64,000 nt of DNA from Thermalbibacter longus. Lineage in GTDB: Bacteria; Chloroflexota; Chloroflexia; Thermomicrobiales; Thermomicrobiaceae. The notes beneath the pieces were generated by a model. It did not search any database. It was not told the DNA's origin and saw nothing but the letters and a program-made list of their open reading frames with translations. The stretch covers positions 124,001 through 188,000 of the forward strand of contig NZ_JAMSLR010000006.1 in NCBI RefSeq assembly GCF_023806485.1, written 5' to 3'. Positions 1-64,000 of this stretch are shown piece after piece (position 1 is the first letter of the stretch; each line of letters begins with the position of its first letter). A program made the translations under genes and the position numbers.

Positions 1-2
1 GC

Positions 3-32
3 CAGCTCACGCTGGAGAACCTGGTTATCTGA
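3..32 (+). CDS. possible 3' end of an upstream gene (partial)
   Basis: One forward frame reads QLTLENLVI and then a TGA stop at 30-32. It could be the tail of a gene that begins before the window. Only nine residues are visible, so no function can be given and the frame could be chance. Confidence 0.2.
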   Translation, partial: QLTLENLVI

Positions 33-58
33 GCGCTCGCCATCTCACTGTCCCTTTA

Positions 59-76
59 TGCTCAGATGCCTGAGCA
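59..76. repeat. 7-bp inverted repeat, 4-nt loop
   Basis: TGCTCAG and CTGAGCA are perfectly complementary around ATGC, between a possible upstream stop at 32 and the M14 peptidase start at 131. There is no T-run after it, so a classical terminator is unlikely. It could be an operator or a weak hairpin for the upstream transcript. Confidence 0.35.
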
Positions 77-130
77 CGGGCGTTGGGAGCTGATTGACCG
101 GAGTACGCTGGCCACTGGGAAGGTGAATCC

Positions 131-2623
131 ATGTCGATGACGATCCCCCCTCCGGAGGCCTGGTTCGGGTTCTCGCCAGGGGACGATCGCCGGCTGGCTC
201 GCTGGCCTGACCTGGTGGCCTACTTCGAGGCGGTGGCGGCTGCCAGTAACCGCGTCCTGTGCCAGCAGCTCGGGCCGACGACCGAGGGGCGGCCGCTGAT
301 TCTGCTCACCATCTCGTCGCCAGCGAATCTCGCTCGTCTCGGCGAGCTCCAGGCGATCCAGCGGCAGCTCGCCGATCCCCGCGCGCTCGCGGAGCAGAAT
401 GCCGAGGCACTGACCCGAGCGGGGCGCTGCATTGTCCTGCTCACCTGCAGTATCCACGCCACCGAGGTCGGATCGACGCAGATGACCCCCGCGCTCGTCT
501 ACGAGCTGGCAACGCGAGCAGACGACGATGTGCGCGCAATGCTCGACGAGGTGGTGTTGCTCCTGATCCCCTGCCTCAATCCCGATGGTCTGGAGCTCGT
601 CGCCGACTGGTACGCGCGCACGCTCGATACGCCGGCGGAGGGAGCCCCGCCCCCAGCGCTGTACCACCCGTACGCAGGCCACGACAACAACCGCGACTGG
701 TTCATGTTCAATCTCGCCGAGACCCGCCTCGTCGTCGAGCAGGTGCACAACCGCTGGCATCCCCACATCGTCTTCGACCAGCACCAGATGTCGCCGGATG
801 GGCCCCGCTTCGTCCTGCCGCCGTATATCGACCCGTTCGACCCGAACGTCGATCCCATCTTGCAGGCCGAGATCGCCCAGCTCGGCGCGGCGGTCGCCAG
901 CGAGCTGATCGCCGAGGGAAAGGCCGGCGTGGCGATGAACGTGATCTTCGATGCCTTCAGCCCATCGCGCGCCTACCAGCACTACCACGGCGGCGTGCGG
1001 CTCCTCTCCGAGGCGGCGAGCTGCAGGATCGCCACGCCCATCGAGCTCAAGCCCGAGGCGCTGCGCGCGATCCAGGACTGCGATCCCCGCCGCGTGGGCT
1101 GGAACCAGCCGCTGCCCTGGCCCGGCGGGATCTGGAGGCTGAGCGACATCGTCGACTACCAGAAGCTCGCCGTTTATGCCTGCCTTCGCCATGCCGCGCG
1201 CTATCGCGAGCAGTGGGTGCGCAACTTCTGGCGGGTGCAGCGACGAGCGGTCTCGCGCGAGTCGCCCTACGCCTTCATCATCCCGGCCGATCAGCCAGAC
1301 CCGCTCGCCGCGGCCGAGCTGATCGAGACGCTGCTGACCGGCCTGGTCGAGGTCGAGGAGGCGACCGCTCCCTTCGAGGCTGGCGGGGTGACCTACCCAG
1401 CCGGCAGCGCGGTCGTTCGCCTGGCGCAGCCGTTCGGTGCCTTCGCCAAGACGCTCCTCGAAGTGCAGCACTACCCCGATGTCCGGCTCTACCCCGGTGG
1501 ACCTCCGAAGCCACCCTACGACACGACCGCGCACACCTTGCCCCTGGCGATGGGGGTCGAGGCTGTGCTGGCCGACCGGCCCTTCGCGGCCGAGCTCTCG
1601 CTTGTGCGGCAAGCACGCTATCCGGCGGGGGGAGTGCAGGGCAGCGGCGCCGTCGGCTACCTGATCGACCCACAGACCAACGCTGCTGTCCGGGCAGTGA
1701 ACCGGCTGCTGGACGCTGGGGCGCAGATCTGGCGCTCGGCCGGCCACTTCGAGCTGGCGGGGGCGCACTGGCCGTCCGGCACCTTTCTCGCTCGCGGGCT
1801 CGCGCCCGAAGCCGCCGAGGCCATCGCGCGAGAGACGCGCTGCCCCTTCAGCGGCCTGGAAGAGGTACCGGCGATCCCGTTCCGGCGAGTCCGCCAGCCT
1901 CGCGTTGGGCTCTACCGGAGCTGGCGCCCGAACGCGATCGACGAGGGGTGGACGCGCTTCGTCTTCGAGCGCTACCATCTCCCGTTCGCCACCGTGAGGG
2001 ATCAGGATCTGCGGCAGGGTCGATTGGAGCGACGCTTCGACGTCATCGTGCTGCCTCACCAGCCGGCCGAGGAGATCCTTCACGGCAACGACCCCGCGAT
2101 CTATCCGCCGGAGTATGCCGGGGGGATCGGCGAGCGCGGGGTCGCCAACCTGCGGCGGTTCGTCGAGCTCGGTGGGACGCTGGTCGCGCTCGGCTCGGCG
2201 AGCGAGGTCGCGATCGACCATCTCTACTTGCCGGTCCGCAACGCGCTGGAGGGCCTGCCGCCGGAGCGCTTCTCCTGCCCGGGCGCGCTGCTGCAGGTGC
2301 TGATCGATCCGGAGCACCCGCTCGGCTATGGCTACCCACGAGAGGTGGCGGTGATGCTGGCCGATGGCCCGGCGTTCACCGTAGAGACTGGAGCGGTAGC
2401 GGTCGCGCGCTATCCCCTGACCAATCTCCTCCTCTCCGGCTGGCTGCTGGGCGCAGAGTACCTGGGCGGCAAGGCCGCGCTGGCCGAGGTGCCGGTCGGG
2501 GATGGCTGCGTGATCCTCTTCGGGTTTCGCCCGCAGTTCCGCGCCCAGCTTCGAGGTACCTACCGCTTGCTGTTCAACGCGCTCTACCGGGCAACACTGG
2601 GGGAGGCTGAACGGCTCGGCTAG
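131..2623 (+). CDS. M14-family zinc carboxypeptidase-like protein
   Basis: This 830-residue protein is probably a metallopeptidase of the M14 fold. The first third holds the expected zinc site: an HxxE motif in SIHATEVGS near residues 109-112, and a later histidine in FDQHQM near 218. The NNRDW segment near 190 matches the substrate-binding Asn-Arg region of the family. Residues about 640-720 (RFDVIVLP, then [15 protein letters not shown]) resemble the class I glutamine-amidotransferase-like domain that some large bacterial M14 proteins carry at the C terminus. No clear signal peptide is visible. The ATG at 131 follows a GGAAGGTG ribosome-binding site. It converges on the sigma-factor gene with a 13-bp gap. 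Substrate unknown. Confidence 0.85.
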
Positions 2624-2636
2624 CCGGGCGTCGCAG

Positions 2637-3380
2637 TCATGGCTGTCGCTCGCGGGCGGCCCACGCTACCGCGCCGCGCAGTCGCCGGGTCAGTCGATTC
2701 CTCTCGTCCCGCGAGTGCCGGTCGCCGGCCGGCTGCTCGAGTAGGCGGCGCAGGTCGGCCAGCGCCCGGTGCTGGATGACCGAGACGTTGGCCTCGCTCT
2801 TGCCGAGCGCTGCTGCCACCTCAGCGACTGAGAGGCCGTCGATGAAGCGAAGGATGAGAACCTGTCGGCGCTCTGGCCGGAGCTGGAGGATGGCGCGGCG
2901 GACATCGTCGCAGTCTAGCCAGGTCATCGCTGTTCCCTCTGGATCCTCGTGGCAGCACTGGCGGAGCGGAGCTGTCTCGAGATCGGTCGTGAGAAGCCGG
3001 CGCAGCTTCCGGTAATGGCTCGTTGCCAGCCGGTCGCTGATCGTCAGCAGCCAGGCGATGAAAGGCGCCTCTGTTCTGCGGTAGTGGCCGATCGCTCGCC
3101 AGGCGCGCAGGAAGGTTTCCTGGGTCAGGTCCTCAGCGTCGCTGCGGTGCCCGGTGCGGTAGTAGCAGTGCCGGTAGACGCGATCGACATAACGATCGTA
3201 GAGTGCGGCGAACGCCTCCACATCCCCCTGGACCGCTGCGTCGACGAGCAGCCGCTCATCGGCATCGCGCTGGTCCGGTGGAGTGGCCGGAATCACTTCC
3301 GCTCCGGCCACTCCTGATCGGTCTCCGAGGCGAAGAAGGTTCGGTGTCATCCCACTCGCCGTCCGCGTCGTCCCGATCAC
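2637..3380 (-). CDS. ECF-type RNA polymerase sigma factor
   Basis: A 247-residue sigma-70 family protein. Region 2 lies near residues 58-95 (YDRYVDRVYRHCYYRTGHRS, then AEDLTQETFLRAWR). Region 4 with its helix-turn-helix lies near 170-220 (LRPERRQVLILRFIDGLSVAEVAAALG). No anti-sigma domain is fused. The GTG at 3380 overlaps the stop of the upstream repeat-protein gene by 4 bases (GTGA); an internal ATG at 3350 is an alternative that loses ten residues. Coupling to the membrane-anchored repeat protein suggests that protein senses or restrains the sigma factor. The order is the reverse of the usual sigma-first arrangement. Target promoters are unknown. Confidence 0.88.
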   Translation of the reverse strand: MIGTTRTASGMTPNLLRLGDRSGVAGAEVIPATPPDQRDADERLLVDAAVQGDVEAFAALYDRYVDRVYRHCYYRTGHRSDAEDLTQETFLRAWRAIGHYRRTEAPFIAWLLTISDRLATSHYRKLRRLLTTDLETAPLRQCCHEDPEGTAMTWLDCDDVRRAILQLRPERRQVLILRFIDGLSVAEVAAALGKSEANVSVIQHRALADLRRLLEQPAGDRHSRDERNRLTRRLRGAVAWAARERQP

Positions 3381-4396
3381 TCCTCGCCAGTCTCGTCCTG
3401 CTCTTCCTCGTCTTCATCTCCGCCTGGTAGGCCAGCCGGCTTGCCGGACTTCGCGGCCTCGCTCACCTGAGCGCCGTGGTTGTCGCGGGCGACGTCGCGG
3501 ACGGACTGCTCTTCCTGCTGGCCTTCCTGTTCTCCTGCTTCTTCGCCGTCCTGCTGGCCTTCCTGTTCCTCTGCCTGGTCGCTTTCCTGCTCGCCTTCCT
3601 GTTCCTCTGCTTCCTCCTCGCCGCCCTTCGAGCGCGCGACTTCAGAGACCTGAGCTCCGTGGTTGTCGCGCGCTACCTCGCTCACCTGCTGGCCGTGGTT
3701 GGTCTCGCCACCGGGCTCGTTCGTAGTCGCTACCGCCGAGACCGCAGCCCCGTGGTTATCTCGAGCGACCTCACTCACCTGCTGCCCGTGGTCGGTCTCG
3801 CCGCCACTCGCGTGAGAGGTCGCCACGGCCGAGACCTGAGCTCCGTGGTTATCGCGCGCGACTTCACGCACTGCCTGGCCGTGCGTGCTTGGTTGCTGGG
3901 TGGTGGATTCTGGCACTGTCGACTCGGGTGTCTGTGTCGGCTCTGACGTGGCCGTCTCCTCGGGGGTGACGGTCGGCTCAGGGGTGGCCGGCGGTGTCGG
4001 TTCCGGGGTCGAGTCCTCCTCCTGGAGCAGCTCGAACTGCTGGTTACTGCTAGCCATGGTATCAGCGGCGAGGGATGTGTCATCCCCGCCGAAAGCCATC
4101 CTCACACCTGCCGCGACGTTCGAGAAGGCGCCCCCGAGGCCACCGGGGCCGGCAAGTGCCGGCATCGCGATCAGCGCGACGGCGAGCGCTGCGGCACCGG
4201 CTATCGCGATTCGCCGGGAGAGTGGAACTGGCCGTTCGCCGCGAGCCCGTCTGCCCGAGCGAAGCAGCGCTTCTCGCCCTCGCGCGCGAAATGCTGGTGC
4301 CGGTCTCGCCAGCGGGTCGGCATCGAGCCGGATCGCGGATCGCTCCAGGGCGTCGATCAAGGAGTCAGTTCGATCGTCGTCGCGCATACCAGTCAC
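3377..4396 (-). CDS. membrane-anchored HGxxVSxVA repeat protein, possible anti-sigma partner
   Basis: A 339-residue protein of unknown function. Residues 1-58 are charged and presumably cytoplasmic, and a single membrane segment follows near 62-83 (IAIAGAAALAVALIAMPALA). The rest is low-complexity: a Pro/Thr/Glu linker, then repeated units of the form HGxQVSxVARDNHGAQVSxVA, interrupted by a Glu/Gln-rich stretch of about 50 residues, ending with an acidic tail. The GTG at 4396 follows GAGGAGGGG. It is translationally coupled to the downstream ECF sigma gene. A one-pass protein with a cytoplasmic head next to an ECF sigma gene suggests an anti-sigma or signalling role, but no zinc-finger anti-sigma motif is visible. 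The repeats are likely outside the membrane. Confidence 0.75.
   Translation of the reverse strand: MTGMRDDDRTDSLIDALERSAIRLDADPLARPAPAFRARGREALLRSGRRARGERPVPLSRRIAIAGAAALAVALIAMPALAGPGGLGGAFSNVAAGVRMAFGGDDTSLAADTMASSNQQFELLQEEDSTPEPTPPATPEPTVTPEETATSEPTQTPESTVPESTTQQPSTHGQAVREVARDNHGAQVSAVATSHASGGETDHGQQVSEVARDNHGAAVSAVATTNEPGGETNHGQQVSEVARDNHGAQVSEVARSKGGEEEAEEQEGEQESDQAEEQEGQQDGEEAGEQEGQQEEQSVRDVARDNHGAQVSEAAKSGKPAGLPGGDEDEEEQDETGEE
3446..3887 (-). repeat. tandem HGxxVSxVA coding repeats
   Basis: Inside the membrane-anchored protein, about seven or eight copies of a roughly 12-residue unit (consensus HGxxVSxVA, often preceded by ARDN) are encoded. Copies alternate between an HGQQVSEVA and an NHGAQVSAVA form, giving a higher-order repeat of about 34 residues with a GGET spacer. 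A Glu/Gln-rich insert separates the last copy from the rest. Confidence 0.8.
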
Positions 4397-4419
4397 TGCG
4401 CCCCTCCTCGGCTCTGCTT

Positions 4420-4455
4420 AACGCGTGCTCACTCCGAGAAACGCGTGACCGCGTG
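4420..4455. promoter_or_regulatory. direct repeats upstream of the repeat-protein/sigma operon
   Basis: AACGCGTG occurs at 4420-4427 and again at 4440-4447, exactly 20 bp apart, followed by a third CGCGTG at 4450-4455. They lie just upstream of the GTG start at 4396. The two-helical-turn spacing would suit binding of a dimeric regulator. This is inference from spacing only. Confidence 0.35.
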
Positions 4456-4724
4456 ACACCTTACATGGCGATGGGGGTAGTCGCGAGTAGGAAATTCTTC
4501 CTAGCCCGGGCGCGGGATCATGCAACCAGGCGCACGTGCCGGCGGCTGCTGTCTGGAGAGCGAGTGACGCGAGAGCCTCATCTAGCTGCCGCAGTTAGGG
4601 CAGGCGACCGACGAGCTCCCGGAACTGCTCGAGCGGGAACGCCTTGGGTCACGCTCGTGTTCAGATTGACTTTCCTTATATGCCAGAGATGATCAGTCGT
4701 CAAGAGAGGAAATGCTTATCGCGG

Positions 4725-4753
4725 TTGCGCTCTCACGCGGCATGTGGTAAAGT
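4725..4753 (+). promoter_or_regulatory. candidate promoter for the zinc-ribbon gene
   Basis: TTGCGC at 4725-4730, a 17-bp spacer and TAAAGT at 4748-4753, with a TGg extended -10 just before it. The next plus-strand gene starts at 4919. The rest of the 4397-4918 gap shows no gene I can support. Confidence 0.45.
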
Positions 4754-4918
4754 GGGAGTTAATGGCCAAGGGTTTCCGCGCGTGGCTCGAGGCGACAGCG
4801 AGGGCCTGTCTCCCCGAACTCATCTCTGCGAGAAAACCCCTAAGCCGTGAAGAGGTCTGATCCGTGTCGGCCATGGACGCAGGTCTGTGGCCCTGGAACC
4901 CAAGGAGCATCCGCCGAG

Positions 4919-5263
4919 ATGAGTTATGCCTTCACCGACAAGACCCTCACCTGTCGCGACTGCGGCACCACCTTCGTCTTCACCGCAGGTGAGCAGCAGT
5001 TCTACGCCGACAAGGGCTTCACGAACGAGCCGACGAGGTGCCCGTCCTGCCGCCAGGCGAACCGGGCCCGGCGCGCCGGCCGTGGTGAGGCGGGTTCGTC
5101 GGGCTACCGAGCGCGCGAGCCGCGTGCGGACCGCCCGATGTACCCTGCGATCTGCAGCGACTGCGGCCGCGAGACCATGGTGCCGTTCCTCCCGCGAGAG
5201 GATCGCCCGGTCTACTGCTCGGATTGCTTCCGAGCCCGCCGGCAACTCAGCGCCAGCTACTAG
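4919..5263 (+). CDS. zinc-ribbon protein with two CxxC pairs of pairs
   Basis: A 114-residue soluble protein with two zinc-ribbon modules. The N-terminal one has CRDCG near residue 12 and CPSCRQ near 41. The C-terminal one has CSDCGRE near 78 and YCSDCF near 98. It matches the CxxC-x-CxxC zinc-ribbon family (the 'probable zinc-ribbon' type) common in Chloroflexota, whose role is not well established; nucleic-acid or protein binding is likely. The ATG at 4919 has AAGGAG at 4902-4907, so I prefer it to earlier in-frame starts. A strong hairpin follows the stop. Confidence 0.85.
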   Translation: MSYAFTDKTLTCRDCGTTFVFTAGEQQFYADKGFTNEPTRCPSCRQANRARRAGRGEAGSSGYRAREPRADRPMYPAICSDCGRETMVPFLPREDRPVYCSDCFRARRQLSASY

Positions 5264-5285
5264 ATCGACTACCCCTCAGCGCGTG

Positions 5286-5318
5286 AACGCCGCCTGGCTG
5301 CCCTCACCAGGCGGCGTT
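5286..5318. terminator. hairpin terminator between convergent genes
   Basis: A perfect 12-bp stem (AACGCCGCCTGG with CCAGGCGGCGTT) around a 9-nt loop lies between the zinc-ribbon gene on plus and the HicB-like gene on minus. No long T-run follows on either side, so it may act as a bidirectional, weakly U-tailed terminator. Confidence 0.6.
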
Positions 5319-5350
5319 GCGCTCGCGCTGAGACGCGGAACCGTCCGTCA

Positions 5351-5596
5351 TCAATCGACGGACCAGGTCCCACCGACGCTTCCCTTGATCCACTCCTTGA
5401 GCACATCCTCGAGCGCCCGGCGACACTCCTCTTCGGTCTCCGCCGTGGCCCAGACATCCGGTAGCTGCGGGATCTCCCCGTAGACGATACCCTCCTCCGG
5501 CCACTGCTCGAAGCGCGCTCGCTCCATCGCCTTCTGCACGTACCGAGCAATCAGGTCCTGGCTCCTCTCGACATGCTTCTCCAACAGGAGCGTCAT
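5351..5596 (-). CDS. HicB-family antitoxin-like protein (solitary)
   Basis: An 81-residue protein resembling HicB-family antitoxins. It has the typical strand-helix pattern YGEIPQLPDVWATAETEEEC followed by RRALEDVLKEWI, the partial RNase-H-like fold of these proteins. No C-terminal DNA-binding domain is visible, and no HicA toxin gene lies next to it, so it is an orphan or acts elsewhere. I start it at the ATG at 5596; a GTG at 5599 is directly upstream. A TACTAT hexamer (minus strand, 5606-5601) lies only 4 bases before the ATG and no Shine-Dalgarno is seen, which suggests a leaderless mRNA. Confidence 0.75.
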   Translation of the reverse strand: MTLLLEKHVERSQDLIARYVQKAMERARFEQWPEEGIVYGEIPQLPDVWATAETEEECRRALEDVLKEWIKGSVGGTWSVD

Positions 5597-5691
5597 CACT
5601 ATAGTACATTTTCGGTCGTGTTATCTCGACGGTTTGCAGCCCGGAGCGCTGTGCCAGACGCGATCGACTCTCGAGATGCCCGGGAGTCCGC

Positions 5692-6273
5692 TCACCGGCG
5701 GCGCAGCGGGACTCCCCCTTGGTTGAGCGCCTGCTCAGTGGTCGACGTCGCCAGGAAATGGACGGTGATAGCCCCGAGGGTAATCTGATCGCCGTGCCTG
5801 AGAATGGCACTGCGCACCGGGGTACCGTTGATGCGCGTGCCGTTCCGGCTCTCCCGGTCGACCAGCTCGTAGCGGCCGTCGGGCCGGCGGATCAACTCGG
5901 CATGGTAGGCCGAGACCGTGGGGTGATCGATCACGATGTCGTTATTCGGGTAGCGCCCGATCCGGACACGATCCTGGATCAGCAACACCGTCCTACCAGG
6001 CATCACCAATCGCGGGGTTGCCTGGAGATTTCCGGATCGCCCACGGCTCAGTGGCCGGACGAGAGCCTCCCAGAGATGCCCGACCTGCTCGACGAGCTCG
6101 GGCGCCGATTTGGCCAGCGGGAGCGCGAAGACAAAGAAGAGCGCCGCCCCGGAGACCATCAACAGCGGATCCCGACCCGCGCGCGGCGCCCAGCGATGGA
6201 TCGCGACGAGCTCGGCCAGCCAGATCAGAGCCAGAACGAGGAACACCACGGCCAGCCATGTCTGCCCGCTCAC
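5692..6273 (-). CDS. FHA-domain membrane protein
   Basis: A 193-residue protein with two hydrophobic segments near residues 7-25 and 37-56, then a forkhead-associated domain near 100-180. The phosphothreonine-binding core is visible: RIGRYPNNDIVIDHPTVSAYH and then SRNGTRING. FHA domains bind phosphothreonine peptides, so this is probably a membrane-tethered adaptor for a Ser/Thr kinase pathway; no kinase is encoded nearby. The downstream gap to the HicB-like gene is about 95 bp. Confidence 0.85.
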   Translation of the reverse strand: MSGQTWLAVVFLVLALIWLAELVAIHRWAPRAGRDPLLMVSGAALFFVFALPLAKSAPELVEQVGHLWEALVRPLSRGRSGNLQATPRLVMPGRTVLLIQDRVRIGRYPNNDIVIDHPTVSAYHAELIRRPDGRYELVDRESRNGTRINGTPVRSAILRHGDQITLGAITVHFLATSTTEQALNQGGVPLRRR

Positions 6274-6385
6274 GGCGATGCCCTCCTGCTCCTGTGGCGA
6301 CAGTATACGCTACCTTCCGATAAGTGTGATCCTCCCTGCTCTCCCTCTTTTGAACCAGCAGATGATCGCTCACGGTCCGGATCGT

Positions 6386-6913
6386 CTATCGCCAGTCGTC
6401 GAGCTCGAGCTGCTCCATCAGTGTCGAGAGCGCGCCTTCGGTGTCGGCGCCGGCCGTGGCCAGCCGCCGCGCCGAGCGGGCCAGTTCCGCCGCGATGAGC
6501 TGGCCGCGTTGGTCGTACGCCGCCCGCTCGGCATTGCTCCAGGCATCAGCCAGCGTCGCCAGCACCGTGCGGGCATGCACTGGGCGGAGGTCGTTGAGAA
6601 GCGTTGCCAGGGCAGCCCTGGCCGCCGCCTCTGGTTTCGGGTGCGTGGCGGTGAGCGCCGTGACGGCCAGCAGGGCAGGAACGCCCAGCTCGGCTGGTAC
6701 CCGCTTGATCAATAGCCGGAGCAGGTCGCCTTGAGCTGCGTGCACGAGCGGCCAGGGGAGCGGGGAGTAGCGGAGAAAGACGACCCGGTACGCCTCCTCG
6801 CTCGCATCGCCGGGGAAACAGGCCTCCCACTCGCGCGCTCGCTCGGCGCGGAGCATCGCCGTCGTCGGTCTAGGCTCCTCGGGTTGGTCGGCAGACCGAC
6901 GCAGTAGCGGCAT
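6386..6913 (-). CDS. conserved hypothetical protein, alpha-helical
   Basis: A 175-residue protein that I do not recognise. It is rich in Ala, Leu and Arg, with no membrane segment and no obvious catalytic motif. The composition suggests a helical, HEAT-like or scaffold protein. Codon use matches its neighbours and the opposite strand offers no better gene. A second in-frame ATG about 20 residues in (MLRAERAREWEACF) could be the real start. It lies 39 bp downstream of the MFS transporter on the same strand, so the two could be cotranscribed. Confidence 0.6.
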   Translation of the reverse strand: MPLLRRSADQPEEPRPTTAMLRAERAREWEACFPGDASEEAYRVVFLRYSPLPWPLVHAAQGDLLRLLIKRVPAELGVPALLAVTALTATHPKPEAAARAALATLLNDLRPVHARTVLATLADAWSNAERAAYDQRGQLIAAELARSARRLATAGADTEGALSTLMEQLELDDWR

Positions 6914-6952
6914 GATGCGAACTCCAGACGTTCGGCTCGGCCGCCGATCGGC

Positions 6953-8155
6953 TCAATCCGTCGCGGCAGCGACCGGAGCCGGTGCCGGCGGGCGGAATTG
7001 GCGTCCCAACTGCAGCGCAGCGGCCAGCAGCGGGAGCGCGATCAAGAGACCGAGTGCCAGTGGGAGCCGTGGGTCGATCGCGTACAACCAGCCGGCCAGG
7101 AACGGCGCAATCGTCGATCCGGCACTCCCCAGGATCTCTGCCAGGGCGAAGGCGCGGGAACGCAGCTCTGCCGGCGTGACCTCCCCGTAGGCCGCATAGA
7201 AGACCGACCAGGCGACCAGGAAGCCGCCACGGAGCACGTAGGCGACCGCGAAGGCCCACAGTGTCTCACCGAGCAGCAGCACCGCAAAGCCGCCGATCAC
7301 CGAGCTCAGTGCCAGCGCCAGCCCGTTGAACGGTGGCTGGAAGAACCGTACCCGGCTGATGACCAGGCTGAGCAGGACGCTTCCCCCAGCTCCTAACGAG
7401 CCCAGCCAGCCGATCGTCTGGAACTCGAGCCCGTGCACGTCCTGCAGGAAGTTCGGAGCGAGCGTCCAGCCCAGCGTGAGAAAGGTGATCGTGCTCAGCA
7501 TCATCAGCGAGACGAGGAGAACCGGCCGGTATCGCAGCGCCGCTAGGTAGCTCGCCGGTGGCCCCTCAGGTCGCTCGGTGGCCGGCGGCCGGATGGTAAC
7601 CAGGATGGCCGCCGCGATGGCAGTCAGCAGCGCGGCCGCGAGCAGCGTTGCCCGCAGGCTGAGCTGCTGGGCAATGATCCCGCCCAGCGCCGGGGTGACC
7701 AGGAAGGCTACCGATGGCGCAACGGTATAGACCAGCGTGAAATTCCGGGTGCGCTGCGCGCTGTCGGCGCTCAAGCCGGCGATCAGGTTCGAGAGCGCCG
7801 GGAATGCCAGCACGCCGACCCCGAGCACAGTGGTCGCCGGCAGCAACTGCCACCACTCGCGGGCCAGGCCGCACAGGGCTAGCCCGAGCACGGCCAGCGA
7901 GCGCGTGGCCAGGATAAGGCGGCGTGGGGGGATCCGATCGTTGAGGACACCGCTCGGCAACAGGCAGAGCAACCGGATCAGGCCGGCATACCCCATCACC
8001 AGGCCGATCTGCGGCGGGCTCGCTCCCAGCGTGGCGATGTAGAGGGGCCAGAGCGTCACGTACAGCCCGATCGCCCCCTCGTTGAACAGCATCGCGACGA
8101 AGAGCCGCGCCGTCGGTGACTGCAACGCGGGGCGGCTCCAGCGCACTCTCGCCAT
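6953..8155 (-). CDS. MFS transporter
   Basis: A 400-residue membrane protein with about 12 hydrophobic segments and the fold of the major facilitator superfamily. The loop after the second helix (VLNDRIPPRRLILATRSLA) resembles the MFS loop 2-3 signature. Substrate unknown; drug or metabolite efflux is typical for such proteins. I chose the ATG at 8155 over a GTG nine codons earlier because the protein aligns better as a transporter N terminus from there. It diverges from ltaE; a GTATAC palindrome near 8193-8198 could supply -10 elements in both directions. Confidence 0.85.
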   Translation of the reverse strand: MARVRWSRPALQSPTARLFVAMLFNEGAIGLYVTLWPLYIATLGASPPQIGLVMGYAGLIRLLCLLPSGVLNDRIPPRRLILATRSLAVLGLALCGLAREWWQLLPATTVLGVGVLAFPALSNLIAGLSADSAQRTRNFTLVYTVAPSVAFLVTPALGGIIAQQLSLRATLLAAALLTAIAAAILVTIRPPATERPEGPPASYLAALRYRPVLLVSLMMLSTITFLTLGWTLAPNFLQDVHGLEFQTIGWLGSLGAGGSVLLSLVISRVRFFQPPFNGLALALSSVIGGFAVLLLGETLWAFAVAYVLRGGFLVAWSVFYAAYGEVTPAELRSRAFALAEILGSAGSTIAPFLAGWLYAIDPRLPLALGLLIALPLLAAALQLGRQFRPPAPAPVAAATD

Positions 8156-8252
8156 CTCGACCCTACCAGCCAGATCCCACACGCCTGCGGTAGTATACGG
8201 AGACTCGAAGGCGAGTGTGCGGGGATCTTCTTGCTAGAGGGAGGGCGACGCG

Positions 8253-9290
8253 ATGATCGACCTGATCAGCGATACGGCAACCCGGCCATCGCCGGAAATG
8301 CGGCGCTTCATGGCCGAGGCGCCGGTCGGCGACGAGCAGCTCGGCGAGGATCCGTCGGTCAACCGGCTCCAGGAGATGGTCGCGGAGTTGACCGGGAAGG
8401 AGGCCGCGCTCTTCCTCCCATCGGGCACGATGTGCAACATCATCGGGATCAAGCTCCATACTCAGCCCGGTGACAAGATCGTCCTCGAGCGACACGCTCA
8501 CCCCTTCACCTCCGAGGCCGGCGGGCCGGGCCTGCTGGCCGGTGTCATGACCCATCTGGTGGACGGCGTGCGCGGCGTGTTCACCCCACAGCAGGTCGAA
8601 GAGGCTGCCCAGCCGGGTGACGGTATCCACACCCCGCCGACCACGCTCGTGTGTATCGAGAACACCCACAATCGCGGCGGCGGCAAGATCTGGCCGCTCG
8701 AGACCCTTGAGGCGGTCGCTGACAAAGCTCATGATCTGGGCCTCAAGGTGCACCTCGACGGCGCCCGGCTGCTCAACGCCGTCGTGGCTACCGGTATCCC
8801 TGCACATGTCTGGTGTGCCAAGATGGACACCTGCTGGATCGACCTCTCGAAGGGGCTGGGGTGCCCGGTCGGCGCTGTCCTGGCCGGCGATCGCGAGACG
8901 ATTCGCCGGGCCAGGCGCTACAAGCAGATGTTCGGCGGAGCGATGCGCCAGGCAGGGATCATCGCTGCGGCCGGGATCTACGCACTGCAGCACAATGTCG
9001 AGCGGCTAGCAGAGGATCACGCCAATGCTCGCCTGCTGGCTACCGGGTTGGCGGAGATCCCGGGGATCGCGATCGATCCGGACGAGGTCGAGACCAACAT
9101 CGTCTTCTTCGATGTCGCGGGCACTGGCCGGACGGCGCAGGAGATCAACCAGGCGCTGATCGGGCACGGCGTCCGCATGGGCGCAGTGGGCCGCACGCGG
9201 ATGCGCGCGGTCACTCACCTGGATGTCTCCCGCGCCGACATCGAGCGCGCCGTCGAGGTCATGCGGATGGTCGTCGCCGGCGCACGCTGA
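8253..9290 (+). CDS. ltaE: low-specificity L-threonine aldolase
   Basis: This 345-residue, PLP-dependent fold-type I enzyme should cleave L-threonine and L-allo-threonine to glycine and acetaldehyde. Family features seen: the start [34 protein letters not shown], the FLPSGTMCN phosphate loop, [10 protein letters not shown], and the Schiff-base lysine in [11 protein letters not shown] near residue 203. Length is normal for the family. The ATG at 8253 has a GAGGGAGGG ribosome-binding site. It ends 16 bp before a convergent gene. A beta-eliminating lyase is the main alternative within the same family. Confidence 0.92.
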
Positions 9291-9306
9291 CCGGCCGCGT
9301 GGGTGA

Positions 9307-10932
9307 CTACGGCGCCCACACCGAGACGCTGTTGCGCTGGTCCAACCTGAGCGCCTCGAATGCCGACCACGACAGCTCGACGGCCCAGCGACTACGCCAC
9401 TGCGCGACATGGTGGGTTGCCACCGTATCGCCGATCGTGCACCACAGCCCTACGCCGTTGGCGGTTAGGAAAAGCCGCTGGCCGGGACGGAAATCGGGGT
9501 GCACGCAGTAGTAGCCGTTCGGGTCGAGCTGCCATCCGGGCACCGCGCCGCCCCACCCGGCGTGGCGGCGCAGGGCTCCCTCCCACCAGGCGACCGTGTA
9601 TCCCGGGTCGTAGTAGGCCGCCTGACCCCGGGCGATCAGCCGGTACGTCTTCCGCTCGCTGAGGGTCGGCGGGCTCTGAAACGCTGCGCGGTACTCCTGC
9701 GCCTTCTGGAGAACCTGGTCAGCCCCGCTGGCGATCTGCGCCGCCTGGAGGTAGAGCGCCAGTGCAGCGTGCCAGTCCTGTTGCTCGCTGGCCAGGCGCT
9801 TCAGCTCGCGCGCGGCGAGTTCGGCATTGACCGCAGGGTCGAGTGGGAACGGTACCCCGCTTCGCTGGCTGACCGCGATGGGTACCTGAAAGAGGCCGAG
9901 CCCGATCCCCGGCTTGACCGCTAGCGGATCGAAGTTGCTGGCCACGGCGGCCAGGGCAGCGAACAGGTAGGGATCGACACCCTGGGCGACCGCCTTGCTG
10001 ACGATAATCTCCCCGAGCGGCACCCCACCCGCCAATCCGAGCAGGCTGCGATCGTCTGGCACACTCAGCTCTCGCCAGGCCCGGTAGTGCTGGCCAGCGT
10101 TGTTCGCCTCCACTCTCCAGGGCTCAGGATTAGCCGGTGTGTAGGTCAACACCCGGCGCTCGAACGCCTGGATCAACACGCGCTCCTGCCGGCCGCCGAC
10201 GACAGTGTCGATCCAGAACGGCTCGGTGAGTGGTAGGCCGGCGAGCTCTTGCCAGGAGATCGACTGCCGGTTCATCCAATCCCAGAACACCTGCGGAATG
10301 TTGTGCCCGAGCCGTTCCTCGTAGTACCCGATCGCCACCGTGCTGTCCGCGACGGCATTCTCCACGACCTGCCCATCGGCGCGCACGAGCGCAGTCACCG
10401 GCTGACCCACGCGGTTCGGCTGCCGGCGTGCCTGGGGGTTCTCGCCGACCGAGGCCAGCGGCTGGAGCGCCGCATAGGTGGGCGCAAGCGCGTTCCCGAC
10501 CGTGTCGCCTGCTACCGGGATCTGCGCTGGTGCGACGGCGATGAAGGTAGCGTCCCCGAGCTGAATCTGGCCGGCGATCATCTCGCGGACGAGCAGCCCG
10601 GACGTGACCCGGCTCGGATCGCCAGGTGGGCGCTCCGGATGAGTCAGCTCGAGTCGCCCCTTGTCGAAGTAGTAGACCGTACGGGCGCCGGAGGGCGATT
10701 CCCGGTACGGCTCGAGCGCTACTGCGCGCACCGCCGGGCCGAGTAGCCATGATCGGCTCGCGCTCTCGAACAGGACCTGCCCGTCGAACCGGTACCACAC
10801 GTCTGGAACAGGCGTCGCGAGTGAGAGCGGATCGACAGAAAGTTCGGCCGCGTGCGTCGACGCATGACCGGCCAGGCTGGCGACCAGCGCGCAGCCGGCC
10901 ACCAGCCGTAGGACCGCTTTTCCAATGGACAC
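9307..10932 (-). CDS. secreted lytic-transglycosylase-like protein
   Basis: A 541-residue exported protein. Residues 1-29 form a signal peptide (basic start, LVAGCALVASLAGHA, then THAAEL). The middle (roughly 40-300) has aromatic repeats of the kind YYFDKGRLELTHPE and FERRVLTYTPANPEPWRVE, seen in secreted Chloroflexota proteins. Residues about 310-410 resemble an SLT transglycosylase-like domain (KAVAQGVDPYLFAALAAVAS, then GLGLFQVP), though the catalytic Glu of true transglycosylases is not obvious. Residues about 435-541 look like an RlpA/3D-type beta-barrel (ARGQAAYYDPG, then CTIGDTV). It starts at a GTG behind GGGAGGGGGG and a strong promoter lies upstream. Confidence 0.7.
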   Translation of the reverse strand: MSIGKAVLRLVAGCALVASLAGHASTHAAELSVDPLSLATPVPDVWYRFDGQVLFESASRSWLLGPAVRAVALEPYRESPSGARTVYYFDKGRLELTHPERPPGDPSRVTSGLLVREMIAGQIQLGDATFIAVAPAQIPVAGDTVGNALAPTYAALQPLASVGENPQARRQPNRVGQPVTALVRADGQVVENAVADSTVAIGYYEERLGHNIPQVFWDWMNRQSISWQELAGLPLTEPFWIDTVVGGRQERVLIQAFERRVLTYTPANPEPWRVEANNAGQHYRAWRELSVPDDRSLLGLAGGVPLGEIIVSKAVAQGVDPYLFAALAAVASNFDPLAVKPGIGLGLFQVPIAVSQRSGVPFPLDPAVNAELAARELKRLASEQQDWHAALALYLQAAQIASGADQVLQKAQEYRAAFQSPPTLSERKTYRLIARGQAAYYDPGYTVAWWEGALRRHAGWGGAVPGWQLDPNGYYCVHPDFRPGQRLFLTANGVGLWCTIGDTVATHHVAQWRSRWAVELSWSAFEALRLDQRNSVSVWAP

Positions 10933-11058
10933 GTTCCCCCCTCCCGCTTCCCGAAGCGCGGACGGATTCGCTCCCCATCCCGATCGATGCAGGCCGCTTC
11001 CCTTCGGCCTGCTCCGGCGTCCTCCAGCACGACGCCGCGCCCGTCGCGGGCTGCGGGT

Positions 11059-11087
11059 AGTCTAACCATAAGAGAGAGTGTTGTCAA
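11059..11087 (-). promoter_or_regulatory. near-consensus promoter for the secreted transglycosylase-like gene
   Basis: On the minus strand TTGACA (11087-11082), a 17-bp spacer and TAGACT (11064-11059). It points to the gene starting at 10932, giving a leader of about 120 nt. Confidence 0.65.
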
Positions 11088-11272
11088 GGAAGCGTGTAAG
11101 AAAAGAATGAGACTTGCGGAGTCTAATCATCACGAGAGTGACATGGATATCTGGGTGAATCTCAGAATCGTTCAGCAATTGGTATGATGACATGGCGAGA
11201 CTAAAATGTAATAGGCCCGTCTCGTGCGGGACAAGCTAGCTTCGAAAGTTGTTGTGTGGACAATTATTCCAG

Positions 11273-11306
11273 CCGGTCGCCGCGGGAGTCCGCTCGCGGC
11301 GACCGG
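11273..11306. repeat. perfect 12-bp hairpin between divergent genes
   Basis: CCGGTCGCCGCG pairs perfectly with CGCGGCGACCGG around a 10-nt loop. Because the flanking genes diverge (10932 minus, 11530 plus), it is unlikely to be a normal terminator. It lies at the edge of a locally AT-rich patch (about 11060-11275). The remainder of the 10933-11529 gap holds the transglycosylase promoter but no gene I can support. Confidence 0.6.
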
Positions 11307-11529
11307 GCGCGGGTGGCACCGTGTTGCCCAGCTCCCGAGGCAACGGCACGCTGGGCGTGACAGAGCCGGTTCGGCGCGGTCATACTTGTGCTGTCCGCCG
11401 GACGCCGGTGGTTGCGAGGCAATGGCTGGTATCATCCAGCCGAGCTCGATCCGGCTGCGCCGCGCGCCGAATGGCGGAACGTGCTCCACATGTGATCGAC
11501 TCGCTCGGCCTTCGAGTGAAGGAGGGAGC

Positions 11530-11835
11530 ATGGCCAAGCTCTCGCCAGAGGAGATCGATGCCGCGCTGTCCGAGTTGCCCGGCTGGCAACGAGAGGAAGA
11601 AGCGCTTGTCAAGGAGTTCCGCTTCAAGACGTTCCGGGAGGCAATGGCGTTCGTCAACGAGGTGGCCGACCTGGCCCGCCGGCTTCGGCATCATCCCGAG
11701 ATCGTCATCAACTACAACCGGGTCAGGCTCAGGCTGACCACGCACGACGAGGCCGGCATCACCGGCAAAGATACCGAGTTCGCGCGCCAGCTCGAATCCA
11801 GCGAGCTCGCGCGAGGCCGGCCACAGGAGCAGTAA
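11530..11835 (+). CDS. phhB: pterin-4a-carbinolamine dehydratase
   Basis: A 101-residue protein of the PCD/DCoH family, which dehydrates 4a-hydroxy-tetrahydropterin after aromatic amino acid hydroxylation. Length is typical. The family core is visible: LPGWQREEEALVKEFRFKTF, AMAFVNEVADLARRLRHHPE and VRLRLTTHDEAGITGKD, giving the paired histidines (RHHPE) and the TH of the active site. The ATG at 11530 follows GGAGGGAGC. No phenylalanine hydroxylase is present in the window, so the physiological partner is unknown; some bacterial homologues work in pterin recycling or molybdopterin pathways. Confidence 0.9.
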   Translation: MAKLSPEEIDAALSELPGWQREEEALVKEFRFKTFREAMAFVNEVADLARRLRHHPEIVINYNRVRLRLTTHDEAGITGKDTEFARQLESSELARGRPQEQ

Positions 11836-12031
11836 CGCCGGGCGCTCGATCACGGCATATGCTGCCCTGGCCATCCCTAGCTCGCTCGGCCCCGGCGATC
11901 GCCGAGGCCACGCCGGACGCCCGGTGGCATGGTAGCCGCGCGGGCGTGCTCAGCGCCCAACCAGCAACAGGCGCGTGGAACCGGCTCGACTTCGAACGCG
12001 CGGCGCTCGCTAGGTCTCCTCAGAGGATCGG

Positions 12032-12691
12032 TCAGCCCTCCAGCAACCGGCTCAGCGCCTCCCAGCTCAACCGGGTAACCACCAGGTCGGCGGCCGCGAG
12101 CCGCTTCTTCCACCCCTGGCGGTCGACCGCTAGGCAGCGCATCCCGGCAGCCCGGGCGGCGCTCACGCCGGCCGGCGCGTCCTCGACGGCGATGCACGCG
12201 CCGGGCTCCAGTCCCAGCCGGCGGGCCGCCAGCAGGTAGGGCTCCGGATCCGGCTTGCCGCAGATGACCTCATCGCCGCTCACCACCACCGCAATGAGCC
12301 CGCCGATCCCCAGCCGCTCAGTCGCCCAGACGATCTCTGACGCCAGCGCGCCCGAGACGATTCCGACCGTTAGGCCGGCGGCGTGTGCCGCCCGCAGCGT
12401 CTCGACCCCGTCGGCGAGCGGGCGCACGTCGGCCGCGAACCGCTCGGCGTAGCGGGTCGCCTTGCGCTGCAGCAATGCTGGCAGCGCATCCGCCGGTAGG
12501 CCGCGAGCAGCCAGGTACTCGGCCAGGGCGCTGTGGTCGGGCCGGCCGAGCATCCAGCGCGCGTAGTCCGCCTCGTCGAGCGTTCCTAGTCCGAGATCCT
12601 CAAGTGCCGCGCGGGTCGCCGCGAAGTGGGCCGGCTCGCTGTCGATCAGCACGCCGTCGAGGTCGAACAACACCGCCCTGCCGATCGTCAT
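12032..12691 (-). CDS. HAD-superfamily phosphatase (beta-phosphoglucomutase-like)
   Basis: A 219-residue hydrolase of HAD subfamily IA. Motif I is FDLDGVLIDSEP near residue 9 with the nucleophile Asp and the second Asp acting as acid/base. Motif II is IVSGAL near 112, motif III the lysine in CGKPDPEPY near 145, and motif IV VEDAPAGVSAARAAG near 169. A helical cap sits between motifs I and II. The architecture fits a sugar-phosphate phosphatase or beta-phosphoglucomutase; substrate cannot be read from sequence. The gene is monocistronic as far as I can see. Confidence 0.88.
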   Translation of the reverse strand: MTIGRAVLFDLDGVLIDSEPAHFAATRAALEDLGLGTLDEADYARWMLGRPDHSALAEYLAARGLPADALPALLQRKATRYAERFAADVRPLADGVETLRAAHAAGLTVGIVSGALASEIVWATERLGIGGLIAVVVSGDEVICGKPDPEPYLLAARRLGLEPGACIAVEDAPAGVSAARAAGMRCLAVDRQGWKKRLAAADLVVTRLSWEALSRLLEG

Positions 12692-12894
12692 GTCCTGCGC
12701 TCCTGATCGATCCCAGCGTCGTCCCCGGCCCGACCTGGCGGCCGCGTGGCCGTCCCAGCGTAGCGCACCCCGCCGCCAGCCGCCACGGCCTCATGCGTGG
12801 CGGCGGGCGCGCGAGCAGCGGCACGCGCGCGAGCAGCTTCCTGGCGCGGCAACGTGCTTGATCTCATTCATTACTAATCATCTCTCATTTATCA

Positions 12895-12924
12895 CTTGAC
12901 ATCGGTCAAGAATATCGCTATGCT
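12895..12924 (+). promoter_or_regulatory. strong promoter with a palindromic operator over its -35 box
   Basis: TTGACA at 12896-12901, 17-bp spacer, TATGCT at 12919-12924. The -35 box is part of the palindrome CTTGAC-ATCG-GTCAAG (12895-12910). A TAAGGAGGTG ribosome-binding site at 12931-12940 precedes the ATG at 12945. The palindrome suggests repression of the DUF2089 operon by a DNA-binding dimer. Confidence 0.7.
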
Positions 12925-12944
12925 GGAACCTAAGGAGGTGACCG

Positions 12945-13370
12945 ATGCGCCACGCGCCGCAACAGTGCCCGACCTGCGGCCAGCCCCTGGAGATCCGCGA
13001 GCTGGCTTGTCCCGCCTGCGCCACCGTGCTCCGCGGTCGCTGGGTCGCCAGCCCGTTCAGCCGGCTCAGCCCTGACCAGCAGGCCTTCCTCGCGCTCTTC
13101 GTCCGCAGCCGGGGCAACCTGAGCGAGGTCGAGCGCGCGCTGGGGGTGTCCTACCCGACGGTGCGTGCCAAGCTGGAGGAGATCATCGCCGCGCTGGAGG
13201 AGCCGGAGCCCGCGCTTCGCTCTCCGGCCTCCCGCTCCGAGATCCTCGAGCGTGTCGCCCGCGGCGAGCTGAGCCCGGCTGAGGCGCTGGCGCTCCTCCG
13301 CCGGTCAGGCGAGCGGGCCCCAGCGGGCTCATCGGAGGAGGTTCCTGATGAAGACGCGCCAGCGTCGTGA
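12945..13370 (+). CDS. DUF2089 family zinc-ribbon/HTH protein
   Basis: A 141-residue protein of the DUF2089 type. An N-terminal zinc ribbon is visible (CPTCGQPL near residue 8 and CPACATVL near 25), followed by a helix-turn-helix-like part (FVRSRGNLSEVERALGVSYP and TVRAKLEEI near 58-86) and a C-terminal SHOCT-like stretch (ILERVARGELSPAEALALLR). This predicts DNA binding; an autoregulator of the operon is a reasonable inference. It is first in an operon: its last 23 bases overlap the DUF4097 gene in another frame. Near-perfect ribosome-binding site. Confidence 0.85.
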   Translation: MRHAPQQCPTCGQPLEIRELACPACATVLRGRWVASPFSRLSPDQQAFLALFVRSRGNLSEVERALGVSYPTVRAKLEEIIAALEEPEPALRSPASRSEILERVARGELSPAEALALLRRSGERAPAGSSEEVPDEDAPAS

Positions 13371-14613
13371 GATTCCGGCGAGTGGCATTCGCCGGGTCGA
13401 GCTCGAGGCCGACCAGGCCCGCGTTGCTGTCCGCTGGGCCGATACCGACACGATCGCGATCGAGCATGATCCCGAGCTCGAGCTCTCGGTCGAGCCGGCT
13501 GACGACCAGCTCTATATCGGCGCGGTCGGCCCCGCGGGCGGGGGTGTCAGCCGGCTGCAGGTCAGCGAGCAGGGGATCGTCGTCCGGCTGGGCGATCGCG
13601 GCGGTATCTCGATTGGCCCGCAGGGCATCGAGCTCGAGGGCTTAGGGCTCGGCCGCCGGAGAAAGGCGCCGGTCGTGCCCGGTGTCTACCCGCTGGCACT
13701 GACGCTGCCTCGCTCCCTCCCGGAGCTGGTCGCCGCCGTGCGCCGCGGCGCGCTGCTACTCGAAGGGGCGCGGGGTCGGGTCAAAGCCAGCCTGGATGAC
13801 GGGGATCTGACCGTTCAGGGGGGAGAGGGGCAGTTTGCCGGCGCCACCGGCAGCGGCGATGTCCTGGTCGAGGGCTTTTCCGGGGAGGTCGACGTATCCA
13901 GCGGCTCCGGAGAGGTTGCCCTTCGCGGCGTCGCCGGCCCGGTCACGGTCAAGACCGGCAGCGGCGACGTGGTTGCCCGCGAGGGGCGCGGCCCGCTGGC
14001 GATCGTCGTCGGCTCCGGCGATGTCCAGGTCATCGCCTGCGATTGTCCCTCGCTCTCGATCAAAGCAGGCAGTGGCCAGGTGAGCGTGCGCGAGAGCACG
14101 GTCGAGGAGACGACGATCAAGGCCGGCTCCGGCGATATCTCGGCTCAAGCCTGGCTCGGTCTCGGCCGGCACGAGTACGCGTCGGGCAGCGGCGACATCT
14201 CCGTGGCGCTCCCGCGTGGTCTCCCAGCCCGGATCGAGGTCACGACCCGCGGAGACGTCGAGTCGAGCATCCCGCTGGTCGTCGTCGGCCAGCGCGGGCC
14301 GCGCAGTGCCTTCGGCCGGCGGCTGGTCGGCAGTGTGGGGGAGGGCTCCGGGCAGCGGGCCGAGGTGATCGTGCGCTCGAACCAGGGCGACGTTCGCCTG
14401 GGCTGGCTCGACCGGCCGGCCCCGGCGACCGCGCGTCCGGCACCGCCACCGCCCCCGCCGCCACCGCCTGAGACCGGTGGTGGGGCCACTCCGGCGCGCC
14501 GGGAGGCCACGACGACCGCTGACGACGAGGCGCGCGCCATCCTCGAGGCGCTGGCCCAGGGCGAGATCACCGTCGAGGAGGCCCAGTTCCTGCTCGACCG
14601 GCTGTTGCGGTGA
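13348..14613 (+). CDS. DUF4097-type beta-helix protein
   Basis: A 421-residue protein. Residues about 130-330 carry a repeated SGSGDV/AGSGQV pattern (for example GATGSGDVLVEGFSGEVDVS, VKTGSGDVVA, VVGSGDVQV, IKAGSGDIS), the signature of DUF4097 putative adhesin beta-helices. No signal peptide or membrane segment is visible, so despite the adhesin label it appears cytoplasmic. A run of about ten prolines near residue 371 leads to a C-terminal helix (ILEALAQGEITVEEAQFLLD) that repeats the motif at the end of the DUF2089 protein. It overlaps that gene by 23 bases. The shared terminal helix suggests the two proteins interact or share a partner. Confidence 0.82.
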   Translation: MKTRQRREIPASGIRRVELEADQARVAVRWADTDTIAIEHDPELELSVEPADDQLYIGAVGPAGGGVSRLQVSEQGIVVRLGDRGGISIGPQGIELEGLGLGRRRKAPVVPGVYPLALTLPRSLPELVAAVRRGALLLEGARGRVKASLDDGDLTVQGGEGQFAGATGSGDVLVEGFSGEVDVSSGSGEVALRGVAGPVTVKTGSGDVVAREGRGPLAIVVGSGDVQVIACDCPSLSIKAGSGQVSVRESTVEETTIKAGSGDISAQAWLGLGRHEYASGSGDISVALPRGLPARIEVTTRGDVESSIPLVVVGQRGPRSAFGRRLVGSVGEGSGQRAEVIVRSNQGDVRLGWLDRPAPATARPAPPPPPPPPPETGGGATPARREATTTADDEARAILEALAQGEITVEEAQFLLDRLLR

Positions 14614-14645
14614 GGCAAGCGAGGGTGGCTGGGAGGGAGAGTGCC

Positions 14646-15632
14646 ATGCACGCCATCGAGGCCGAGCATCTCCGGCGCACGTTCCAGCGCCGCGGCTGGC
14701 TGCGGCGCCGTGGCCGGGAGATCGTCGCGGTCGATGACGTCACCTTCGCCGTCGAGGCCGGCACGATCTACGGCCTCCTCGGTCATAACGGCGCGGGGAA
14801 GACGACCACGATCAAGATGCTCTCGACGCTGCTCATTCCCACCAGCGGCCGGGCGAGCGTGGCCGGCTTCGACGTGGTGCGCCAGGAGCGGGAGGTGCGG
14901 CGCCGGCTAGGCGTGGTGCTGGGCGGCGACCGTGGCCTCTACGGCAAGATCTCCGCGCGCGATAACCTGCTCTACTTCGGCCGGCTCTACGGCCTGCCCC
15001 GCGAGCGACTGCTGCGCCGGGTCGAGGAGCTGTTGGAGCTGGTCGGCCTGGCTGACCGGGCCGATGACCGGGTAGAGGGCTTCTCCCGCGGGATGAAGCA
15101 GCGGCTGCACTTGGCCAAGGCCCTGCTCCACGACCCGCCGGTGATCTTCCTCGACGAGCCCACGATCGGGCTCGACCCGGCGGCCGCCGTCAGCCTCCGG
15201 CGCGCAATCAAAGCCCTGGCGCCCGAGCACACCGTGCTGCTTACGACCCATTACCTCCACGAGGCGGACGAGCTGTGCGACCGGATCGCCATCATCGACC
15301 ACGGCCGTATCGTGCTGGAGGACACCCCGTCCGGCATCAAGCGCCGGGTGGATACCGACCAGCGGCTGCGGCTCCGCGTCAGCGGCCTGCCGGCGGCGAC
15401 GCTGGCCGCCATGCTGGAGTCCTGCCCGGCCGTGCGGTCGGTCGCCCTTCCGGCGAGCCGCGACGGCGAGGCTGAGCTGGTGCTCAAGTGTCACGATCGG
15501 GCGCGGGCCATCGACGAGGTGGTTGGCCTCGTCCACCGGCAGGGCGGGCGGATCGAGGTCATCGAGGCGCTCGAGCCGACGCTCGAGGACGCCTTCCTGG
15601 CCCTGACGAACGGAGCCGTCGCGTGCGTCTGA
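14646..15632 (+). CDS. ABC-2 type exporter ATP-binding protein
   Basis: A 328-residue ATPase of the drug/polysaccharide ABC-2 class. Walker A GHNGAGKTTT is near residue 47, the signature FSRGMKQRLHLAKAL near 145, Walker B VIFLDEPTIGLDP near 165 and the H-loop LLTTHYLHEADEL near 200. The C-terminal 90 residues form the accessory domain usual in DrrA-like proteins. I start it at the ATG at 14646 behind GGGAGGGAGA; a GTG at 14610 is in frame but lacks a good site. It follows the DUF4097 gene by 32 bp and overlaps the permease by 10 bases. Substrate unknown. Confidence 0.9.
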   Translation: MHAIEAEHLRRTFQRRGWLRRRGREIVAVDDVTFAVEAGTIYGLLGHNGAGKTTTIKMLSTLLIPTSGRASVAGFDVVRQEREVRRRLGVVLGGDRGLYGKISARDNLLYFGRLYGLPRERLLRRVEELLELVGLADRADDRVEGFSRGMKQRLHLAKALLHDPPVIFLDEPTIGLDPAAAVSLRRAIKALAPEHTVLLTTHYLHEADELCDRIAIIDHGRIVLEDTPSGIKRRVDTDQRLRLRVSGLPAATLAAMLESCPAVRSVALPASRDGEAELVLKCHDRARAIDEVVGLVHRQGGRIEVIEALEPTLEDAFLALTNGAVACV

Positions 15633-16462
15633 TCGCTGGGGCAGCACCGCCCAGTTCGCCACTAGCTGGCTTCCTGGCCGTCGTCTGGGCCACTGCGTGG
15701 GCCGAGATCCAGCGCCGCGTGGCGTATGCCATCCACATGATCCGTGGCCCGGTCTTCCCGGCGCTCTACTACCTGACACTGCTCATCGCCTACCGGGCCG
15801 CCGGCCGGAGTGTCGTCGCCGGGGTAGACGTCGAGGGCTACCTGCTGGTTGGGACGATCGGCATCCTGCTCTGGTCGTCCAACCTCTGGGCCAGCGGCTA
15901 CGCGATCGAGCATGAGCGGCAGGAGGGGACGCTGCTGGCGCTCCTGCTCACCCCGGCCGGCCGGTCGGCGGTCGTCTTCGGCTACGGGCTCGGCGACTGG
16001 GCCGTCTGGGTGCTGCCGAGCGCCCTGGTCACCGGGCTGCTGGCCTGGGGCTTTGGGGTGGAGCTGGTCGTGCGCGACCCGCTGGCGTTGCTGCTCGCCG
16101 CGGTTGGCCTGCTGGGGAGCACGCTGGCGCTCGGTTACGCGCTCGCTGGGTTCTTCGTCCTCTCGCGCCGGGCCAACCTGCTGGCCAACTTCCTCCAGAG
16201 CCCGATCTACCTGCTCGGCGGCATGGTAGTGCCGGTGTCCGCGCTGCCGGCGCCGCTCGACCGGTTCGCCGCCGTCTTTCCCATCAGTGCTGGGATGGAC
16301 GCCCTGCGCCTAACCCTGCTGGCCGGCGCTGGCCTCGGCGCCATTGCCCCGCTGCTGCTCAAGCTCGCGGTGCTCTCGGCAGTGCTGCTCGTCGCCGGGT
16401 TCGCTGGGCTGCGGCTGGTGGAGCGGGCAGCCAAGCGCGGCGACGAGCTGGGGCTGGAGTGA
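15623..16462 (+). CDS. ABC-2 type exporter permease (first)
   Basis: A 279-residue membrane protein with about six hydrophobic segments and the ABC-2 permease pattern: a charged N terminus, the EHERQEGTLLALLLTPAGRS cytoplasmic loop, and a conserved PIYLLGGMVVPVSALPAPLD segment late in the protein. The GTG at 15623 overlaps the ATPase stop by 10 bases, so the two are coupled. Together with the second permease at 16928 it probably forms a heterodimeric channel. Confidence 0.88.
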   Translation: MRLIAGAAPPSSPLAGFLAVVWATAWAEIQRRVAYAIHMIRGPVFPALYYLTLLIAYRAAGRSVVAGVDVEGYLLVGTIGILLWSSNLWASGYAIEHERQEGTLLALLLTPAGRSAVVFGYGLGDWAVWVLPSALVTGLLAWGFGVELVVRDPLALLLAAVGLLGSTLALGYALAGFFVLSRRANLLANFLQSPIYLLGGMVVPVSALPAPLDRFAAVFPISAGMDALRLTLLAGAGLGAIAPLLLKLAVLSAVLLVAGFAGLRLVERAAKRGDELGLE

Positions 16463-16685
16463 GCGCGATGCGGGACGGGCGGATGCTCCACCGGGCGATC
16501 TCTGGAACCGATCGGCCTCCGCGCGCGTTCTACTCCTTGTCGCCTGCGTCCGCCGGCACTCGGGTCGCGTCCGGAGCGCGAGCCGCGGTCTCCTGCCGGG
16601 CCGGCGCGAAGGGAGCGCCCTTGCCCATCGGCGTTGACGACAGGGACGGAGGCGCTGCGCGCGAGACGAAGAGAGGTGGTGTGCG

Positions 16686-16898
16686 ATGACGCTGAACCCG
16701 TTGCTCTCCGAATTGATGGTAGAGGACCGCCGGAACCAGCTCCTCGAGCGGGCCGCTCAGGAGCGGCGAGCGGCTCTGGCCGTGCCGTCCCTGCGCCAGC
16801 CTGGGCGGGTACGCCAGGAGCTGGGGCACGCCCTCATGCGGCTGGGTGCGCGGGTCGCTGGGGTACCCCCGGCCCACGAGCCGTCCCCGGTCGGGTGA
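16686..16898 (+). CDS. small helical hypothetical protein
   Basis: A 70-residue protein with the start MTLNPLLSELMVEDRRNQLL and a charged, Arg/Glu-rich helix after it. Short proteins with such N-terminal helices are common in this phylum and are unassigned. It sits between the two ABC-2 permease genes and has a GAGAGGTGG stretch before its ATG. Codon bias fits a gene. It could regulate or accompany the exporter, but nothing in the sequence shows this. Confidence 0.5.
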   Translation: MTLNPLLSELMVEDRRNQLLERAAQERRAALAVPSLRQPGRVRQELGHALMRLGARVAGVPPAHEPSPVG

Positions 16899-16927
16899 GC
16901 CGGACCGGGCGAGCAGAGGAGAGCGGG

Positions 16928-17743
16928 ATGGAATCGACAGGCTGGACGAGCGCGATAGGTCACGAGCTGGCAGCGCTGCGCGCCTCCTGGCTGGTGATGC
17001 TCAGGGAGCGGCTCGACTTCATCGCCCGGGGAGGCTACCTCCTCGTCTGGGCCATCCGGCCAGTCTTCGACCTCACGATCGCCGGGCTGATTTATGCCAG
17101 CGGGCGCCGCGATCTGCTCCCCTACGTCGTCGTTGCCCTGATTGCGAACTCCGCGCTCTGGATCAGCCTGTTCTGGGTCGGCGAGGTACTCGACCGCGAG
17201 CGGATGCGCGGCACGCTGCCGGCGCTCTTCCTGGCGCCCTGCTCGCGGCTGGGCTGGCTGATCGGCTTTGCCGCTGCCGGCGTGACGGAGGTCGTGGCCG
17301 GGGCGCTGACCGTGGGGCTGGCCGGCGTGCTGCTCTTCGACGTCCAGTTCGACCCGAACCCGCTCTCGCTCGCCGTGGCCCTGCCGCTCTATCTCTGTTC
17401 GGTGGGCGGTCTGGGCGTGGCGCTCAGCGGGCTCGGCCTGCTGGTCAAGAAGGCCAACCACCTCTCTAACCTGGTTTCCCCGGTCATCATGCTGCTGGGA
17501 GGTATCTACTACCCGGTCGCCGCGCTTCCCGAGCCGCTGCGCCTGCTGGCCCGGGCGTTGCCGATCGGCTACGGCATGGAGACGCTCGCAGCCGCCGCCC
17601 TCCACCGCGCCACGCTGGCCGAGCTCGCCCCCTCGCTCCTGCCGCTGGCCCTGTCCGCGCTGGTCTGCCCGCTGCTCGGCGCGGCCGTCTTCGCCTGGAT
17701 CGATCGCCTGATCCGCCGCCGTGGCGAGCTAGACCTGTACTGA
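16928..17743 (+). CDS. ABC-2 type exporter permease (second)
   Basis: A 271-residue membrane protein related in layout to the permease at 15623: about six hydrophobic segments, the LDRERMRGTLPALFLAPCSR loop, and the late VSPVIMLLGGIYYPVAALPE segment. I chose the ATG at 16928 because it follows GAGAGCGGG and gives a normal permease N terminus; earlier in-frame starts give sequence unlike a membrane protein. It ends the operon that begins at 12945. Confidence 0.87.
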   Translation: MESTGWTSAIGHELAALRASWLVMLRERLDFIARGGYLLVWAIRPVFDLTIAGLIYASGRRDLLPYVVVALIANSALWISLFWVGEVLDRERMRGTLPALFLAPCSRLGWLIGFAAAGVTEVVAGALTVGLAGVLLFDVQFDPNPLSLAVALPLYLCSVGGLGVALSGLGLLVKKANHLSNLVSPVIMLLGGIYYPVAALPEPLRLLARALPIGYGMETLAAAALHRATLAELAPSLLPLALSALVCPLLGAAVFAWIDRLIRRRGELDLY

Positions 17744-17851
17744 GCACTCGGCGAAATCGGTACCATCGGCCCGCTTCCCTAGCGCAAAGCAAGCAGGTAT
17801 CCTGGGGTAGAGACACGTTGCCGCGGGTTCGTCCCGCGTCGAGGGGGATCG

Positions 17852-18970
17852 ATGGACTCCGCGCTCTCTGTCCTCGTGCTCGTCGTCGGCTTGGCTGCTC
17901 TGATCATCGCGGTTCTCGTCCTCGTCCTGGGACTGAGGCGGTCGGGCGCAGACGGCGGTGTCGGAGCCGAGCTCCAGCAGCTCCGTGACGCGATCGCTCA
18001 GCTTCAGGCCGAGCAGCGCCGGGTGGCGAGCGATCTCGGCCTCGTCCAGCAGGGCATCGTCAAGCTGGAGAGCGGGCTGGGACATACCGAGCAGCGCGGC
18101 CAGGAGCTGGCCAGCTCCCTCCAGCAGCTTAGCCAGGCGCTCGGAGCCACGCGCGAGTTGCTAGCCGAGATGCGGCGTGGCGACGAGGAGGCGCTGCGGG
18201 GCCAGCAGCAGATGGCCGACGTGCTGCGGCGCCTGGAAGGCGTGATCGCCGGGGCTCGCTCCCGCGGCGCGGCCGGGGAGCGCATTCTCGAGGCGCTGGT
18301 CGAGCACCTGCCGGCTGACTTCAAGGTCTTCAACTGTTCGATCAGCGGCAAGACAGTGGAGCTGGCGTTCCGCCTCCCCAACGGAAAGCTGGTACCAGTG
18401 GACTCGAAGTGGGTGGCGGCGAGCCAGCTCGAGGAGCTGGCTGCCTGCGAAGACCCGGCCCAGCGTGACCGTCTCGTGCGGGAGATCGAGAAAGCGTTGG
18501 AGAAGAAGATCGACGAGATCGCCCAGTACCTCCACCCCGAGCTGACGCTCGGGATCGGTGTGGCGGCGGTGCCGGAAGCGGTCTACCAGAACACGCAGCG
18601 CGCGCACGCCTACGCCCTGCGCCAGGGGGTCGTCGTGATCTCCTACAGCATGGCCGTGCCCTACCTGCTCACGCTACTCCAGCTCGCCATCCGCTTCGTC
18701 CCGCGCAGCGAGCTCGACCCGGCCCGACTCAGCCCGCTGTTCCAGGCGTTGGAGAATGCACTGGCCGACATGGAGAAGGAACTGAATGGCCGCCTCTCGC
18801 AAGGCCTGACCATGGTAACGAACAGCCGGGGTGCGCTCCAGCAGCACGTCGGCACGGCGCTGGAGACGCTCGCCCGCCTCCAGGGTGTCACCATGCTCCA
18901 GGAGCCCGAGCAGCCGGCCGCGCTGCCGGCACAGCCCCCGGCGCTCGAGGGTCCCGCCGGGCCGCAGTGA
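17852..18970 (+). CDS. rmuC: RmuC-family DNA recombination protein
   Basis: A 372-residue protein. Residues 5-30 form an N-terminal membrane anchor (LSVLVLVVGLAALIIAVLVL). A coiled coil follows near 36-120 (many Gln, Leu, Glu). The RmuC nuclease-like domain runs near 140-300, with FRLPNGKLVPVDSKWV and YLHPELTLGIGVAAVPEAVY matching the family's conserved core. E. coli RmuC limits recombination at inverted repeats; its enzymatic activity is not firmly established. It is preceded by 108 bp of non-coding sequence and followed by a hairpin. Confidence 0.88.
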   Translation: MDSALSVLVLVVGLAALIIAVLVLVLGLRRSGADGGVGAELQQLRDAIAQLQAEQRRVASDLGLVQQGIVKLESGLGHTEQRGQELASSLQQLSQALGATRELLAEMRRGDEEALRGQQQMADVLRRLEGVIAGARSRGAAGERILEALVEHLPADFKVFNCSISGKTVELAFRLPNGKLVPVDSKWVAASQLEELAACEDPAQRDRLVREIEKALEKKIDEIAQYLHPELTLGIGVAAVPEAVYQNTQRAHAYALRQGVVVISYSMAVPYLLTLLQLAIRFVPRSELDPARLSPLFQALENALADMEKELNGRLSQGLTMVTNSRGALQQHVGTALETLARLQGVTMLQEPEQPAALPAQPPALEGPAGPQ

Positions 18971-19120
18971 GATGCGCGGGCCGACCGGAACTCTCCGACT
19001 ACCACCGGTGTTCGCTCGCCGGTCGATCGCGCTCGGCTTGCCGTCCCAGGCTCGCTCCTCCCGCGGCAGGCAACCGTTTCTCGACACTGGCTCGGCGGGA
19101 GGGAAGTGAGACCTGCACGA

Positions 19121-19148
19121 GTAGGGGCGAATGACCATTCGCTCCTAC
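19121..19148. repeat. REP-like palindrome, possible terminator of rmuC
   Basis: GTAGGGGCGAAT and ATTCGCTCCTAC pair over 12 bp (one G-U wobble) around the loop GACC. The core resembles short dispersed palindromes known from several bacterial genomes. The rest of the 18971-19363 gap shows no gene; a GAGAGGAGGG ribosome-binding site for the next gene lies near 19348. Confidence 0.6.
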
Positions 19149-19363
19149 ACTGTCGTAGCCCCATCGCTCGTCGGGTGGCAGATCCCTTCCCGAGCTAGCC
19201 CGGCAAGCGCTGCCATGACGGGCGCACCGCGTTCCCGAGAGGCGCGGCCTGCTGCCGTCTTCCGTCGGGTACAGTCCCAGTGTGGTAGAACGCTCCCATA
19301 GGCCCGGGCGCAGCCGCGGGAGCCGCGGCGCAGTCCATCCCCGCGTGGAGAGGAGGGAGTCGT

Positions 19364-20365
19364 ATGCTGAGCCACTGGGAGCGGGTCGAGGCGGCGCTGC
19401 GCGGCGCCGAGGTCGATGTCCCGCCGGTCAGCCTCTGGCGGCACTTCCCTGAGCGCGACCAGACCGCTGAGGATCTAGCCGCGGCCACGCTGGAGTGGCA
19501 GCGGGCGTTCGACTTCGACTTCGTCAAGCTGATGCCGCCAGGCGATTACCCGACGATCGACTGGGGCGCCGAGAGCGTCTACCGCGGCAGCCCCGGCGGC
19601 ACCCGCGAGACTGTCCGCTACCCGGTGACCTCACCAGAAGACTGGGCGCGGCTCGCGCCGGTACCGGTCGATCGCGGCATGAACCGGGAGGTGGTGGAGG
19701 CAGCCCGGCTGGTCGATGAGGCGTTGCGCGGCGAGGTGCCGGTGCTGCAGACGGTCTTCAGCCCGCTGACGGTCGCGATGAAGCTCTCGGCCGGCCGGGT
19801 GATCGAGCACCTGCGCGAACGCCCCGACCTCGTCCACCAGGGCCTGGCCGTCATCACCCAGGTGACCCGGGCCGTGGCTCAGGCCAGCCTGGAGCGCGGG
19901 GCCTCCGGCATCTTCTTCGCGACCCAGTGCGCCACGACCGAGCTGCTGGCGCTGGAGGAGTATCGCGCCTTCGGGGTGCCGTACGACCTCCAGGTGCTGG
20001 ACGCCGCGGCCGGCTCGCGCTTCACGTTGCTGCACCTCCATGGCCAGGCGATCATGTTCGAAGAGCTCGCGCGCTACCCGGTTCACGCCCTCAACTGGCA
20101 CGACCGGCGTACCTGGCCCTCCCTGGCCGAAGGCCAGCGACTGAGCGGTCGCTGCGTCGTCGGCGGCATCGACGAGCGGGCGATCGCGACGATGGCGCCG
20201 GCAGAGGCCGCGGCCCAGTCGCGCGACGCCGTGGCCCAGCTCGACGGCCGCCAGATGATGGTCGCGCCTGGCTGCGTCATCCCCATTGCGACGCCGGAGG
20301 CCACCGTCCGCGCCGTGGTCGACGCCGTGCGGAGCGGCCGGCCATTAGACGGTAGTGGCAAATAG
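19364..20365 (+). CDS. uroporphyrinogen decarboxylase-family protein
   Basis: A 333-residue TIM-barrel protein of the UroD superfamily. Early WRHFPERDQ, FDFDFVKLMPPGDYPTIDW, and the late GGIDERA and VAPGCVIPIATPEATVRAVV resemble the family's conserved strands. It lacks the clear heme-pathway UroD N-terminal signature and no other heme genes are near. It is therefore as likely to be a corrinoid or cobalamin methyltransferase-like member of the family as HemE. The ATG at 19364 has GAGAGGAGGG. Confidence 0.8.
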   Translation: MLSHWERVEAALRGAEVDVPPVSLWRHFPERDQTAEDLAAATLEWQRAFDFDFVKLMPPGDYPTIDWGAESVYRGSPGGTRETVRYPVTSPEDWARLAPVPVDRGMNREVVEAARLVDEALRGEVPVLQTVFSPLTVAMKLSAGRVIEHLRERPDLVHQGLAVITQVTRAVAQASLERGASGIFFATQCATTELLALEEYRAFGVPYDLQVLDAAAGSRFTLLHLHGQAIMFEELARYPVHALNWHDRRTWPSLAEGQRLSGRCVVGGIDERAIATMAPAEAAAQSRDAVAQLDGRQMMVAPGCVIPIATPEATVRAVVDAVRSGRPLDGSGK

Positions 20366-20461
20366 CGATTAGCCCGCAGTCCGACTGGTGCGATGCCGAC
20401 TCGAGCCGCGCTCGATCCCCTAGGTCGTCTGGTAGATCGCTTCTCGAAAAGGTTGACGGCA

Positions 20462-21865
20462 TCATGGCAGGTCATCCAGCGCTAGTCGCCCGGCGCGCAG
20501 GTCGGCGTAGTGCGCTTCGAGCCAGTCGCGCTGCTCGGCCGGGGAGAGCCGGCTGAAGCGCTCGACCGCCTGGCAGATCTGGGGAGTGGGCATGCCGTCC
20601 AGGTTTGACGATCCAGGCACGAACTCATGCAATGGACGCCAGGAATCCTCGGTGACTATCGCGGGTATGCCCTCGTGGCACCCGAGGGTGTGCGCGTGCC
20701 GGATCCTCGCCCGCTCGATGAGCCAGATCCGTATGGCGAGCTGAGCCTCGTTCACGATCGCGCCGTCTACCCTCGACTCCGGATCGGCCACGAGGTCATC
20801 GGCGAATGCCGCGACGGAGAGCCAGCCCTGGTTCCCTACCTCGAGGAGCGAGGAGCTCCCACCGCCGACGAAGCCGGCATCGTCCTCCTCCGCCCGCATC
20901 GGAACGCCCGGGAGCCCGAGCAGCGGCTCGACCAGCCGGTTTGCCTCCTCGACTGCTTCGTCCAGGAGCGGCAGGTACTGCGGATGCACGCAGACGCTCA
21001 CGGGAGCGCCTCGGCAGACTGGCTGAACTGCCTCCAGGGTCGGCGACGTGATCGGGCGGCCCCAGCCGTCCCGCATCAGGCCGGTGGCTGGATCGTAGCG
21101 AGGCCAGGAACCCCAGACCATCACCGCTCCGGCGAGCGCCAGCAAGGCGGCGATGCCCAGAGCTACCAGGTAGAGCACTGCCCGGCGGCGACGCAGCGCT
21201 GAGCCGGCGAGCGCCGCGACGGTCAGCCCTGTATAGAGGAGCATCTGCCAGGGGGCGGTCTCGGGCGTCGTCTTGTCAGGGGCGAGGTAGTTGACCCAGG
21301 ACGGGTTCGACCCTCCGCTGGCGGCCGGCACGCGGTAGTTCGCCAGGAACAGCATCGATCCCAAGACGCCGACGGTGACCAGAGGTGGCGTGAGCCGGCT
21401 CGGGATCTGTCTTCCGATTAGGGAGCCCCAGGCGGCCCCGGCCAGGATCGCGGCGAGCACGATCGCCACGCGCCAGAGATCCGGCCCGCCCCAGGTCGCT
21501 GAGAGAGCCGTCCGGGCCATCATAAAGGCAGCGAACGTGGCATACGCGAGCACTCCCCACGCGGCCGTGGCTGCCCACAGCGCGATCTCGCGGGCCGCAG
21601 GTGGGGCTGGAGTGCTGTCGAGCAAGTCCTCGATTCCCCGGCGGCGGTCGCGCCCCGCCATCCAGGCCGCGACGCCGGCGACGGCGGGAACCGCGAAGGG
21701 GGCGACTGCGGCCTGGAGTTGTTCATTGGTGCTACTCCACAGGATCGCGACCCATCCCCAGGCACTGAGGAGCCACCAGGAGACCAGCGGGATGGCGACG
21801 ACGAGCCATACCCCGGCGTTCCGCCGCGTCTCGATCGCTACCAGCCGGTAGAGCCCGAGGCTCAT
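20462..21865 (-). CDS. large ABC-associated membrane protein
   Basis: A 467-residue protein. The first 290 residues hold eight or so hydrophobic segments (for example RNAGVWLVVAIPLVSWWLLS and AILAGAAWGSLIGRQIPS). The last 170 are soluble and probably extracytoplasmic, with cysteines in QPVCRGAPVSVCVHP and LGCHEGIPA and no motif I recognise. I chose the ATG at 21865, which overlaps the stop of the upstream gene by 4 bases (ATGA), rather than a longer frame. It is the last gene of the sigma/anti-sigma/ABC unit and probably a permease-like component of that transporter. Confidence 0.75.
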   Translation of the reverse strand: MSLGLYRLVAIETRRNAGVWLVVAIPLVSWWLLSAWGWVAILWSSTNEQLQAAVAPFAVPAVAGVAAWMAGRDRRRGIEDLLDSTPAPPAAREIALWAATAAWGVLAYATFAAFMMARTALSATWGGPDLWRVAIVLAAILAGAAWGSLIGRQIPSRLTPPLVTVGVLGSMLFLANYRVPAASGGSNPSWVNYLAPDKTTPETAPWQMLLYTGLTVAALAGSALRRRRAVLYLVALGIAALLALAGAVMVWGSWPRYDPATGLMRDGWGRPITSPTLEAVQPVCRGAPVSVCVHPQYLPLLDEAVEEANRLVEPLLGLPGVPMRAEEDDAGFVGGGSSSLLEVGNQGWLSVAAFADDLVADPESRVDGAIVNEAQLAIRIWLIERARIRHAHTLGCHEGIPAIVTEDSWRPLHEFVPGSSNLDGMPTPQICQAVERFSRLSPAEQRDWLEAHYADLRAGRLALDDLP

Positions 21866-22575
21866 GCGACCTCTCCTTCGCTCGCGCGCTGCCAGTTCCT
21901 GGCCGGTAGAATCAGTGCCAGCCCGATCACCAGCAGCGCTACCGCGATCGCCAGCGCGGAACCCCGCGAGGCCGGTTGCCCGGCCCAGGCCCAGGCGCGC
22001 TCCAGCCGCTCGCTGGCAGCAAAGACCAGCACGGCATACCCGACCGGCAGCGCCCAGGAGAAGGTCGCGACGAAGGCCGATCCCTGCAGCCGTGCCCCGA
22101 TGAGAGCCAGCCCGGTATACCCAGCCAGATTGCGGACGAGAACCCAATGGGTGTTGGCGCCGGAAGAGGCCAGACCTGCCAGCGCGAGCGTGGCAGCCGC
22201 GCAGGCCAGTAGCCCACCGAGGTGCAGCAGGCGCAGCGGCACGAGCGGTCGGCCGGAGGTGTCTTCGATCTCTCCCTGGGGAGACCAGGTGCCCGACCCG
22301 ATCACCACCGCAGGCGCGAGGGGCACGACGAGCTCGACTAACTTGCTCATCTGGCGATCAGGGCTCAGGGCCAGGAGGAGCCAGCCTCCCGCCGCGCTCG
22401 CCAGGATAGCGACCAGTGCCCGGCTTGCCCGGCGTGAGGTCAGGTACAGCCGCGCGACCCTCCTAGAATTTTCGGTACCCAGCACGCACGCGCTCACACC
22501 AGCCACACTCCATCCCGAGCCCGTATGGTGCTCTGTCCGCGAGGCGCAGCCGGCGCCGGCATCAATCGGCACCAT
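21862..22575 (-). CDS. ABC-associated membrane protein
   Basis: A protein of up to 237 residues with about six hydrophobic segments from residue 50 on (for example ALVAILASAAGGWLLLAL and ALAIAVALLVIGLALILPA). It is probably the second membrane component for the ATPase encoded just upstream (gap 40 bp). The first 42 residues, from the ATG at 22575, do not look like a membrane-protein N terminus and have no ribosome-binding site. A perfect AGGAGG (minus strand, 22464-22459) lies 9 bases before an in-frame CTG at 22449, so a non-standard CTG start giving 195 residues is a real possibility. No specific family recognised. Confidence 0.65.
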   Translation of the reverse strand: MVPIDAGAGCASRTEHHTGSGWSVAGVSACVLGTENSRRVARLYLTSRRASRALVAILASAAGGWLLLALSPDRQMSKLVELVVPLAPAVVIGSGTWSPQGEIEDTSGRPLVPLRLLHLGGLLACAAATLALAGLASSGANTHWVLVRNLAGYTGLALIGARLQGSAFVATFSWALPVGYAVLVFAASERLERAWAWAGQPASRGSALAIAVALLVIGLALILPARNWQRASEGEVA

Positions 22576-22615
22576 CGCCGAGTCGTGGTTCTATTCCGCA
22601 TCTATTCCGCACTGC

Positions 22616-23377
22616 TCAGGCGCGTGCGCCGGCCCGCGCGCCCGCCAGCACGGCGCTGTAGCCGCGCTCCAGCGGGGTATCGCCGGCTCCCGTCCCCTCG
22701 CCCAGCGCCGCCAACTGCTCGGGTGTCCCCCGGAACACCAGCCGGCCGCGGTGCAGTAGCCCGACCTCCGTGCAGGCGGCGCCTACGTCTTCCACGAGGT
22801 GCGTGCTCACGATCACCGTGCCCCGTGCCCCGATCTCGCGCAGGAGGGCGCGGAACTCGACGCGCTGCTCCGGGTCGAGCCCTGCGGTCGGCTCGTCGAG
22901 CAGCAACAGCTCGGGGTCGTTGACGATCGCCTGGGCGATGCCGACCCGCCGGAGCTGCCCACCGGAGAGCGTCTTCAGCTTGGCTTTGGCACGGTCGCCC
23001 AGCCCCACGCGCTCGATCGCGTGGGCCACCGCGCGCCGGATGTCCCTCGCCGGCATCTCTTTCAGCAGCGCGATGTACTCGACGAACTCGAAGACGGTGA
23101 AGTTCGGGTAATAGCCCATCGCCTGCGGGAGGTAGCCCAGCCGCCGGCGCAGCTCCCGCCGCTGCTCGGGCTCGGACGGGTCGAGCCCCAGCAGTCGCAG
23201 CCGGCCGCCGGCTGGCGCGATGACCGTCGCGAGCGTCCGGAGTAGCGTCGTCTTGCCAGCGCCATTGGGGCCCAGCAGCCCGAAGACGCCCATGCCGATC
23301 TCGAGATCCAGATCCTCGATCACCGTCGTCCGTCCGAAGCGCTGGCATAGTCGCTCGACCTGCACGGTCACTGCCAT
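22616..23377 (-). CDS. ABC transporter ATP-binding protein
   Basis: A 253-residue ABC ATPase of the ABC-2 exporter class. Walker A GPNGAGKTTLLR near residue 37, signature LSGGQLRRVGIAQAI near 135, Walker B LLLLDEPTAGLDP near 157, and the switch histidine in VSTHLVEDV near 190. The start overlaps the anti-sigma gene end by 10 bases. It should power the membrane proteins encoded downstream. The position directly after sigma and anti-sigma genes suggests that the transporter is expressed under the ECF factor. Substrate unknown; a peptide or toxic compound is a reasonable guess only. Confidence 0.88.
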   Translation of the reverse strand: MAVTVQVERLCQRFGRTTVIEDLDLEIGMGVFGLLGPNGAGKTTLLRTLATVIAPAGGRLRLLGLDPSEPEQRRELRRRLGYLPQAMGYYPNFTVFEFVEYIALLKEMPARDIRRAVAHAIERVGLGDRAKAKLKTLSGGQLRRVGIAQAIVNDPELLLLDEPTAGLDPEQRVEFRALLREIGARGTVIVSTHLVEDVGAACTEVGLLHRGRLVFRGTPEQLAALGEGTGAGDTPLERGYSAVLAGARAGARA

Positions 23378-24135
23378 GTCTGTTGCTCCATCCGACGCCC
23401 GCTGCTGGCGTGCAACGCGAGCAGCGCAAGCCCGATCGTCCCGGCGAGGTACATCGGCAGCAAGGTGACCTCGGTCACCGCCGCCGCGAGGCGATGGGTG
23501 CTCGCTGCTCCGCCCAGCACGACGAGAGCCCAGCCAGTTAGCGCCGCCGCCACGCCAGCGCTCGCCGAGCGCGCCAGGGTTGCCACCGCCAGGCCGAGCG
23601 CCGAGATCGTCGTCATCGGGATCAGCCAGCCCAGCGAGAGCCCGCGCATCGCCGGTGTCGCCAGCGAAGCTGACAAGGCCAGGAACGCGTTGAGGCCGAA
23701 CACCGCCAGCGCGCGTACCAGCAAGACCATTCGATCGGAGATCGGCAAGGAGCGACTCAGCTCGAACGCCGGGTCGATGCCTGGCCCGTAGGCGTAGGCG
23801 ATCGCGGCGCCGGACAGCGCCGGAGCCAGCAGCGGCACCCAGGGCGTGCCTGTGCTCTCAGTCGCCAGCACGCCGATTGCCAGGACGGCGATGCTGGCCA
23901 GGATCCAGGAAGGTACCAGCGACGGCGTGGTGACCAGCGCCCGGGCCAGGCCAGGCGAGCGGAGTAGCCACCGGGCGACTCGCTCGATCCGTCCGTCCGG
24001 CCTGGCCCAGGCCTCGGCCGCTACCCCGATCCAGACCACGCTCAAGTCGACATCCAGCCCTTCGGCCGCGCGACGACGACAGGCCTCACAGGTACTCAGG
24101 TGAGCGACATCATCGAGATGCTCGGTCATGCTCAT
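23368..24135 (-). CDS. zinc-finger anti-sigma factor with membrane domain
   Basis: A 255-residue protein. Residues 6-25 carry the ZAS zinc motif H-x3-C-x2-C (AHLSTCEACRRRAAEGL), typical of anti-sigma factors of ECF sigmas. Residues about 70-245 contain five or six hydrophobic segments, more than the single anchor common in such proteins. Its first 26 bases overlap the sigma gene in another frame, and its last 10 overlap the ABC ATPase gene, so translation is coupled. Likely role: hold the ECF sigma at the membrane until a signal arrives. The multi-pass domain may double as a permease subunit. Confidence 0.8.
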   Translation of the reverse strand: MSMTEHLDDVAHLSTCEACRRRAAEGLDVDLSVVWIGVAAEAWARPDGRIERVARWLLRSPGLARALVTTPSLVPSWILASIAVLAIGVLATESTGTPWVPLLAPALSGAAIAYAYGPGIDPAFELSRSLPISDRMVLLVRALAVFGLNAFLALSASLATPAMRGLSLGWLIPMTTISALGLAVATLARSASAGVAAALTGWALVVLGGAASTHRLAAAVTEVTLLPMYLAGTIGLALLALHASSGRRMEQQTWQ

Positions 24136-24661
24136 CTCCTCTCTCGATTGCTCGCTGCAGCCGCTGGCGAAGCCGGTGGATCCGGCTCTTGACCGTCCCT
24201 TCCGGGATCCCGAGGAACTGCGAGATCTCCTTGATCGGGTAGCCCGCGACCAGGGCCAGCTCGACCAGCAGGCGTCGGTCGCTCCCCGCCGGCCCGATCT
24301 GGGCCAGCGCGTTCTCGAGATCGACCCGGTCGATCGCGCAGTCCATCACATCCTCCGACCGGGGGGGCTCGATCTCGTCCAGCGAGATCACAGCTCTCCC
24401 GTTGCGGCGCAGCCAGGCGGCGGCCTGCCGGCAGGCGATGGCCCAGAGCCAGCCACCGGCTGCCCCTTGCGGCCGGTAGTGCCGTGTGCCGCGCCAGACC
24501 GCGATGAACGTCTCCTGCAGCACGTCCTCGACCGCTTCGCGGGGCAGCCGGCGCCGCAGGCGCGCCGCCATCCAGGGGGCGTGCCGCTCGAACAGAGTTC
24601 GCAGGGCGGTGTGGTCACCCGCGGCGATAGCCGCAAGCAGCTCATCGTCGCTCATCGTCAT
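24110..24661 (-). CDS. ECF RNA polymerase sigma factor
   Basis: A 183-residue ECF sigma factor. Region 2 is near residues 12-80 (HALRTLFERHAPWMAARLRR-type start, then VEDVLQETFIAVWRGTRHYR). Region 4 is near 125-175 (LALVAGYPIKEISQFLGIPE and GTVKSRIHRLRQRLQRAIE), the helix-turn-helix that reads the -35 element. It is first in the minus-strand unit with the zinc-finger anti-sigma and the ABC exporter. The ATG at 24661 is near GGCAATAGAGTAG, with no strong Shine-Dalgarno, so leaderless or weak initiation is possible. Confidence 0.9.
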   Translation of the reverse strand: MTMSDDELLAAIAAGDHTALRTLFERHAPWMAARLRRRLPREAVEDVLQETFIAVWRGTRHYRPQGAAGGWLWAIACRQAAAWLRRNGRAVISLDEIEPPRSEDVMDCAIDRVDLENALAQIGPAGSDRRLLVELALVAGYPIKEISQFLGIPEGTVKSRIHRLRQRLQRAIERGDEHDRASR

Positions 24662-25013
24662 CTACTCTATTGCCTGCCGGCGCTCTCCGGTTCCCCTTCG
24701 GGGCGAGCCGGAGACCAGGGGCTGCTGTGGCCAGGGCCGCGTGGGAGTCGAGGCAGGCGATGCTTCCCGAGGCCGGCGAGACTAATGCCGCCTTCGCCTG
24801 GATCTTCCGGCATCGCCTGGCGCGGAACTGGAACCCCGCGCTCAGTTAGAGAGCCGACTCTCGCCGGCCCGCTGGGGAATCAGCCTCTTCCAGGGGACTC
24901 GTGAGCGCTGAGGAGTACCCTACGGCATCAGGCAAGGCTGTGGAGGCCCCGCTGAGCCTCTTCAGGGCGTCGATCAGCGCGGCGAGTGGGGCGGGGGCTG
25001 AGCGGGCGATGGC
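24662..25013. other. intergenic stretch, no gene seen
   Basis: About 350 bp between the sigma gene start and the end of the decarboxylase gene, both on minus. It must hold the promoter of the sigma operon, but I see no convincing -35/-10 pair and no long-stem terminator. No gene can be supported. Confidence 0.5.
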
Positions 25014-26510
25014 TCAGGTTCTCCCTGTCTCGGCCACCACTCGCACGGTGCGGAGGGTGGGATCGGCTGGCCCGCTCAGGTACATCCCGGCTGCCAGCCC
25101 GGCATGCAGGTAGTCCACCACCTCCGGCGTGATCAGTTCGCCCGGCGCTATCACCGGGATCCCTGGCGGATACGGCGTGATCGGCTCGGCCGCGACCCGG
25201 CCGATGGCGCGCTCCAGCGGCGCCGGCTCCGCTGGCGCCAGGAAGGCCTCCCGGGGCGTCAGCACCTGCTGCGTGGCGGCCAGCACCGCGCCGGTCGAGC
25301 GCAGCTCGGCGCTCAGCGCTGGTGCCGAGCAGCTCCCCGCTGCCTGGGCCAGCCCGGTAAACCCGTCGATCAGGTGCCGGATCGTCTCCGGCGTGTCGCC
25401 GATCGTGACCAGCAGCATGACGCTGACAAGGTCGCTCATCTCGACCGCGATCCGGAACTGCTCGCGCAGGATCGCCTCGGCCTGGTAGCCGGTCAGCCCG
25501 AGGCCGTGCACGTCTACCAGGATGCGCGTCGGGTCGAACCCCGCGCCCGGGCGGCCGGCGATCAGCTCGGGCCCCAGGATGCGCAGGCCGGGGATCTGAG
25601 CGAGCGCCTCCCGGGCCTGCCAGGCCAGCTCGATCGTGCGGGAGAGGAGCGCCTCCCCCTCCAGCGCCATGCGCCGCCGGGCCACATCGATCGAGGCGTA
25701 GAGCATGGCTGCCGGGCTGGTGGTATGGAGCAGAGCGACGGCGCTGGCGAGCTGGCTCCGGGTGATCCGGTCTCCCTTCATCGTCAGCAGCGCGGTCTGG
25801 GTCAGTCCCCCCAGCAGCTTGTGGATGCTGGTGACGGCGGCGTCCGCCCCGGCCTGCATGGCGGAGTGGGGCAGTGCCGGGTGGAAGGCGAAGTGTGGTC
25901 CCCAGGCCTCGTCGACGAAGAGCGAGACCTCCCGCTCGTGGCAGATCCGGGCGATTTCCGGCAGGTCACTGGACACGCCCGTGTACGCCGGGCTGACCAG
26001 CACGACTGCGCGGGCCTGCGGGTACTGCTCCAGCGCCTCTTGCACCGTGGCGGGCGGGATATCGAGCATCACGTTGGCCTCGGGGTGGATCGCCGGGCAG
26101 ACATAGACCGGCCGCGCGCCGCTGAGGATCAGACCGGCCAGCAGAGACTTGTGGAGCGTGCGGCTGACGACGATCGGAGCGCCCGGCCGGCCGGCGGCCA
26201 GCATGAAGGCCAGGTTGCCGGTGGTGCTGCCGTTCAGCAGGAAGAGAGCGTCGTCCGCTTGCCAGGCCGCCGCGGCCAGCCGCTCGGCCTGTCCCAGGAG
26301 ATCTCGCGAGAGATGCGTGTCGTCTACGCCTCCGGCATGGGGGATATCCAGCGCTAGGGCCGCGTCTCCGAAGGCCTCGGCCAGCTCGGGGGCGACACCC
26401 CGGCCCTGCTTGTGGCCCGGCGTCGAGAAGGACACGATCCCCTGCCGTCGATACTCCAGCCAGGCCTCGAAGTAGGGCGCCTGACGCTGATCCAGCCCGC
26501 TATCCCCCAC
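25014..26510 (-). CDS. Orn/Lys/Arg decarboxylase-family enzyme
   Basis: A 498-residue fold-type I PLP enzyme of the short Bacillus SpeA-like class. It has the N-terminal FSTPGHKQGRG motif, FLLNGSTTGN phosphate loop, the DEAWGPHF segment and the Schiff-base lysine in TSIHKLLGGLTQ near residue 230. The C-terminal PYPPGIPVIAPGE is characteristic of the family. It should make cadaverine, putrescine or agmatine; which substrate cannot be read. I start it at the GTG at 26510, behind GAGGAGGAG, since the longer frame adds atypical sequence. Confidence 0.87.
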   Translation of the reverse strand: MGDSGLDQRQAPYFEAWLEYRRQGIVSFSTPGHKQGRGVAPELAEAFGDAALALDIPHAGGVDDTHLSRDLLGQAERLAAAAWQADDALFLLNGSTTGNLAFMLAAGRPGAPIVVSRTLHKSLLAGLILSGARPVYVCPAIHPEANVMLDIPPATVQEALEQYPQARAVVLVSPAYTGVSSDLPEIARICHEREVSLFVDEAWGPHFAFHPALPHSAMQAGADAAVTSIHKLLGGLTQTALLTMKGDRITRSQLASAVALLHTTSPAAMLYASIDVARRRMALEGEALLSRTIELAWQAREALAQIPGLRILGPELIAGRPGAGFDPTRILVDVHGLGLTGYQAEAILREQFRIAVEMSDLVSVMLLVTIGDTPETIRHLIDGFTGLAQAAGSCSAPALSAELRSTGAVLAATQQVLTPREAFLAPAEPAPLERAIGRVAAEPITPYPPGIPVIAPGELITPEVVDYLHAGLAAGMYLSGPADPTLRTVRVVAETGRT

Positions 26511-26886
26511 TCTGGACTCCTCCTCTCCCTGCTGCGCGTCGTACCGGTGCCCCCTGGCTACGGCCAGCCAGGCCGGGCTCAATCCTACGTCGCCCGGCCG
26601 ATGAGGTGGGACACAGCTCACCGCTGGCCTGGCTGGAGAGTGGCCCCCAGGCCGGCATCACGCCTTCCGGTACGCGTCTCGCGGCGACCAAGCGGATCCT
26701 GCCCCGCCGGCAGCCCTCTCTGAAACGGGTACCCTCTGCGCGCCAGTGCTTGACAGGCTTGGCTTTCCCCATTGCTCTGAGATTGATAGTGGCGGGCCAC
26801 AATCGAGTTTTTCTCCGGCGCCAGCGCGCGTGCGCGCCTGCTGGACGGGATCCGCGGTCTTCGTGCACACAGGAGAGGGGGGTGCC
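26511..26886. other. intergenic stretch between divergent genes
   Basis: About 375 bp separate the decarboxylase (minus) from the amidohydrolase (plus). A TTGACA at 26750-26755 is a possible -35 box for the plus operon, but no good -10 follows at 16-18 bp. A GGAGAGGGGGG stretch just before 26887 is the ribosome-binding site. No gene supported. Confidence 0.4.
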
Positions 26887-28242
26887 ATGGCGGATCGTCT
26901 GCTCCTGCGCGGCGGCTATGTCGTCACGATGGACGAGCAGATCGGCGATATCCCCGGTGGCGATGTGCTGGTCGAAGGAGACACCATCGCCCAGGTCGGG
27001 CGCGACATCGCAGCGGCTGATGCCGAGGTGATCGATGCCCAGGGGAAGGTGGTCATCCCCGGCTTCATCGATACGCACCGGCATACGTGGGAGACCGCGA
27101 TCCGCGGCTGCGCGCCGGACGCTACCCTGGACGACTACTTCGTCGAGGTGCTCGACACGTTCGCGCCGCTCTACCGTCCGGAGGACGTCTACGCCAGCAA
27201 CCTCGCTGGCGCTCTCGAGTGCTTGAATGCCGGGATCACCACGCTCGTCGATTGGTCGCACATCAACAACACCAGCGAGCATCCCGACGCAGCCATCCAG
27301 GGCCTGAAGGACGCGGGCATCCGCGCAGTCTACGCCTATGGCACCGCTAACACCTCGCTCCAGGCGTACTGGTTCAACAGCACCATCGTCATGCCGCGCG
27401 AGGATATCGAGCGGGTGCGCGTGCAGTACTTCAACTCGGATCAGGGCCTGCTCACGATGGCGCTCGCGACCCGCGGCCCAGGCTTCTGCACGGATGAGGT
27501 GGTGCGCGCCGAGTGGGAGATGGCACGCGACCTGGGCCTGCCGATCACGGTGCACGTCGCGATGGGCCGTCTGGCCGGGCGCTGGGGGATGGTCAAGCAC
27601 CTCGAGCGGCTGCAGCTCCTCTACCCCGACACGACCTACATCCACTGCTGCCACTTCAGCGACGAGGAGTGGCAACTCGTCGCGTCCAGCCGGGGCAAGG
27701 TCTCGATCGCGCCGCAGGTCGAGATGCAGATGGGGCACGGCTGGCCTCCGATCCTCAAAGCGATACAGTTCGGCCTGCGACCCAGCCTCAGCATCGACGT
27801 CGTGACGACCGTGCCGGGTGACATGTTCACCGAGATGCGCTGCGCCTTCGCCTGTGAGCGGGCACACCTGCACGAGGCGGCCTGGCCCACCGACACGCCG
27901 GTGAGCAAGGACACCTTCACTACCCGCGATATCCTGAAGATGGCTACCATCAACGGGGCTCACGTGGTGCTGCAGGAGGATCGCATCGGTTCGCTCACGC
28001 CAGGCAAGAAGGCGGACATCGTCGTCATCGACGGCGGGGCCGTCAACACGGCGCCGCTCTTCGACCCGGTGGCCACGGTGGTCATCTGTGCTGACGTCTC
28101 CAACGTCGACACGGTCATCGTCGACGGCCGCATCGTCAAGCGCGACGGCAAGCTGCTCGCCGATTGGGAGGCGGCGCGGCGCCGGGTCGAGGCCTCGCGC
28201 GATTACCTCATCGAGGCGCGCGAGCGCAAGCAGGCGGCCTAG
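26887..28242 (+). CDS. metal-dependent amidohydrolase
   Basis: A 451-residue member of the amidohydrolase superfamily (deaminase/chlorohydrolase branch, TrzN/AtzB/SAH-deaminase-like). Metal and catalytic residues seen: HxH in GFIDTHRHTW near residue 62, His in ITVHVAMG near 222, HCCHFSDEEW near 256, and Asp in LSIDVVTTVPGD near 300. The C-terminal IGSLTPGKKADIVVID is the family's beta-sandwich signature. It probably deaminates or dechlorinates a cyclic substrate. Starts at 26887, the first ATG with a good site. First gene of a four-gene catabolic operon. Confidence 0.85.
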   Translation: MADRLLLRGGYVVTMDEQIGDIPGGDVLVEGDTIAQVGRDIAAADAEVIDAQGKVVIPGFIDTHRHTWETAIRGCAPDATLDDYFVEVLDTFAPLYRPEDVYASNLAGALECLNAGITTLVDWSHINNTSEHPDAAIQGLKDAGIRAVYAYGTANTSLQAYWFNSTIVMPREDIERVRVQYFNSDQGLLTMALATRGPGFCTDEVVRAEWEMARDLGLPITVHVAMGRLAGRWGMVKHLERLQLLYPDTTYIHCCHFSDEEWQLVASSRGKVSIAPQVEMQMGHGWPPILKAIQFGLRPSLSIDVVTTVPGDMFTEMRCAFACERAHLHEAAWPTDTPVSKDTFTTRDILKMATINGAHVVLQEDRIGSLTPGKKADIVVIDGGAVNTAPLFDPVATVVICADVSNVDTVIVDGRIVKRDGKLLADWEAARRRVEASRDYLIEARERKQAA

Positions 28243-28315
28243 CGCTCGACCCGACCGGCACGGTCGCGCCAGGCGATACCCTGTGTCCCTCTTCGGCAGA
28301 CGAGGAGGACTGTGG

Positions 28316-29383
28316 ATGAGAGCGATGGTCTTCCGATCCTTCGGGGGACCGGAGGTGCTGGAGCTGGCCGATGTCCCCACGCCCCGCTCCGGGCCCCGCG
28401 ACGTCGTGGTACGCGTGGCCGCGGCGACGGTGAACCGGCTCGACATCGAGTTCCGCCAGACTGGATTCGGGTTCGCGGGGGCCGATTTTCCGTTCCCGCA
28501 CGTCGGCGGGGCTGACGCTGCGGGCGTGGTCGACGAGGTCGGCAGCGAGGTCGTCGAAGTCGCCCCAGGAGACCGGGTGGTCATCTACCCGTTCGTCACC
28601 TGCGGGCGCTGCGAGCCCTGCCGGAACCGGTGGCCGGAGAACACCTGCTGGAACTACCAGTTGCTCGGCGTGCAGCGCTGGGGCGGCTATGCGGAGTACT
28701 CCTGCGTGCCGGTCGCCAACGTGGTCTCTCTGCCGGCCTCGGTGGCGTTCCAGCACGCCGCCTGTTTGCCGATCTCTTACGTTACTGCCTGGCACGGCCT
28801 GGTCAACCGCGCAGCGGTTGGGCCGGGTGACCGGGTACTGGTCATGGGCGGGACGAGCGCCACTGGTACCGCTGCCGTGCAGATCGCCAGGCTCCGCGGG
28901 GCACACGTCGTCGCTGTAGGGAGGACGGATTGGAAACTCCAGCGGCTGATCGAGCTCGGCGCGCACGCGGCGGTGCGACTCGGCGACGAGGGCTGGATCG
29001 CGAAGGCGCGTGACGCGCTGGGTGGGCGCGGGGCGACAGTGCTCTTCGATACGCTCGGCGCGGTCACCTGGTCGAACGTGCATGAGCTGGTCGATCGCGG
29101 CGCGCGGGTGGCTGTCTGCGGGCGCACGACTGGCCCTGAGCTGCAGGCGAACCTGCTCTGGCTCTACCGCAACGTAACGACGGTCTTCTTCTATCTCTCC
29201 GGCCAGCGGCGTGACCTGGTCGAACTCGTCGCCTGCCTGGAACGCGAGCTGCTGCGGCCGGTAGTGCATCGCGAGTACCCGCTGGAACAGCTCGCCGAGG
29301 CACAGCGGGAGGTCGCCGAGGGCAAGGTGTTCGGCAAGGCGGTCGTGAGACCCTGGCGCGAGGATGCAGGAGGTGCATCGTGA
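28316..29383 (+). CDS. zinc-binding alcohol dehydrogenase/quinone oxidoreductase
   Basis: A 355-residue medium-chain dehydrogenase. The GroES-like N half includes FPHVGGADAAGVVDEVG and the structural-zinc cysteines CGRCEPCRNRWPENTC near residues 98-112. The Rossmann half has VLVMGGTSATGTAAVQIA near 180, a glycine-rich NAD(P)-binding stretch. The ATG at 28316 is behind CGAGGAGGA. Its stop overlaps the start of the VOC gene by 4 bases (GTGA). In this operon it would oxidise or reduce an alcohol or aldehyde intermediate; substrate unknown. Confidence 0.85.
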   Translation: MRAMVFRSFGGPEVLELADVPTPRSGPRDVVVRVAAATVNRLDIEFRQTGFGFAGADFPFPHVGGADAAGVVDEVGSEVVEVAPGDRVVIYPFVTCGRCEPCRNRWPENTCWNYQLLGVQRWGGYAEYSCVPVANVVSLPASVAFQHAACLPISYVTAWHGLVNRAAVGPGDRVLVMGGTSATGTAAVQIARLRGAHVVAVGRTDWKLQRLIELGAHAAVRLGDEGWIAKARDALGGRGATVLFDTLGAVTWSNVHELVDRGARVAVCGRTTGPELQANLLWLYRNVTTVFFYLSGQRRDLVELVACLERELLRPVVHREYPLEQLAEAQREVAEGKVFGKAVVRPWREDAGGAS

Positions 29384-30273
29384 CCCTGATGAGCCTTGAC
29401 CACGCGGTCATCCGCGTGCGCGACCTCGAGACTGCGCTGCATTGGTATCGCGACATCCTCGGGCTGATGGTCATCGAGGAGCGCGATGGTACGGTCTACC
29501 TGGGCTGCGGCTGCGATCCTCACTTCGACCTGGGGCTGGTGGCCGGCGGGGTGGGGCTCGACCACGCGGCGTTCGCCGTGGCCGACCATGCGGCGCTGGT
29601 GGCCGCCCGCGAGCGGTTCGCTGGGCGCGGCGTGCGCTGCAGCGAGATCGAGCAGCGCGGGGAGCCTGGCATCGCCTCGGCTTTCCGGGTCTTCCTCCCG
29701 ACTGGCCATACCTTCGAAGTGGTGGCGCGCGATGGCACGACTGGCTATCCACACCCGACGAAATGGCATGCCGCGGCCGCGCACGCGCCGATCGACCTCA
29801 GCCACGTGACGCTGATGGTCGAGGATGTCCAGGCAGCGGTCGAGTTCCTCCGCGACCAGCTCGACTTCGCCGTCTCCGACATCGTCCAGCCCACGCCGGA
29901 GTCACCCTGGGTTTTCGCGTTTACCCGGGTCGGCGAGAACCACCACGACGTCGCGCTGGCGCTGGGAGACGGTGGAGGGAAGCTGCACCACGTCGCCTTC
30001 CAGGTCAACGGCGTCGGCGAGGTGGTGCACTTCGCCGACCGGCTGGGCCGCTTCGGCTGGAAGATCGAGGCGGGCGTCGGGCGGCACGGGCCGGGTGGTA
30101 ACACGTTCCTCTACGTCCGCGACCCCTTCGGGAACCGGGTGGAGATCACCGCCGATGTCGCTCGCGTGCCGAACCGCTGGGAGCCGCCGAAGGTCTGGAC
30201 TGGTGACCTCTCGGCGATCTTTAATGTCTGGACAGAGGAGCCGCCGCCGGCGAGCTTCGCCGAGGGGACGTAG
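29380..30273 (+). CDS. two-domain VOC (extradiol-dioxygenase-like) protein
   Basis: A 297-residue protein with two vicinal oxygen chelate domains (residues about 4-122 and 137-260). In the second, a metal triad is plausible: His in LSHVTLMV near 141, His in KLHHVAF near 203, and Glu in NRVEIT near 255. This matches the iron site of type I extradiol dioxygenases such as catechol 2,3-dioxygenase. The GTG at 29380 overlaps the previous stop. Ring-cleaving activity is an inference strengthened by the fumarylacetoacetate-hydrolase-family gene that follows. Confidence 0.82.
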   Translation: MTLMSLDHAVIRVRDLETALHWYRDILGLMVIEERDGTVYLGCGCDPHFDLGLVAGGVGLDHAAFAVADHAALVAARERFAGRGVRCSEIEQRGEPGIASAFRVFLPTGHTFEVVARDGTTGYPHPTKWHAAAAHAPIDLSHVTLMVEDVQAAVEFLRDQLDFAVSDIVQPTPESPWVFAFTRVGENHHDVALALGDGGGKLHHVAFQVNGVGEVVHFADRLGRFGWKIEAGVGRHGPGGNTFLYVRDPFGNRVEITADVARVPNRWEPPKVWTGDLSAIFNVWTEEPPPASFAEGT

Positions 30274-30294
30274 TCGCGGGAGGGACGCAGCGCG

Positions 30295-31245
30295 ATGCGA
30301 CTGGTGAGCTACCGCTACCGGGGCTGGTCGAGTGTTGGAGTGCTCGACGACGATACGGTGATCGATATCCCGAAGGCGTATGCCGAGCTGCTGCGGCGGC
30401 GTGGCGTCGCTGATGCCGAGGGGAGGGCGCTGGCCGAGTGCCCGCCCGATCTCGTCGAGCTGCTGCGGCGCGACGGGCTGGGGCGGGCTACTGAGGCGGT
30501 GGCCGCCGCGAAGGATTTGCTGGCTCGCGACCGCCAGGCAGCCGAGGCGGCGGGGCTGGCCCTACCGGCCGGCGATCCCCACCTGCGGCTCCTCGCGCCG
30601 CTTTCGCGCCCGGACAAGATCATCTGCCTAGGCCTGAACTATGCTGACCACGCTGCCGAGAGCGGTGCGGCGGTACCCGACTATCCAGAGCTGTTCAACA
30701 AGTTTCCCAGCTCGCTCATCGGCCCGGGCGAGCCGATCGTGCTGCCGCGGGTCAGCCAGCAGGTGGACTACGAAGCCGAGCTGGCCGTGGTGATCGGTCG
30801 ACCTGGCCGGTATCTGGAAGAGTCGCGGGCGCTCGAGCACGTCGCCGGCTACACCATCCTCAACGACATCAGCATGCGTGACTTCCAGTTCCGCGGGCGC
30901 CAGTGGATGCAGGGCAAGACCTTCGACCGCTCGACCCCGCTCGGCCCCTGGGTGGTGACCGCCGACGAGGTCCCCGACCCGCAGGCGTTGGAGATCTCCT
31001 GCGAGGTCAACGGCGAGCGCCTGCAGCACTCGAATACCCGGGAGCAGATCTTCAGCGTCGCCCGCGTGGTCGCGTACATTTCCCAGATCGTGGCCTTGGA
31101 GCCGGGCGACGTGATCGCGACCGGCACGCCGGCCGGCGTGGGCTTCGCCAGGAAGCCGCCGCGCTTCCTGCGCCCCGGCGATGTGGTGCGGGTGACAGTC
31201 GAGCGGATCGGCACGCTGGAGAACCCGGTGGTCGCCGAAGCCTAG
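30295..31245 (+). CDS. fumarylacetoacetate hydrolase family protein
   Basis: A 316-residue protein. The FAH catalytic domain starts near residue 100 (PDKIICLGLNYADHAAESG). Metal-binding acids appear in VDYEAELAVVIG near 160 and LNDISMRDFQFRGRQWMQGK, TFD near 190-207. The GDVIATGTPAGVGF motif near 265 is also diagnostic. Members hydrolyse or decarboxylate dioic-acid ring-cleavage products. It ends the four-gene catabolic operon (amidohydrolase, dehydrogenase, VOC, FAH) and is followed by a strong hairpin. Confidence 0.9.
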   Translation: MRLVSYRYRGWSSVGVLDDDTVIDIPKAYAELLRRRGVADAEGRALAECPPDLVELLRRDGLGRATEAVAAAKDLLARDRQAAEAAGLALPAGDPHLRLLAPLSRPDKIICLGLNYADHAAESGAAVPDYPELFNKFPSSLIGPGEPIVLPRVSQQVDYEAELAVVIGRPGRYLEESRALEHVAGYTILNDISMRDFQFRGRQWMQGKTFDRSTPLGPWVVTADEVPDPQALEISCEVNGERLQHSNTREQIFSVARVVAYISQIVALEPGDVIATGTPAGVGFARKPPRFLRPGDVVRVTVERIGTLENPVVAEA

Positions 31246-31254
31246 CCCGGTTTT

Positions 31255-31276
31255 GCCCGGCGCCGAAGCGCCGGGC
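31255..31276. terminator. bidirectional terminator hairpin, UUCG loop on minus
   Basis: A perfect 9-bp stem (GCCCGGCGC with GCGCCGGGC) between convergent genes. Read from minus the loop is UUCG closed by C-G, the classic ultra-stable tetraloop; read from plus it is CGAA. No long T-run, but the stem is very strong. Confidence 0.75.
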
Positions 31277-31335
31277 TCGATGCTCGAGCCCCCTCGAAGG
31301 GAGCTTGCTTGTCTACCTCGGCGGGCAGGCCACGG

Positions 31336-32364
31336 CTACGCCGGCTCCAGCTCGATGCCGGCCGCGATGCCGTTCTCCAGCATCGGCGCGGCGACCGTGC
31401 TGTAGCGCTCCAGGATGGCGCGGGCGTGGGCCTGCACTTGCTCGCGGAGGCTATCCGGCTGCACGACTTCGACCGCGCCGCCGTAGCTCAGCACCCAGCG
31501 GGCGAAGTCTGGCGTCACCGGCAGCTTCACGGTGAAGCGCAGGCGACCGTCCGGCAGCCACTCGATCCGCTGCGAGTGGTGCCACTGCTCCTCAGCGACC
31601 CAGTGTGCCGCCGGAGGAGAGAACAGCAGCTCCACCGCCTCGGCCGGTTGGTCTTTGGCGTCGATCATCCCCCAGCTCGACATCAGAAACTCGCCCAGGT
31701 CGAACTCTTGCCGGCGCTCGAAGGGCGTGCGAGTGATCCGAAGCGTCTTGATCCGATCGACCTTGAACGTCCGCCAGGCCCGGCGCGTGTGGCACCAGCC
31801 GATCAGATACCAGCCTCGGAGGTAGGGCACCAGCGCGTAGGGGTCCACCAGCCGCGAGTAGATGGGGCTCTGGCGCATCGGCGGCTGGTATTCCATCTCG
31901 ACCGTCCAGCCGCTGGTGATCGCTTCGAAGAGCTCTCGGAGGATCTGTTCCCGGTGCTGGGCTTTTGGAGTCGGCGCCAGCGAGCGCCGAACCGGCTCGA
32001 TCGGTAGGCGTAAACCCTTCGGCAGCACGGTGTGCAGTCGCTCCAGCGCGGCAGCGAGCTTGTCCTGCGGGACACCGGGGCTGCGGCTTCCGGCCACTGC
32101 CGCCAGCGACAGGGCGAGCAGCTCGACCATCTCGAACGTCACCGAGGGAAGTGCCGGTAGTGTCTTGATGCAGTAACCCTCGCTGGTCGAGACGATCTCG
32201 ATTCCCAGCCGTTCCCGGATGACCCGCAGGTCGTTCGTGATCTGGCGCTCGCTCACCTCGTATCGCTGGGCCAGATCTCGGCGCTTCATCCGTCGCTGGC
32301 TGAGCGCGATCAGGATATCGAGGATTCTGGCGACCCGCTGCAGTTCGGGCTCACGCTTGGCCAT
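31336..32364 (-). CDS. WYL-domain transcriptional regulator
   Basis: A 342-residue regulator. An N-terminal helix-turn-helix lies near residues 8-60 (ILDILIALSQRRMKRRDLAQ and RYEVSERQITNDLRVIRE, the HTH_11-like form). A WYL domain lies near 150-230 (TVEMEYQPPMRQSPIYSRLV and DPYALVPYLRGWYLIGWCHT). WYL domains bind ligands, often nucleotides or small effectors. I chose the ATG at 32364, behind GGAGGGACAGG, over a longer frame. It faces the catabolic operon and may regulate it, but the arrangement is convergent so this is only a guess. Confidence 0.88.
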   Translation of the reverse strand: MAKREPELQRVARILDILIALSQRRMKRRDLAQRYEVSERQITNDLRVIRERLGIEIVSTSEGYCIKTLPALPSVTFEMVELLALSLAAVAGSRSPGVPQDKLAAALERLHTVLPKGLRLPIEPVRRSLAPTPKAQHREQILRELFEAITSGWTVEMEYQPPMRQSPIYSRLVDPYALVPYLRGWYLIGWCHTRRAWRTFKVDRIKTLRITRTPFERRQEFDLGEFLMSSWGMIDAKDQPAEAVELLFSPPAAHWVAEEQWHHSQRIEWLPDGRLRFTVKLPVTPDFARWVLSYGGAVEVVQPDSLREQVQAHARAILERYSTVAAPMLENGIAAGIELEPA

Positions 32365-32574
32365 CCTGTCCCTCCATCCCCTGGTGAACTGAAGTATAGG
32401 CCAGAAGCGCTGAACACGGGAGAACTGCACCGAAAGGAGCGTGTGGCTTGTCCAGAGTATCGCGTTGAGCCCCGGTGATCAGCGGTTTGGCGCCGCTGCT
32501 ATAGTTGGCATGACGGTTCCTGTCCTCCCGTTCGGGAGGATTTCTCGCAGCGGTGCTCGTCGCGATCGTTCGCG

Positions 32575-33429
32575 GTGAGGCACTGGATCGTTTCGAGCAT
32601 GCTGGTGCCGATGACGACGCAGCCGGCAGATCCCGGGGTGCAGGCGCGGAGCGGCGAGCGACCGCGTCTTCCGGCACACGCGCGGATTCTCGGTCTCCCG
32701 GTGCACGACCTCACCCTACCGGAGCTGGTCGACCGCGTCCGGGCCTGGTTGCGGGCCGAACCGGATCGCCTGCACCAGGTGGTGACCCTGAACCCGGAGA
32801 TGGTGATGGCGGCCCGGCATCTCCCTGAGTTCCGTGAAACCATCGAAGCGGCCGACCTGGTCACGGCTGATGGCATCGGGATCGTGCTGGCCGCGCGCGT
32901 GCTCGGCCGGCCACTGCGCGAGCGGGTCACCGGCGTCGACCTGGTGGAGGCGCTGGCGGCCACAGGAGAGCCGGAGCTGGCTCTTTTCTTGCTCGGCGCC
33001 GCGCCAGGTGTCGCTGAGCGGGCAGCCCGGCGGCTAGAGGCGCGCTATCCTGGATGCCGGATCACCGGGACGTGGGCCGGCTCGCCGGGGCCGGAGGGAA
33101 GCGCCGAGTCGCTCGCCCGGATCGCCGAGGCCCGTCCGGCGGTGTTGCTCGTCGCCTACGGCGCTCCGGCACAGGAGCTCTGGATCGCGCGGCACCGGCG
33201 CGAGCTGGAGCAGGCGGGCGTGGTCGTCGCCGTTGGTGTGGGCGGTACGTTCGACTACCTGTCCGGCGCGGTGCCGCGCGCGCCGCGCGCGCTCCGGCGC
33301 CTGGGCCTGGAGTGGCTCTACCGGCTGATCCGGCAGCCCTGGCGCTGGCGGCGGCAACGAGCCCTGCCGCAGTTCGCTCTGCTGGTGGTGCGCGAGTGGG
33401 TGGCGCGGCGGCTCGGGGGTAGGAAGTAG
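32575..33429 (+). CDS. WecG/TagA/CpsF-family glycosyltransferase
   Basis: A protein of up to 284 residues of the WecG/TagA/CpsF (GT26) family, which transfers N-acetylmannosaminuronate or similar sugars during cell-surface polymer synthesis. Conserved blocks: VTLNPEMVMAARHLPEFRE, ADLVTADGIGIVLAARVLG, LRERVTGVDLVEALA, LFLLGAAPGVAERAAR, and a late GVGGTFDYLSGAVPRAPR, LRRLGLEWLYRL. The GTG at 32575 is the longest start; ATGs at 32599 and 32611 are alternatives, and none has a strong site. It is followed by a small zinc-binding membrane protein and a sugar kinase. Confidence 0.87.
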   Translation: MRHWIVSSMLVPMTTQPADPGVQARSGERPRLPAHARILGLPVHDLTLPELVDRVRAWLRAEPDRLHQVVTLNPEMVMAARHLPEFRETIEAADLVTADGIGIVLAARVLGRPLRERVTGVDLVEALAATGEPELALFLLGAAPGVAERAARRLEARYPGCRITGTWAGSPGPEGSAESLARIAEARPAVLLVAYGAPAQELWIARHRRELEQAGVVVAVGVGGTFDYLSGAVPRAPRALRRLGLEWLYRLIRQPWRWRRQRALPQFALLVVREWVARRLGGRK

Positions 33430-33438
33430 GGATGCGAG

Positions 33439-33987
33439 GTGGTGTTGTCGGACATCAGTGAGCAGCCGTGCTCGTACCACCCCAGGGTGCTCACCCGGCT
33501 GCGCTGCAGCAAATGTGGGAAGCCGATCTGCCCCCGCTGCGCGGTCGAGACGCCGGTCGGGTTCCGTTGCCCGGAGTGCGCGCAGGTGCGTGGACTACCG
33601 ACGTATGAGACCAGTCCTGGGATCCTGGCCCGCAGCGCGCTGGCCGGCCTGGTGGCGGCCGGCTTCGTCGGTGTCCTCTGGGGCTATCTCCCGGACTGGG
33701 GCTTCTACATGTCACTGGCCCTGGGCTTCGGCGTCGCCGAGGCAATGGCCTGGGCGGCCAACTACAAGCGAGGGCGCGATCTCCAGTTCCTTGCCATCGG
33801 CTGCGTGCTCTTCGGGATCGTCCTCTCGCGCGTGGTGCTGGCCCAGCGAGTGCCCGGCCTCGGCCTCGACGAGCTCCTCGACCAGGCCATGGATCCCCGG
33901 GTCATCGCCGCGTTCCGGCTCCGGCTGATCCCCGACCTGCTCTTCATGGCCCTCGCGGTGATCATCCCATACGTGCGCTTCCGGTGA
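33439..33987 (+). CDS. B-box-like zinc-binding membrane protein
   Basis: A 182-residue protein. The N terminus has a B-box-type zinc motif: CSYHPRVLTRLRCSKC near residues 11-26, CPRCAVETPVGFRCPECA near 31-49. Four or five hydrophobic segments follow (ILARSALAGLVAAGFVGVLW, FYMSLALGFGVAEAMAWA, LQFLAIGCVLFGIVLSRVVL, LLFMALAVIIPYVRF). The start is a GTG with further GTG/TTG codons after it. It resembles DUF-type B-box membrane proteins of bacteria. Function unknown. It lies 9 bp after the glycosyltransferase and 6 bp before the kinase, so an operon is likely. Confidence 0.72.
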   Translation: MVLSDISEQPCSYHPRVLTRLRCSKCGKPICPRCAVETPVGFRCPECAQVRGLPTYETSPGILARSALAGLVAAGFVGVLWGYLPDWGFYMSLALGFGVAEAMAWAANYKRGRDLQFLAIGCVLFGIVLSRVVLAQRVPGLGLDELLDQAMDPRVIAAFRLRLIPDLLFMALAVIIPYVRFR

Positions 33988-33993
33988 TCGTCG

Positions 33994-34992
33994 ATGGCAG
34001 GGCGACGAGACGATCTGGCGCTGCTCGATGCGATCCCTCGACAGACGATCCTCGTGGTCGGCGATCTCTGCCTGGACGTCTACCTCTTCGGCGAGCCGGT
34101 TCGGCTCTCGCGGGAGGCGCCGATCCTGGTGCTGGAGGAGCGCCGGCAGGAGGCCCGGCCCGGTGGCGGCGCTGCCCCGGCGCTGGCGGTCGCTGCGCTC
34201 GGGGCGTCTTCCTGGCAGGTCGGAGTGATCGGCGACGACGAGGCCGGCCGGCAGCTCCGCGAGCTGCTCGTCGAGGGGGGCGTCGATCCAGTTGGCCTGG
34301 TCGTCGACCCGGAGCGGCCGACGACGACCAAGACCCGGATCGTGGCCGAGGGGCCCTACAACGTGTTTCCCCAGCAGATGGCGCGGATCGACCGGCAGGA
34401 TCGGCGGCCGGTATCTCCCGCCGTCGCTCGCCGGCTGGTCGAGGCGATCGCGACTCATGGCCCTCAGGCCGATGCGATCTTGCTCTCCGACTACCGGAGC
34501 GGCGTGGTGATCCCAGAGGTAGTCGAGGCAGCGCGGCATGCGAGCCGGCTGGTCACCGTGGATTCCCAGGGGGCGCTGGCCAGCTTCCGCGGGTGCACGC
34601 TCGTCAAGTGCAACCGGGCAGAGGCCGAGGCGTACCTGCGGCGCTCGCTGGAGAGCCTGGCCGAGCGCGAAATGCATCTCAGTCGTCTTCGTGCCGAGCT
34701 GGAGTGTGAGCTGCTGGTCGTCACGCTCGGGCCGGCTGGCGCGGCGCTGGCCTCGGCCGATGGAGGGTACCTCGAAGTGCCGCCGCTGGTGCGCCGGCAG
34801 GTCTTCGACGTCACCGGCGCGGGCGACACGGTCATCGCCGTGCTCACTGCGGCGCTCGCGGCCGGGGCCGAGCCACCGGAGGCGCTCCGGCTATCGCAGG
34901 TCGCTGCCGGGATCGTCGTTGGCAAGTGGGGAAACGCGCAGGCCACGGCCGAAGAGATCCGCGAGGTACTGCGCGATGCGGCCGGGGAGTGA
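33994..34992 (+). CDS. PfkB-family sugar kinase, heptose-phosphate kinase-like
   Basis: A 332-residue PfkB carbohydrate kinase. The family's GAGDT active-site loop is at VFDVTGAGDTVIAV near residue 275, and the N-terminal LVVGDLCLDVYLFGEPVRLS resembles HldE/RfaE domain I, the D-glycero-D-manno-heptose-7-phosphate kinase. No nucleotidyltransferase domain II is attached. It ends a short run with the GT26 enzyme, so a role in cell-surface or polysaccharide precursors is plausible; other sugars remain possible. Confidence 0.82.
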   Translation: MAGRRDDLALLDAIPRQTILVVGDLCLDVYLFGEPVRLSREAPILVLEERRQEARPGGGAAPALAVAALGASSWQVGVIGDDEAGRQLRELLVEGGVDPVGLVVDPERPTTTKTRIVAEGPYNVFPQQMARIDRQDRRPVSPAVARRLVEAIATHGPQADAILLSDYRSGVVIPEVVEAARHASRLVTVDSQGALASFRGCTLVKCNRAEAEAYLRRSLESLAEREMHLSRLRAELECELLVVTLGPAGAALASADGGYLEVPPLVRRQVFDVTGAGDTVIAVLTAALAAGAEPPEALRLSQVAAGIVVGKWGNAQATAEEIREVLRDAAGE

Positions 34993-34999
34993 CCGGCGG

Positions 35000-35188
35000 C
35001 TAGCGTCCGAAGATGCCGACCAGGATCAGCAGAGCGGCCATGACCACGATGACGGCGAGGCTGACGTAGCCGACGTAGACCAGCCGTCGGTAGCCGAAGC
35101 GCCGGGCGCGCACGATGCCGGGTACGCTCCAGATCGCTGCCCAGATGGCCAGGATTCCCATCGAGATCATCGCCGGGTTATCGACCAC
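35000..35188 (-). CDS. small two-segment membrane protein
   Basis: A 62-residue protein with two hydrophobic segments (AMISMGILAIWAAIWSVPGI and YVSLAVIVVMAALLILVGI). The GTG at 35188 follows GGAGGAGGG, which I prefer to an upstream in-frame start. It converges on the kinase gene with 7 bp between. No known family; short length makes chance possible, but the ribosome-binding site and hydrophobic pattern favour a gene. Confidence 0.55.
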   Translation of the reverse strand: MVDNPAMISMGILAIWAAIWSVPGIVRARRFGYRRLVYVGYVSLAVIVVMAALLILVGIFGR

Positions 35189-35423
35189 TCGTGACCCTCC
35201 TCCGCTCGGCAACCCGACAGCCTCACGTCGCCGGCCGGTATCTTACCGCAGCTCTGGCCTCCGTGGCAGATACTCGCGACGAGTGCGAGCGAGGGCATCT
35301 CGGCGCCGGCCATTGGGAAGACAGCGAGGTAGCCACTTCAGGCCGGCGAGCCTAGCGCGCATCGTAGCAGAGACCGCCGGCCCCTCGGCGACCGGCACTG
35401 CCGGAGGGCCCGGAGCTCGCCGA

Positions 35424-36383
35424 TCAGCGCGTCCCGAATTGCCGGTGTAGCCTGGCGAGGACGCCCGCGAGCCGCTCGTCCTCCTCAGCCGGGGCGTCGC
35501 CCGGAATCAGCATCACGAGCAGCTCGTCGATACCCTGATCCAGGAGGGCTGCGAGTCGCTCTTCGACGCGCTCTTCGTCCCCCCAGACCACCAGGTGGTC
35601 GAGCAGGTCGTCGCTCGGCGTGCCGTCGTCTAAGAGCGGGTAGCCGGCGGTCGCGAACATCTGGGCGTAGAAGGGCTGTCGCCCGTAACCGCCGACGACC
35701 GGCCGGGCCAGCTCCAGCATCGTGGCACGGTCGGTCGTGAGGACGACCGGCACATGAGCCACGAGCCGGGGGCGTGGGCGGTGCGCCTGCTCGGCTCCGG
35801 CTTCGAGGGCCGGCAGCGCCTGCGCGAGCAGGTACTCGGCCGGGCACATCCAGGAGATCGCGCCGTCGGCGATCTCGCCGGCCAGCCGGAACGCGTTGGG
35901 GCGCAGCGCGGAGGTGTAGATCGGCACGCGGGCAGTCCCGGCGATCTGGGTGTGGATGCGGAAGTACTGGCCCTCGAAGTCGACCCGGCCCTCCTCGAGC
36001 AGCGCGCGCACGACCGTGAGATACTCGCGCAGGTGATCGAGCGGCTTCCCCATCGGGATCCCGTAGGCGCCCTCGATCGTCGGGCGGTGGCTGGGGCCGA
36101 TCCCCAGGCGGAAGCGGCCGGGCGCGAGCTGGTGGAGCGCGATGACCTGCTGGGCCAGCACGACCGGGTGCCGGGTGTAGGTCGGCACGATAGCGGTACC
36201 CAGGCCGATCTGGCTGGTCTGCACGGCGGCGGCTGCGAAGACGGTGAGGGCGTCGATCGAGCGCCCGCCGGTAATCGCCCAGACCATCGGCACGCCACGC
36301 GCCTCGGCGCGCTGGATGGCGGCCACTGCCGCTGGCGCATTCGTCCGCTCAGGCTGATCCATGCTGATCCTCGGCCAGGCCAT
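35424..36383 (-). CDS. LLM-class (probably F420-dependent) oxidoreductase
   Basis: A 319-residue luciferase-like monooxygenase-family protein with a TIM-barrel pattern. Conserved blocks: the ALTVFAAAAVQTSQIGLGTA strand and IVPTYTRHPVVLAQQVIALH, LAPGRFRLGIGPSH, PLDHLREYLTVVRALLEEGR, and FRLAGEIADGAISWMCPAEY. In this phylum such proteins are usually F420-dependent, which I infer and cannot see directly. The ATG at 36383 follows GGGAGGGGAG. Substrate unknown. Confidence 0.85.
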   Translation of the reverse strand: MAWPRISMDQPERTNAPAAVAAIQRAEARGVPMVWAITGGRSIDALTVFAAAAVQTSQIGLGTAIVPTYTRHPVVLAQQVIALHQLAPGRFRLGIGPSHRPTIEGAYGIPMGKPLDHLREYLTVVRALLEEGRVDFEGQYFRIHTQIAGTARVPIYTSALRPNAFRLAGEIADGAISWMCPAEYLLAQALPALEAGAEQAHRPRPRLVAHVPVVLTTDRATMLELARPVVGGYGRQPFYAQMFATAGYPLLDDGTPSDDLLDHLVVWGDEERVEERLAALLDQGIDELLVMLIPGDAPAEEDERLAGVLARLHRQFGTR

Positions 36384-36431
36384 GCTCTCCCCTCCCACAC
36401 GCTCCGCGCTCGTCATCGAACTGCTTGCATA

Positions 36432-36460
36432 AGCGTAGAATTTGGCTTTACGCGAGGCAA
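36432..36460 (-). promoter_or_regulatory. candidate promoter for the LLM oxidoreductase
   Basis: On minus, TTGCCT (36460-36455), a 17-bp spacer and TACGCT (36437-36432). The GCGTA and TTACGC ends form an imperfect inverted repeat across it. The rest of the 36384-36691 gap holds a TATGCT at 36545-36550 without a good -35, and no gene. Confidence 0.45.
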
Positions 36461-36691
36461 CTCGATTGTGGCTGTCTCTGGCGATGGGGTGGCCGCTGGA
36501 GCGCGGCTCTGGTGAGTATCCTCGCCACCTTGCGCTGATGAGGCTATGCTGTCCTCACGTGCCGGATGGCTCGTGGTGGGTCGAGACGCAGTGATGGCTG
36601 GCCGGTGCGGGCGATTCCCGGTAGGGGGCGCGTGAAGCGGCACGGCGCACGACTGACGCTGTGGCGTGGCGACGATGAGCTGGAGGCAGCG

Positions 36692-37801
36692 ATGGCTGAG
36701 CTGACAGCGTATGCCTATGATTCCCGTTTCCTGCAGCACGATACTGGAGAGGAGGCGATCGAGCTGCCGGGTGGCGAGACGCTGGAGCCGGTCGAGCACC
36801 CCTCGAGTGTCCGCATTACCCGGCGCACCGCCCAGCTCATCGCCGGCTCCGGCATCATGGAGCATCTGCTCCCAGTCGACGCCCGGCCGGCCACTGAAGA
36901 GGAGCTGTTGGTCTACCACACGCCGGACTACATCCGCCAGGTTCGCGAGACGGCCAGCCGTGGCGGCTGGCTGGATCCGGAGACGCCAGTCGTCCCCGGT
37001 TCCTGGGAAGCGGCGCTGCTGGCGGCCGGCGCGGCGATAGAGCTGGTCGACGCGGTGCTCGACGGCCGGACGCGCAACGCCTACGGTCTCCTGCGCCCGC
37101 CGGGCCACCACGCGATGAAGGATCGCGGCATGGGCTTCTGCGTCTTCAACAACGTGGTGATCGCTGCCCGGCATGCCCAGCGGCGTGGCCTGCGCCGGCT
37201 GCTCGTGGTCGACTGGGACGTGCATCACGGCAACGGCACCCAGGCCGCGTTCTGGGAGGACCCAGACGTGCTCTTCGTCTCGCTGCACCAGGACAACTGG
37301 TATCCGGCCGGCTGGGGGGCGGTCGACCAGGTCGGCGGGCCGGGCGCCGAGGGGACGACCGTCAACGTGCCGCTCCCACCCGGTACCGGCAAGCGCGGCT
37401 ACCTGCTGGCGCTCGACGAGGTGGTGCTGCCGATCGCCCGGCAGTTCGAGCCGGAGATGATCTTCCTCTCCGCCGGGCAGGATCCGAGCATGGACGACCC
37501 GCTCGGCCGCATGCTGGTGACGATGAGCGGCTTCCGCGAGATGGCCGAGCGCTTCCGCGCGCTGGCTGACGAGCTGTGCGCCGGGCGGCTGGTCGCCGTC
37601 CAGGAGGGGGGCTACTCGCCGCGCTACGTGCCCTTCTGCACCCTTGCGGTGATCGAGGGGATCACCGGCGCGCGTACCAGCATCCAGGATCCGTTCACCG
37701 GAAACAGCGAGCTGGAGCAGGCCGAGCGCGACTTCCGGCCCGACCAGGAGGCTGCGGTCGAGGCTGCCCGGCAGGTGCAGGCAGCCTACTGGCGGCTATG
37801 A
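36692..37801 (+). CDS. class II histone-deacetylase-like amidohydrolase
   Basis: A 369-residue zinc deacetylase. Conserved elements: [20 protein letters not shown] near residue 137, with the catalytic His pair, [13 protein letters not shown] near 172 with Asp and His zinc ligands, and [16 protein letters not shown] near 265 with the second Asp ligand and the family's DDPLG. The EGGY near 310 holds the transition-state tyrosine. Bacterial members deacetylate acetylpolyamines or small molecules. I chose the ATG at 36692; earlier starts add non-conserved sequence. Confidence 0.9.
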
Positions 37802-37974
37802 TCTGCCTGGGCGGGCTGCCGGCCGGTGTGGGACGTTGCGGCGTCGTTCACTCGCTCAGCATGGCGAAACGGGGAAAGCGAACGGATCCTGGCTGGTTCT
37901 CGCCTTGCGCCGGTGCTCGGCGCTCGGGATAATCGAGACACCTGGAAGGTCGACGGTAGCGGGAGGGGGCGTCG

Positions 37975-38175
37975 ATGTCCCAGCAGCTAGACCGGGAGCG
38001 GCTGCTCGCCGTGCTCCAGCAAGGGCTCGGCCCGGCCCCGGCAGGGATGGACTCGCGCGTCTTCCAGCAGTTTTGCGCCAACATCGTCGATGCGATCCTG
38101 GACGCGCTCGCCGAGCACGAGCGCCAGTCGCACCAGCCAGCACCCGAGTTCGGTGAGGCTGAGCGCGAGGAGTGA
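37975..38175 (+). CDS. small hypothetical protein
   Basis: A 66-residue, helix-prone, acidic protein (MSQQLDRERLLAVLQQGLGP, later FCANIVDAILDALAEHERQS). The ATG follows GCGGGAGGGGG at a good distance. No family recognised. Codon use fits the genome, but the length makes it uncertain. Confidence 0.5.
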   Translation: MSQQLDRERLLAVLQQGLGPAPAGMDSRVFQQFCANIVDAILDALAEHERQSHQPAPEFGEAEREE

Positions 38176-38493
38176 AGGATCTCTGATCCCTCGCCAGGAG
38201 CGATCATCTATGGTACCCTCACTCCTTGCCGTCTGATCGGCTTCGCTCGGTGCCGAGCCGGTACTGCGGCCGGTGATGCGAAGCGTGCCGGATAGCCCAA
38301 CTCCCACGGGCTGCCGGTGATCACGGGGAGGCGGGCGGGATATGGTGCGGATCCACTGACAACCGATCCTGAAGTCCAGGCAGCGCAAGCGAACCTGTCC
38401 TAAGGCGCAGTTGCCTCGTGCGCGGAGGGCGAGGGAGCCTTGTCTCTGCGAAGGCTCTCCCTGTCGGCATGAGGAGATTGAGGAGTTCGTGTT
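38176..38493. other. intergenic stretch with a bulged hairpin
   Basis: About 320 bp before the third ABC-2 exporter. AGGGAGCCTT and AAGGCTCTCCCT (about 38433-38462) can pair with a two-base bulge around a nine-base loop, just upstream of the ABC ATPase start. It could be a regulatory hairpin or a terminator for the 66-residue gene. No gene supported. Confidence 0.4.
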
Positions 38494-39351
38494 GTGTTCG
38501 CGATGACTATGCTGGAGAGTCTCGCATCGCCCGCTGATCCGACGATCGCCGTGTGGGTCGAAGGCCTGACCAAGCGGTTCGTCCACCGGTCGCTGCTGCG
38601 CCGGAGCGAGCCTCAGGTCGTCACCGCGCTGGAAAACCTGACCTTCAGCGTAGAGCGCGGGGAGATCTTCGGCATCCTAGGAGCCAACGGCTCCGGCAAG
38701 TCGACACTCATCCGCGTGCTCTCGACGCTGCTGATCCCGGACCGGGGGACTGCCCGCGTCTTCGGCTGCGATGTGGTGCGCGAGGCCGGCCAGGTCAAGC
38801 GGCTGATCAACCGGGTCTCGGTCGAGGCCTCGTTCTTCAAGCGGCTCTCGGCGATGGAGAACCTGCTCTACGCCAGCCGGCTCTATGGCCGGCACGGCCG
38901 CGGCCTGCGCGCCGATATCGTCGCCACGCTCGGTCGACTGGGCATCGGAGCGGACCAGATCGACCAGCCGCTCGAAGAGTTCTCGCGCGGCATGCAACAG
39001 AAGGTCGCGATCGCTCGAGCCTTTCTGACCAGCCCGATCCTGCTGCTGCTCGACGAGCCGACGACCGGGCTCGACCCGCGCTCCAAGCGTGACGTCCAGG
39101 CGCTGGTGCACCAGCTCCGGGCCGAGCACGATGCCACTATTCTGCTTTGCACGCACGACCTGGACGAGGCCGAGGCACTCTGTGACCGGATCGCCATCCT
39201 CGACCGCGGGCGCCTGGTGGCAGTGGATACCCCCGAGCGGCTCAAAGCGATGGCGGCTCGGCCCGGCGCCAGCTCGCCGTCGCTCGAGGAGGCGTTCCTG
39301 GCACTCACCGGGCATGCGCTCGAAGCGGAGCTCGCCGGGAAGCCCGGTTGA
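38494..39351 (+). CDS. ABC-2 type exporter ATP-binding protein
   Basis: A 285-residue ATPase. Walker A GANGSGKSTLIR near residue 66, signature FSRGMQQKVAIARAF near 163, Walker B LLLLDEPTTGLDPR near 184, and H-loop LCTHDLDEAEAL near 220. The GTG at 38494 follows GAGGAG; an ATG four codons in is an alternative. It is followed at 31 bp by its permease. With the units at 14646 and 22616 this is the third ABC-2-class exporter system in the window. Confidence 0.9.
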   Translation: MFAMTMLESLASPADPTIAVWVEGLTKRFVHRSLLRRSEPQVVTALENLTFSVERGEIFGILGANGSGKSTLIRVLSTLLIPDRGTARVFGCDVVREAGQVKRLINRVSVEASFFKRLSAMENLLYASRLYGRHGRGLRADIVATLGRLGIGADQIDQPLEEFSRGMQQKVAIARAFLTSPILLLLDEPTTGLDPRSKRDVQALVHQLRAEHDATILLCTHDLDEAEALCDRIAILDRGRLVAVDTPERLKAMAARPGASSPSLEEAFLALTGHALEAELAGKPG

Positions 39352-39382
39352 ACGCTGAGCGAGCGTGCCAGGGAGGACTGCG

Positions 39383-40222
39383 ATGACCGTTGATGCCATG
39401 CGGAAGGTGAGCCCGAGGCGGCGCCTCTGGCACGAGGTGAGAGCTGCCTATGCCTTCATCGAACGCAACCTCTTCCTCACCCGTCGCTACTGGGGGTGGG
39501 AAGTCGCGTTCACCATCTACACTATCGCCTCGTCGCTGAGTGTGATGTACATCGGCAAAGCCCAGCAGGCGAACGAGGACTACCTGGTGCTCTACCTGGG
39601 CATCGGGACGCTGGTCTGGTCGTACCTGCGGCTGATCTTCTCGATCATCAGTGAGATGATCGCCTGGGAGCGCTGGGAAGGCACCATCGAGTACACCATG
39701 ATGGCGCCGGTCTCCCGGCTGACCCACCTGGTGGGCGTCGCGATCTTCGCGGTGCTCAATGGGCTGTTCCGCAGCGCGCTGCTGCTCGGCGTGATCGCCC
39801 TGCTCTTCGACATCGACCTCGGGGGCGCTAACCTGGCCGGGGCGACGCTCATTCTCGCCGTGGGTAGCCTGAGCTTCATCGGCGTCGGGATGATGGCCGC
39901 GGTGCTGCCGCTGCTCTTCACCGAGCGCGGCGCCGAGATGACCTTCGTCATCTCCTCGGTGCTGCTGCTGGTATCCGGGGTGTACTACCCCGTCGCCGTG
40001 CTCCCTGGCTGGATGCAGCCGGCAGCCCGCGTCTCGCCCGCGACCTACGTCCTGGAGGGGATGCGCGCCGCCATCCTGGACGGTGCGCCGATGGCGGCGC
40101 TGTGGCCGGTGCTCTGGCCCACCTTGCTGATCGGCCTGCTGACTATCCCGGCCGGCGTGCTCGTCTTCTCGGCCGTCGAGCGCTATGCCAAGCGGACAGG
40201 GCGCCTCAAGCGGAGCGGGTAG
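39383..40222 (+). CDS. ABC-2 type exporter permease
   Basis: A 279-residue membrane protein of the ABC-2 family with six hydrophobic segments. The cytoplasmic EMIAWERWEGTIEYTMMAPV loop and the late FVISSVLLLVSGVYYPVAVL, PGWMQP match such permeases. The ATG at 39383 follows GGGAGGA. It is coupled to the ATPase at 38494 and, as the only permease, probably works as a homodimer. Confidence 0.88.
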   Translation: MTVDAMRKVSPRRRLWHEVRAAYAFIERNLFLTRRYWGWEVAFTIYTIASSLSVMYIGKAQQANEDYLVLYLGIGTLVWSYLRLIFSIISEMIAWERWEGTIEYTMMAPVSRLTHLVGVAIFAVLNGLFRSALLLGVIALLFDIDLGGANLAGATLILAVGSLSFIGVGMMAAVLPLLFTERGAEMTFVISSVLLLVSGVYYPVAVLPGWMQPAARVSPATYVLEGMRAAILDGAPMAALWPVLWPTLLIGLLTIPAGVLVFSAVERYAKRTGRLKRSG

Positions 40223-40302
40223 GCGCGCCATCCGCTGGGCTGGCGCGCCACCCGTCGCTCGGTGACAATGGGTCAGCCAGCGACAGCGTGAGGGAGGCGA
40301 GC

Positions 40303-41367
40303 ATGGAGCAGGCGAGGATGCAGCAGCAGGCCCTGGGCGGTGTGACTGAGCGGATCGCCCGGTTCATCGAGGCCGGTGAGATTTCCGGGGCCGGCCTGGC
40401 GGTGGCGCTCGGAGGCCAGATCGTCCTGGAGTGGTACGGCGGGGAGGCGGCTCCTGGCCTGCCCGCCGGGCCAGACACGCTCTGGCCGCTCGCCTCGATT
40501 ACCAAGCTCTATACCGCGGCGACCATCATGGCGCTCGTCGAGCGGGGCGTGCTGACTCTGGGTACCCCGGTACGCGCTGTGCTACCCGAGTTCGACGGCG
40601 ACGGGCGGGAGGCGGTCACGATCCGTCACCTGCTAACCCACACGTCAGGCCTGCTCTACGAGCCGGAGGATATGGAGACGCTGCTGCGCCAGCAGCTCCC
40701 GCTGGACGAGCTGGTGGAGGCCGCCTTCAGCGAGCCGCTCCAGTTCCAGCCCGGCACGCAGGTCAGCTACAGTGACCTGGGTTACGCGGTCGCCGGGCTG
40801 GCAGCCGAGGAGGTGGCCGGCCGCCCGTTCCCGGCGCTGGTCCGCGAGCTGCTGCTGGAGCCGGCGGGGCTGCGCGAGACGTACTTTCCGCTGCCGCCGG
40901 ACGAAGCCGGGCGGCTGGCCCAGGTGACCGGCGCGCTGGCGGAGGGCACGCCCGGCCACATGTACGGGCCGGGCTATGGCCTGCGCCTGGCGCACCCGGC
41001 CTGGGGCGTCGTCGCCTCGCTGCCCGACCTCCTCCGCTTCGCCTTGCTCTTCACGCCACACGCGCCGGTGCGCATCCTCTCCCAGGCGTCCATCCGGACA
41101 ATGACGTCCAACCAGGTCGGCCTCGCTGCCGATGGAGGCATCTGGGGGATCGGCTTCGAGCTGGCCGGCGGCCACTTCGGGGAGGGCGATCTCCTCTCTC
41201 CCGCCAGCTTCGGGCATAGCGGGGCTACCGGCTGTACCCTCTGGGTCGAGCCGGAATACGATCTCGTGCTGGCCTACGTCTCGAACCGTCACCTCAACGC
41301 TGGGCGGGAGGAGTTCATCCGGCGCCTCGCTACCGTCGTCAACATGGTGCTGGCCGCGTTGACCTGA
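40303..41367 (+). CDS. serine beta-lactamase-fold hydrolase (class C-like/esterase)
   Basis: A 354-residue serine hydrolase of the beta-lactamase/penicillin-binding fold. The catalytic triad elements are visible: SxxK in LASITKLYTAATIM near residue 63, YxN-like YSD in SYSDLGYAV near 150, and HSG in FGHSGATG near 306. No signal peptide, so it is likely a cytoplasmic esterase or D-aminopeptidase-like protein rather than a resistance enzyme. The ATG at 40303 follows GAGGGAGGCGAG. Confidence 0.87.
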   Translation: MEQARMQQQALGGVTERIARFIEAGEISGAGLAVALGGQIVLEWYGGEAAPGLPAGPDTLWPLASITKLYTAATIMALVERGVLTLGTPVRAVLPEFDGDGREAVTIRHLLTHTSGLLYEPEDMETLLRQQLPLDELVEAAFSEPLQFQPGTQVSYSDLGYAVAGLAAEEVAGRPFPALVRELLLEPAGLRETYFPLPPDEAGRLAQVTGALAEGTPGHMYGPGYGLRLAHPAWGVVASLPDLLRFALLFTPHAPVRILSQASIRTMTSNQVGLAADGGIWGIGFELAGGHFGEGDLLSPASFGHSGATGCTLWVEPEYDLVLAYVSNRHLNAGREEFIRRLATVVNMVLAALT

Positions 41368-41481
41368 AGCGCCGGGTCGAGGTCCCCAACGGGCGTTACG
41401 CTGCGGCGGTGCCGCCGAGGCGCGTTCACGGTGCATGGCATACTTGGGTGCTGTCGTCGCGAGGCATCGGGCAGGTTGACC

Positions 41482-42207
41482 ATGCTGTTCTTGACGCTCA
41501 TCTTCCTGGCGGCGCTCGTCCTGCTGGCGCTCTTCGCCCTGACGGTGACGATCGGAGTCACGCTGACCTCGCTGGTGACGCTGGTCACCGCGCCGGGCCA
41601 GTTGCTCAGGCTCCTGCGCGATCGCCGTCTCCGGCGCAACCATGCGCTGGAGCACGCGACGATCAATGTGATCGAGGAGCGCTACGGGCCGAGCCGGCTG
41701 ACCGGGATGGCCCGGCCCGACGGCTTTCTCATCCGTGGTGGTGCCCCGGCCGGTCTGGTGCTGGAGGCGGCTCAGGAGGCGCTCGCGCGGCTGCGGGCTG
41801 GCGAGCGCCGGCTGGCGATCCACCCGCGCTGTGGCACCACCCTGGTGGCCTCGCAGCTCGTCCTGGCGCTCACGTTTCTCGCGGTGCTGCTCGTGACCCG
41901 CCAGCTTACGCTCTGGCCCTTCCTGGCCGGAATCCTGGCTGCCGGGCTGCTCGGGCCGCGCCTCAGCCCGTGGCTCCAGCGCTGGGTTACCACGGATGCC
42001 CAGGTCGGCTCGCTGGCGATCACCGGGATCGAGGTCGAGCCGTGGCCGGCCCAGTTCGGCTGGACAGCCCTGATGATGCCTGGCTCCCTCTTTGTCCGCA
42101 CGGCGCAAGCCGGAGCGCCCGGCGCGAAGCGCGGGGACGAGTCCGGCTATACGGTGGTCATCCGCAATCGAGAGGAGATCCCTGGCGGGCGCTATCGCAT
42201 CCGCTGA
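41482..42207 (+). CDS. DUF6391-type membrane protein
   Basis: A 241-residue protein with hydrophobic segments near residues 2-45 and 130-170 and the motif RRNHALEHATINVIEER near 52-68, which matches the HALEHAT signature of DUF6391. It probably sits in the inner membrane; the conserved histidines suggest metal binding. Function unknown. I start it at the ATG at 41482 because the 17 codons before it, from a GTG at 41431, look unlike a membrane-protein N terminus. Confidence 0.75.
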   Translation: MLFLTLIFLAALVLLALFALTVTIGVTLTSLVTLVTAPGQLLRLLRDRRLRRNHALEHATINVIEERYGPSRLTGMARPDGFLIRGGAPAGLVLEAAQEALARLRAGERRLAIHPRCGTTLVASQLVLALTFLAVLLVTRQLTLWPFLAGILAAGLLGPRLSPWLQRWVTTDAQVGSLAITGIEVEPWPAQFGWTALMMPGSLFVRTAQAGAPGAKRGDESGYTVVIRNREEIPGGRYRIR

Positions 42208-42398
42208 CCTCCGGGTCTCCTGGCGCGATCGCCAGACCGTAACGCGCGTTCCAATGCGTTGCAGTATCGGCCATCGATTCCGATCTCGGGGCGCGGCTAC
42301 CGCACATCGCCTGGACGTTTCGGTGTAGGCGCCCGGGAAAGCGCGCCGGGGCCATCGAAGCCTCGTGGGTCATAGTTGCTGCCGTCCACACTGTGAAG

Positions 42399-42429
42399 AA
42401 TGTGGGCATACGGCAAAATGTGGTAACAT
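42399..42429 (+). promoter_or_regulatory. leaderless-type promoter with direct repeats, VapBC operon
   Basis: AATGTGG occurs at 42399-42405 and at 42417-42423, 18 bp apart, and CCACA lies upstream near 42387-42391 in inverted orientation. TAACAT at 42424-42429 could be a -10 only 6 bases before the ATG at 42436, with no Shine-Dalgarno between. The repeats are candidate VapB operator sites. Confidence 0.5.
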
Positions 42430-42435
42430 TAGGTT

Positions 42436-42702
42436 ATGAATGGCATCGAGCACTACACTATCGCCCTGGACGAGCGTGGCCGGTTGGTATTGCCGGCGCG
42501 GCTCCGTCGACGCCTCGATCTGCGTCCCGGCGATCGGTTGATCATCACTGTCGACGCAGCGGGTGGCTTACGGGTCGTCTCGGCGCGCGAGCAGGCTCGC
42601 CGTCTCCGCGGCCTCTACCGCGATCTCGCGCCGGGGCGTTCGCTCGCCGACGAGCTCATTGCCGAGCGACGGGAAGAGGCCCGGCGCGAGGACGCGCGCT
42701 GA
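42436..42702 (+). CDS. vapB: AbrB/MazE-type antitoxin (VapB-like)
   Basis: An 88-residue protein. Residues 6-50 form a SpoVT/AbrB swapped-hairpin DNA-binding domain (YTIALDERGRLVLPARLRRR and LDLRPGDRLIITVDAAGGLR). The C-terminal helix (SLADELIAERREEARRE) is the usual toxin-binding tail. Its TGA overlaps the VapC start by one base (TGATG). It should bind and neutralise the downstream PIN toxin and repress its own operon. Confidence 0.9.
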   Translation: MNGIEHYTIALDERGRLVLPARLRRRLDLRPGDRLIITVDAAGGLRVVSAREQARRLRGLYRDLAPGRSLADELIAERREEARREDAR

Positions 42703-43115
42703 TGGACGAGATCGAAGGTCTGGTTCTGGATGCCTCGGCCTTGCTCGCCTACCTTCAGGGAGAGCCCGGGAGCGAGATCGTCCAGGCGGCGCTCGCCGCT
42801 GGGGCTGTGATCAGCATTGTCAACTATGCCGAGGTGCTTTCCCGGCTCGGCGACGCAGGCGAGGACCCGGTGGTTGCCCACCAGCATCTCCAGGAGCAGG
42901 GGCTCATCGGCGGCCTGCTAGAGATCGTACCCCTGACCGAGGACGACGCCGTGGCTATCGCGCGGCTGCGTGCTGCCACTCGGGGGCAGGGTCTTTCCCT
43001 CGGCGACCGCGCCTGCCTGGCCACCGGCCTCCGCCTCGGACGCGCGGTACTCACCGCCGATCGAAGCTGGGCAGCCGTCGACTCAGGGATACCCGTCCGC
43101 GTGATCCGGCCGTAG
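42702..43115 (+). CDS. vapC: PIN-domain ribonuclease toxin (VapC-like)
   Basis: A 137-residue PIN-domain protein. The acidic active site is visible: Asp in VLDASALLAYL near residue 10, Glu in NYAEVLSRLG near 47, and Asp in SLGDRACLA near 103, plus Asp in LTADRSW near 122. Such toxins cleave tRNA or rRNA. It is coupled to VapB at 42436. No other gene follows in the operon; about 240 bp with nothing recognised separate it from the convergent DUF1801 gene. Confidence 0.9.
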   Translation: MDEIEGLVLDASALLAYLQGEPGSEIVQAALAAGAVISIVNYAEVLSRLGDAGEDPVVAHQHLQEQGLIGGLLEIVPLTEDDAVAIARLRAATRGQGLSLGDRACLATGLRLGRAVLTADRSWAAVDSGIPVRVIRP

Positions 43116-43356
43116 TTGGTTAGGCGCTCCGAGGATTCGGGAACTGGCCGCTGCCAGCAGTGCTTGCGGATACCTGACGCAAGCAGCTACGCTGGGAGTG
43201 CGCCGTATGGTAGGACGCAGCGGCCCGTCGAGGATTCGGCCGGCGTGACTCGCAGGTCGATAGCCCGCGCGGCCTGCGCGGTAACACCCGCCTCAGGCGT
43301 GCGACTCAGCCAGCTCTTGTCATCGGCCTCATCTCAGCCAGCGGCGGGCTCGACGT

Positions 43357-43821
43357 TCAACTCACCGCTTTCTTCACCAGCGCGACGATCCGTTCCTCGT
43401 TGTCGGGCGTCAACTCCTTGAGCGCGAAGGAGGTCGGCCACATGGTGCCGTCGTCGAGGTTCGCCGTGTCGTTGAAGCCGAACGTGGCATACCGCGAGTT
43501 GAACTTCGACGCTGGGGTGAAGTAGCAGACGACCTTGCCGTCCTTGGCGTACGCGGGCATTCCGTACCAGGTCTTCGGCGAGAGGTCCGACACGCTGGCT
43601 TTGATGATCGCATGGAGCCGCTCGGCCATGGTCCGATCCGGTTCCGGCATCTCAGCGATCTTCGCGAGCACGGCCTGCTCGTCGTCTTCCGCTCGCCGGC
43701 CGCGGCGTGCCGCCTTCAGCTCCTGAGCGCGCTCCTTCATCGCGGCTCGTTCTTCGGCCGTGAACCCCTCGGCCGACTTGTCCCTGGCCGAGCGCCTGGC
43801 AGACTTCGGCGCATCGTTCAT
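43357..43821 (-). CDS. DUF1801 (YdhG-like) protein
   Basis: A 154-residue protein. The C half carries a DUF1801 domain near residues 60-150 ([20 protein letters not shown] and [20 protein letters not shown]), a fold seen in iron-chaperone-like proteins. The N-terminal 50 residues are charged and Lys/Arg/Glu-rich ([20 protein letters not shown]). Ligand unknown. The start ATG has GAGGAGAGAACGCGCG upstream. Confidence 0.8.
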
Positions 43822-44018
43822 CGCGCGTTCTCTCCTCTACGAACCCTTACGGAAGAACATTCCTCTCGCCAGGAGGCGCTCTGCAGGCGACACCCAGCGC
43901 CGCGCATTGTACCTCCACCAGCTCTGAACGGTCGCCGTCGCTCCGGAGAGACCGCGTGGACTTGGCCCGGTACGGCCAGGGCGTGCATGACCTGGAAACG
44001 GGAAGACCGTGGTGCGTG

Positions 44019-44225
44019 CTAGCCCCCGCCGACGAAGTGGACGATCTCGAGCCGGTCGCCCGGCGCCAGCTCGCGCTGGTCGTACTGGTCTCGCGGCACG
44101 ATCTCGCCGTTGTGCTCCACGGCGACGAGCCGCGGGTTCAGGTTGCGCAGGCGCAGCAGATCGCCGACGGTACGCACGCCGTCGACTTCCACCTGCTTGC
44201 CGTTCAGCACGATCTCAATCGCCAC
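44019..44225 (-). CDS. thiS: ThiS sulfur-carrier protein
   Basis: A 68-residue beta-grasp protein ending in GGG. The family pattern IEIVLNGKQVEVDGVRTVGD is visible, and the ARVAVEHNGEI-like strand is present as RLVAVEHNGEIVPRDQYDQ. After adenylation by ThiF its C-terminal Gly becomes a thiocarboxylate that donates sulfur to ThiG for the thiazole. Its start overlaps the preceding gene by 11 bases. No thiF gene is in the window. Confidence 0.92.
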   Translation of the reverse strand: MAIEIVLNGKQVEVDGVRTVGDLLRLRNLNPRLVAVEHNGEIVPRDQYDQRELAPGDRLEIVHFVGGG

Positions 44226-44853
44226 CGCCGATCACCTCGTCCAGCGCTTCCCGGTAGCGCCGCGCCGCCTCGGCCGGCTTCGCATCCCCCAGGATACCTG
44301 AAATGACGGCTATCCCCCAGGCGCCGGCCCGCAACACCTCGGAGACGCGCTCTGGCGTGATGCCGCCGATCGCGACTACCGGGATGGGGCAGCGCTCTGC
44401 CAGCGAGCGCACGAACTCCAGGCCACGCCCGGCCTGCCCCGGCTTGCTGCCGGTCTCGTAGACGTTCCCCGCGATGACGAAGTCGGCGCCCTCGGCGGCT
44501 GCCCGCTCCGCGCCTTCGACATCGTGCACCGAGCGACCGATCAGCAAACGCGGGCCGGCGATCTCCCGAACCTCGCGTGGGCTAAGCCCCGTCTCTGGCA
44601 ACTGCACCCCGTCGGCCCCGATGACGAGCGCCACGTCGACCCGCTCGTTCACGAAGAGCAGCGCCCGGTCGCCGATCGCCCGGCGCAGCGCTCGCCCTGC
44701 ATCGGCCAGCGCCCGGCCGGGAAGGTCTTTCTCCCGCAGGTGAACGGCATCGACGCCGGCGTCCACCGATAGGCGGGCGAGCTCAGGAAACCGATCGAGC
44801 GGGCAGAGCCACCGATCGCTGATCAGGTGCAGGCGGGGGATGCGGTCGTTCAT
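44215..44853 (-). CDS. TenI/ThiE-like thiamine-pathway protein
   Basis: A 212-residue TIM-barrel protein of the ThiE/TenI family. HLREKDLPGRALADAGRAL near residue 36, FVNERVDVALVIGADGVQLP near 67 and VVAIGGITPERV near 162 match, but the ThiE site motif TxTK is replaced by ETGSKPGQAG. With a more canonical ThiE gene next to it, this copy is more likely TenI, the thiazole tautomerase. It overlaps the upstream gene by 4 bases and thiS by 11. Confidence 0.85.
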   Translation of the reverse strand: MNDRIPRLHLISDRWLCPLDRFPELARLSVDAGVDAVHLREKDLPGRALADAGRALRRAIGDRALLFVNERVDVALVIGADGVQLPETGLSPREVREIAGPRLLIGRSVHDVEGAERAAAEGADFVIAGNVYETGSKPGQAGRGLEFVRSLAERCPIPVVAIGGITPERVSEVLRAGAWGIAVISGILGDAKPAEAARRYREALDEVIGGGD

Positions 44854-45521
44854 GCCCGGCCTGCCAGCGCCGCGTCCACGGCCGCCCGCAGGGCGGCCGC
44901 CGCTGCTCGCGGATCATCGGCCGCGACCACCGCCGAGATTACAGCCACGCCGGTTGCCCCCGCCTGAATAACTGGCCGGGCATTGTCCGCCGTGATCCCG
45001 CCGATGCCGACCACCGGGATGGACACGGCCTGAGCGATCTGCCGCACGTGCTCGAGCCCGACGGCTGGCCCGGCGTCGGCTTTGGTCGCGGTGCCGTAGA
45101 CCGGGCCGACGCCTAGGTAGTCGGCCCCGGCCCGCGCGGCGGCCAGCGCCTCTTCAAGGGTGGAGGGTGAGAAGCCGATGACCAGCCGGTTGCCAGCCAG
45201 CCGGCGCGCCTCCGCGAGCGGCAGATCCTCCACTCCGAGGTGCACGCCGTCGGCCTCCAGCGCCAGCGCGAGGTCGACCCGGTCGTTGACCACGAAGAGA
45301 GCGCCGGCTTCCCGGCACAGCTCGCGCAGCGCCCGCCCGGCGCGCACCGCTTCGGCCAGCGGGCCGGCCTTCCAGCGGAGCTGGATGGCGGTCGCGCCGC
45401 CGGCCAGCGCCGCCTGGACGATCTCGACCTCGCTCCGTCCCCGGCTGAGGCCGCGGTCGGTCAGCACGTAGAGCCGGAGCGCCCGGCGCAGCCGCTCGGG
45501 CGGCCAGTCTGCCCGTGCCAT
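44850..45521 (-). CDS. thiE: thiamine-phosphate synthase
   Basis: A 223-residue protein that should join HMP-pyrophosphate and thiazole phosphate. It has IQLRWKAGPL near residue 46 (canonical QLR), VVNDRVDLALALEADGVHLG near 76, and the phosphate-binding GVGPVYGTATKADAGPAVGL near 135, retaining the TxTK lysine. PVVGIGGITADN near 170 is also typical. This is the better ThiE of the two adjacent copies. Its stop overlaps the downstream TenI/ThiE-like gene by 4 bases (ATGA-type). Confidence 0.9.
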   Translation of the reverse strand: MARADWPPERLRRALRLYVLTDRGLSRGRSEVEIVQAALAGGATAIQLRWKAGPLAEAVRAGRALRELCREAGALFVVNDRVDLALALEADGVHLGVEDLPLAEARRLAGNRLVIGFSPSTLEEALAAARAGADYLGVGPVYGTATKADAGPAVGLEHVRQIAQAVSIPVVGIGGITADNARPVIQAGATGVAVISAVVAADDPRAAAAALRAAVDAALAGRA

Positions 45522-45529
45522 GGCTTGCC

Positions 45530-46330
45530 CTACCGGATCACGCCCTCGATCGGGCTACTGGCTGAGGCGTAGGGCTTCTTCGGGATCCGCCCGGCCAGGT
45601 AGCAGAGCCTCCCGGCCTCGATCGCGAGCCGCATGGCCCGGGCCATCTTGACCGGGTCGCCGGCCTGGGCGATGGCCGTGTTGATCAGGCAGGCGTCGGC
45701 TCCGATCTCCATCGCCAGCGCGGCGTCCGAGGGCGCGCCGATGCCGGCATCGACGATGACGGGCACGTTCGCCTGCTCGATGATGATCTGGATCTGCCGG
45801 AAGTCCGGCAACCCCTGCCCCGAGCCGATCGGCGAGCCGAGCGGCATGACGGTCGCGCAGCCGATCTCCTCTAGCCGCTTGGCCAGCACCGGGTCGGCGT
45901 TGATGTAGGGCAGGACGACGAAGCCCTCGTCCACCAGCACCTTCGCCGCCTCGAAGGTGCCGATCGGGTCGGGCAGCAGGTACTTCGGGTCCGGGATCAC
46001 CTCCAGCTTGACCCAGTGCGAGAGCCCCATCGCCCGCGCCAGCCGCGCGACCCGGATCGCCTCCTCGGCCGTCCGGCAGCCGGCGGTGTTCGGCAAGATC
46101 TGGTACTTGTTCCAGTCGATGACCTCCAGGATGCTGCGGCTCTGCGGATCGTCGAAGTTGATGCGCCGGAGCGCCACCGTCACCATCTCGCAGCCGGAGG
46201 CCTCCAGTGCCGCCAGCATCTCCTCGTTCGACCGCCACTTGCCGGTGCCGAGGATCAAGCGCGAGGTGAACTCGCGATCGGCGATCTTCAGGGGCTCATC
46301 TTTCACGCGGGTCACGGTCTCGGCCATCAC
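45530..46330 (-). CDS. thiG: thiazole synthase
   Basis: A 266-residue TIM-barrel enzyme that forms the thiamine thiazole from DXP, ThiS-thiocarboxylate and dehydroglycine. Features seen: [18 protein letters not shown], the [20 protein letters not shown] segment, the active-site lysine in [14 protein letters not shown] near residue 112, and [20 protein letters not shown]. Its start overlaps the thiD stop. No thiO or thiH gene, which would supply dehydroglycine, is visible here. Confidence 0.94.
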
Positions 46331-47160
46331 GACACCTCCTGTTGAGCCAGCGCTCCAGCCGTCCAGAGCGCGTAGAAATGGTGCACCGGCGACTGGCCGG
46401 CGCCGATCGGGTAGGCGTGCCGCAGCGCCTCGTGCAGGTACTGCTTGGCGTGCCAGACGGCCGCCGGGACATCTTCCCCGCGGGCGAGGTAGGCCGCGAT
46501 GGCGGCGGAGAAGGTGCAGCCGGTGCCGTGGGTATGGCGGGTCGGCACCCGCGGGAGGGCGAAGCGCTCTACCGAGCGGCCGTCGAACAGGATGTCTACG
46601 GCCTCGCCGGGCAAGTGCCCACCCTTCACCACGACGTAGCGCGGGCCGAGCGCGTGGATCGCCCGCGCCGCCTCGATCATATCTGGCTCGCTCGCGATCT
46701 CCCGGCCGGCGAGCACCTCGGCCTCCGGCGCGTTCGGGGTGACGACCAGGGCGAGCGGTAGCAGCACCTGGCGCAGCGCCTCGACCGCGTCCTCCCGCAG
46801 CAGGCGGTCGCCGCTCTTGGCGACCATGACCGGGTCGACTACGAGCTTCTCGATCCCGTGCCGGCGCACGCCCTCAGCCACCGTCTCGATGATCTCGGCC
46901 GAGCTGAGCATTCCGGTCTTGGCGGCCTGCGCTCCGATGTCGCTCATCACCGCGTCGAGCTGGGCAGCGATGATCTCCCTCGGGATCTCGTGCACGGCGG
47001 TGACGCCGAGCGTGTTCTGGGCTGTGATCGCTGTGATCACGGTGCTGCCGTAGACGCCGAGCGCCGAGAATGTCTTCAGATCCGCCTGGATCCCAGCCCC
47101 GGCGCCCGAGTCGGAGCCGGCGATGGTGAGTGCCTTGGCGAGGCCGGTGTTGGCAGTCAT
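46327..47160 (-). CDS. thiD: hydroxymethylpyrimidine kinase/phosphomethylpyrimidine kinase
   Basis: A 277-residue ribokinase-fold enzyme. The family signatures are clear: [20 protein letters not shown] near residue 10 and the [19 protein letters not shown] active site near 215, with HMP-binding AQNTLGV near 50. It makes HMP-pyrophosphate in two steps for ThiE. I start it at the ATG at 47160, behind AAAGGAGTGG. It is first in the thi operon and sits just after the riboswitch terminator. Confidence 0.94.
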
Positions 47161-47208
47161 CTCCACTCCTTTCGCGGTCGAGCGAAGCGATGGCAAGGGC
47201 GGCCAACC

Positions 47209-47237
47209 AAAAAGCCGCCGACCGAACGGCCCGGCGG
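47209..47237 (-). terminator. riboswitch-controlled intrinsic terminator before thiD
   Basis: On minus, CCGCCG...CGGCGG form a stem (with a GG/CC inner pair and a short loop) followed by CTTTTT. It lies between the TPP aptamer and the thiD start at 47160, so it is placed for transcription attenuation. Confidence 0.85.
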
Positions 47238-47261
47238 TGCGGAGTGGAGCAACCCGAGGTC

Positions 47262-47358
<97 letters not shown>

Positions 47359-47367
47359 TCGATGTCT

Positions 47368-47396
47368 AGGTTAACACCGTACCTTCGCCCGCGCAA
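47368..47396 (-). promoter_or_regulatory. promoter of the thiamine operon
   Basis: On minus, TTGCGC (47396-47391), a 17-bp spacer and TAACCT (47373-47368) with a TG close before the -10. It would start the transcript just ahead of the TPP aptamer. The TTGCGC-17 layout is shared with the candidate promoter at 4725. Confidence 0.6.
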
Positions 47397-47505
47397 CGCC
47401 TCCGCATTTCGCCTGTGCCGGTGCGTCGCGTGGCAGAAGTGGTGGTCATCGATCGCGTGCCCGGTAGCGCGCCGGCTGGCGACCGTGTCCGGAACCGCCG
47501 GGGAA

Positions 47506-48453
47506 TCACTCGGAGAGCCGCGGGTCGAGCGCGTCGCGCAGCCCGTTGCCCAGGATGTTGATAGCGAGGACGGTGATATAGATCATGAAGCCCGGGATGA
47601 AGGCGAGCCACCAGGAGCGGGCGATGAATTGCTGCGCTTCGTTCAGCATGTTGCCCCATGATGGCGTCGGGATGCGCACTCCCAGGCCGAGGAAGCTCAA
47701 GGTGGCCTCGACGATGATGAAGACCGGCACTGCCAGAGTGGCCCAGACGATGATGATGGGTGTCACGTTGGGCACCATGTGCAGGAAGATGATGCGAAAG
47801 TCCGAGGCGCCGTTGACGCGAGCAGCTTCGATGAAGTCGCGGTGCTTCAGGCTCAAGACCTCGCCACGTACCAGCCGTGCCAGCCCCATCCAGCTTAGGG
47901 AAGCGATGACGAGCGAGAGGCCGAGCCATCCCACCTGGAAGAGCGTGTTGATGAAGATGAGCAGGAAGAGTCCTGGGATCGAGAGCATGATGTCGACGAA
48001 GCGCATGATCACGGAATCGATCCACCGCCCGTAGAAGCCGGCGATCGCGCCCAGTGGCAGCCCGATGGCGAGCGCGCTCGCAACAGCCAGGAGCGCGACG
48101 GTCATCGAGACGCGGCCACCGTAGGCGAGGCGAGTCAGGATATCCCGCCCCAGGTTGTCACTGCCGAGGATGTAGCCGTCGGTGAACGGTGGCCGGAGAC
48201 CCCGGAGAAGCGACTGGTCACTGTAGCTCTTGTGGGTGATGAACTCCGAGATGAGCGGAGCGCCGTAGCTGAACAGCATGATGACAACGGTCACTGCGAG
48301 CGCGGCGAGCGCGAAGCGGTCACGCTTGAACCGATCCCAGGACTGCCGCAGATAACTCCGTGGCCGGGTCAGGGCCACCCGGCTCAGCTCGGGCGCTGCG
48401 GCGCCGCGAATGGTCGCCGCGGTGGCAGGGGACCGGCCGGGTACGTCAGCCAT
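47506..48453 (-). CDS. peptide/nickel ABC transporter permease (DppC-like)
   Basis: A 315-residue membrane protein of the DppC/OppC type with six hydrophobic segments. Features: the N-terminal cytoplasmic region, FTDGYILGSDNLGRDILTRL near 90 (matching HPLGTDDLGRD), and the EAA loop RDFIEAARVNGASDFRIIFL with HMVPN near 212. I chose the ATG at 48453; the longer frame adds unrelated sequence. It follows dppB by 44 bp. It should pair with DppB to form the channel. Confidence 0.9.
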   Translation of the reverse strand: MADVPGRSPATAATIRGAAAPELSRVALTRPRSYLRQSWDRFKRDRFALAALAVTVVIMLFSYGAPLISEFITHKSYSDQSLLRGLRPPFTDGYILGSDNLGRDILTRLAYGGRVSMTVALLAVASALAIGLPLGAIAGFYGRWIDSVIMRFVDIMLSIPGLFLLIFINTLFQVGWLGLSLVIASLSWMGLARLVRGEVLSLKHRDFIEAARVNGASDFRIIFLHMVPNVTPIIIVWATLAVPVFIIVEATLSFLGLGVRIPTPSWGNMLNEAQQFIARSWWLAFIPGFMIYITVLAINILGNGLRDALDPRLSE

Positions 48454-48497
48454 CGATCTCCTCCGCGTTCCAGGGGTGCCCTGGCGAGCGAGCACCG

Positions 48498-49466
48498 CTA
48501 GTCGTAACGAATCCTCGGATCGAGCTGCGCATAGAGAATATCCGCCAGCAGGTTCGCGACGACGGTCAGGAACGAGATAAAGAGCACGACCCCCATGACC
48601 ACCGTGTAGTCGCGCTTGAACGTGGAATCCACGATGAGCCGGCCGAGCCCGTTCCAGGTGAAGATCGTCTCGGTGACGACAGCGCCGCTGAAGAGCGTCG
48701 GCAGATCGAGCGCGAGCAGCGTCACCAGTGGCAAGATGGCATTGCGCAAGCCGTGCCGAAAGATGACCAGGCGCTGCGGTAACCCCTTCGCCTCGGCGAC
48801 ACGGATGTAGTCCTGTCGCAACACCTCGATCATCTGGGAGCGGATGTAGCGGGTCCAGGAGGCGGTTTGCACGAACGCTAGCGTGAAGGCCGGCAGGAGC
48901 AGGTGCTCGATCCTGTCGAGCAGGCCACCGCCGCCCCGCAGATCGTACATGCCGCCGGGAGGCAGGGCGGGGAGCCCCCACTCGCGGAACTTGACCGCGA
49001 AGAGCACGATCAGCATCAGCCCCAGCCAGAACGTGGGCACGGCGACGCCGGCCACGGCGCTGATCGTCGCGATCTGGTCGAAGATCGAGTTGCGGCGCAC
49101 CGCGGCCAGTACGCCGACCGGGATCGAGAAGGCGAGCGAGAGGAGCAGCGCGGTCACCGTCAGCAACAGCGTGTTCGGCAGCTTCTCCAGGATGAGCTCG
49201 GACACTGGCCGGAACGTAATCAGCGAGAGGCCCAGATCCCCGCGGAGCACGTGGCTGAGCCACTGGACGTAGCGGATATGGATCGGCTGATCGAGTCCGA
49301 GCTGCCGGCGGATGCGCTCGATGTCCTCTGGCCGCACGCCGGGTTGAAACTCATACTGGGTCACCGGGCTTCCTGGGACGAGGTTCGCGATGGCGAAGGT
49401 CACGATCGTAATTCCCAGGATGAGCGGAACCATCCCGATGAGCCGCGCGACGATGTAGCGCCCCAT
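48498..49466 (-). CDS. peptide/nickel ABC transporter permease (DppB-like)
   Basis: A 322-residue membrane protein of the DppB/OppB type. It has the N-terminal YIVARLIGMVPLILGITIVT, the DIERIRRQLGLDQPIHIRYV linker, and the EAA loop VLRQDYIRVAEAKGLPQRLV with IFRHGLRNAILP near 220. No ATPase subunits (DppD/F) are in the window, so they must be encoded elsewhere or supplied by another system. Confidence 0.92.
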   Translation of the reverse strand: MGRYIVARLIGMVPLILGITIVTFAIANLVPGSPVTQYEFQPGVRPEDIERIRRQLGLDQPIHIRYVQWLSHVLRGDLGLSLITFRPVSELILEKLPNTLLLTVTALLLSLAFSIPVGVLAAVRRNSIFDQIATISAVAGVAVPTFWLGLMLIVLFAVKFREWGLPALPPGGMYDLRGGGGLLDRIEHLLLPAFTLAFVQTASWTRYIRSQMIEVLRQDYIRVAEAKGLPQRLVIFRHGLRNAILPLVTLLALDLPTLFSGAVVTETIFTWNGLGRLIVDSTFKRDYTVVMGVVLFISFLTVVANLLADILYAQLDPRIRYD

Positions 49467-49579
49467 CGATCGTCCTCTCCGACGTCGCTACGACGGCGCT
49501 GGCCGCCACGATTCAGGTCACCGGCCGGCGGGCCGGGCCAGGATGTGTCCTGCCCGGCCCCGCCGATCCCTGCTCCAGC

Positions 49580-51388
49580 TCAGGACTCGACCCACCACTG
49601 GTGCGCGTTGTACCGGTCATCCACGTCGTTCGGGAACAGGTTATGGACGCGCTTGTTGACCACCGAGAGCGCCTGCGGGAAGTCCAGGATTGCGCTCGGG
49701 AGATCTTCCATCAGGATGTTCTGCATCTGGGTATAGAGTTCCTTGCGCTGCTCCTGGTCAGTGGTGCGGAGAGCCTCATCGAGGAGCTGGTCGACCTCTG
49801 GGTTGCAGTACTTGTTCATGTTGAAGCCGCCCTCGTAGGCGGAGCACTTCCACATCGTGCTCTGGTCTGGATCGACGCCCCAGGAGAAGCCGACCAGGAA
49901 CATCTCGAAGTCCTTGGTGCCGGTGATCCGGTCGAGGAAGGCGTTCCATTCCTCGGTCTGTGGCGTGCACTCCACGCCGATCTGCCGCCACTGCTCCTGG
50001 AAGACCGCCACGTACTGCTCGCGGATCTTGTTCCCAGCGTTGGTGTAGATCGTGAAGGCCAGTCGTTGGCCGTTCTTCTGCCGGATGCCGTCGGGGCCGG
50101 GCGTCCAGCCGGCCTGATCCAGGAGCTGCTTGGCGCGCTCCGGGTCGTACTCGTACTTGTTCTGGATTGCGTCAGGGTTGTAGGCCCAGGACATCACCGG
50201 CATCGTGCCGACGGCGACCCGCCCGATGCCGAAGCGGATCGCGTCGATCATCGCCTGGCGGTCGAGCGCGTAGAGCAGCGCCTGGCGGACTTCCTTTTCC
50301 TGGAAGATGGTGGTCTTTTCCGGGTCGAGCTGGTAGGCGTAGAAGGTGAAGTCGAAGGTGTCGTACTTGTAGATGTTCACGTTGGGCTGCAGGCGCATGT
50401 CCTCGAGCTGCGACGGCTCGATGTCGCCGTAGTCGATCTCGCCGGTCTTGAGCTGCTGGGCCACCACCGTCGCGTCCGGCACCACCTTCCAGATGTACTG
50501 GTCGAGGTTGGGCTCGCCCTCCCAATAGTTCGGGTTCTTGACCAGGGTAATGTGGTCGTCCTTGACCCACTCCTCGAACATGAACGGGCCGGTGCCGATC
50601 GTGCGGCCCTTCTGGCCGGTCGAGAACGGGTCCTGGGCGAGCTGGGCCGGGTCGACATCCTGCAGCACGTGCTGCGGCACGATGCCGTAGACCATCTGCT
50701 CGACCAGGAACGGCGCCACCGGGAAGTTGAGCGTGAAGCGCACAGTGCGCTCGTCGACCACCTCGACGGTCTTGATGCGCTCGGTCATCTCTGCCGTGCG
50801 CGGCGAGCCGGTCGCCTCGTTCATGAAGAGGTCGTAGGTGAACTTCACGTCGTCGGCGGTGAACGGTTCGCCATCGTGGAAAGTCACGCCGTCTCGCAGC
50901 GTGAAGGTGTAGACCAGACCGTCGTCGGAGATCTCCCACCCCTCGGCGAGGTCGCCGACCGGCTCGGTGGTCTGTGGATCGACACGAATCACAGAGTTGA
51001 AGATAAGGTCAGAGACGGCGCCGGAGGCAGTGTCACTAACCAGGATCGGGTTGAGGGTCTTAGCATCGGCGAACGACCCCTCGATCAGCGTCCCGCCCTT
51101 GTTCTGCGGCTCCTCGTACTGGAAGGTCGCTGGGCCGAGCTCGGCGGTACCGGCCGGCGTCTCGGCCGGAGCCGCGGTCGGCGAAGCCGCGGGGGTTACC
51201 CCGCCAGGCGCAGCAACGGTGGGGGATGCCGCTGGCGTCGCCTCCTCGCGCGCGCAGGCGGCCAGCAGCGCGGACATGGCAGAGGCGCTGACGCCCAGAG
51301 CCGCAGCCCGCCGCAGCATCTGCCGGCGGCTCAGCCGGCCACGCATGATCTGCCGAAGCAGCTTGTTCTCTTGCATCCGCTCCATCAT
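49580..51388 (-). CDS. family 5 extracellular solute-binding lipoprotein
   Basis: A 602-residue periplasmic-type binding protein (SBP_bac_5, peptide/nickel type). The N terminus has a twin-Arg-like SRRQMLRRAAALG, then a hydrophobic stretch and a lipobox LLAAC near residue 45. A Pro/Ala/Thr linker follows. The mature part has the domain signature LAEGWEISDDGLVYTFTLRD and GVTFHDGEPFTADDVKFTYD near 150-185. Several ATGs cluster at the start; the ATG at 51388 is best placed after GAGGAGG. It probably feeds DppB/DppC. Ligand unknown. Confidence 0.9.
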   Translation of the reverse strand: MMERMQENKLLRQIMRGRLSRRQMLRRAAALGVSASAMSALLAACAREEATPAASPTVAAPGGVTPAASPTAAPAETPAGTAELGPATFQYEEPQNKGGTLIEGSFADAKTLNPILVSDTASGAVSDLIFNSVIRVDPQTTEPVGDLAEGWEISDDGLVYTFTLRDGVTFHDGEPFTADDVKFTYDLFMNEATGSPRTAEMTERIKTVEVVDERTVRFTLNFPVAPFLVEQMVYGIVPQHVLQDVDPAQLAQDPFSTGQKGRTIGTGPFMFEEWVKDDHITLVKNPNYWEGEPNLDQYIWKVVPDATVVAQQLKTGEIDYGDIEPSQLEDMRLQPNVNIYKYDTFDFTFYAYQLDPEKTTIFQEKEVRQALLYALDRQAMIDAIRFGIGRVAVGTMPVMSWAYNPDAIQNKYEYDPERAKQLLDQAGWTPGPDGIRQKNGQRLAFTIYTNAGNKIREQYVAVFQEQWRQIGVECTPQTEEWNAFLDRITGTKDFEMFLVGFSWGVDPDQSTMWKCSAYEGGFNMNKYCNPEVDQLLDEALRTTDQEQRKELYTQMQNILMEDLPSAILDFPQALSVVNKRVHNLFPNDVDDRYNAHQWWVES

Positions 51389-51450
51389 GATCATCCTCCT
51401 CACTCCTGTTCGCGCGACTCCTCAGCGAGAAGGCGCTGCGACTGCACTAC

Positions 51451-51472
51451 CGGGTTACGCTCTGGTAACCCG
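51451..51472. repeat. perfect 8-bp inverted repeat in the leader of the binding-protein gene
   Basis: CGGGTTAC and GTAACCCG around GCTCTG, about 65 bases upstream of the binding-protein start. Without a T-run it is more likely a protein- or RNA-structure element than a terminator. Confidence 0.6.
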
Positions 51473-51526
51473 CTCGAGCAGCTCGTTGTCGATAGGCACT
51501 CCTCCCTTCTCGTCTGTCTCCGGCGT

Positions 51527-51602
51527 ATGGGAAATCCAACAGCGCCACAGTCGCTGGACGGCTCGGAACCAGCGGGATAGCCGCGGGGTAGAGATTTCCC
51601 AT
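51527..51602 (-). ncRNA. candidate structured leader RNA
   Basis: On minus, ATGGGAAATC (51602-51593) and GATTTCCCAT (51536-51527) form a perfect 10-bp closing stem. Inside is a CGCTGG/CCAGCG hairpin followed by CGACTGTGG. Just 3' of it is ACGCCGGAGAC and then a GGGAGGAG stretch. The block lies in a long transcript leader before the peptide-importer genes. No known riboswitch class fits with confidence; parts resemble short cobalamin-riboswitch motifs. The 51389-52084 gap otherwise shows two promoters and no gene. Confidence 0.45.
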
Positions 51603-51988
51603 CGTGAGGGGGTGACGATTGCTCCGCGCGTGCGCCGCTGATGTGGGGTTGGCGCGGCTGACACGTCCGCGACACCCCTGGGGAATGCCGAGAAGACGCG
51701 GTCCAATCGCAAGCGGCGAGGTGCGAGGCGCCGGTGATCGGCGGTGAGGGCTACGACGGTCCTGAAGGGTATGAGCTCCGCGATCGGTAGCGGGAACCGA
51801 GAACAAGACTGCGATGAGGCGATATCTGGTCTGCCGTCCATTGGCATTGCTCTCGCGCCGGCCATCAGGTCGCGTCGTAACCAGCTCCGCGCGGTCCCGG
51901 TTGTGGTTCGGACGCGCCCGGCTTCGCCTTGCCGTGGTGCAATTTCTCCATAGTTATGCCATTCAACTGAATCATAGCCTCGTGCCTG

Positions 51989-52016
51989 ATGATACCACGA
52001 GAGCAGATACTGTCAA
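51989..52016 (-). promoter_or_regulatory. promoter for the peptide-importer operon
   Basis: On minus, TTGACA (52016-52011), a 16-bp spacer and TATCAT (51994-51989). The nearest gene on that strand begins at 51388, giving a leader of about 590 nt. Confidence 0.65.
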
Positions 52017-52036
52017 TAGCACGGCCGAGCGACAGC

Positions 52037-52066
52037 TTGACACGGAGGCCGATCTCCCGGTACGCT
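52037..52066 (+). promoter_or_regulatory. promoter for tRNA-Gln
   Basis: TTGACA at 52037-52042, an 18-bp spacer and TACGCT at 52061-52066. The predicted start lies about 12 bases before the tRNA at 52085. Confidence 0.65.
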
Positions 52067-52084
52067 TAAGGCGCACGTGCCCGG

Positions 52085-52155
52085 TGGCGGGTGGTGAAAC
52101 GGTATCACAGGGGCCTTTGGAGCCCTTGTTCCAGGTTCGAATCCTGGCCCGCCAG
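52085..52155 (+). tRNA. tRNA-Gln (anticodon TTG)
   Basis: A 71-base cloverleaf. Acceptor TGGCGGG pairs with CCCGCCA; D-stem GTGA/TCAC; anticodon stem GGGGC/GCCCT with loop CTTTGGA giving anticodon TTG; T-stem CCAGG/CCTGG with TTCGAAT loop. The discriminator is G, and CCA is not encoded (CCT follows). Confidence 0.95.
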
Positions 52156-52214
52156 CCTGGTGGTACGTCGGGAGCGCCGGTCAGCCTGCTCTCTGGCCGG
52201 CTCGAAGAGCGAAC

Positions 52215-53624
52215 GTGAGACCTGACGAACCGACAGACTCAGCACACCCTACGCTGGCCGTGGTGGTCCTGGCCGGCGGTCTGGGCACGCGCATGCGGTC
52301 GAGAACGGCAAAGGAGCTTCAGCCCCTGGCCGGCCGGCCGCTCCTCAGCTACGTTCTCGAGGTTGCCGAGGCAATCGAGCCGGCGCAACGAATCGTGGTT
52401 CTCAACCCAGCGAAGCGCGCTGTGCTGGAGATCTTGCCGCCCGGGTGGCAGGTCGCCTGGCAGGAGCAGCCACTGGGTACCGGCCACGCCCTGGTGCAGG
52501 CACTCCCGCTGCTCGCTCCGGGCATCCACCGGGTGCTCCTCCTCTTCGGCGATCACCCGTTGCTGACTCCTGCCGACCTGCGGCGGCTCCTCAGCGAGGT
52601 TGAGGAGCGTTGCCCTGCTGTGGCCGTACTGACGACTGTGCTCGAAGACCCGGCTGCCTACGGTCGTATCCGTCGCCAGGATGGCCGGGTGGTCGGCGTG
52701 GTGGAGGCCCGAGAGGACACGACGAGCTACCGGGGCCCGGTCGAGGTCGTGAGCGGTGCCACCTGTTATGACCGGCGCTGGCTCGAGGAGGCACTACCGC
52801 GGCTGGAGCGCAGCCCCTCCGGCGAGTACTACCACACCTGGCTGGTCGAGCTGGCCGCGCGCACGCCCTGGTCAGCAGAGCCGGCGATCACCGTGCCGGC
52901 GTCTCCGGAGACGGCGCTGGGCGTCAATGACCGGCTCGATCTGGCCCGGGCTGAGGCGATCGTCCGGAGCCGAGTGGCCGAGCGGCTGATGCGCGCCGGG
53001 GTGGCGATCGTCGACCCGAGCACGACGTTCATCGACGCGACGGTGGAGATCGAGCCGGACGCGCGCATCGAGCCGTTCACGATCATCAGCGGGCAGAGCT
53101 GGATCGGCGAGGGGAGCCGGATCGGGCCGCACGCGGTCGTGCGCGACAGCCGGATCGGGCCGGAGTGCGAGGTGCTGGCCTCGGTGCTCGAAGAGGCGAT
53201 CCTGGGGAGCCGGGTACACGTCGGCCCCTATGCGCACCTGCGACCGGGTACTCGAGTGGCCGACGACGTGCATATCGGTAACTACGCCGAGCTGAAGAAT
53301 GCCCGGGTGGGCCGGGAGACGCGGATCGGTCACTTCAGCTACATCGGCGATGCCGAACTGGGTGAGCGGGTGAACATCGGGGCCGGTACGGTGACCTGCA
53401 ACTTCGACGGGGTAGAGAAGCACCGCACGGTCATCGAGGATGACGCGTTCGTCGGCAGCGATACGATGCTGATCGCGCCGGTGCGGGTTGGCCCGGGCGG
53501 GCGTACCGGCGCCGGTAGCGTGGTGAATCGAGATGTACCGCCCGGGGGGCTGGTCGTCGGGGTGCCGGCGCGACCGATCGCGGCGCGGCGAGCCCGGCGC
53601 CGGCCAGAAGTGCGGGGAGAGTGA
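52215..53624 (+). CDS. glmU: bifunctional UDP-GlcNAc pyrophosphorylase/glucosamine-1-phosphate acetyltransferase
   Basis: A 469-residue two-domain enzyme that makes UDP-GlcNAc for peptidoglycan. The N-terminal nucleotidyltransferase has VVLAGGLGTRMRSRTAKEL near residue 17 (GxGTRM signature) and ends near 235. The C-terminal left-handed beta-helix has HVGPYAHLRPGTRVADDVHI, LKNARVGRETRIGHFSYIGD and NIGAGTVTCNFDGVEKHRTV, with the acetyl-transfer histidine in GHFSYIGD. The GTG at 52215 is the only start without a truncation. It follows the tRNA and precedes prs by 4 bp. Confidence 0.93.
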   Translation: MRPDEPTDSAHPTLAVVVLAGGLGTRMRSRTAKELQPLAGRPLLSYVLEVAEAIEPAQRIVVLNPAKRAVLEILPPGWQVAWQEQPLGTGHALVQALPLLAPGIHRVLLLFGDHPLLTPADLRRLLSEVEERCPAVAVLTTVLEDPAAYGRIRRQDGRVVGVVEAREDTTSYRGPVEVVSGATCYDRRWLEEALPRLERSPSGEYYHTWLVELAARTPWSAEPAITVPASPETALGVNDRLDLARAEAIVRSRVAERLMRAGVAIVDPSTTFIDATVEIEPDARIEPFTIISGQSWIGEGSRIGPHAVVRDSRIGPECEVLASVLEEAILGSRVHVGPYAHLRPGTRVADDVHIGNYAELKNARVGRETRIGHFSYIGDAELGERVNIGAGTVTCNFDGVEKHRTVIEDDAFVGSDTMLIAPVRVGPGGRTGAGSVVNRDVPPGGLVVGVPARPIAARRARRRPEVRGE

Positions 53625-53628
53625 GCAG

Positions 53629-54567
53629 GTGGAGGGACGGCTGCAGATCTTTGCCGGGAACTCCAATCCCCGGCTAGCCTGCGCGATCACCAACGTGCTA
53701 GAGGTGCCGCTGGGCCGGGCAGAGGTCAGTTCCTGGAGCGACGGCGAGACGCGGGTGAAGCTGGAGGAGAATGTCCGGGGCTCGGACGTCTTCGTGATCC
53801 AATCGCTCTGCTCGCCGGTGAACCAGCACATTATGGAGCTGCTGATCATGCTCGACGCCGTGCGGCGGGCCTCAGCCGCCCGGATCACGGCCGTGATTCC
53901 CTACTATGCCTATGCTCGCCAGGAGAAGAAGACCGCCGGGCGCGAGCCGATCAGCGCCAAGCTGCTGGCCAACCTGCTCACCACCGCTGGAGCCGATCGA
54001 GTGCTCACGCTGGATCTGCACGCGCCGGCCATCGAAGGCTTCTTCGACATCCCGGTGGACCACCTGCGGGCTACCCCGATCCTAGCCGCGCACTTCCGCC
54101 GGCTCGGCTGGCAGGATTTCGTGGTCGTCAGCCCGGATGCCGGAGCGGTCGCCCGCGCCGACGAGTTTCGCCGGCGCGCCGGTGGCAGCCTGGCCATTAT
54201 CTCCAAGAAGCGGACCGGTCTGGAAACGGCCGAGATGCTGGAGATGGTCGGGGAGGTCGAAGGCCGGGACGTCGTGGTGGTGGACGACATCGTCTCGACC
54301 GGCGGCACGCTGCTCAAAGCGGCTGAGTTGCTGCAGGAGCGCGGCGCTCGCCGCATCTACGCGGCCACGATTCACGGCGTCTTCGCCGACCATGCGCTGG
54401 AGAGGATCGAACGCTCGCCGATCGAGAAGGTGTTCGTGACCGATACGATTCCATTGCCGGATGGCGTGGTGACGGAGAAGGTCGAGGTCCTGACGGTGGC
54501 CCCCTTGCTCGCCGAGGCCATCATGCGGATCCATAAGGATCTCAGCATCAGCGCGCTCTTCACCTGA
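53629..54567 (+). CDS. prs: ribose-phosphate pyrophosphokinase
   Basis: A 312-residue PRPP synthase. Family motifs: IFAGNSNPRLACAI near 6, the flexible-loop YYAYARQEKKTAGREPISAK near 90, LDLHAPAIEGFFDIPVDHL near 125 and the PRPP-binding VVVVDDIVSTGGTL near 215. It is coupled to glmU (gap 4 bp), a common arrangement since both feed nucleotide-sugar and nucleotide pools. The GTG at 53629 is used; the earlier frame start overlaps glmU heavily. Confidence 0.93.
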   Translation: MEGRLQIFAGNSNPRLACAITNVLEVPLGRAEVSSWSDGETRVKLEENVRGSDVFVIQSLCSPVNQHIMELLIMLDAVRRASAARITAVIPYYAYARQEKKTAGREPISAKLLANLLTTAGADRVLTLDLHAPAIEGFFDIPVDHLRATPILAAHFRRLGWQDFVVVSPDAGAVARADEFRRRAGGSLAIISKKRTGLETAEMLEMVGEVEGRDVVVVDDIVSTGGTLLKAAELLQERGARRIYAATIHGVFADHALERIERSPIEKVFVTDTIPLPDGVVTEKVEVLTVAPLLAEAIMRIHKDLSISALFT

Positions 54568-54659
54568 GACGCGCCTGCCGTCGTCCACGCCGCACGGGGC
54601 ACTCGAAAGCCCTCGCCGGAGGACGCGAGCGGTGGTGAGGCCCCAGGAGTTGAGAGGAT

Positions 54660-55943
54660 TTGAGTAGTACCGTCTTGCTCGATCTGAGCGTCATGGTCGT
54701 GGCAGCGTTGCTACTGGCGCTGGCCGCCCTTGCCGAAGCGAGTTGCGCGTTGCCCGGCCGCCGCTCTCTCCGCGAGTTGTTGACCCTCTTTGCCGAGCAC
54801 CCGAGACAGAATGGGCTCGACCTGCAGCGGCTTCAGGCCGCGCGAGCTGGGGTGCAGACCGTGGAGCTGCTGGGTGCCGGGCTGTTTGCCCTGGCTCTGG
54901 CTGACCTCCTGCGACGCGAGGCTCCCCAGTACGCGTTCCTCGCTGGCCTGGCGGCGCTGATCTTGGTCGTTGCCCTGCTCGGGAGGGCGCTGCCCGATCT
55001 GCTGCTGCCGCCCGACCTCGCCGCGCCCCCTGCCTGGGCGCAGCGGCTGGCCACAGCGCTGGCGACCACCGCCGCGCCGCTGCTCTGGCTGAGCCGGATC
55101 ATCCGTCGGGTGCTGGGGCTCGTTCTGCCTCGGAGAGCGCCAGCTCCGGTCGCCGAGTTCGCCCCGGTGGCCGATGCCGAGCCGACGGCCGCCGTCGAGC
55201 AAGAGGCCGAGGAGGAGCAGATCATCAGCCGGGTCCTGCGACTCGATCGCTCGACGGCGCGCGACATCATGGTACCGCGAATGGACGTGGTGGCCGTGCC
55301 GGCGGACACGCCGGTCTCGGAGGTCGTCGAGATCGCCCGGCAAGCCGGCCACTCCCGGCTTCCCGTCTACCGCGGCAGCATCGACAGCATCGTCGGCGTC
55401 GTCTACATCAAGGATCTGCTCCGCTTCATCGGCGAGTCGGCGAAGGAGGTCAGCGCGGTCGAGGTGATGCGGCCGGCCTACTTCGTCCCCGAGTCCAAGC
55501 GGGTCGACGAGCTGCTGCGCGATCTCCAGCAGCAGCGGGTGCACATGGCCATCGTGGTCGATGAGTTCGGGGGCACAGCCGGTCTGCTGACCATCGAGGA
55601 CGTGCTGGAGGAGATCGTCGGCGAGATCCAGGACGAGTACGACACCGAGTCGCCACTGATCGAGCGAGTGGGAGCCGACGAGGCGATCGTCGACGGCCGG
55701 ATCAGCCTGGACGAGGTGTCGGACATCTTCGAGGTGCGCCTGGAGGACGAGGAGACGACGACGATCGGTGGCCTGGTGCAGCGCCGGTTAGGCCATATTC
55801 CCCAGGCTGGCGAGCGCGTCGAGATCGATGGGCTGCGCATCGAGGTGCTGAGCGTCGACCGGCACCGGGTGCGCAAGCTGCGAATCGTGAAGCCGCCGGT
55901 GGCCGAGGACGCCAGCCCGGCAGCGAGCGCGAAGGCGTCGTAG
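54660..55943 (+). CDS. CorC/HlyC-like CBS-domain protein
   Basis: A 427-residue protein. The first 165 residues are hydrophobic with three or four segments but are a poor match to the usual DUF21/CNNM domain. Residues about 200-330 carry two CBS domains (TARDIMVPRMDVVAVPADTP, then VVDEFGGTAGLLTIEDVLEE). Residues about 335-415 form the CorC_HlyC domain (DGRISLDEVSDIFEVRLEDE). It probably transports or senses magnesium or other cations. The start is a TTG at 54660 behind GTTGAGAGGA. Confidence 0.83.
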   Translation: MSSTVLLDLSVMVVAALLLALAALAEASCALPGRRSLRELLTLFAEHPRQNGLDLQRLQAARAGVQTVELLGAGLFALALADLLRREAPQYAFLAGLAALILVVALLGRALPDLLLPPDLAAPPAWAQRLATALATTAAPLLWLSRIIRRVLGLVLPRRAPAPVAEFAPVADAEPTAAVEQEAEEEQIISRVLRLDRSTARDIMVPRMDVVAVPADTPVSEVVEIARQAGHSRLPVYRGSIDSIVGVVYIKDLLRFIGESAKEVSAVEVMRPAYFVPESKRVDELLRDLQQQRVHMAIVVDEFGGTAGLLTIEDVLEEIVGEIQDEYDTESPLIERVGADEAIVDGRISLDEVSDIFEVRLEDEETTTIGGLVQRRLGHIPQAGERVEIDGLRIEVLSVDRHRVRKLRIVKPPVAEDASPAASAKAS

Positions 55944-55946
55944 CCC

Positions 55947-56555
55947 GTGTGGCGAATCGAGTGGCACGACCGGGTCACCTCGACGATGGATCTGGCGGCC
56001 GAGCGCGCCGACGCCGGCGAGCCAGCGGGGCTGGTCGTCGTCGCTGAGGAGCAGACGCAGGGCCGGGGACGACACGGCCGGCGGTGGGACGCGCCGCATG
56101 GCACCTCGCTGCTCTTCACGGTGCTCAGCCGGCCGCCGCTGGCGCTGGTACAGGACGAGCTGCTCTCGGTGCGGGTGGCCGAGCGCGTGGCGGACGCCAT
56201 CGCGCGCCTGACCGGGCTGCGGGTGGTGATCAAGGAGCCGAACGACCTGCTGGTCAACGGTCGGAAGCTCGCCGGCATCCTCCTGCAGAGCCGGATCGAA
56301 GGCCAGCGGCTCGATTACCTGCTGATCGGCATCGGGATCAACGTGAACGTTCCCCCGGAGCAGCTCCCGTTGCCGTCGGCGACCAGCATCCTGGCCGAGA
56401 CCGGCCACCTGGTCGATCGCCGAGCTCTGCTCCTAGCTGTGCTGGAGGAGCTGAGCCAGATTGAGAACCTTCTGCCTCGTAGCGTTGAAGAGGGTCACTA
56501 TTACGGTTGCAATCGCGTAATCCATCGGCAATACTCAGACTCGATCGACGACTGA
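55947..56555 (+). CDS. birA: biotin--[acetyl-CoA-carboxylase] ligase, C-terminally altered
   Basis: A 202-residue biotin protein ligase without the N-terminal HTH. The catalytic core is intact: TSTMDLAAERADAG, VVAEEQTQGRGRHGRRWDAP (the GRGRHGRRW biotin/AMP loop), KEPNDLLVNGRKLAGILLQS and IGIGINVNVP. From about residue 171, just after LLLAVLEELSQ, the reading frame runs into low-GC foreign sequence (IENLLPRSVEEGHYYGCNRV). The usual C-terminal SH3-like domain is absent. The shape suggests that an island has replaced the 3' end. The core may still be active. Confidence 0.85.
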   Translation: MWRIEWHDRVTSTMDLAAERADAGEPAGLVVVAEEQTQGRGRHGRRWDAPHGTSLLFTVLSRPPLALVQDELLSVRVAERVADAIARLTGLRVVIKEPNDLLVNGRKLAGILLQSRIEGQRLDYLLIGIGINVNVPPEQLPLPSATSILAETGHLVDRRALLLAVLEELSQIENLLPRSVEEGHYYGCNRVIHRQYSDSIDD

Positions 56556-56634
56556 CCGAGCAGTAGACGCGTTCGGACTAGTATACTCCTCATTAACAAG
56601 CGGTACAGCGAGCATCGACTTTGGCTCGAAAGGG

Positions 56635-57810
56635 ATGGCAGTGCGGTCTCCCTCGATCCGTGAATATATCTCTGGCGTGGAGGTTCCTCGCCAAATCTTA
56701 CTGCCTGGCCTGGAGGAGACCCATCTGAGAGAGGGCAACGAGTCGGATGCTGTGCTCCGTGTAGATAGCTACCGCGATCCGCTGGGTGTCGCCTTGCGTT
56801 ATCCCCAGTTTCGGTTCATGGGTAGTAAGCATCGGTTGCTTCCGTGGCTTTACGAGGTATTCTCGTCGATACCGTTCCATACAGCCCTTGATGCTTTCAG
56901 TGGGAGCGGATGTGTTGCCTATCTTCTGAAGGCGATGGGAGCAACCGTCACAACGAATGACCATCTACACTTTGCCTACCATATTGCAAATGCCCTCGTA
57001 GCGAATCCGGGCAGAGTGCTCGGTACTACTGACCTTGATCGGCTTCTTAGGGAGAATGATGAAGCTCCACATTTTATCGAGGATACCTTTTCGGGGATTT
57101 TCTTCACCCCTGAGGAGTTAAGGTTCCTCGATAACGTCTGGGCAAATCTTGGCTTGATCGGTGATGAGTTCCAGCGCTCGCTCGTGATCACTGCAATGTG
57201 TCGAGCTGCATTGAAGCGCCAGCCTCGCGGTGTCTTCACTGTCGCGAACGGCAAAGCGGCACGGTATCATGATGGTCGTCGTGATCTTCGGCTAACGTTG
57301 CAAGAGCACTTTATCGAATCGATGGAACTGTTGCGCTCAGTGCCATACGATGACGGGCGACCTCACCGTGCGCTCTGCATGGATGTCTTCGATCTACCGA
57401 TCGAGTATGACCTGGTCTACCTCGATCCTCCCTACGTTCCGCGGAGCGATGATAATTGTTATATTAAGCGATACCACTTTGTAGAGGGTCTTGCTTGTTA
57501 TTGGCATGGTTACGAGATCCTTAGATCAAGTAAAGTTCGTAAGATCAAAAAGAAGTACACGCCATTCTCTTATCGCAGAACAGCTATTCCTGCATTTGAT
57601 CAACTGTTTCACAAATTTGCGGAATCTGTCATTGTCCTATCCTATTCCAGTAATGGCTATCCAGATCTCGAGGTTCTTATTTCGTTGCTCCGGCGCTACA
57701 AGTCGCGCGTTGAAGTCTTTGAAGCAGAGCATCGGTACCACTACGGCACACATGACCGCGTGCGCCCAGATCGTGCTCTGGTTCGAGAATTCCTCATCAT
57801 TGGGGCATAG
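56635..57810 (+). CDS. D12-class N6-adenine DNA methyltransferase
   Basis: A 391-residue methyltransferase of the D12 (Dam-like) class. The SAM-binding region starts with FRFMGSKHRLLPW near residue 60 and ALDAFSGSGCVAYLLKAMGA near 85; the catalytic motif is LDPPYVPRSD near 264, so adenine N6 is the likely target. Base composition is unlike the neighbours, consistent with transfer. AGTATACT at 56580-56587 overlaps a possible -10 (TATACT). It should protect host DNA against the endonuclease encoded next to it, whose start follows the stop by one base. Confidence 0.88.
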   Translation: MAVRSPSIREYISGVEVPRQILLPGLEETHLREGNESDAVLRVDSYRDPLGVALRYPQFRFMGSKHRLLPWLYEVFSSIPFHTALDAFSGSGCVAYLLKAMGATVTTNDHLHFAYHIANALVANPGRVLGTTDLDRLLRENDEAPHFIEDTFSGIFFTPEELRFLDNVWANLGLIGDEFQRSLVITAMCRAALKRQPRGVFTVANGKAARYHDGRRDLRLTLQEHFIESMELLRSVPYDDGRPHRALCMDVFDLPIEYDLVYLDPPYVPRSDDNCYIKRYHFVEGLACYWHGYEILRSSKVRKIKKKYTPFSYRRTAIPAFDQLFHKFAESVIVLSYSSNGYPDLEVLISLLRRYKSRVEVFEAEHRYHYGTHDRVRPDRALVREFLIIGA

Positions 57811-57811
57811 C

Positions 57812-58648
57812 GTGTTGCAATCTTTCGATGATCTTCTCAGCCAGTTGCGACCCATTGCTCCCCACAGCCGCGTCCTCGACACCTCTCTTGAGGAGGGTGT
57901 AGAGTCTTTTGCTGAAGCGATCCGTAAGATACCTGAGGTGACTATCGACCAGCTTGCTGAACTAATTCGTAAACATCCGAACTGGGTGCCTTTCCTAGCA
58001 CTCTGCGCTGGTCTCACACTAGAACAGCTTAAGAACGCTCTGCAGATACATTTCGGCACTGCTGGCTGGTATCGCCTCGCGCAGCGGCAGGCGAGAGAGC
58101 TCATTACTTTTCTCGATCAGGAGTATGGGTTGACTGCGGCGGTCGTTGCCGATCGTACACGTGTGTGGACGCTCGCTCACGTGCTCAAGGAGCGCCTGTT
58201 GTGGTCACGTCAGCGCGGAGTACGTTCGACCGCGAGTGGCCGTTCGCTCGAAGACATCGTCGAGGGTGTACTGCGTCATCTTGGTTTCCAGTATGAGATG
58301 CGAACCATGTTCAGAGGGAGAACCGAGACAGCGCCGTGCGATTTCGCTATTCCCGCAGGAGGGTCGCAGGCGCAGATCGTTGGGGCTGCGAAGGGTTTTG
58401 ACTCTACTGGAAGCAAGCTCTCTGACGCTGTGCGGGAGGTAGAGCGAATGGCTCAAGTGAGGCGGCCGACTCAGTATGTCTACGTGATCGTCGACGGTGT
58501 TGGGTGGCGCCGGCGTCAGAGCGACCTGAAACGATTGTGGGCGTTGTTCGAGCGAGGGGAAATCGATGGGCTGTATACGATGTCTCACCTCGATGACTTC
58601 AAGGCTGACATCGAAGCCGCTAGTCGACGTCTTAGCATCATTTCGTAA
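57812..58648 (+). CDS. putative type II restriction endonuclease
   Basis: A 278-residue protein. The last third resembles a PD-(D/E)xK nuclease core: RSLEDIVEGVLRHLGFQYEM, then APCDFAIPAGG near 173-183 with a catalytic-type Asp, then AQIVGAAKGFDSTGSKLSDA near 188-206. The Glu expected two residues before the Lys is Ala here. I start it at the GTG at 57812, right after the methyltransferase stop; longer starts overlap that gene. Coupling to a D12 methyltransferase supports a restriction role. The recognition site is unknown. Confidence 0.7.
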   Translation: MLQSFDDLLSQLRPIAPHSRVLDTSLEEGVESFAEAIRKIPEVTIDQLAELIRKHPNWVPFLALCAGLTLEQLKNALQIHFGTAGWYRLAQRQARELITFLDQEYGLTAAVVADRTRVWTLAHVLKERLLWSRQRGVRSTASGRSLEDIVEGVLRHLGFQYEMRTMFRGRTETAPCDFAIPAGGSQAQIVGAAKGFDSTGSKLSDAVREVERMAQVRRPTQYVYVIVDGVGWRRRQSDLKRLWALFERGEIDGLYTMSHLDDFKADIEAASRRLSIIS

Positions 58649-58828
58649 TCCAGGCTATTGTGCTTCCGCCGCGAGCACTGGCGAGCGTGAGACCTGACTA
58701 ATCTGGATTCGCTTCATAATTTGGGTGCTCGTCGTGAGAGAGCGTTCCTCTCCGGGGCAGAGCTACCCTCCGCAGTGAGCGGGAATCGATACGGGTGACG
58801 AACCGGCAACGGGACGGGCAGGAGACAC

Positions 58829-59611
58829 GTGAGCGCTCAGCCACCGGTTTTGCTCACTATCGAGCAGGGAATCGCCACCATCACGCTCAACCGCCCGCAG
58901 GCACTCAACGCCATCGACCGGGAGCTTGCGAGGCACCTGCGCGAGATAGCCGAGGCCGTCGCTGCGGACGACGACGTCCGCGCCGTGCTCCTTCGCGGGG
59001 GCGAGCGTGCCTTCTCGACCGGCGCCGATCTCCGCGAGCGCCTGGCCATGACGCCGGACGAGCTGCGCGAGCACACGCGCTTGATCCGCGAGGCGGCCGA
59101 GGCCGTCGCCGGCCTGCCGGTCCCGTCGCTCGCGCTCATCCGAGGCTACTGCCTGGCCGGCGGCGCCGAGCTGGCGCTCGCCTGTGATCTCCGCTTCGCT
59201 GACACCACCGCCCGCATCGGCTTCCCGGAGGTGCGCCGGGGCATCTTCCCAGGCGCAGGGGGCATGCTCCGGCTTCCGCGGCTGGTCGGCCCGGCTCGGG
59301 CAGCCGACCTGATCCTCAGCGGCCGGGTCGTCGACGCGGACGAAGCCCTGCGCATCGGCCTGGTCGACCGCGTCGTGCCGCCGGAGGAGCTCGAGCGCGT
59401 GGCTGCGGAGTACCTCGAACTCATCGCCGGCAATGCGCCGCTGGCCGTCCGGGCGGCTAAAGCTGCGCTGCGCCACGCCTTCGACGCCGACCAGGAGCGA
59501 GCGGCGCGGCTCATCGAGCAACTCCGAGCGTCGCTGGACGACACCGACGACTACCGCGAGGGACTGCGCGCCTTCGCCGAGGGCCGAGCGCCTCGGTTCC
59601 GCGGCCGCTGA
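58829..59611 (+). CDS. enoyl-CoA hydratase/isomerase family protein
   Basis: A 260-residue crotonase-fold protein. IATITLNRPQALNAIDRELA near 15, the oxyanion-hole FSTGADLRER near 62, and RGYCLAGGAELALACDLRFA near 105 match; the PEVRRGIFPGAGGMLRLPRL region near 132 has both acid positions of a hydratase. It likely hydrates an enoyl-CoA in fatty acid or amino acid breakdown. The GTG at 58829 follows GGCAGGAGACAC. It converges on the secreted two-domain protein with a 3-bp gap. Confidence 0.9.
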   Translation: MSAQPPVLLTIEQGIATITLNRPQALNAIDRELARHLREIAEAVAADDDVRAVLLRGGERAFSTGADLRERLAMTPDELREHTRLIREAAEAVAGLPVPSLALIRGYCLAGGAELALACDLRFADTTARIGFPEVRRGIFPGAGGMLRLPRLVGPARAADLILSGRVVDADEALRIGLVDRVVPPEELERVAAEYLELIAGNAPLAVRAAKAALRHAFDADQERAARLIEQLRASLDDTDDYREGLRAFAEGRAPRFRGR

Positions 59612-59614
59612 CCA

Positions 59615-60403
59615 TCACGATGCCGAGAAGACCGTCTCGTAGTCGTTGACGCGCAGCCTGTACTGCCGGCCGGGTTCGAGCGCGCCCAGCGCCACCGTCT
59701 TGCGATACTCTCTGGCGATCGTGGTACAGACGGCATCGCGCGGGCGCTGGCTCAGGATCGTGACGGTGATCACGTCGCCGTCGCGCTGCACGATCGGCTC
59801 GAGCGCCTCGGTGCAGCCATCGCCCAGGACGCCGCTCACCTCGGCGTAGCCCTGCGGCGGGAAGCTCTCGGCGATGCGCACGTCGACGCTGGTGATCTGA
59901 ATCTGCCGGATCAGCAGCTCGCCGGCTGGAGAGGGGCTGCCGCCCGTCCCTACCCGGGCGATGGTCTCGAACCCGTTGACGACGATCTCGTATTCGCCCG
60001 GCTCCAGCATCCCCAGCGCGATCGTCTCCACGTACTCCGACGTCACCTGCGCGCACATGGTATCGCGCGGGCGCTCGCCGAGGATCGTCACCGTGAACTG
60101 CTGGCCCTGCCGGGCGACCTGCGGTAGCAGTGCCCGGGTGCAGGCATCCGGGATGATCCCGGCGACCCGGAGCGCGACCGCTCCGGCCTCACCCACCTCG
60201 ACCCGCGCATCCGTGATCTGCAGAGGGTCCCGGATCACGTCGCCTGTCGACGGATCGCTTCCCACGTCTCCATCTCCATCGCCACTCGTCGGCAGTCCCT
60301 GCGCGGCGAGCACGCCGGCCACCGCCACGGCCAGCACCGCGAGGACAACCACGCTCAAGACCCAGAGCGCTCTGCGAGTCCGACGATCACCACGCTCGAC
60401 CAT
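59615..60403 (-). CDS. membrane-anchored protein with two tandem Cys-pair domains
   Basis: A 262-residue protein. A signal anchor lies at residues 12-33 (LWVLSVVVLAVLAVAVAGVL). Two repeats of about 85 residues follow. Each has the pattern I/LxDxCT...QRxGxxxTVTILxxRPRDxxC, ending in LEPGxYxxxVNxxE. The two cysteines of each repeat could form disulfides. Such modules occur in secreted proteins of Chloroflexota; role unknown. I chose the ATG at 60403, since the upstream frame adds no hydrophobic or conserved sequence. Confidence 0.75.
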   Translation of the reverse strand: MVERGDRRTRRALWVLSVVVLAVLAVAVAGVLAAQGLPTSGDGDGDVGSDPSTGDVIRDPLQITDARVEVGEAGAVALRVAGIIPDACTRALLPQVARQGQQFTVTILGERPRDTMCAQVTSEYVETIALGMLEPGEYEIVVNGFETIARVGTGGSPSPAGELLIRQIQITSVDVRIAESFPPQGYAEVSGVLGDGCTEALEPIVQRDGDVITVTILSQRPRDAVCTTIAREYRKTVALGALEPGRQYRLRVNDYETVFSAS

Positions 60404-60668
60404 TGCCAGTGTCCAATCTTTCTCAACCGTACACGATCCGTGACGATGCCGGGGCACCATCGCGCAAGGGAACCATCGCCTCTGGGATCTGCGCGATGCC
60501 GGGCCGTTTGGCCCCCCACTTCTCAGACGCCGGTCGTGGAGAGGGAGTTCCTTCGCATGAGGCGCGAGAGCGATATGCAATGCGCTCGAGCTGCCTCGAC
60601 CTGGACGGATCGGGTTCACTGGCGGACAATCAGGGCATGGCGATGGAGCGACCGCTCGGGGAGGACAT

Positions 60669-62024
60669 ATGCAGACGAGGACGTGGAACGCAGCCGAGCT
60701 GATCCGGAAGGACCAGGCGCATCACTTGCACCCGCTCTCGAATCTCTACCGGTTGCGGCAGCAGGGGCCGCTGGTTCTGGTGCGCGGCGAGGGAGCCTGG
60801 CTGTGGGATGCCGAGGGCAACCGCTATCTCGACGGGTTCGCCGGGCTCTGGAACGTGAACGTGGGCCATGGCCGGCGGGAGCTGGCCGAGGCGGCGCGGG
60901 CCCAGATGGAAGAGGTCGCCTTCGTGCCCACCTTCTTCGGCCTGACGAGCCCCCCGACCATCGAGCTGGCGGCCCGGCTGGCCGAGCTCTTCCCTGACCC
61001 GATCAACCACTTCCAGTTCACCTCCGGCGGGGCGGAGTCGAACGAGACGGCGATCAAGATCGCCCGCTACTACTGGTGGCTCAAGGGCCAGCCGGAACGG
61101 GTGAAGATCCTGAGCCGGCAGATGGCCTACCACGGCATCGCGATGGGCGCGCTCTCAGCGACCGGCGTGCCGGCCTACTGGGAGGGCTTCGGCCCGCGCC
61201 CGCCTGGCTTCATCCACCTGACCGCGCCCTACTACTACCGCGCCGGCGAGGGGATGACCGAAGCCGAGTTCGTGGCGGCGCTGGTGCGCGAGCTGGAGGA
61301 GACGATCGAGCGCGAAGGGCCCGAGACCATTGCCGCCTTCATCGGCGAGCCGGTACAGGGCGCCGGCGGCGTGGTGGTGCCGCCCGAGGGGTACTGGCCA
61401 GCGATCGCCGAGGTACTCGAGCGACACGGTATCCTGCTGATCCTCGACGAGGTCATCACTGGCTTCGGTCGTACCGGCACGATGTTCGGCATGCAGCAGT
61501 ACGGGCTCAGCCCCGACATCGTCTCGTTCGCCAAGGCGATCACGTCGGGCTATCTCCCGCTCGGTGGCGTCGGCGTGACCGATGAGATCTTCGATGTCCT
61601 CTCCAGCGTCGACCGGATGTTTATGCACGGCTTCACCTACTCCGGCCATCCGGTGGCCTGCGCGGTGGCGCTGCGCAACCTCCAAATCATCGAGGAGGAG
61701 CGCCTGCCCGACAACGCGCGTGAGGCCGGCTCTTACTTGCTCTCGGAGCTGAGCGAGCTGCTCGATCGGCCCTACGTGGGGAACGTGCGGGGCAAGGGCC
61801 TGATGCTGCTGGTCGAGCTCGTCGCCGATAAGGCGACCAAGGCAAAGTTCGAGCCGTCCTTCCAGCTCGCCTCCAAGCTGGAGCAGGCGACGCGCACGCG
61901 CGGGCTGATCGCGCGCTGCACGCCCGAGGGCATCGTCCTGGCACCGCCGCTGATCATCACGCGGGAAGAGTGTGACTTCCTGCTCGAAGCCGTCGCCGGC
62001 GCGCTGGAGGATGTGCTCGGCTGA
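60669..62024 (+). CDS. class III (omega) aminotransferase
   Basis: A 451-residue PLP aminotransferase. The family pattern LILDEVITGFGRTGTMFGMQ near residue 255, the PLP-lysine in SFAKAITSGYLPLGGVGV near 287, and VTSGGAESNETAIKIARYY-like FTSGGAESNETAIKIARYYW near 117 are clear. These enzymes use omega-amino acids, diamines or 4-aminobutyrate. The stop at 62024 is followed by the transporter start at 62026, so an amine uptake or export link is plausible. Specificity cannot be read. Confidence 0.92.
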   Translation: MQTRTWNAAELIRKDQAHHLHPLSNLYRLRQQGPLVLVRGEGAWLWDAEGNRYLDGFAGLWNVNVGHGRRELAEAARAQMEEVAFVPTFFGLTSPPTIELAARLAELFPDPINHFQFTSGGAESNETAIKIARYYWWLKGQPERVKILSRQMAYHGIAMGALSATGVPAYWEGFGPRPPGFIHLTAPYYYRAGEGMTEAEFVAALVRELEETIEREGPETIAAFIGEPVQGAGGVVVPPEGYWPAIAEVLERHGILLILDEVITGFGRTGTMFGMQQYGLSPDIVSFAKAITSGYLPLGGVGVTDEIFDVLSSVDRMFMHGFTYSGHPVACAVALRNLQIIEEERLPDNAREAGSYLLSELSELLDRPYVGNVRGKGLMLLVELVADKATKAKFEPSFQLASKLEQATRTRGLIARCTPEGIVLAPPLIITREECDFLLEAVAGALEDVLG

Positions 62025-62025
62025 G

Positions 62026-63093
62026 ATGCCAGACCCACCGGCCGCGGTGGAGGACGGTGGCCCGGCTCCCGCCGAGACCGCCGCGTGGATCCCTAGGCGA
62101 GAATTGTTGCTCACACACGTCTCGCTTCTCCTCGTGGCGGTGAGCTGGGGCTCCAACTTCGTCTCGATCAAGTACCTGCTGCGCTCGCTCGACCCGTTGC
62201 AGGTGACCGTAGTGCGGCTGGCCTTCGCCAGCGCGCTCTTCGGCGTCATCGTGCTCTGGCTCGCGCACGGCCTGCCGCAGGTCGAGCGGCGCGATTGGCC
62301 GCTGCTGATCCTGCTAGCGCTGCTCGGCATCCCGGTGAATACGATCGCCATCGCCTTCGGCACCCGGTTGATCCCGGCCGCAGTGGCCAGCCTGATCGTC
62401 ACCGGCAACCCAGTCATCACGGCCGTCGTCTCCCGTCTCTTGACCGGCGAGCCGCTGACGCGGCGGAAGCTTGCTGGCGTGGCGATCGCGTTTCTGGGGC
62501 TGCTGGTCGTGCTGCTCTACGGCGGGCCCGAGGCGCGCTTCAGCGTCGGCAACGCGCTCGGCGTCGCGATCACGCTGATCGGCCCGCTGGCCTGGGCCTT
62601 CTACACCGTGCTGAGCAAGCCGCTGCTGGCGCGCTACCCACCGGGCCAGTTCGCCGGCCTGGTGACGATCCTCGGTTCGCTACCGGTACTGCCGCTGGTC
62701 GCGCTGGATCGGGAGATCGTGCCGGCGGTGCTGCGCTTCACCCCGGCCCAGTGGCTCGCCACGCTGATGATGAGCGCGTTCGCGCTGGTCGTCTCCTTCA
62801 CCTTCTGGTATCGCGGGCTGCGCTACCTGACGCCCACCCAGATCTCGGTCTACATCTACCTCGTGCCCGTCTTCGGGGTGCTCGGCTCCTGGCTTTTCCT
62901 CGGCGAGCGCATCACGCTTTACTTGGTGCTCGGAGGCCTGACCATCCTGGCGGGCGTGATCGTAACCAACACCGGCCGAACTGGCACGCTCGACGAGCGG
63001 CCGAGACGCCGGCGCTGGCTCGGGCTCCGCTCAGGGCTGCGCGGCGCACAGTCCCCGGGCGACGGCGCGAGCAAGGAGGAGCGCGATGGCTGA
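62026..63093 (+). CDS. EamA/DMT-family transporter
   Basis: A 355-residue membrane protein with ten hydrophobic segments in two EamA repeats (first [20 protein letters not shown], later [20 protein letters not shown]). The family's YWxG-like turns and [20 protein letters not shown] are seen. These carry metabolites, often amino acids or amines, across the membrane. I chose the ATG at 62026, one base after the aminotransferase stop. Its last 8 bases overlap moaC. Confidence 0.88.
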
Positions 63094-63577
63094 GCTGACA
63101 CACTTCGACGAGCAGGGCCGGGCGCGGATGGTCGATGTCGGAGCCAAGGGGGAAACGCACCGGGTGGCGATCGCGCGCGGCGAGGTGCGGATGCTGCCGG
63201 AAACGCTGCGCCTGGTGATCGAGGGCCGGGCGGCCAAGGGCGACGTGCTCGGCGTGGCGCGCGTGGCCGGCATCATGGCGGCCAAGAAGACCCACGAGCT
63301 GATCCCGCTCTGTCACCCGATCTTGTTGACGAAGGTCGAGGTCGACTTCACCCCGGACGAAGACCGGAGTGTGATCGAGATCGAGGCGCGGGTCGAGACC
63401 CTGGGCAGGACGGGGGTGGAGATGGAGGCACTAACCGCTGTCTCCGTGGCCGCGCTGACGATCTACGACATGCTCAAGGCGGTCGACCGCGGCATGGTGC
63501 TCGGCGAGATCCGGCTGGAGCACAAGAGCGGAGGCCGAAGCGGCGTCTGGGAACGCGGGGGCGCGGCGCGCGAGTGA
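63086..63577 (+). CDS. moaC: cyclic pyranopterin monophosphate synthase
   Basis: A 163-residue molybdenum-cofactor enzyme that makes cPMP from 3',8-cH2GTP. Family features: [20 protein letters not shown] near 4, the [20 protein letters not shown] block near 71-90 with conserved Lys and His residues, and [20 protein letters not shown] with KSGGRSG near the C terminus. Length is typical. It overlaps the transporter gene by 8 bases. No other moa/mob/mog gene is visible; about 250 bp after its stop show nothing clear. Confidence 0.94.
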
Positions 63578-63831
63578 GCTGGCCGCCCGCCGGCGAGGTC
63601 CAGCGACGAGCCGCACGAGGACAGCAGGGTTGCCGGGGCGAAGCGGCGGGTCATCGCGCACCGGGCCGGCGACACCGTGCTGTGCGCGGCTGGCGCTCGT
63701 TGGTTCACCTGAGGCGGCGAGTGAGTCCGGACGGCGGTCATTCGGGCTGATCCAATGCCGGGATCACCCCGAGTTGCTTCAGCAGGCCGAGCTGCTCGGT
63801 CTCGTGCCAGCTCTAACGCGTGGGCCGTACG

Positions 63832-63999
63832 TCAGCAGGAATCCACCGTGGTCACGGTGCCGCTGGCCATGCCCGCCTCGCGCTCCCGATCCGGCTCGGC
63901 TCGGGCCCGCTGCTCGGCAACCTCGATAACCAGCTCGTCCGGCTTCACTGTGGCCCGCCGGACGTCGTCGGGCGCAAGGGGATGTAGCCCGTGCTCGTC
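63832..63999 (-). CDS. partial gene entering from the right edge
   Basis: A minus-strand frame of 55 residues up to the window edge, reading DEHGLHPLAPDDVRRATVKP and then a Glu/Arg-rich helix (EVAEQRARAEPDREREA), ending GTVTTVDSC with TGA at 63834-63832. The C-terminal part of an unknown gene is likely, since codon positions look gene-like, but I recognise no family. Confidence 0.4.
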   Translation of the reverse strand, partial: DEHGLHPLAPDDVRRATVKPDELVIEVAEQRARAEPDREREAGMASGTVTTVDSC

Positions 64000-64000
64000 C

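Follow-up and report, generated by a model that had tools for sequence, protein, structure and literature searches.

The window analysed here, a stretch of 64,000 nucleotides from Thermalbibacter longus, carries on its reverse strand a gene for an ECF sigma factor and, according to the list of open reading frames, a 339-aa reading frame whose product bears HGxxVSxVA repeats (Table 1). The gene order is reversed, with the membrane-protein gene first and the sigma gene second, and the stop codon of the repeat gene overlaps the GTG start of the sigma gene in the four bases GTGA. Both points had been made in the first-pass annotation and are borne out by comparison with relatives: the order is kept in the orthologous loci of G001, G003, G008 and G180, the overlap measuring four bases in the first three and 11 bases in the last. 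Orthologues of the repeat protein occur in nine further Thermomicrobiaceae genomes from two genera and in one genome of another, distant Chloroflexota family (G180), where the head, the membrane segment, the HG repeats and the gene order are the same. Because orthologues retain the repeat gene, the overlap and the sigma gene, both reading frames are judged to be genuine. On the forward strand, a long open reading frame (131-2623) is convergent with the sigma gene and resembles by eye an M14-type zinc carboxypeptidase; in G002 a close homologue comes after sigma. A small divergent reading frame with CxxC pairs (4847-5263, forward strand) looks by eye like a zinc-ribbon protein.

Table 1. Coordinates in the window of the sigma gene, the repeat gene and their associated elements.
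Feature	Positions	Strand	Basis
BldN-like ECF sigma factor, 247 aa	2637..3380	-	Pfam, TIGR02952 and 6dxo_A matches
HG-repeat membrane protein, probable anti-sigma factor	3377..4396	-	ORF and orthologues
GTGA shared by the repeat-gene stop and the sigma start	3377..3380	-	sequence
Last HGxxVSEAA unit, residues 298-317	3446..3505	-	conserved in most orthologues
Acidic Q/E/G-rich spacer, residues 258-297	3506..3625	-	sequence
Six HGxxVSxVA units, residues 171-257	3626..3886	-	unit positions, shuffle test
T/P/E-rich linker, residues 105-170, ~65 aa	3887..4084	-	sequence
Transmembrane segment, residues 59-83, ending in conserved PALAGPGG	4148..4222	-	AlphaFold helix 59-76
Cytoplasmic head, residues 14-47, probable shortened anti-sigma domain, IDALERSAIRLDADPLARPAPAFRARGREALLRS region	4256..4357	-	hhalign, AlphaFold helices
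Predicted autoregulatory promoter TGTAA-N17-CGTT	4440..4465	-	motif conservation
Conserved palindrome-like GGCTAGGAAGAATTTCCTA upstream of the repeat gene	4488..4506	-	CTAGG-containing core in orthologues

The sigma factor contains the regions 2 and 4 required of an ECF member (Pfam Sigma70_r2, 67.6 bits; r4_2, 48.9 bits). Its nearest NCBIfam model is TIGR02952, that of the BldN family, which it matches at 145.9 bits, under the curated cut-off of 206.45; the protein was accordingly rejected as a BldN equivalog and is considered related only. The best match among solved structures (E 1.4e-30) is BldN in its complex with RsbN, 6dxo_A. BldN and RsbN are encoded by adjacent genes in Streptomyces (PMC4255298), RsbN being the membrane-anchored, zinc-free anti-sigma partner (PMC8103513). 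Relatives of the window sigma factor in the phylum, which are ~40-56% identical to it, are mostly followed by an overlapping downstream gene whose product has one transmembrane segment, and DUF5667 (Pfam) is present in both of the scanned partners, L130 and L132.

The repeat protein consists of a head of ~58 residues, a membrane helix, the T/P/E-rich linker, six repeat units, the acidic spacer and a seventh unit. The short cytoplasmic head, one membrane segment and repeat-rich outer part originally described are thus recovered, with a single membrane helix predicted by AlphaFold at residues 59-76, a head that is cytoplasmic by the positive-inside rule, and seven HG units; the linker and the acidic spacer before the last unit had gone undescribed. 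The linker differs in length between orthologues, and the spacer is shorter in them. HGxxVxx[VA]A units start at residues 172, 184, 203, 215, 234, 246 and 307, and shuffling the tail 20,000 times yielded at most one such unit. Several of the units are regularly spaced, and across the aligned orthologue units their His-Gly pair shows little or no variation. AlphaFold predicts disorder after the membrane helix and no fold for the repeats (pLDDT mostly <50), which argues against the designed, folded ligand-binding array that had been envisaged. At the outer end of the membrane segment, P-x-L-A-G-P is invariant among Thermomicrobiaceae members. The nearly invariant PALAGPG of the family (residues 79-85; 4142-4162, reverse strand) is reminiscent of the A-x-A site of signal peptidase I, and cleavage there might release the outer part.

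Family searches gave no assignment for this protein: scans against Pfam, NCBIfam and PHROGs returned low-complexity matches or none. Pfam DUF5667 (PF18915) has no match in it, and with the DUF5667 region absent, the protein was therefore not filed under that family. It contains no cysteine, so that a zinc finger is impossible, and a class I zinc anti-sigma factor (HxxxCxxC) was rejected on this ground and for want of a Pfam match. The earlier statement that a zinc finger is missing is therefore correct. Head residues 14-47 align with the anti-sigma domains of the DUF5667-type partners of the sigma relatives (hhalign 32.6, E 2.4e-6), and none of 400 column-shuffled controls scored above 21. The cytoplasmic domains of these partners end in a motif of the type LLxxAxxIxPxPxxxPDPxFRxRxRxxLL, and the alignment matches the window head, LIDALERSAIRLDADPLARPAPAFRARGREALL, to the second half of this domain, whose first part the head lacks. 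AlphaFold places two helices in the head, at residues 7-26 and 34-48, with pLDDT of 70-78 in the region. As the head matches a domain of the sigma relatives' own partners, it very probably represents an anti-sigma domain in a shortened, two-helix version.

The relation of the head to a known structure passes through the same partners. When the DUF5667-type partner profile was compared with the Protein Data Bank, the top match was the RsbN chain 6dxo_D (E 0.021), and the partner domains align with RsbN at an hhalign score of 26.6, 200 shuffles giving ≤15.7. Compared directly, head and RsbN score 8.3, which is chance level, and a PDB search with the head alignment alone gave no match; the link to RsbN is therefore indirect, through the DUF5667-type partners. 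In the alignment made through these domains, the second head helix corresponds to the last helix of RsbN. In the BldN-RsbN complex, the first two of the three anti-sigma helices contact sigma region 4 and the third and last contacts region 2 (PMC7406223). Chain D of 6dxo carries a BldN label, yet its sequence is not that of a sigma factor, and it was taken as RsbN; the names BldN and RsbN are likewise interchanged in PMC7406223.

Upstream of the repeat gene, TGTAA-N17-CGTT begins 68-81 bases before the gene in the window, G002, G003, G008, G014 and G180, and is missing at this place in G011, G016, G018 and G019; G014 retains it without a working sigma. The motif was picked after viewing upstream regions of Thermomicrobiaceae, a choice of which the 25 sigma relatives are independent, and it precedes 14 of these 25 (shuffled sequences: mean 0.29, maximum 2). 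The BldN motif is CGTAAC-N16-CGTTGA (PMC2375139). A stricter form of the promoter has a single occurrence in each of three genomes, namely the window's own, G003 and G008, and in all three it stands at the repeat/sigma operon. In the own genome a relaxed form has two occurrences, one of them elsewhere, and a regulon search there with the promoter pattern revealed no further convincing target. The CTAGG-containing core of the palindrome-like GGCTAGGAAGAATTTCCTA is present upstream of the repeat gene in both sigma-bearing and sigma-less genomes, with two matches to a relaxed version of the palindrome in the own genome, and it may act as an operator or as an additional promoter element.

Two features of class III anti-sigma factors are thus found at this locus: a single membrane anchor, the hydrophobic helix 59-76, behind a cytoplasmic domain, and a gene adjoining, here overlapping, that of a BldN-like ECF sigma factor whose best match is 6dxo_A. 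The pair shares with BldN-RsbN the BldN-like sigma, the adjacent genes and the same promoter type and spacing. However, in comparison with RsbN (class III, PDB 6dxo) the window head is shorter, with two predicted helices instead of three, the anti-sigma gene precedes that of sigma and overlaps it, and HG repeats make up the outer part. With the DUF5667-type anti-sigma factors (L130, L132 and others) the repeat protein has in common the second half of the domain, the single transmembrane segment and the promoter; those factors, in contrast, are encoded downstream of sigma, their head is longer and a DUF5667 region lies outside the membrane. The anti-sigma gene also stands ahead of the sigma gene in cnrYXH. 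CnrY of Cupriavidus, a class II factor, likewise has a head of two helices, one of which lies on region 4 of sigma and the other on region 2 (PMC7406223); its sensory partner differs, and no sequence relation is claimed.

Among 43 sigma proteins placed in a tree, those five with an HG protein encoded upstream form one clade (support 99/96) that adjoins a group with the usual gene order. The replacement of the tail and the reversal of the order are therefore most simply explained as a single event, suggesting that the arrangement arose once.

The consequences of losing sigma can be followed within the family. Among the Thermomicrobium-like genomes (g6) with the repeat protein, only G008 has a sigma orthologue. 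None was found in G011, G014 and G016, each 99% complete, where the best paralogues reach ≤38%; the loss is less certain in G018 and G019 because the contig ends just past the gene, and G019 is 62% complete. The G014 repeat gene, 89.6% identical to that of G008 at the DNA level, is intact and followed by a colinear, decayed sigma remnant (L029:7344-7757; score 70, shuffles at most 52), and eight residues of the second helix are gone from its head. No remnant above shuffles was detected in G016 or G011. Heads are unrecognisable in G011, G018 and G019, and the last repeat of G018 is disrupted. Between G011 and G019 the repeats show a dN of 0.106 and a dN/dS of 0.29, and the head a dN of 1.07. 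In the metagenome-derived G002, sigma residues 1-93 have been deleted exactly after the repeat-gene stop (L025:6982-7449) and the head is intact; G002 and G014, as exceptions, may represent recent losses. Judged from these comparisons, where sigma was lost, the head and usually the promoter decayed and the HG repeats stayed under selection.

An initial scan of genome contigs with the whole repeat protein gave no match and a plasmid search with the repeat returned one chance match only. In a sample of the phylum, 58 of 400 Chloroflexota genomes have HG matches (E up to 0.05). A reading frame with at least two HGxxV units was present at 45 of the 55 loci fetched outside the family; two of these 45 lie in a sigma operon (L111, L115) and two have a divergent sigma gene nearby (L116, L191), numbers that are a lower bound because contig ends truncate some of the flanks and the sigma model favours BldN-like sigmas. 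Most HG proteins outside the family are ~100-300 aa long with an N-terminal hydrophobic segment. The small secreted Chloroflexota proteins among them carry the same HGxxVSxVA units behind that segment and, unlike the window protein, have neither an anti-sigma head nor an adjacent sigma gene. The repeat corresponds to no named family in the libraries scanned. Since it mostly occurs without sigma, it is best described, on its distribution, as an extracellular module in its own right, as yet unnamed, that an anti-sigma factor has acquired, and not by nature a sigma-specific sensor. The assumption that the repeats as such belong to sigma control finds no support: a prevalence of repeats without a sigma neighbour, named in the first-pass annotation as contrary evidence, is observed for the module and not for the head-bearing protein. 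At L111 (2314-4079), a sigma gene is followed by a gene whose anti-sigma-like product combines a single membrane helix, an HG motif and DUF5666 repeats. Shewanella loci L100-L103 encode two NHGxxVSxxA-like units at the N-terminus, and the two proteins scanned are DUF5610 proteins.

The anatomy of the repeat protein, the homology of its head and of the sigma factor, the conservation of the promoter, the single origin of the arrangement and the joint decay of head and sigma make it highly probable that the pair is a BldN-RsbN-type sigma/anti-sigma operon with the HG-repeat membrane protein as the brake. As far as sequence can tell, this protein works like RsbN. Anchored in the membrane, it would bind sigma through its two-helix cytoplasmic head and keep it off RNA polymerase; once freed, sigma would drive transcription of the operon that encodes it, with TGTAA-N17-CGTT as the promoter. 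Since the anti-sigma gene is in first place and overlaps that of sigma, every round of transcription would supply fresh brake along with sigma, a negative feedback. Outside the membrane, the usual DUF5667 region would have been replaced by the flexible linker and the repeats, and this part may serve as the receiver of a signal. The HG module, which takes a stand-alone secreted form in most related bacteria, would in addition have a job of its own, independent of sigma control. The proposal that the repeat protein controls sigma is thus most likely right, its head aligning with a known anti-sigma domain and decaying upon sigma loss.

Sensing through the repeats is harder to sustain. Were they a ligand- or metal-binding array whose occupation releases sigma, their near-invariant His-Gly pairs, the regular spacing of several units and their position in the usual place of anti-sigma sensory domains would all make sense; however, no fold is predicted for them, they persist after sigma loss and they mostly occur without sigma, so that we regard this account as rather doubtful. 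It is very improbable that the genes are merely co-transcribed, paired by operon coincidence around a head without anti-sigma function. Such a coincidence would fit the chance-level score of the direct head-RsbN comparison, but not the significant match of the head to anti-sigma domains of sigma's own relatives, the conservation of the pairing in a distant family (G180) or the decay of the head with sigma.

Closer to the brake reading, which it overlaps, is the possibility, tentative as it is, that the main role of the repeat protein is as sigma's output and that its anti-sigma head lets its own level or export state meter sigma, the difference being in the purpose of the outer part. The stand-alone secreted modules elsewhere, the purifying selection on repeats that have lost their sigma, and a strict promoter confined to the operon, with the relaxed form at one other place in the genome, are consistent with this; yet further targets with a looser promoter may exist, many ECF operons regulate themselves without serving such a purpose, and a surface activity of the repeat protein would have to be assumed. 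By way of speculation, HGxxVSxVA may be a Chloroflexota-wide secreted module with an envelope function of its own that was fused a single time, in the present clade, to a BldN-type anti-sigma head with sigma behind it, giving a surface protein able to signal and restrict its own production.

With the pair read as a brake and its sigma factor, the type of system is a known one, and the HG-repeat tail, the shortened head and the reversed gene order appear to be new. A probable anti-sigma domain is identified in a protein that shows none in family searches, and little-studied BldN/RsbN-like pairs of Chloroflexota are linked to a common promoter that is directly testable. Attention is also drawn to a repeat family, so far unnamed, in many Chloroflexota genomes. 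Finally, sigma loss followed by decay of the head and retention of the repeats amounts to a natural experiment that separates the regulatory from the extracellular part of the protein.
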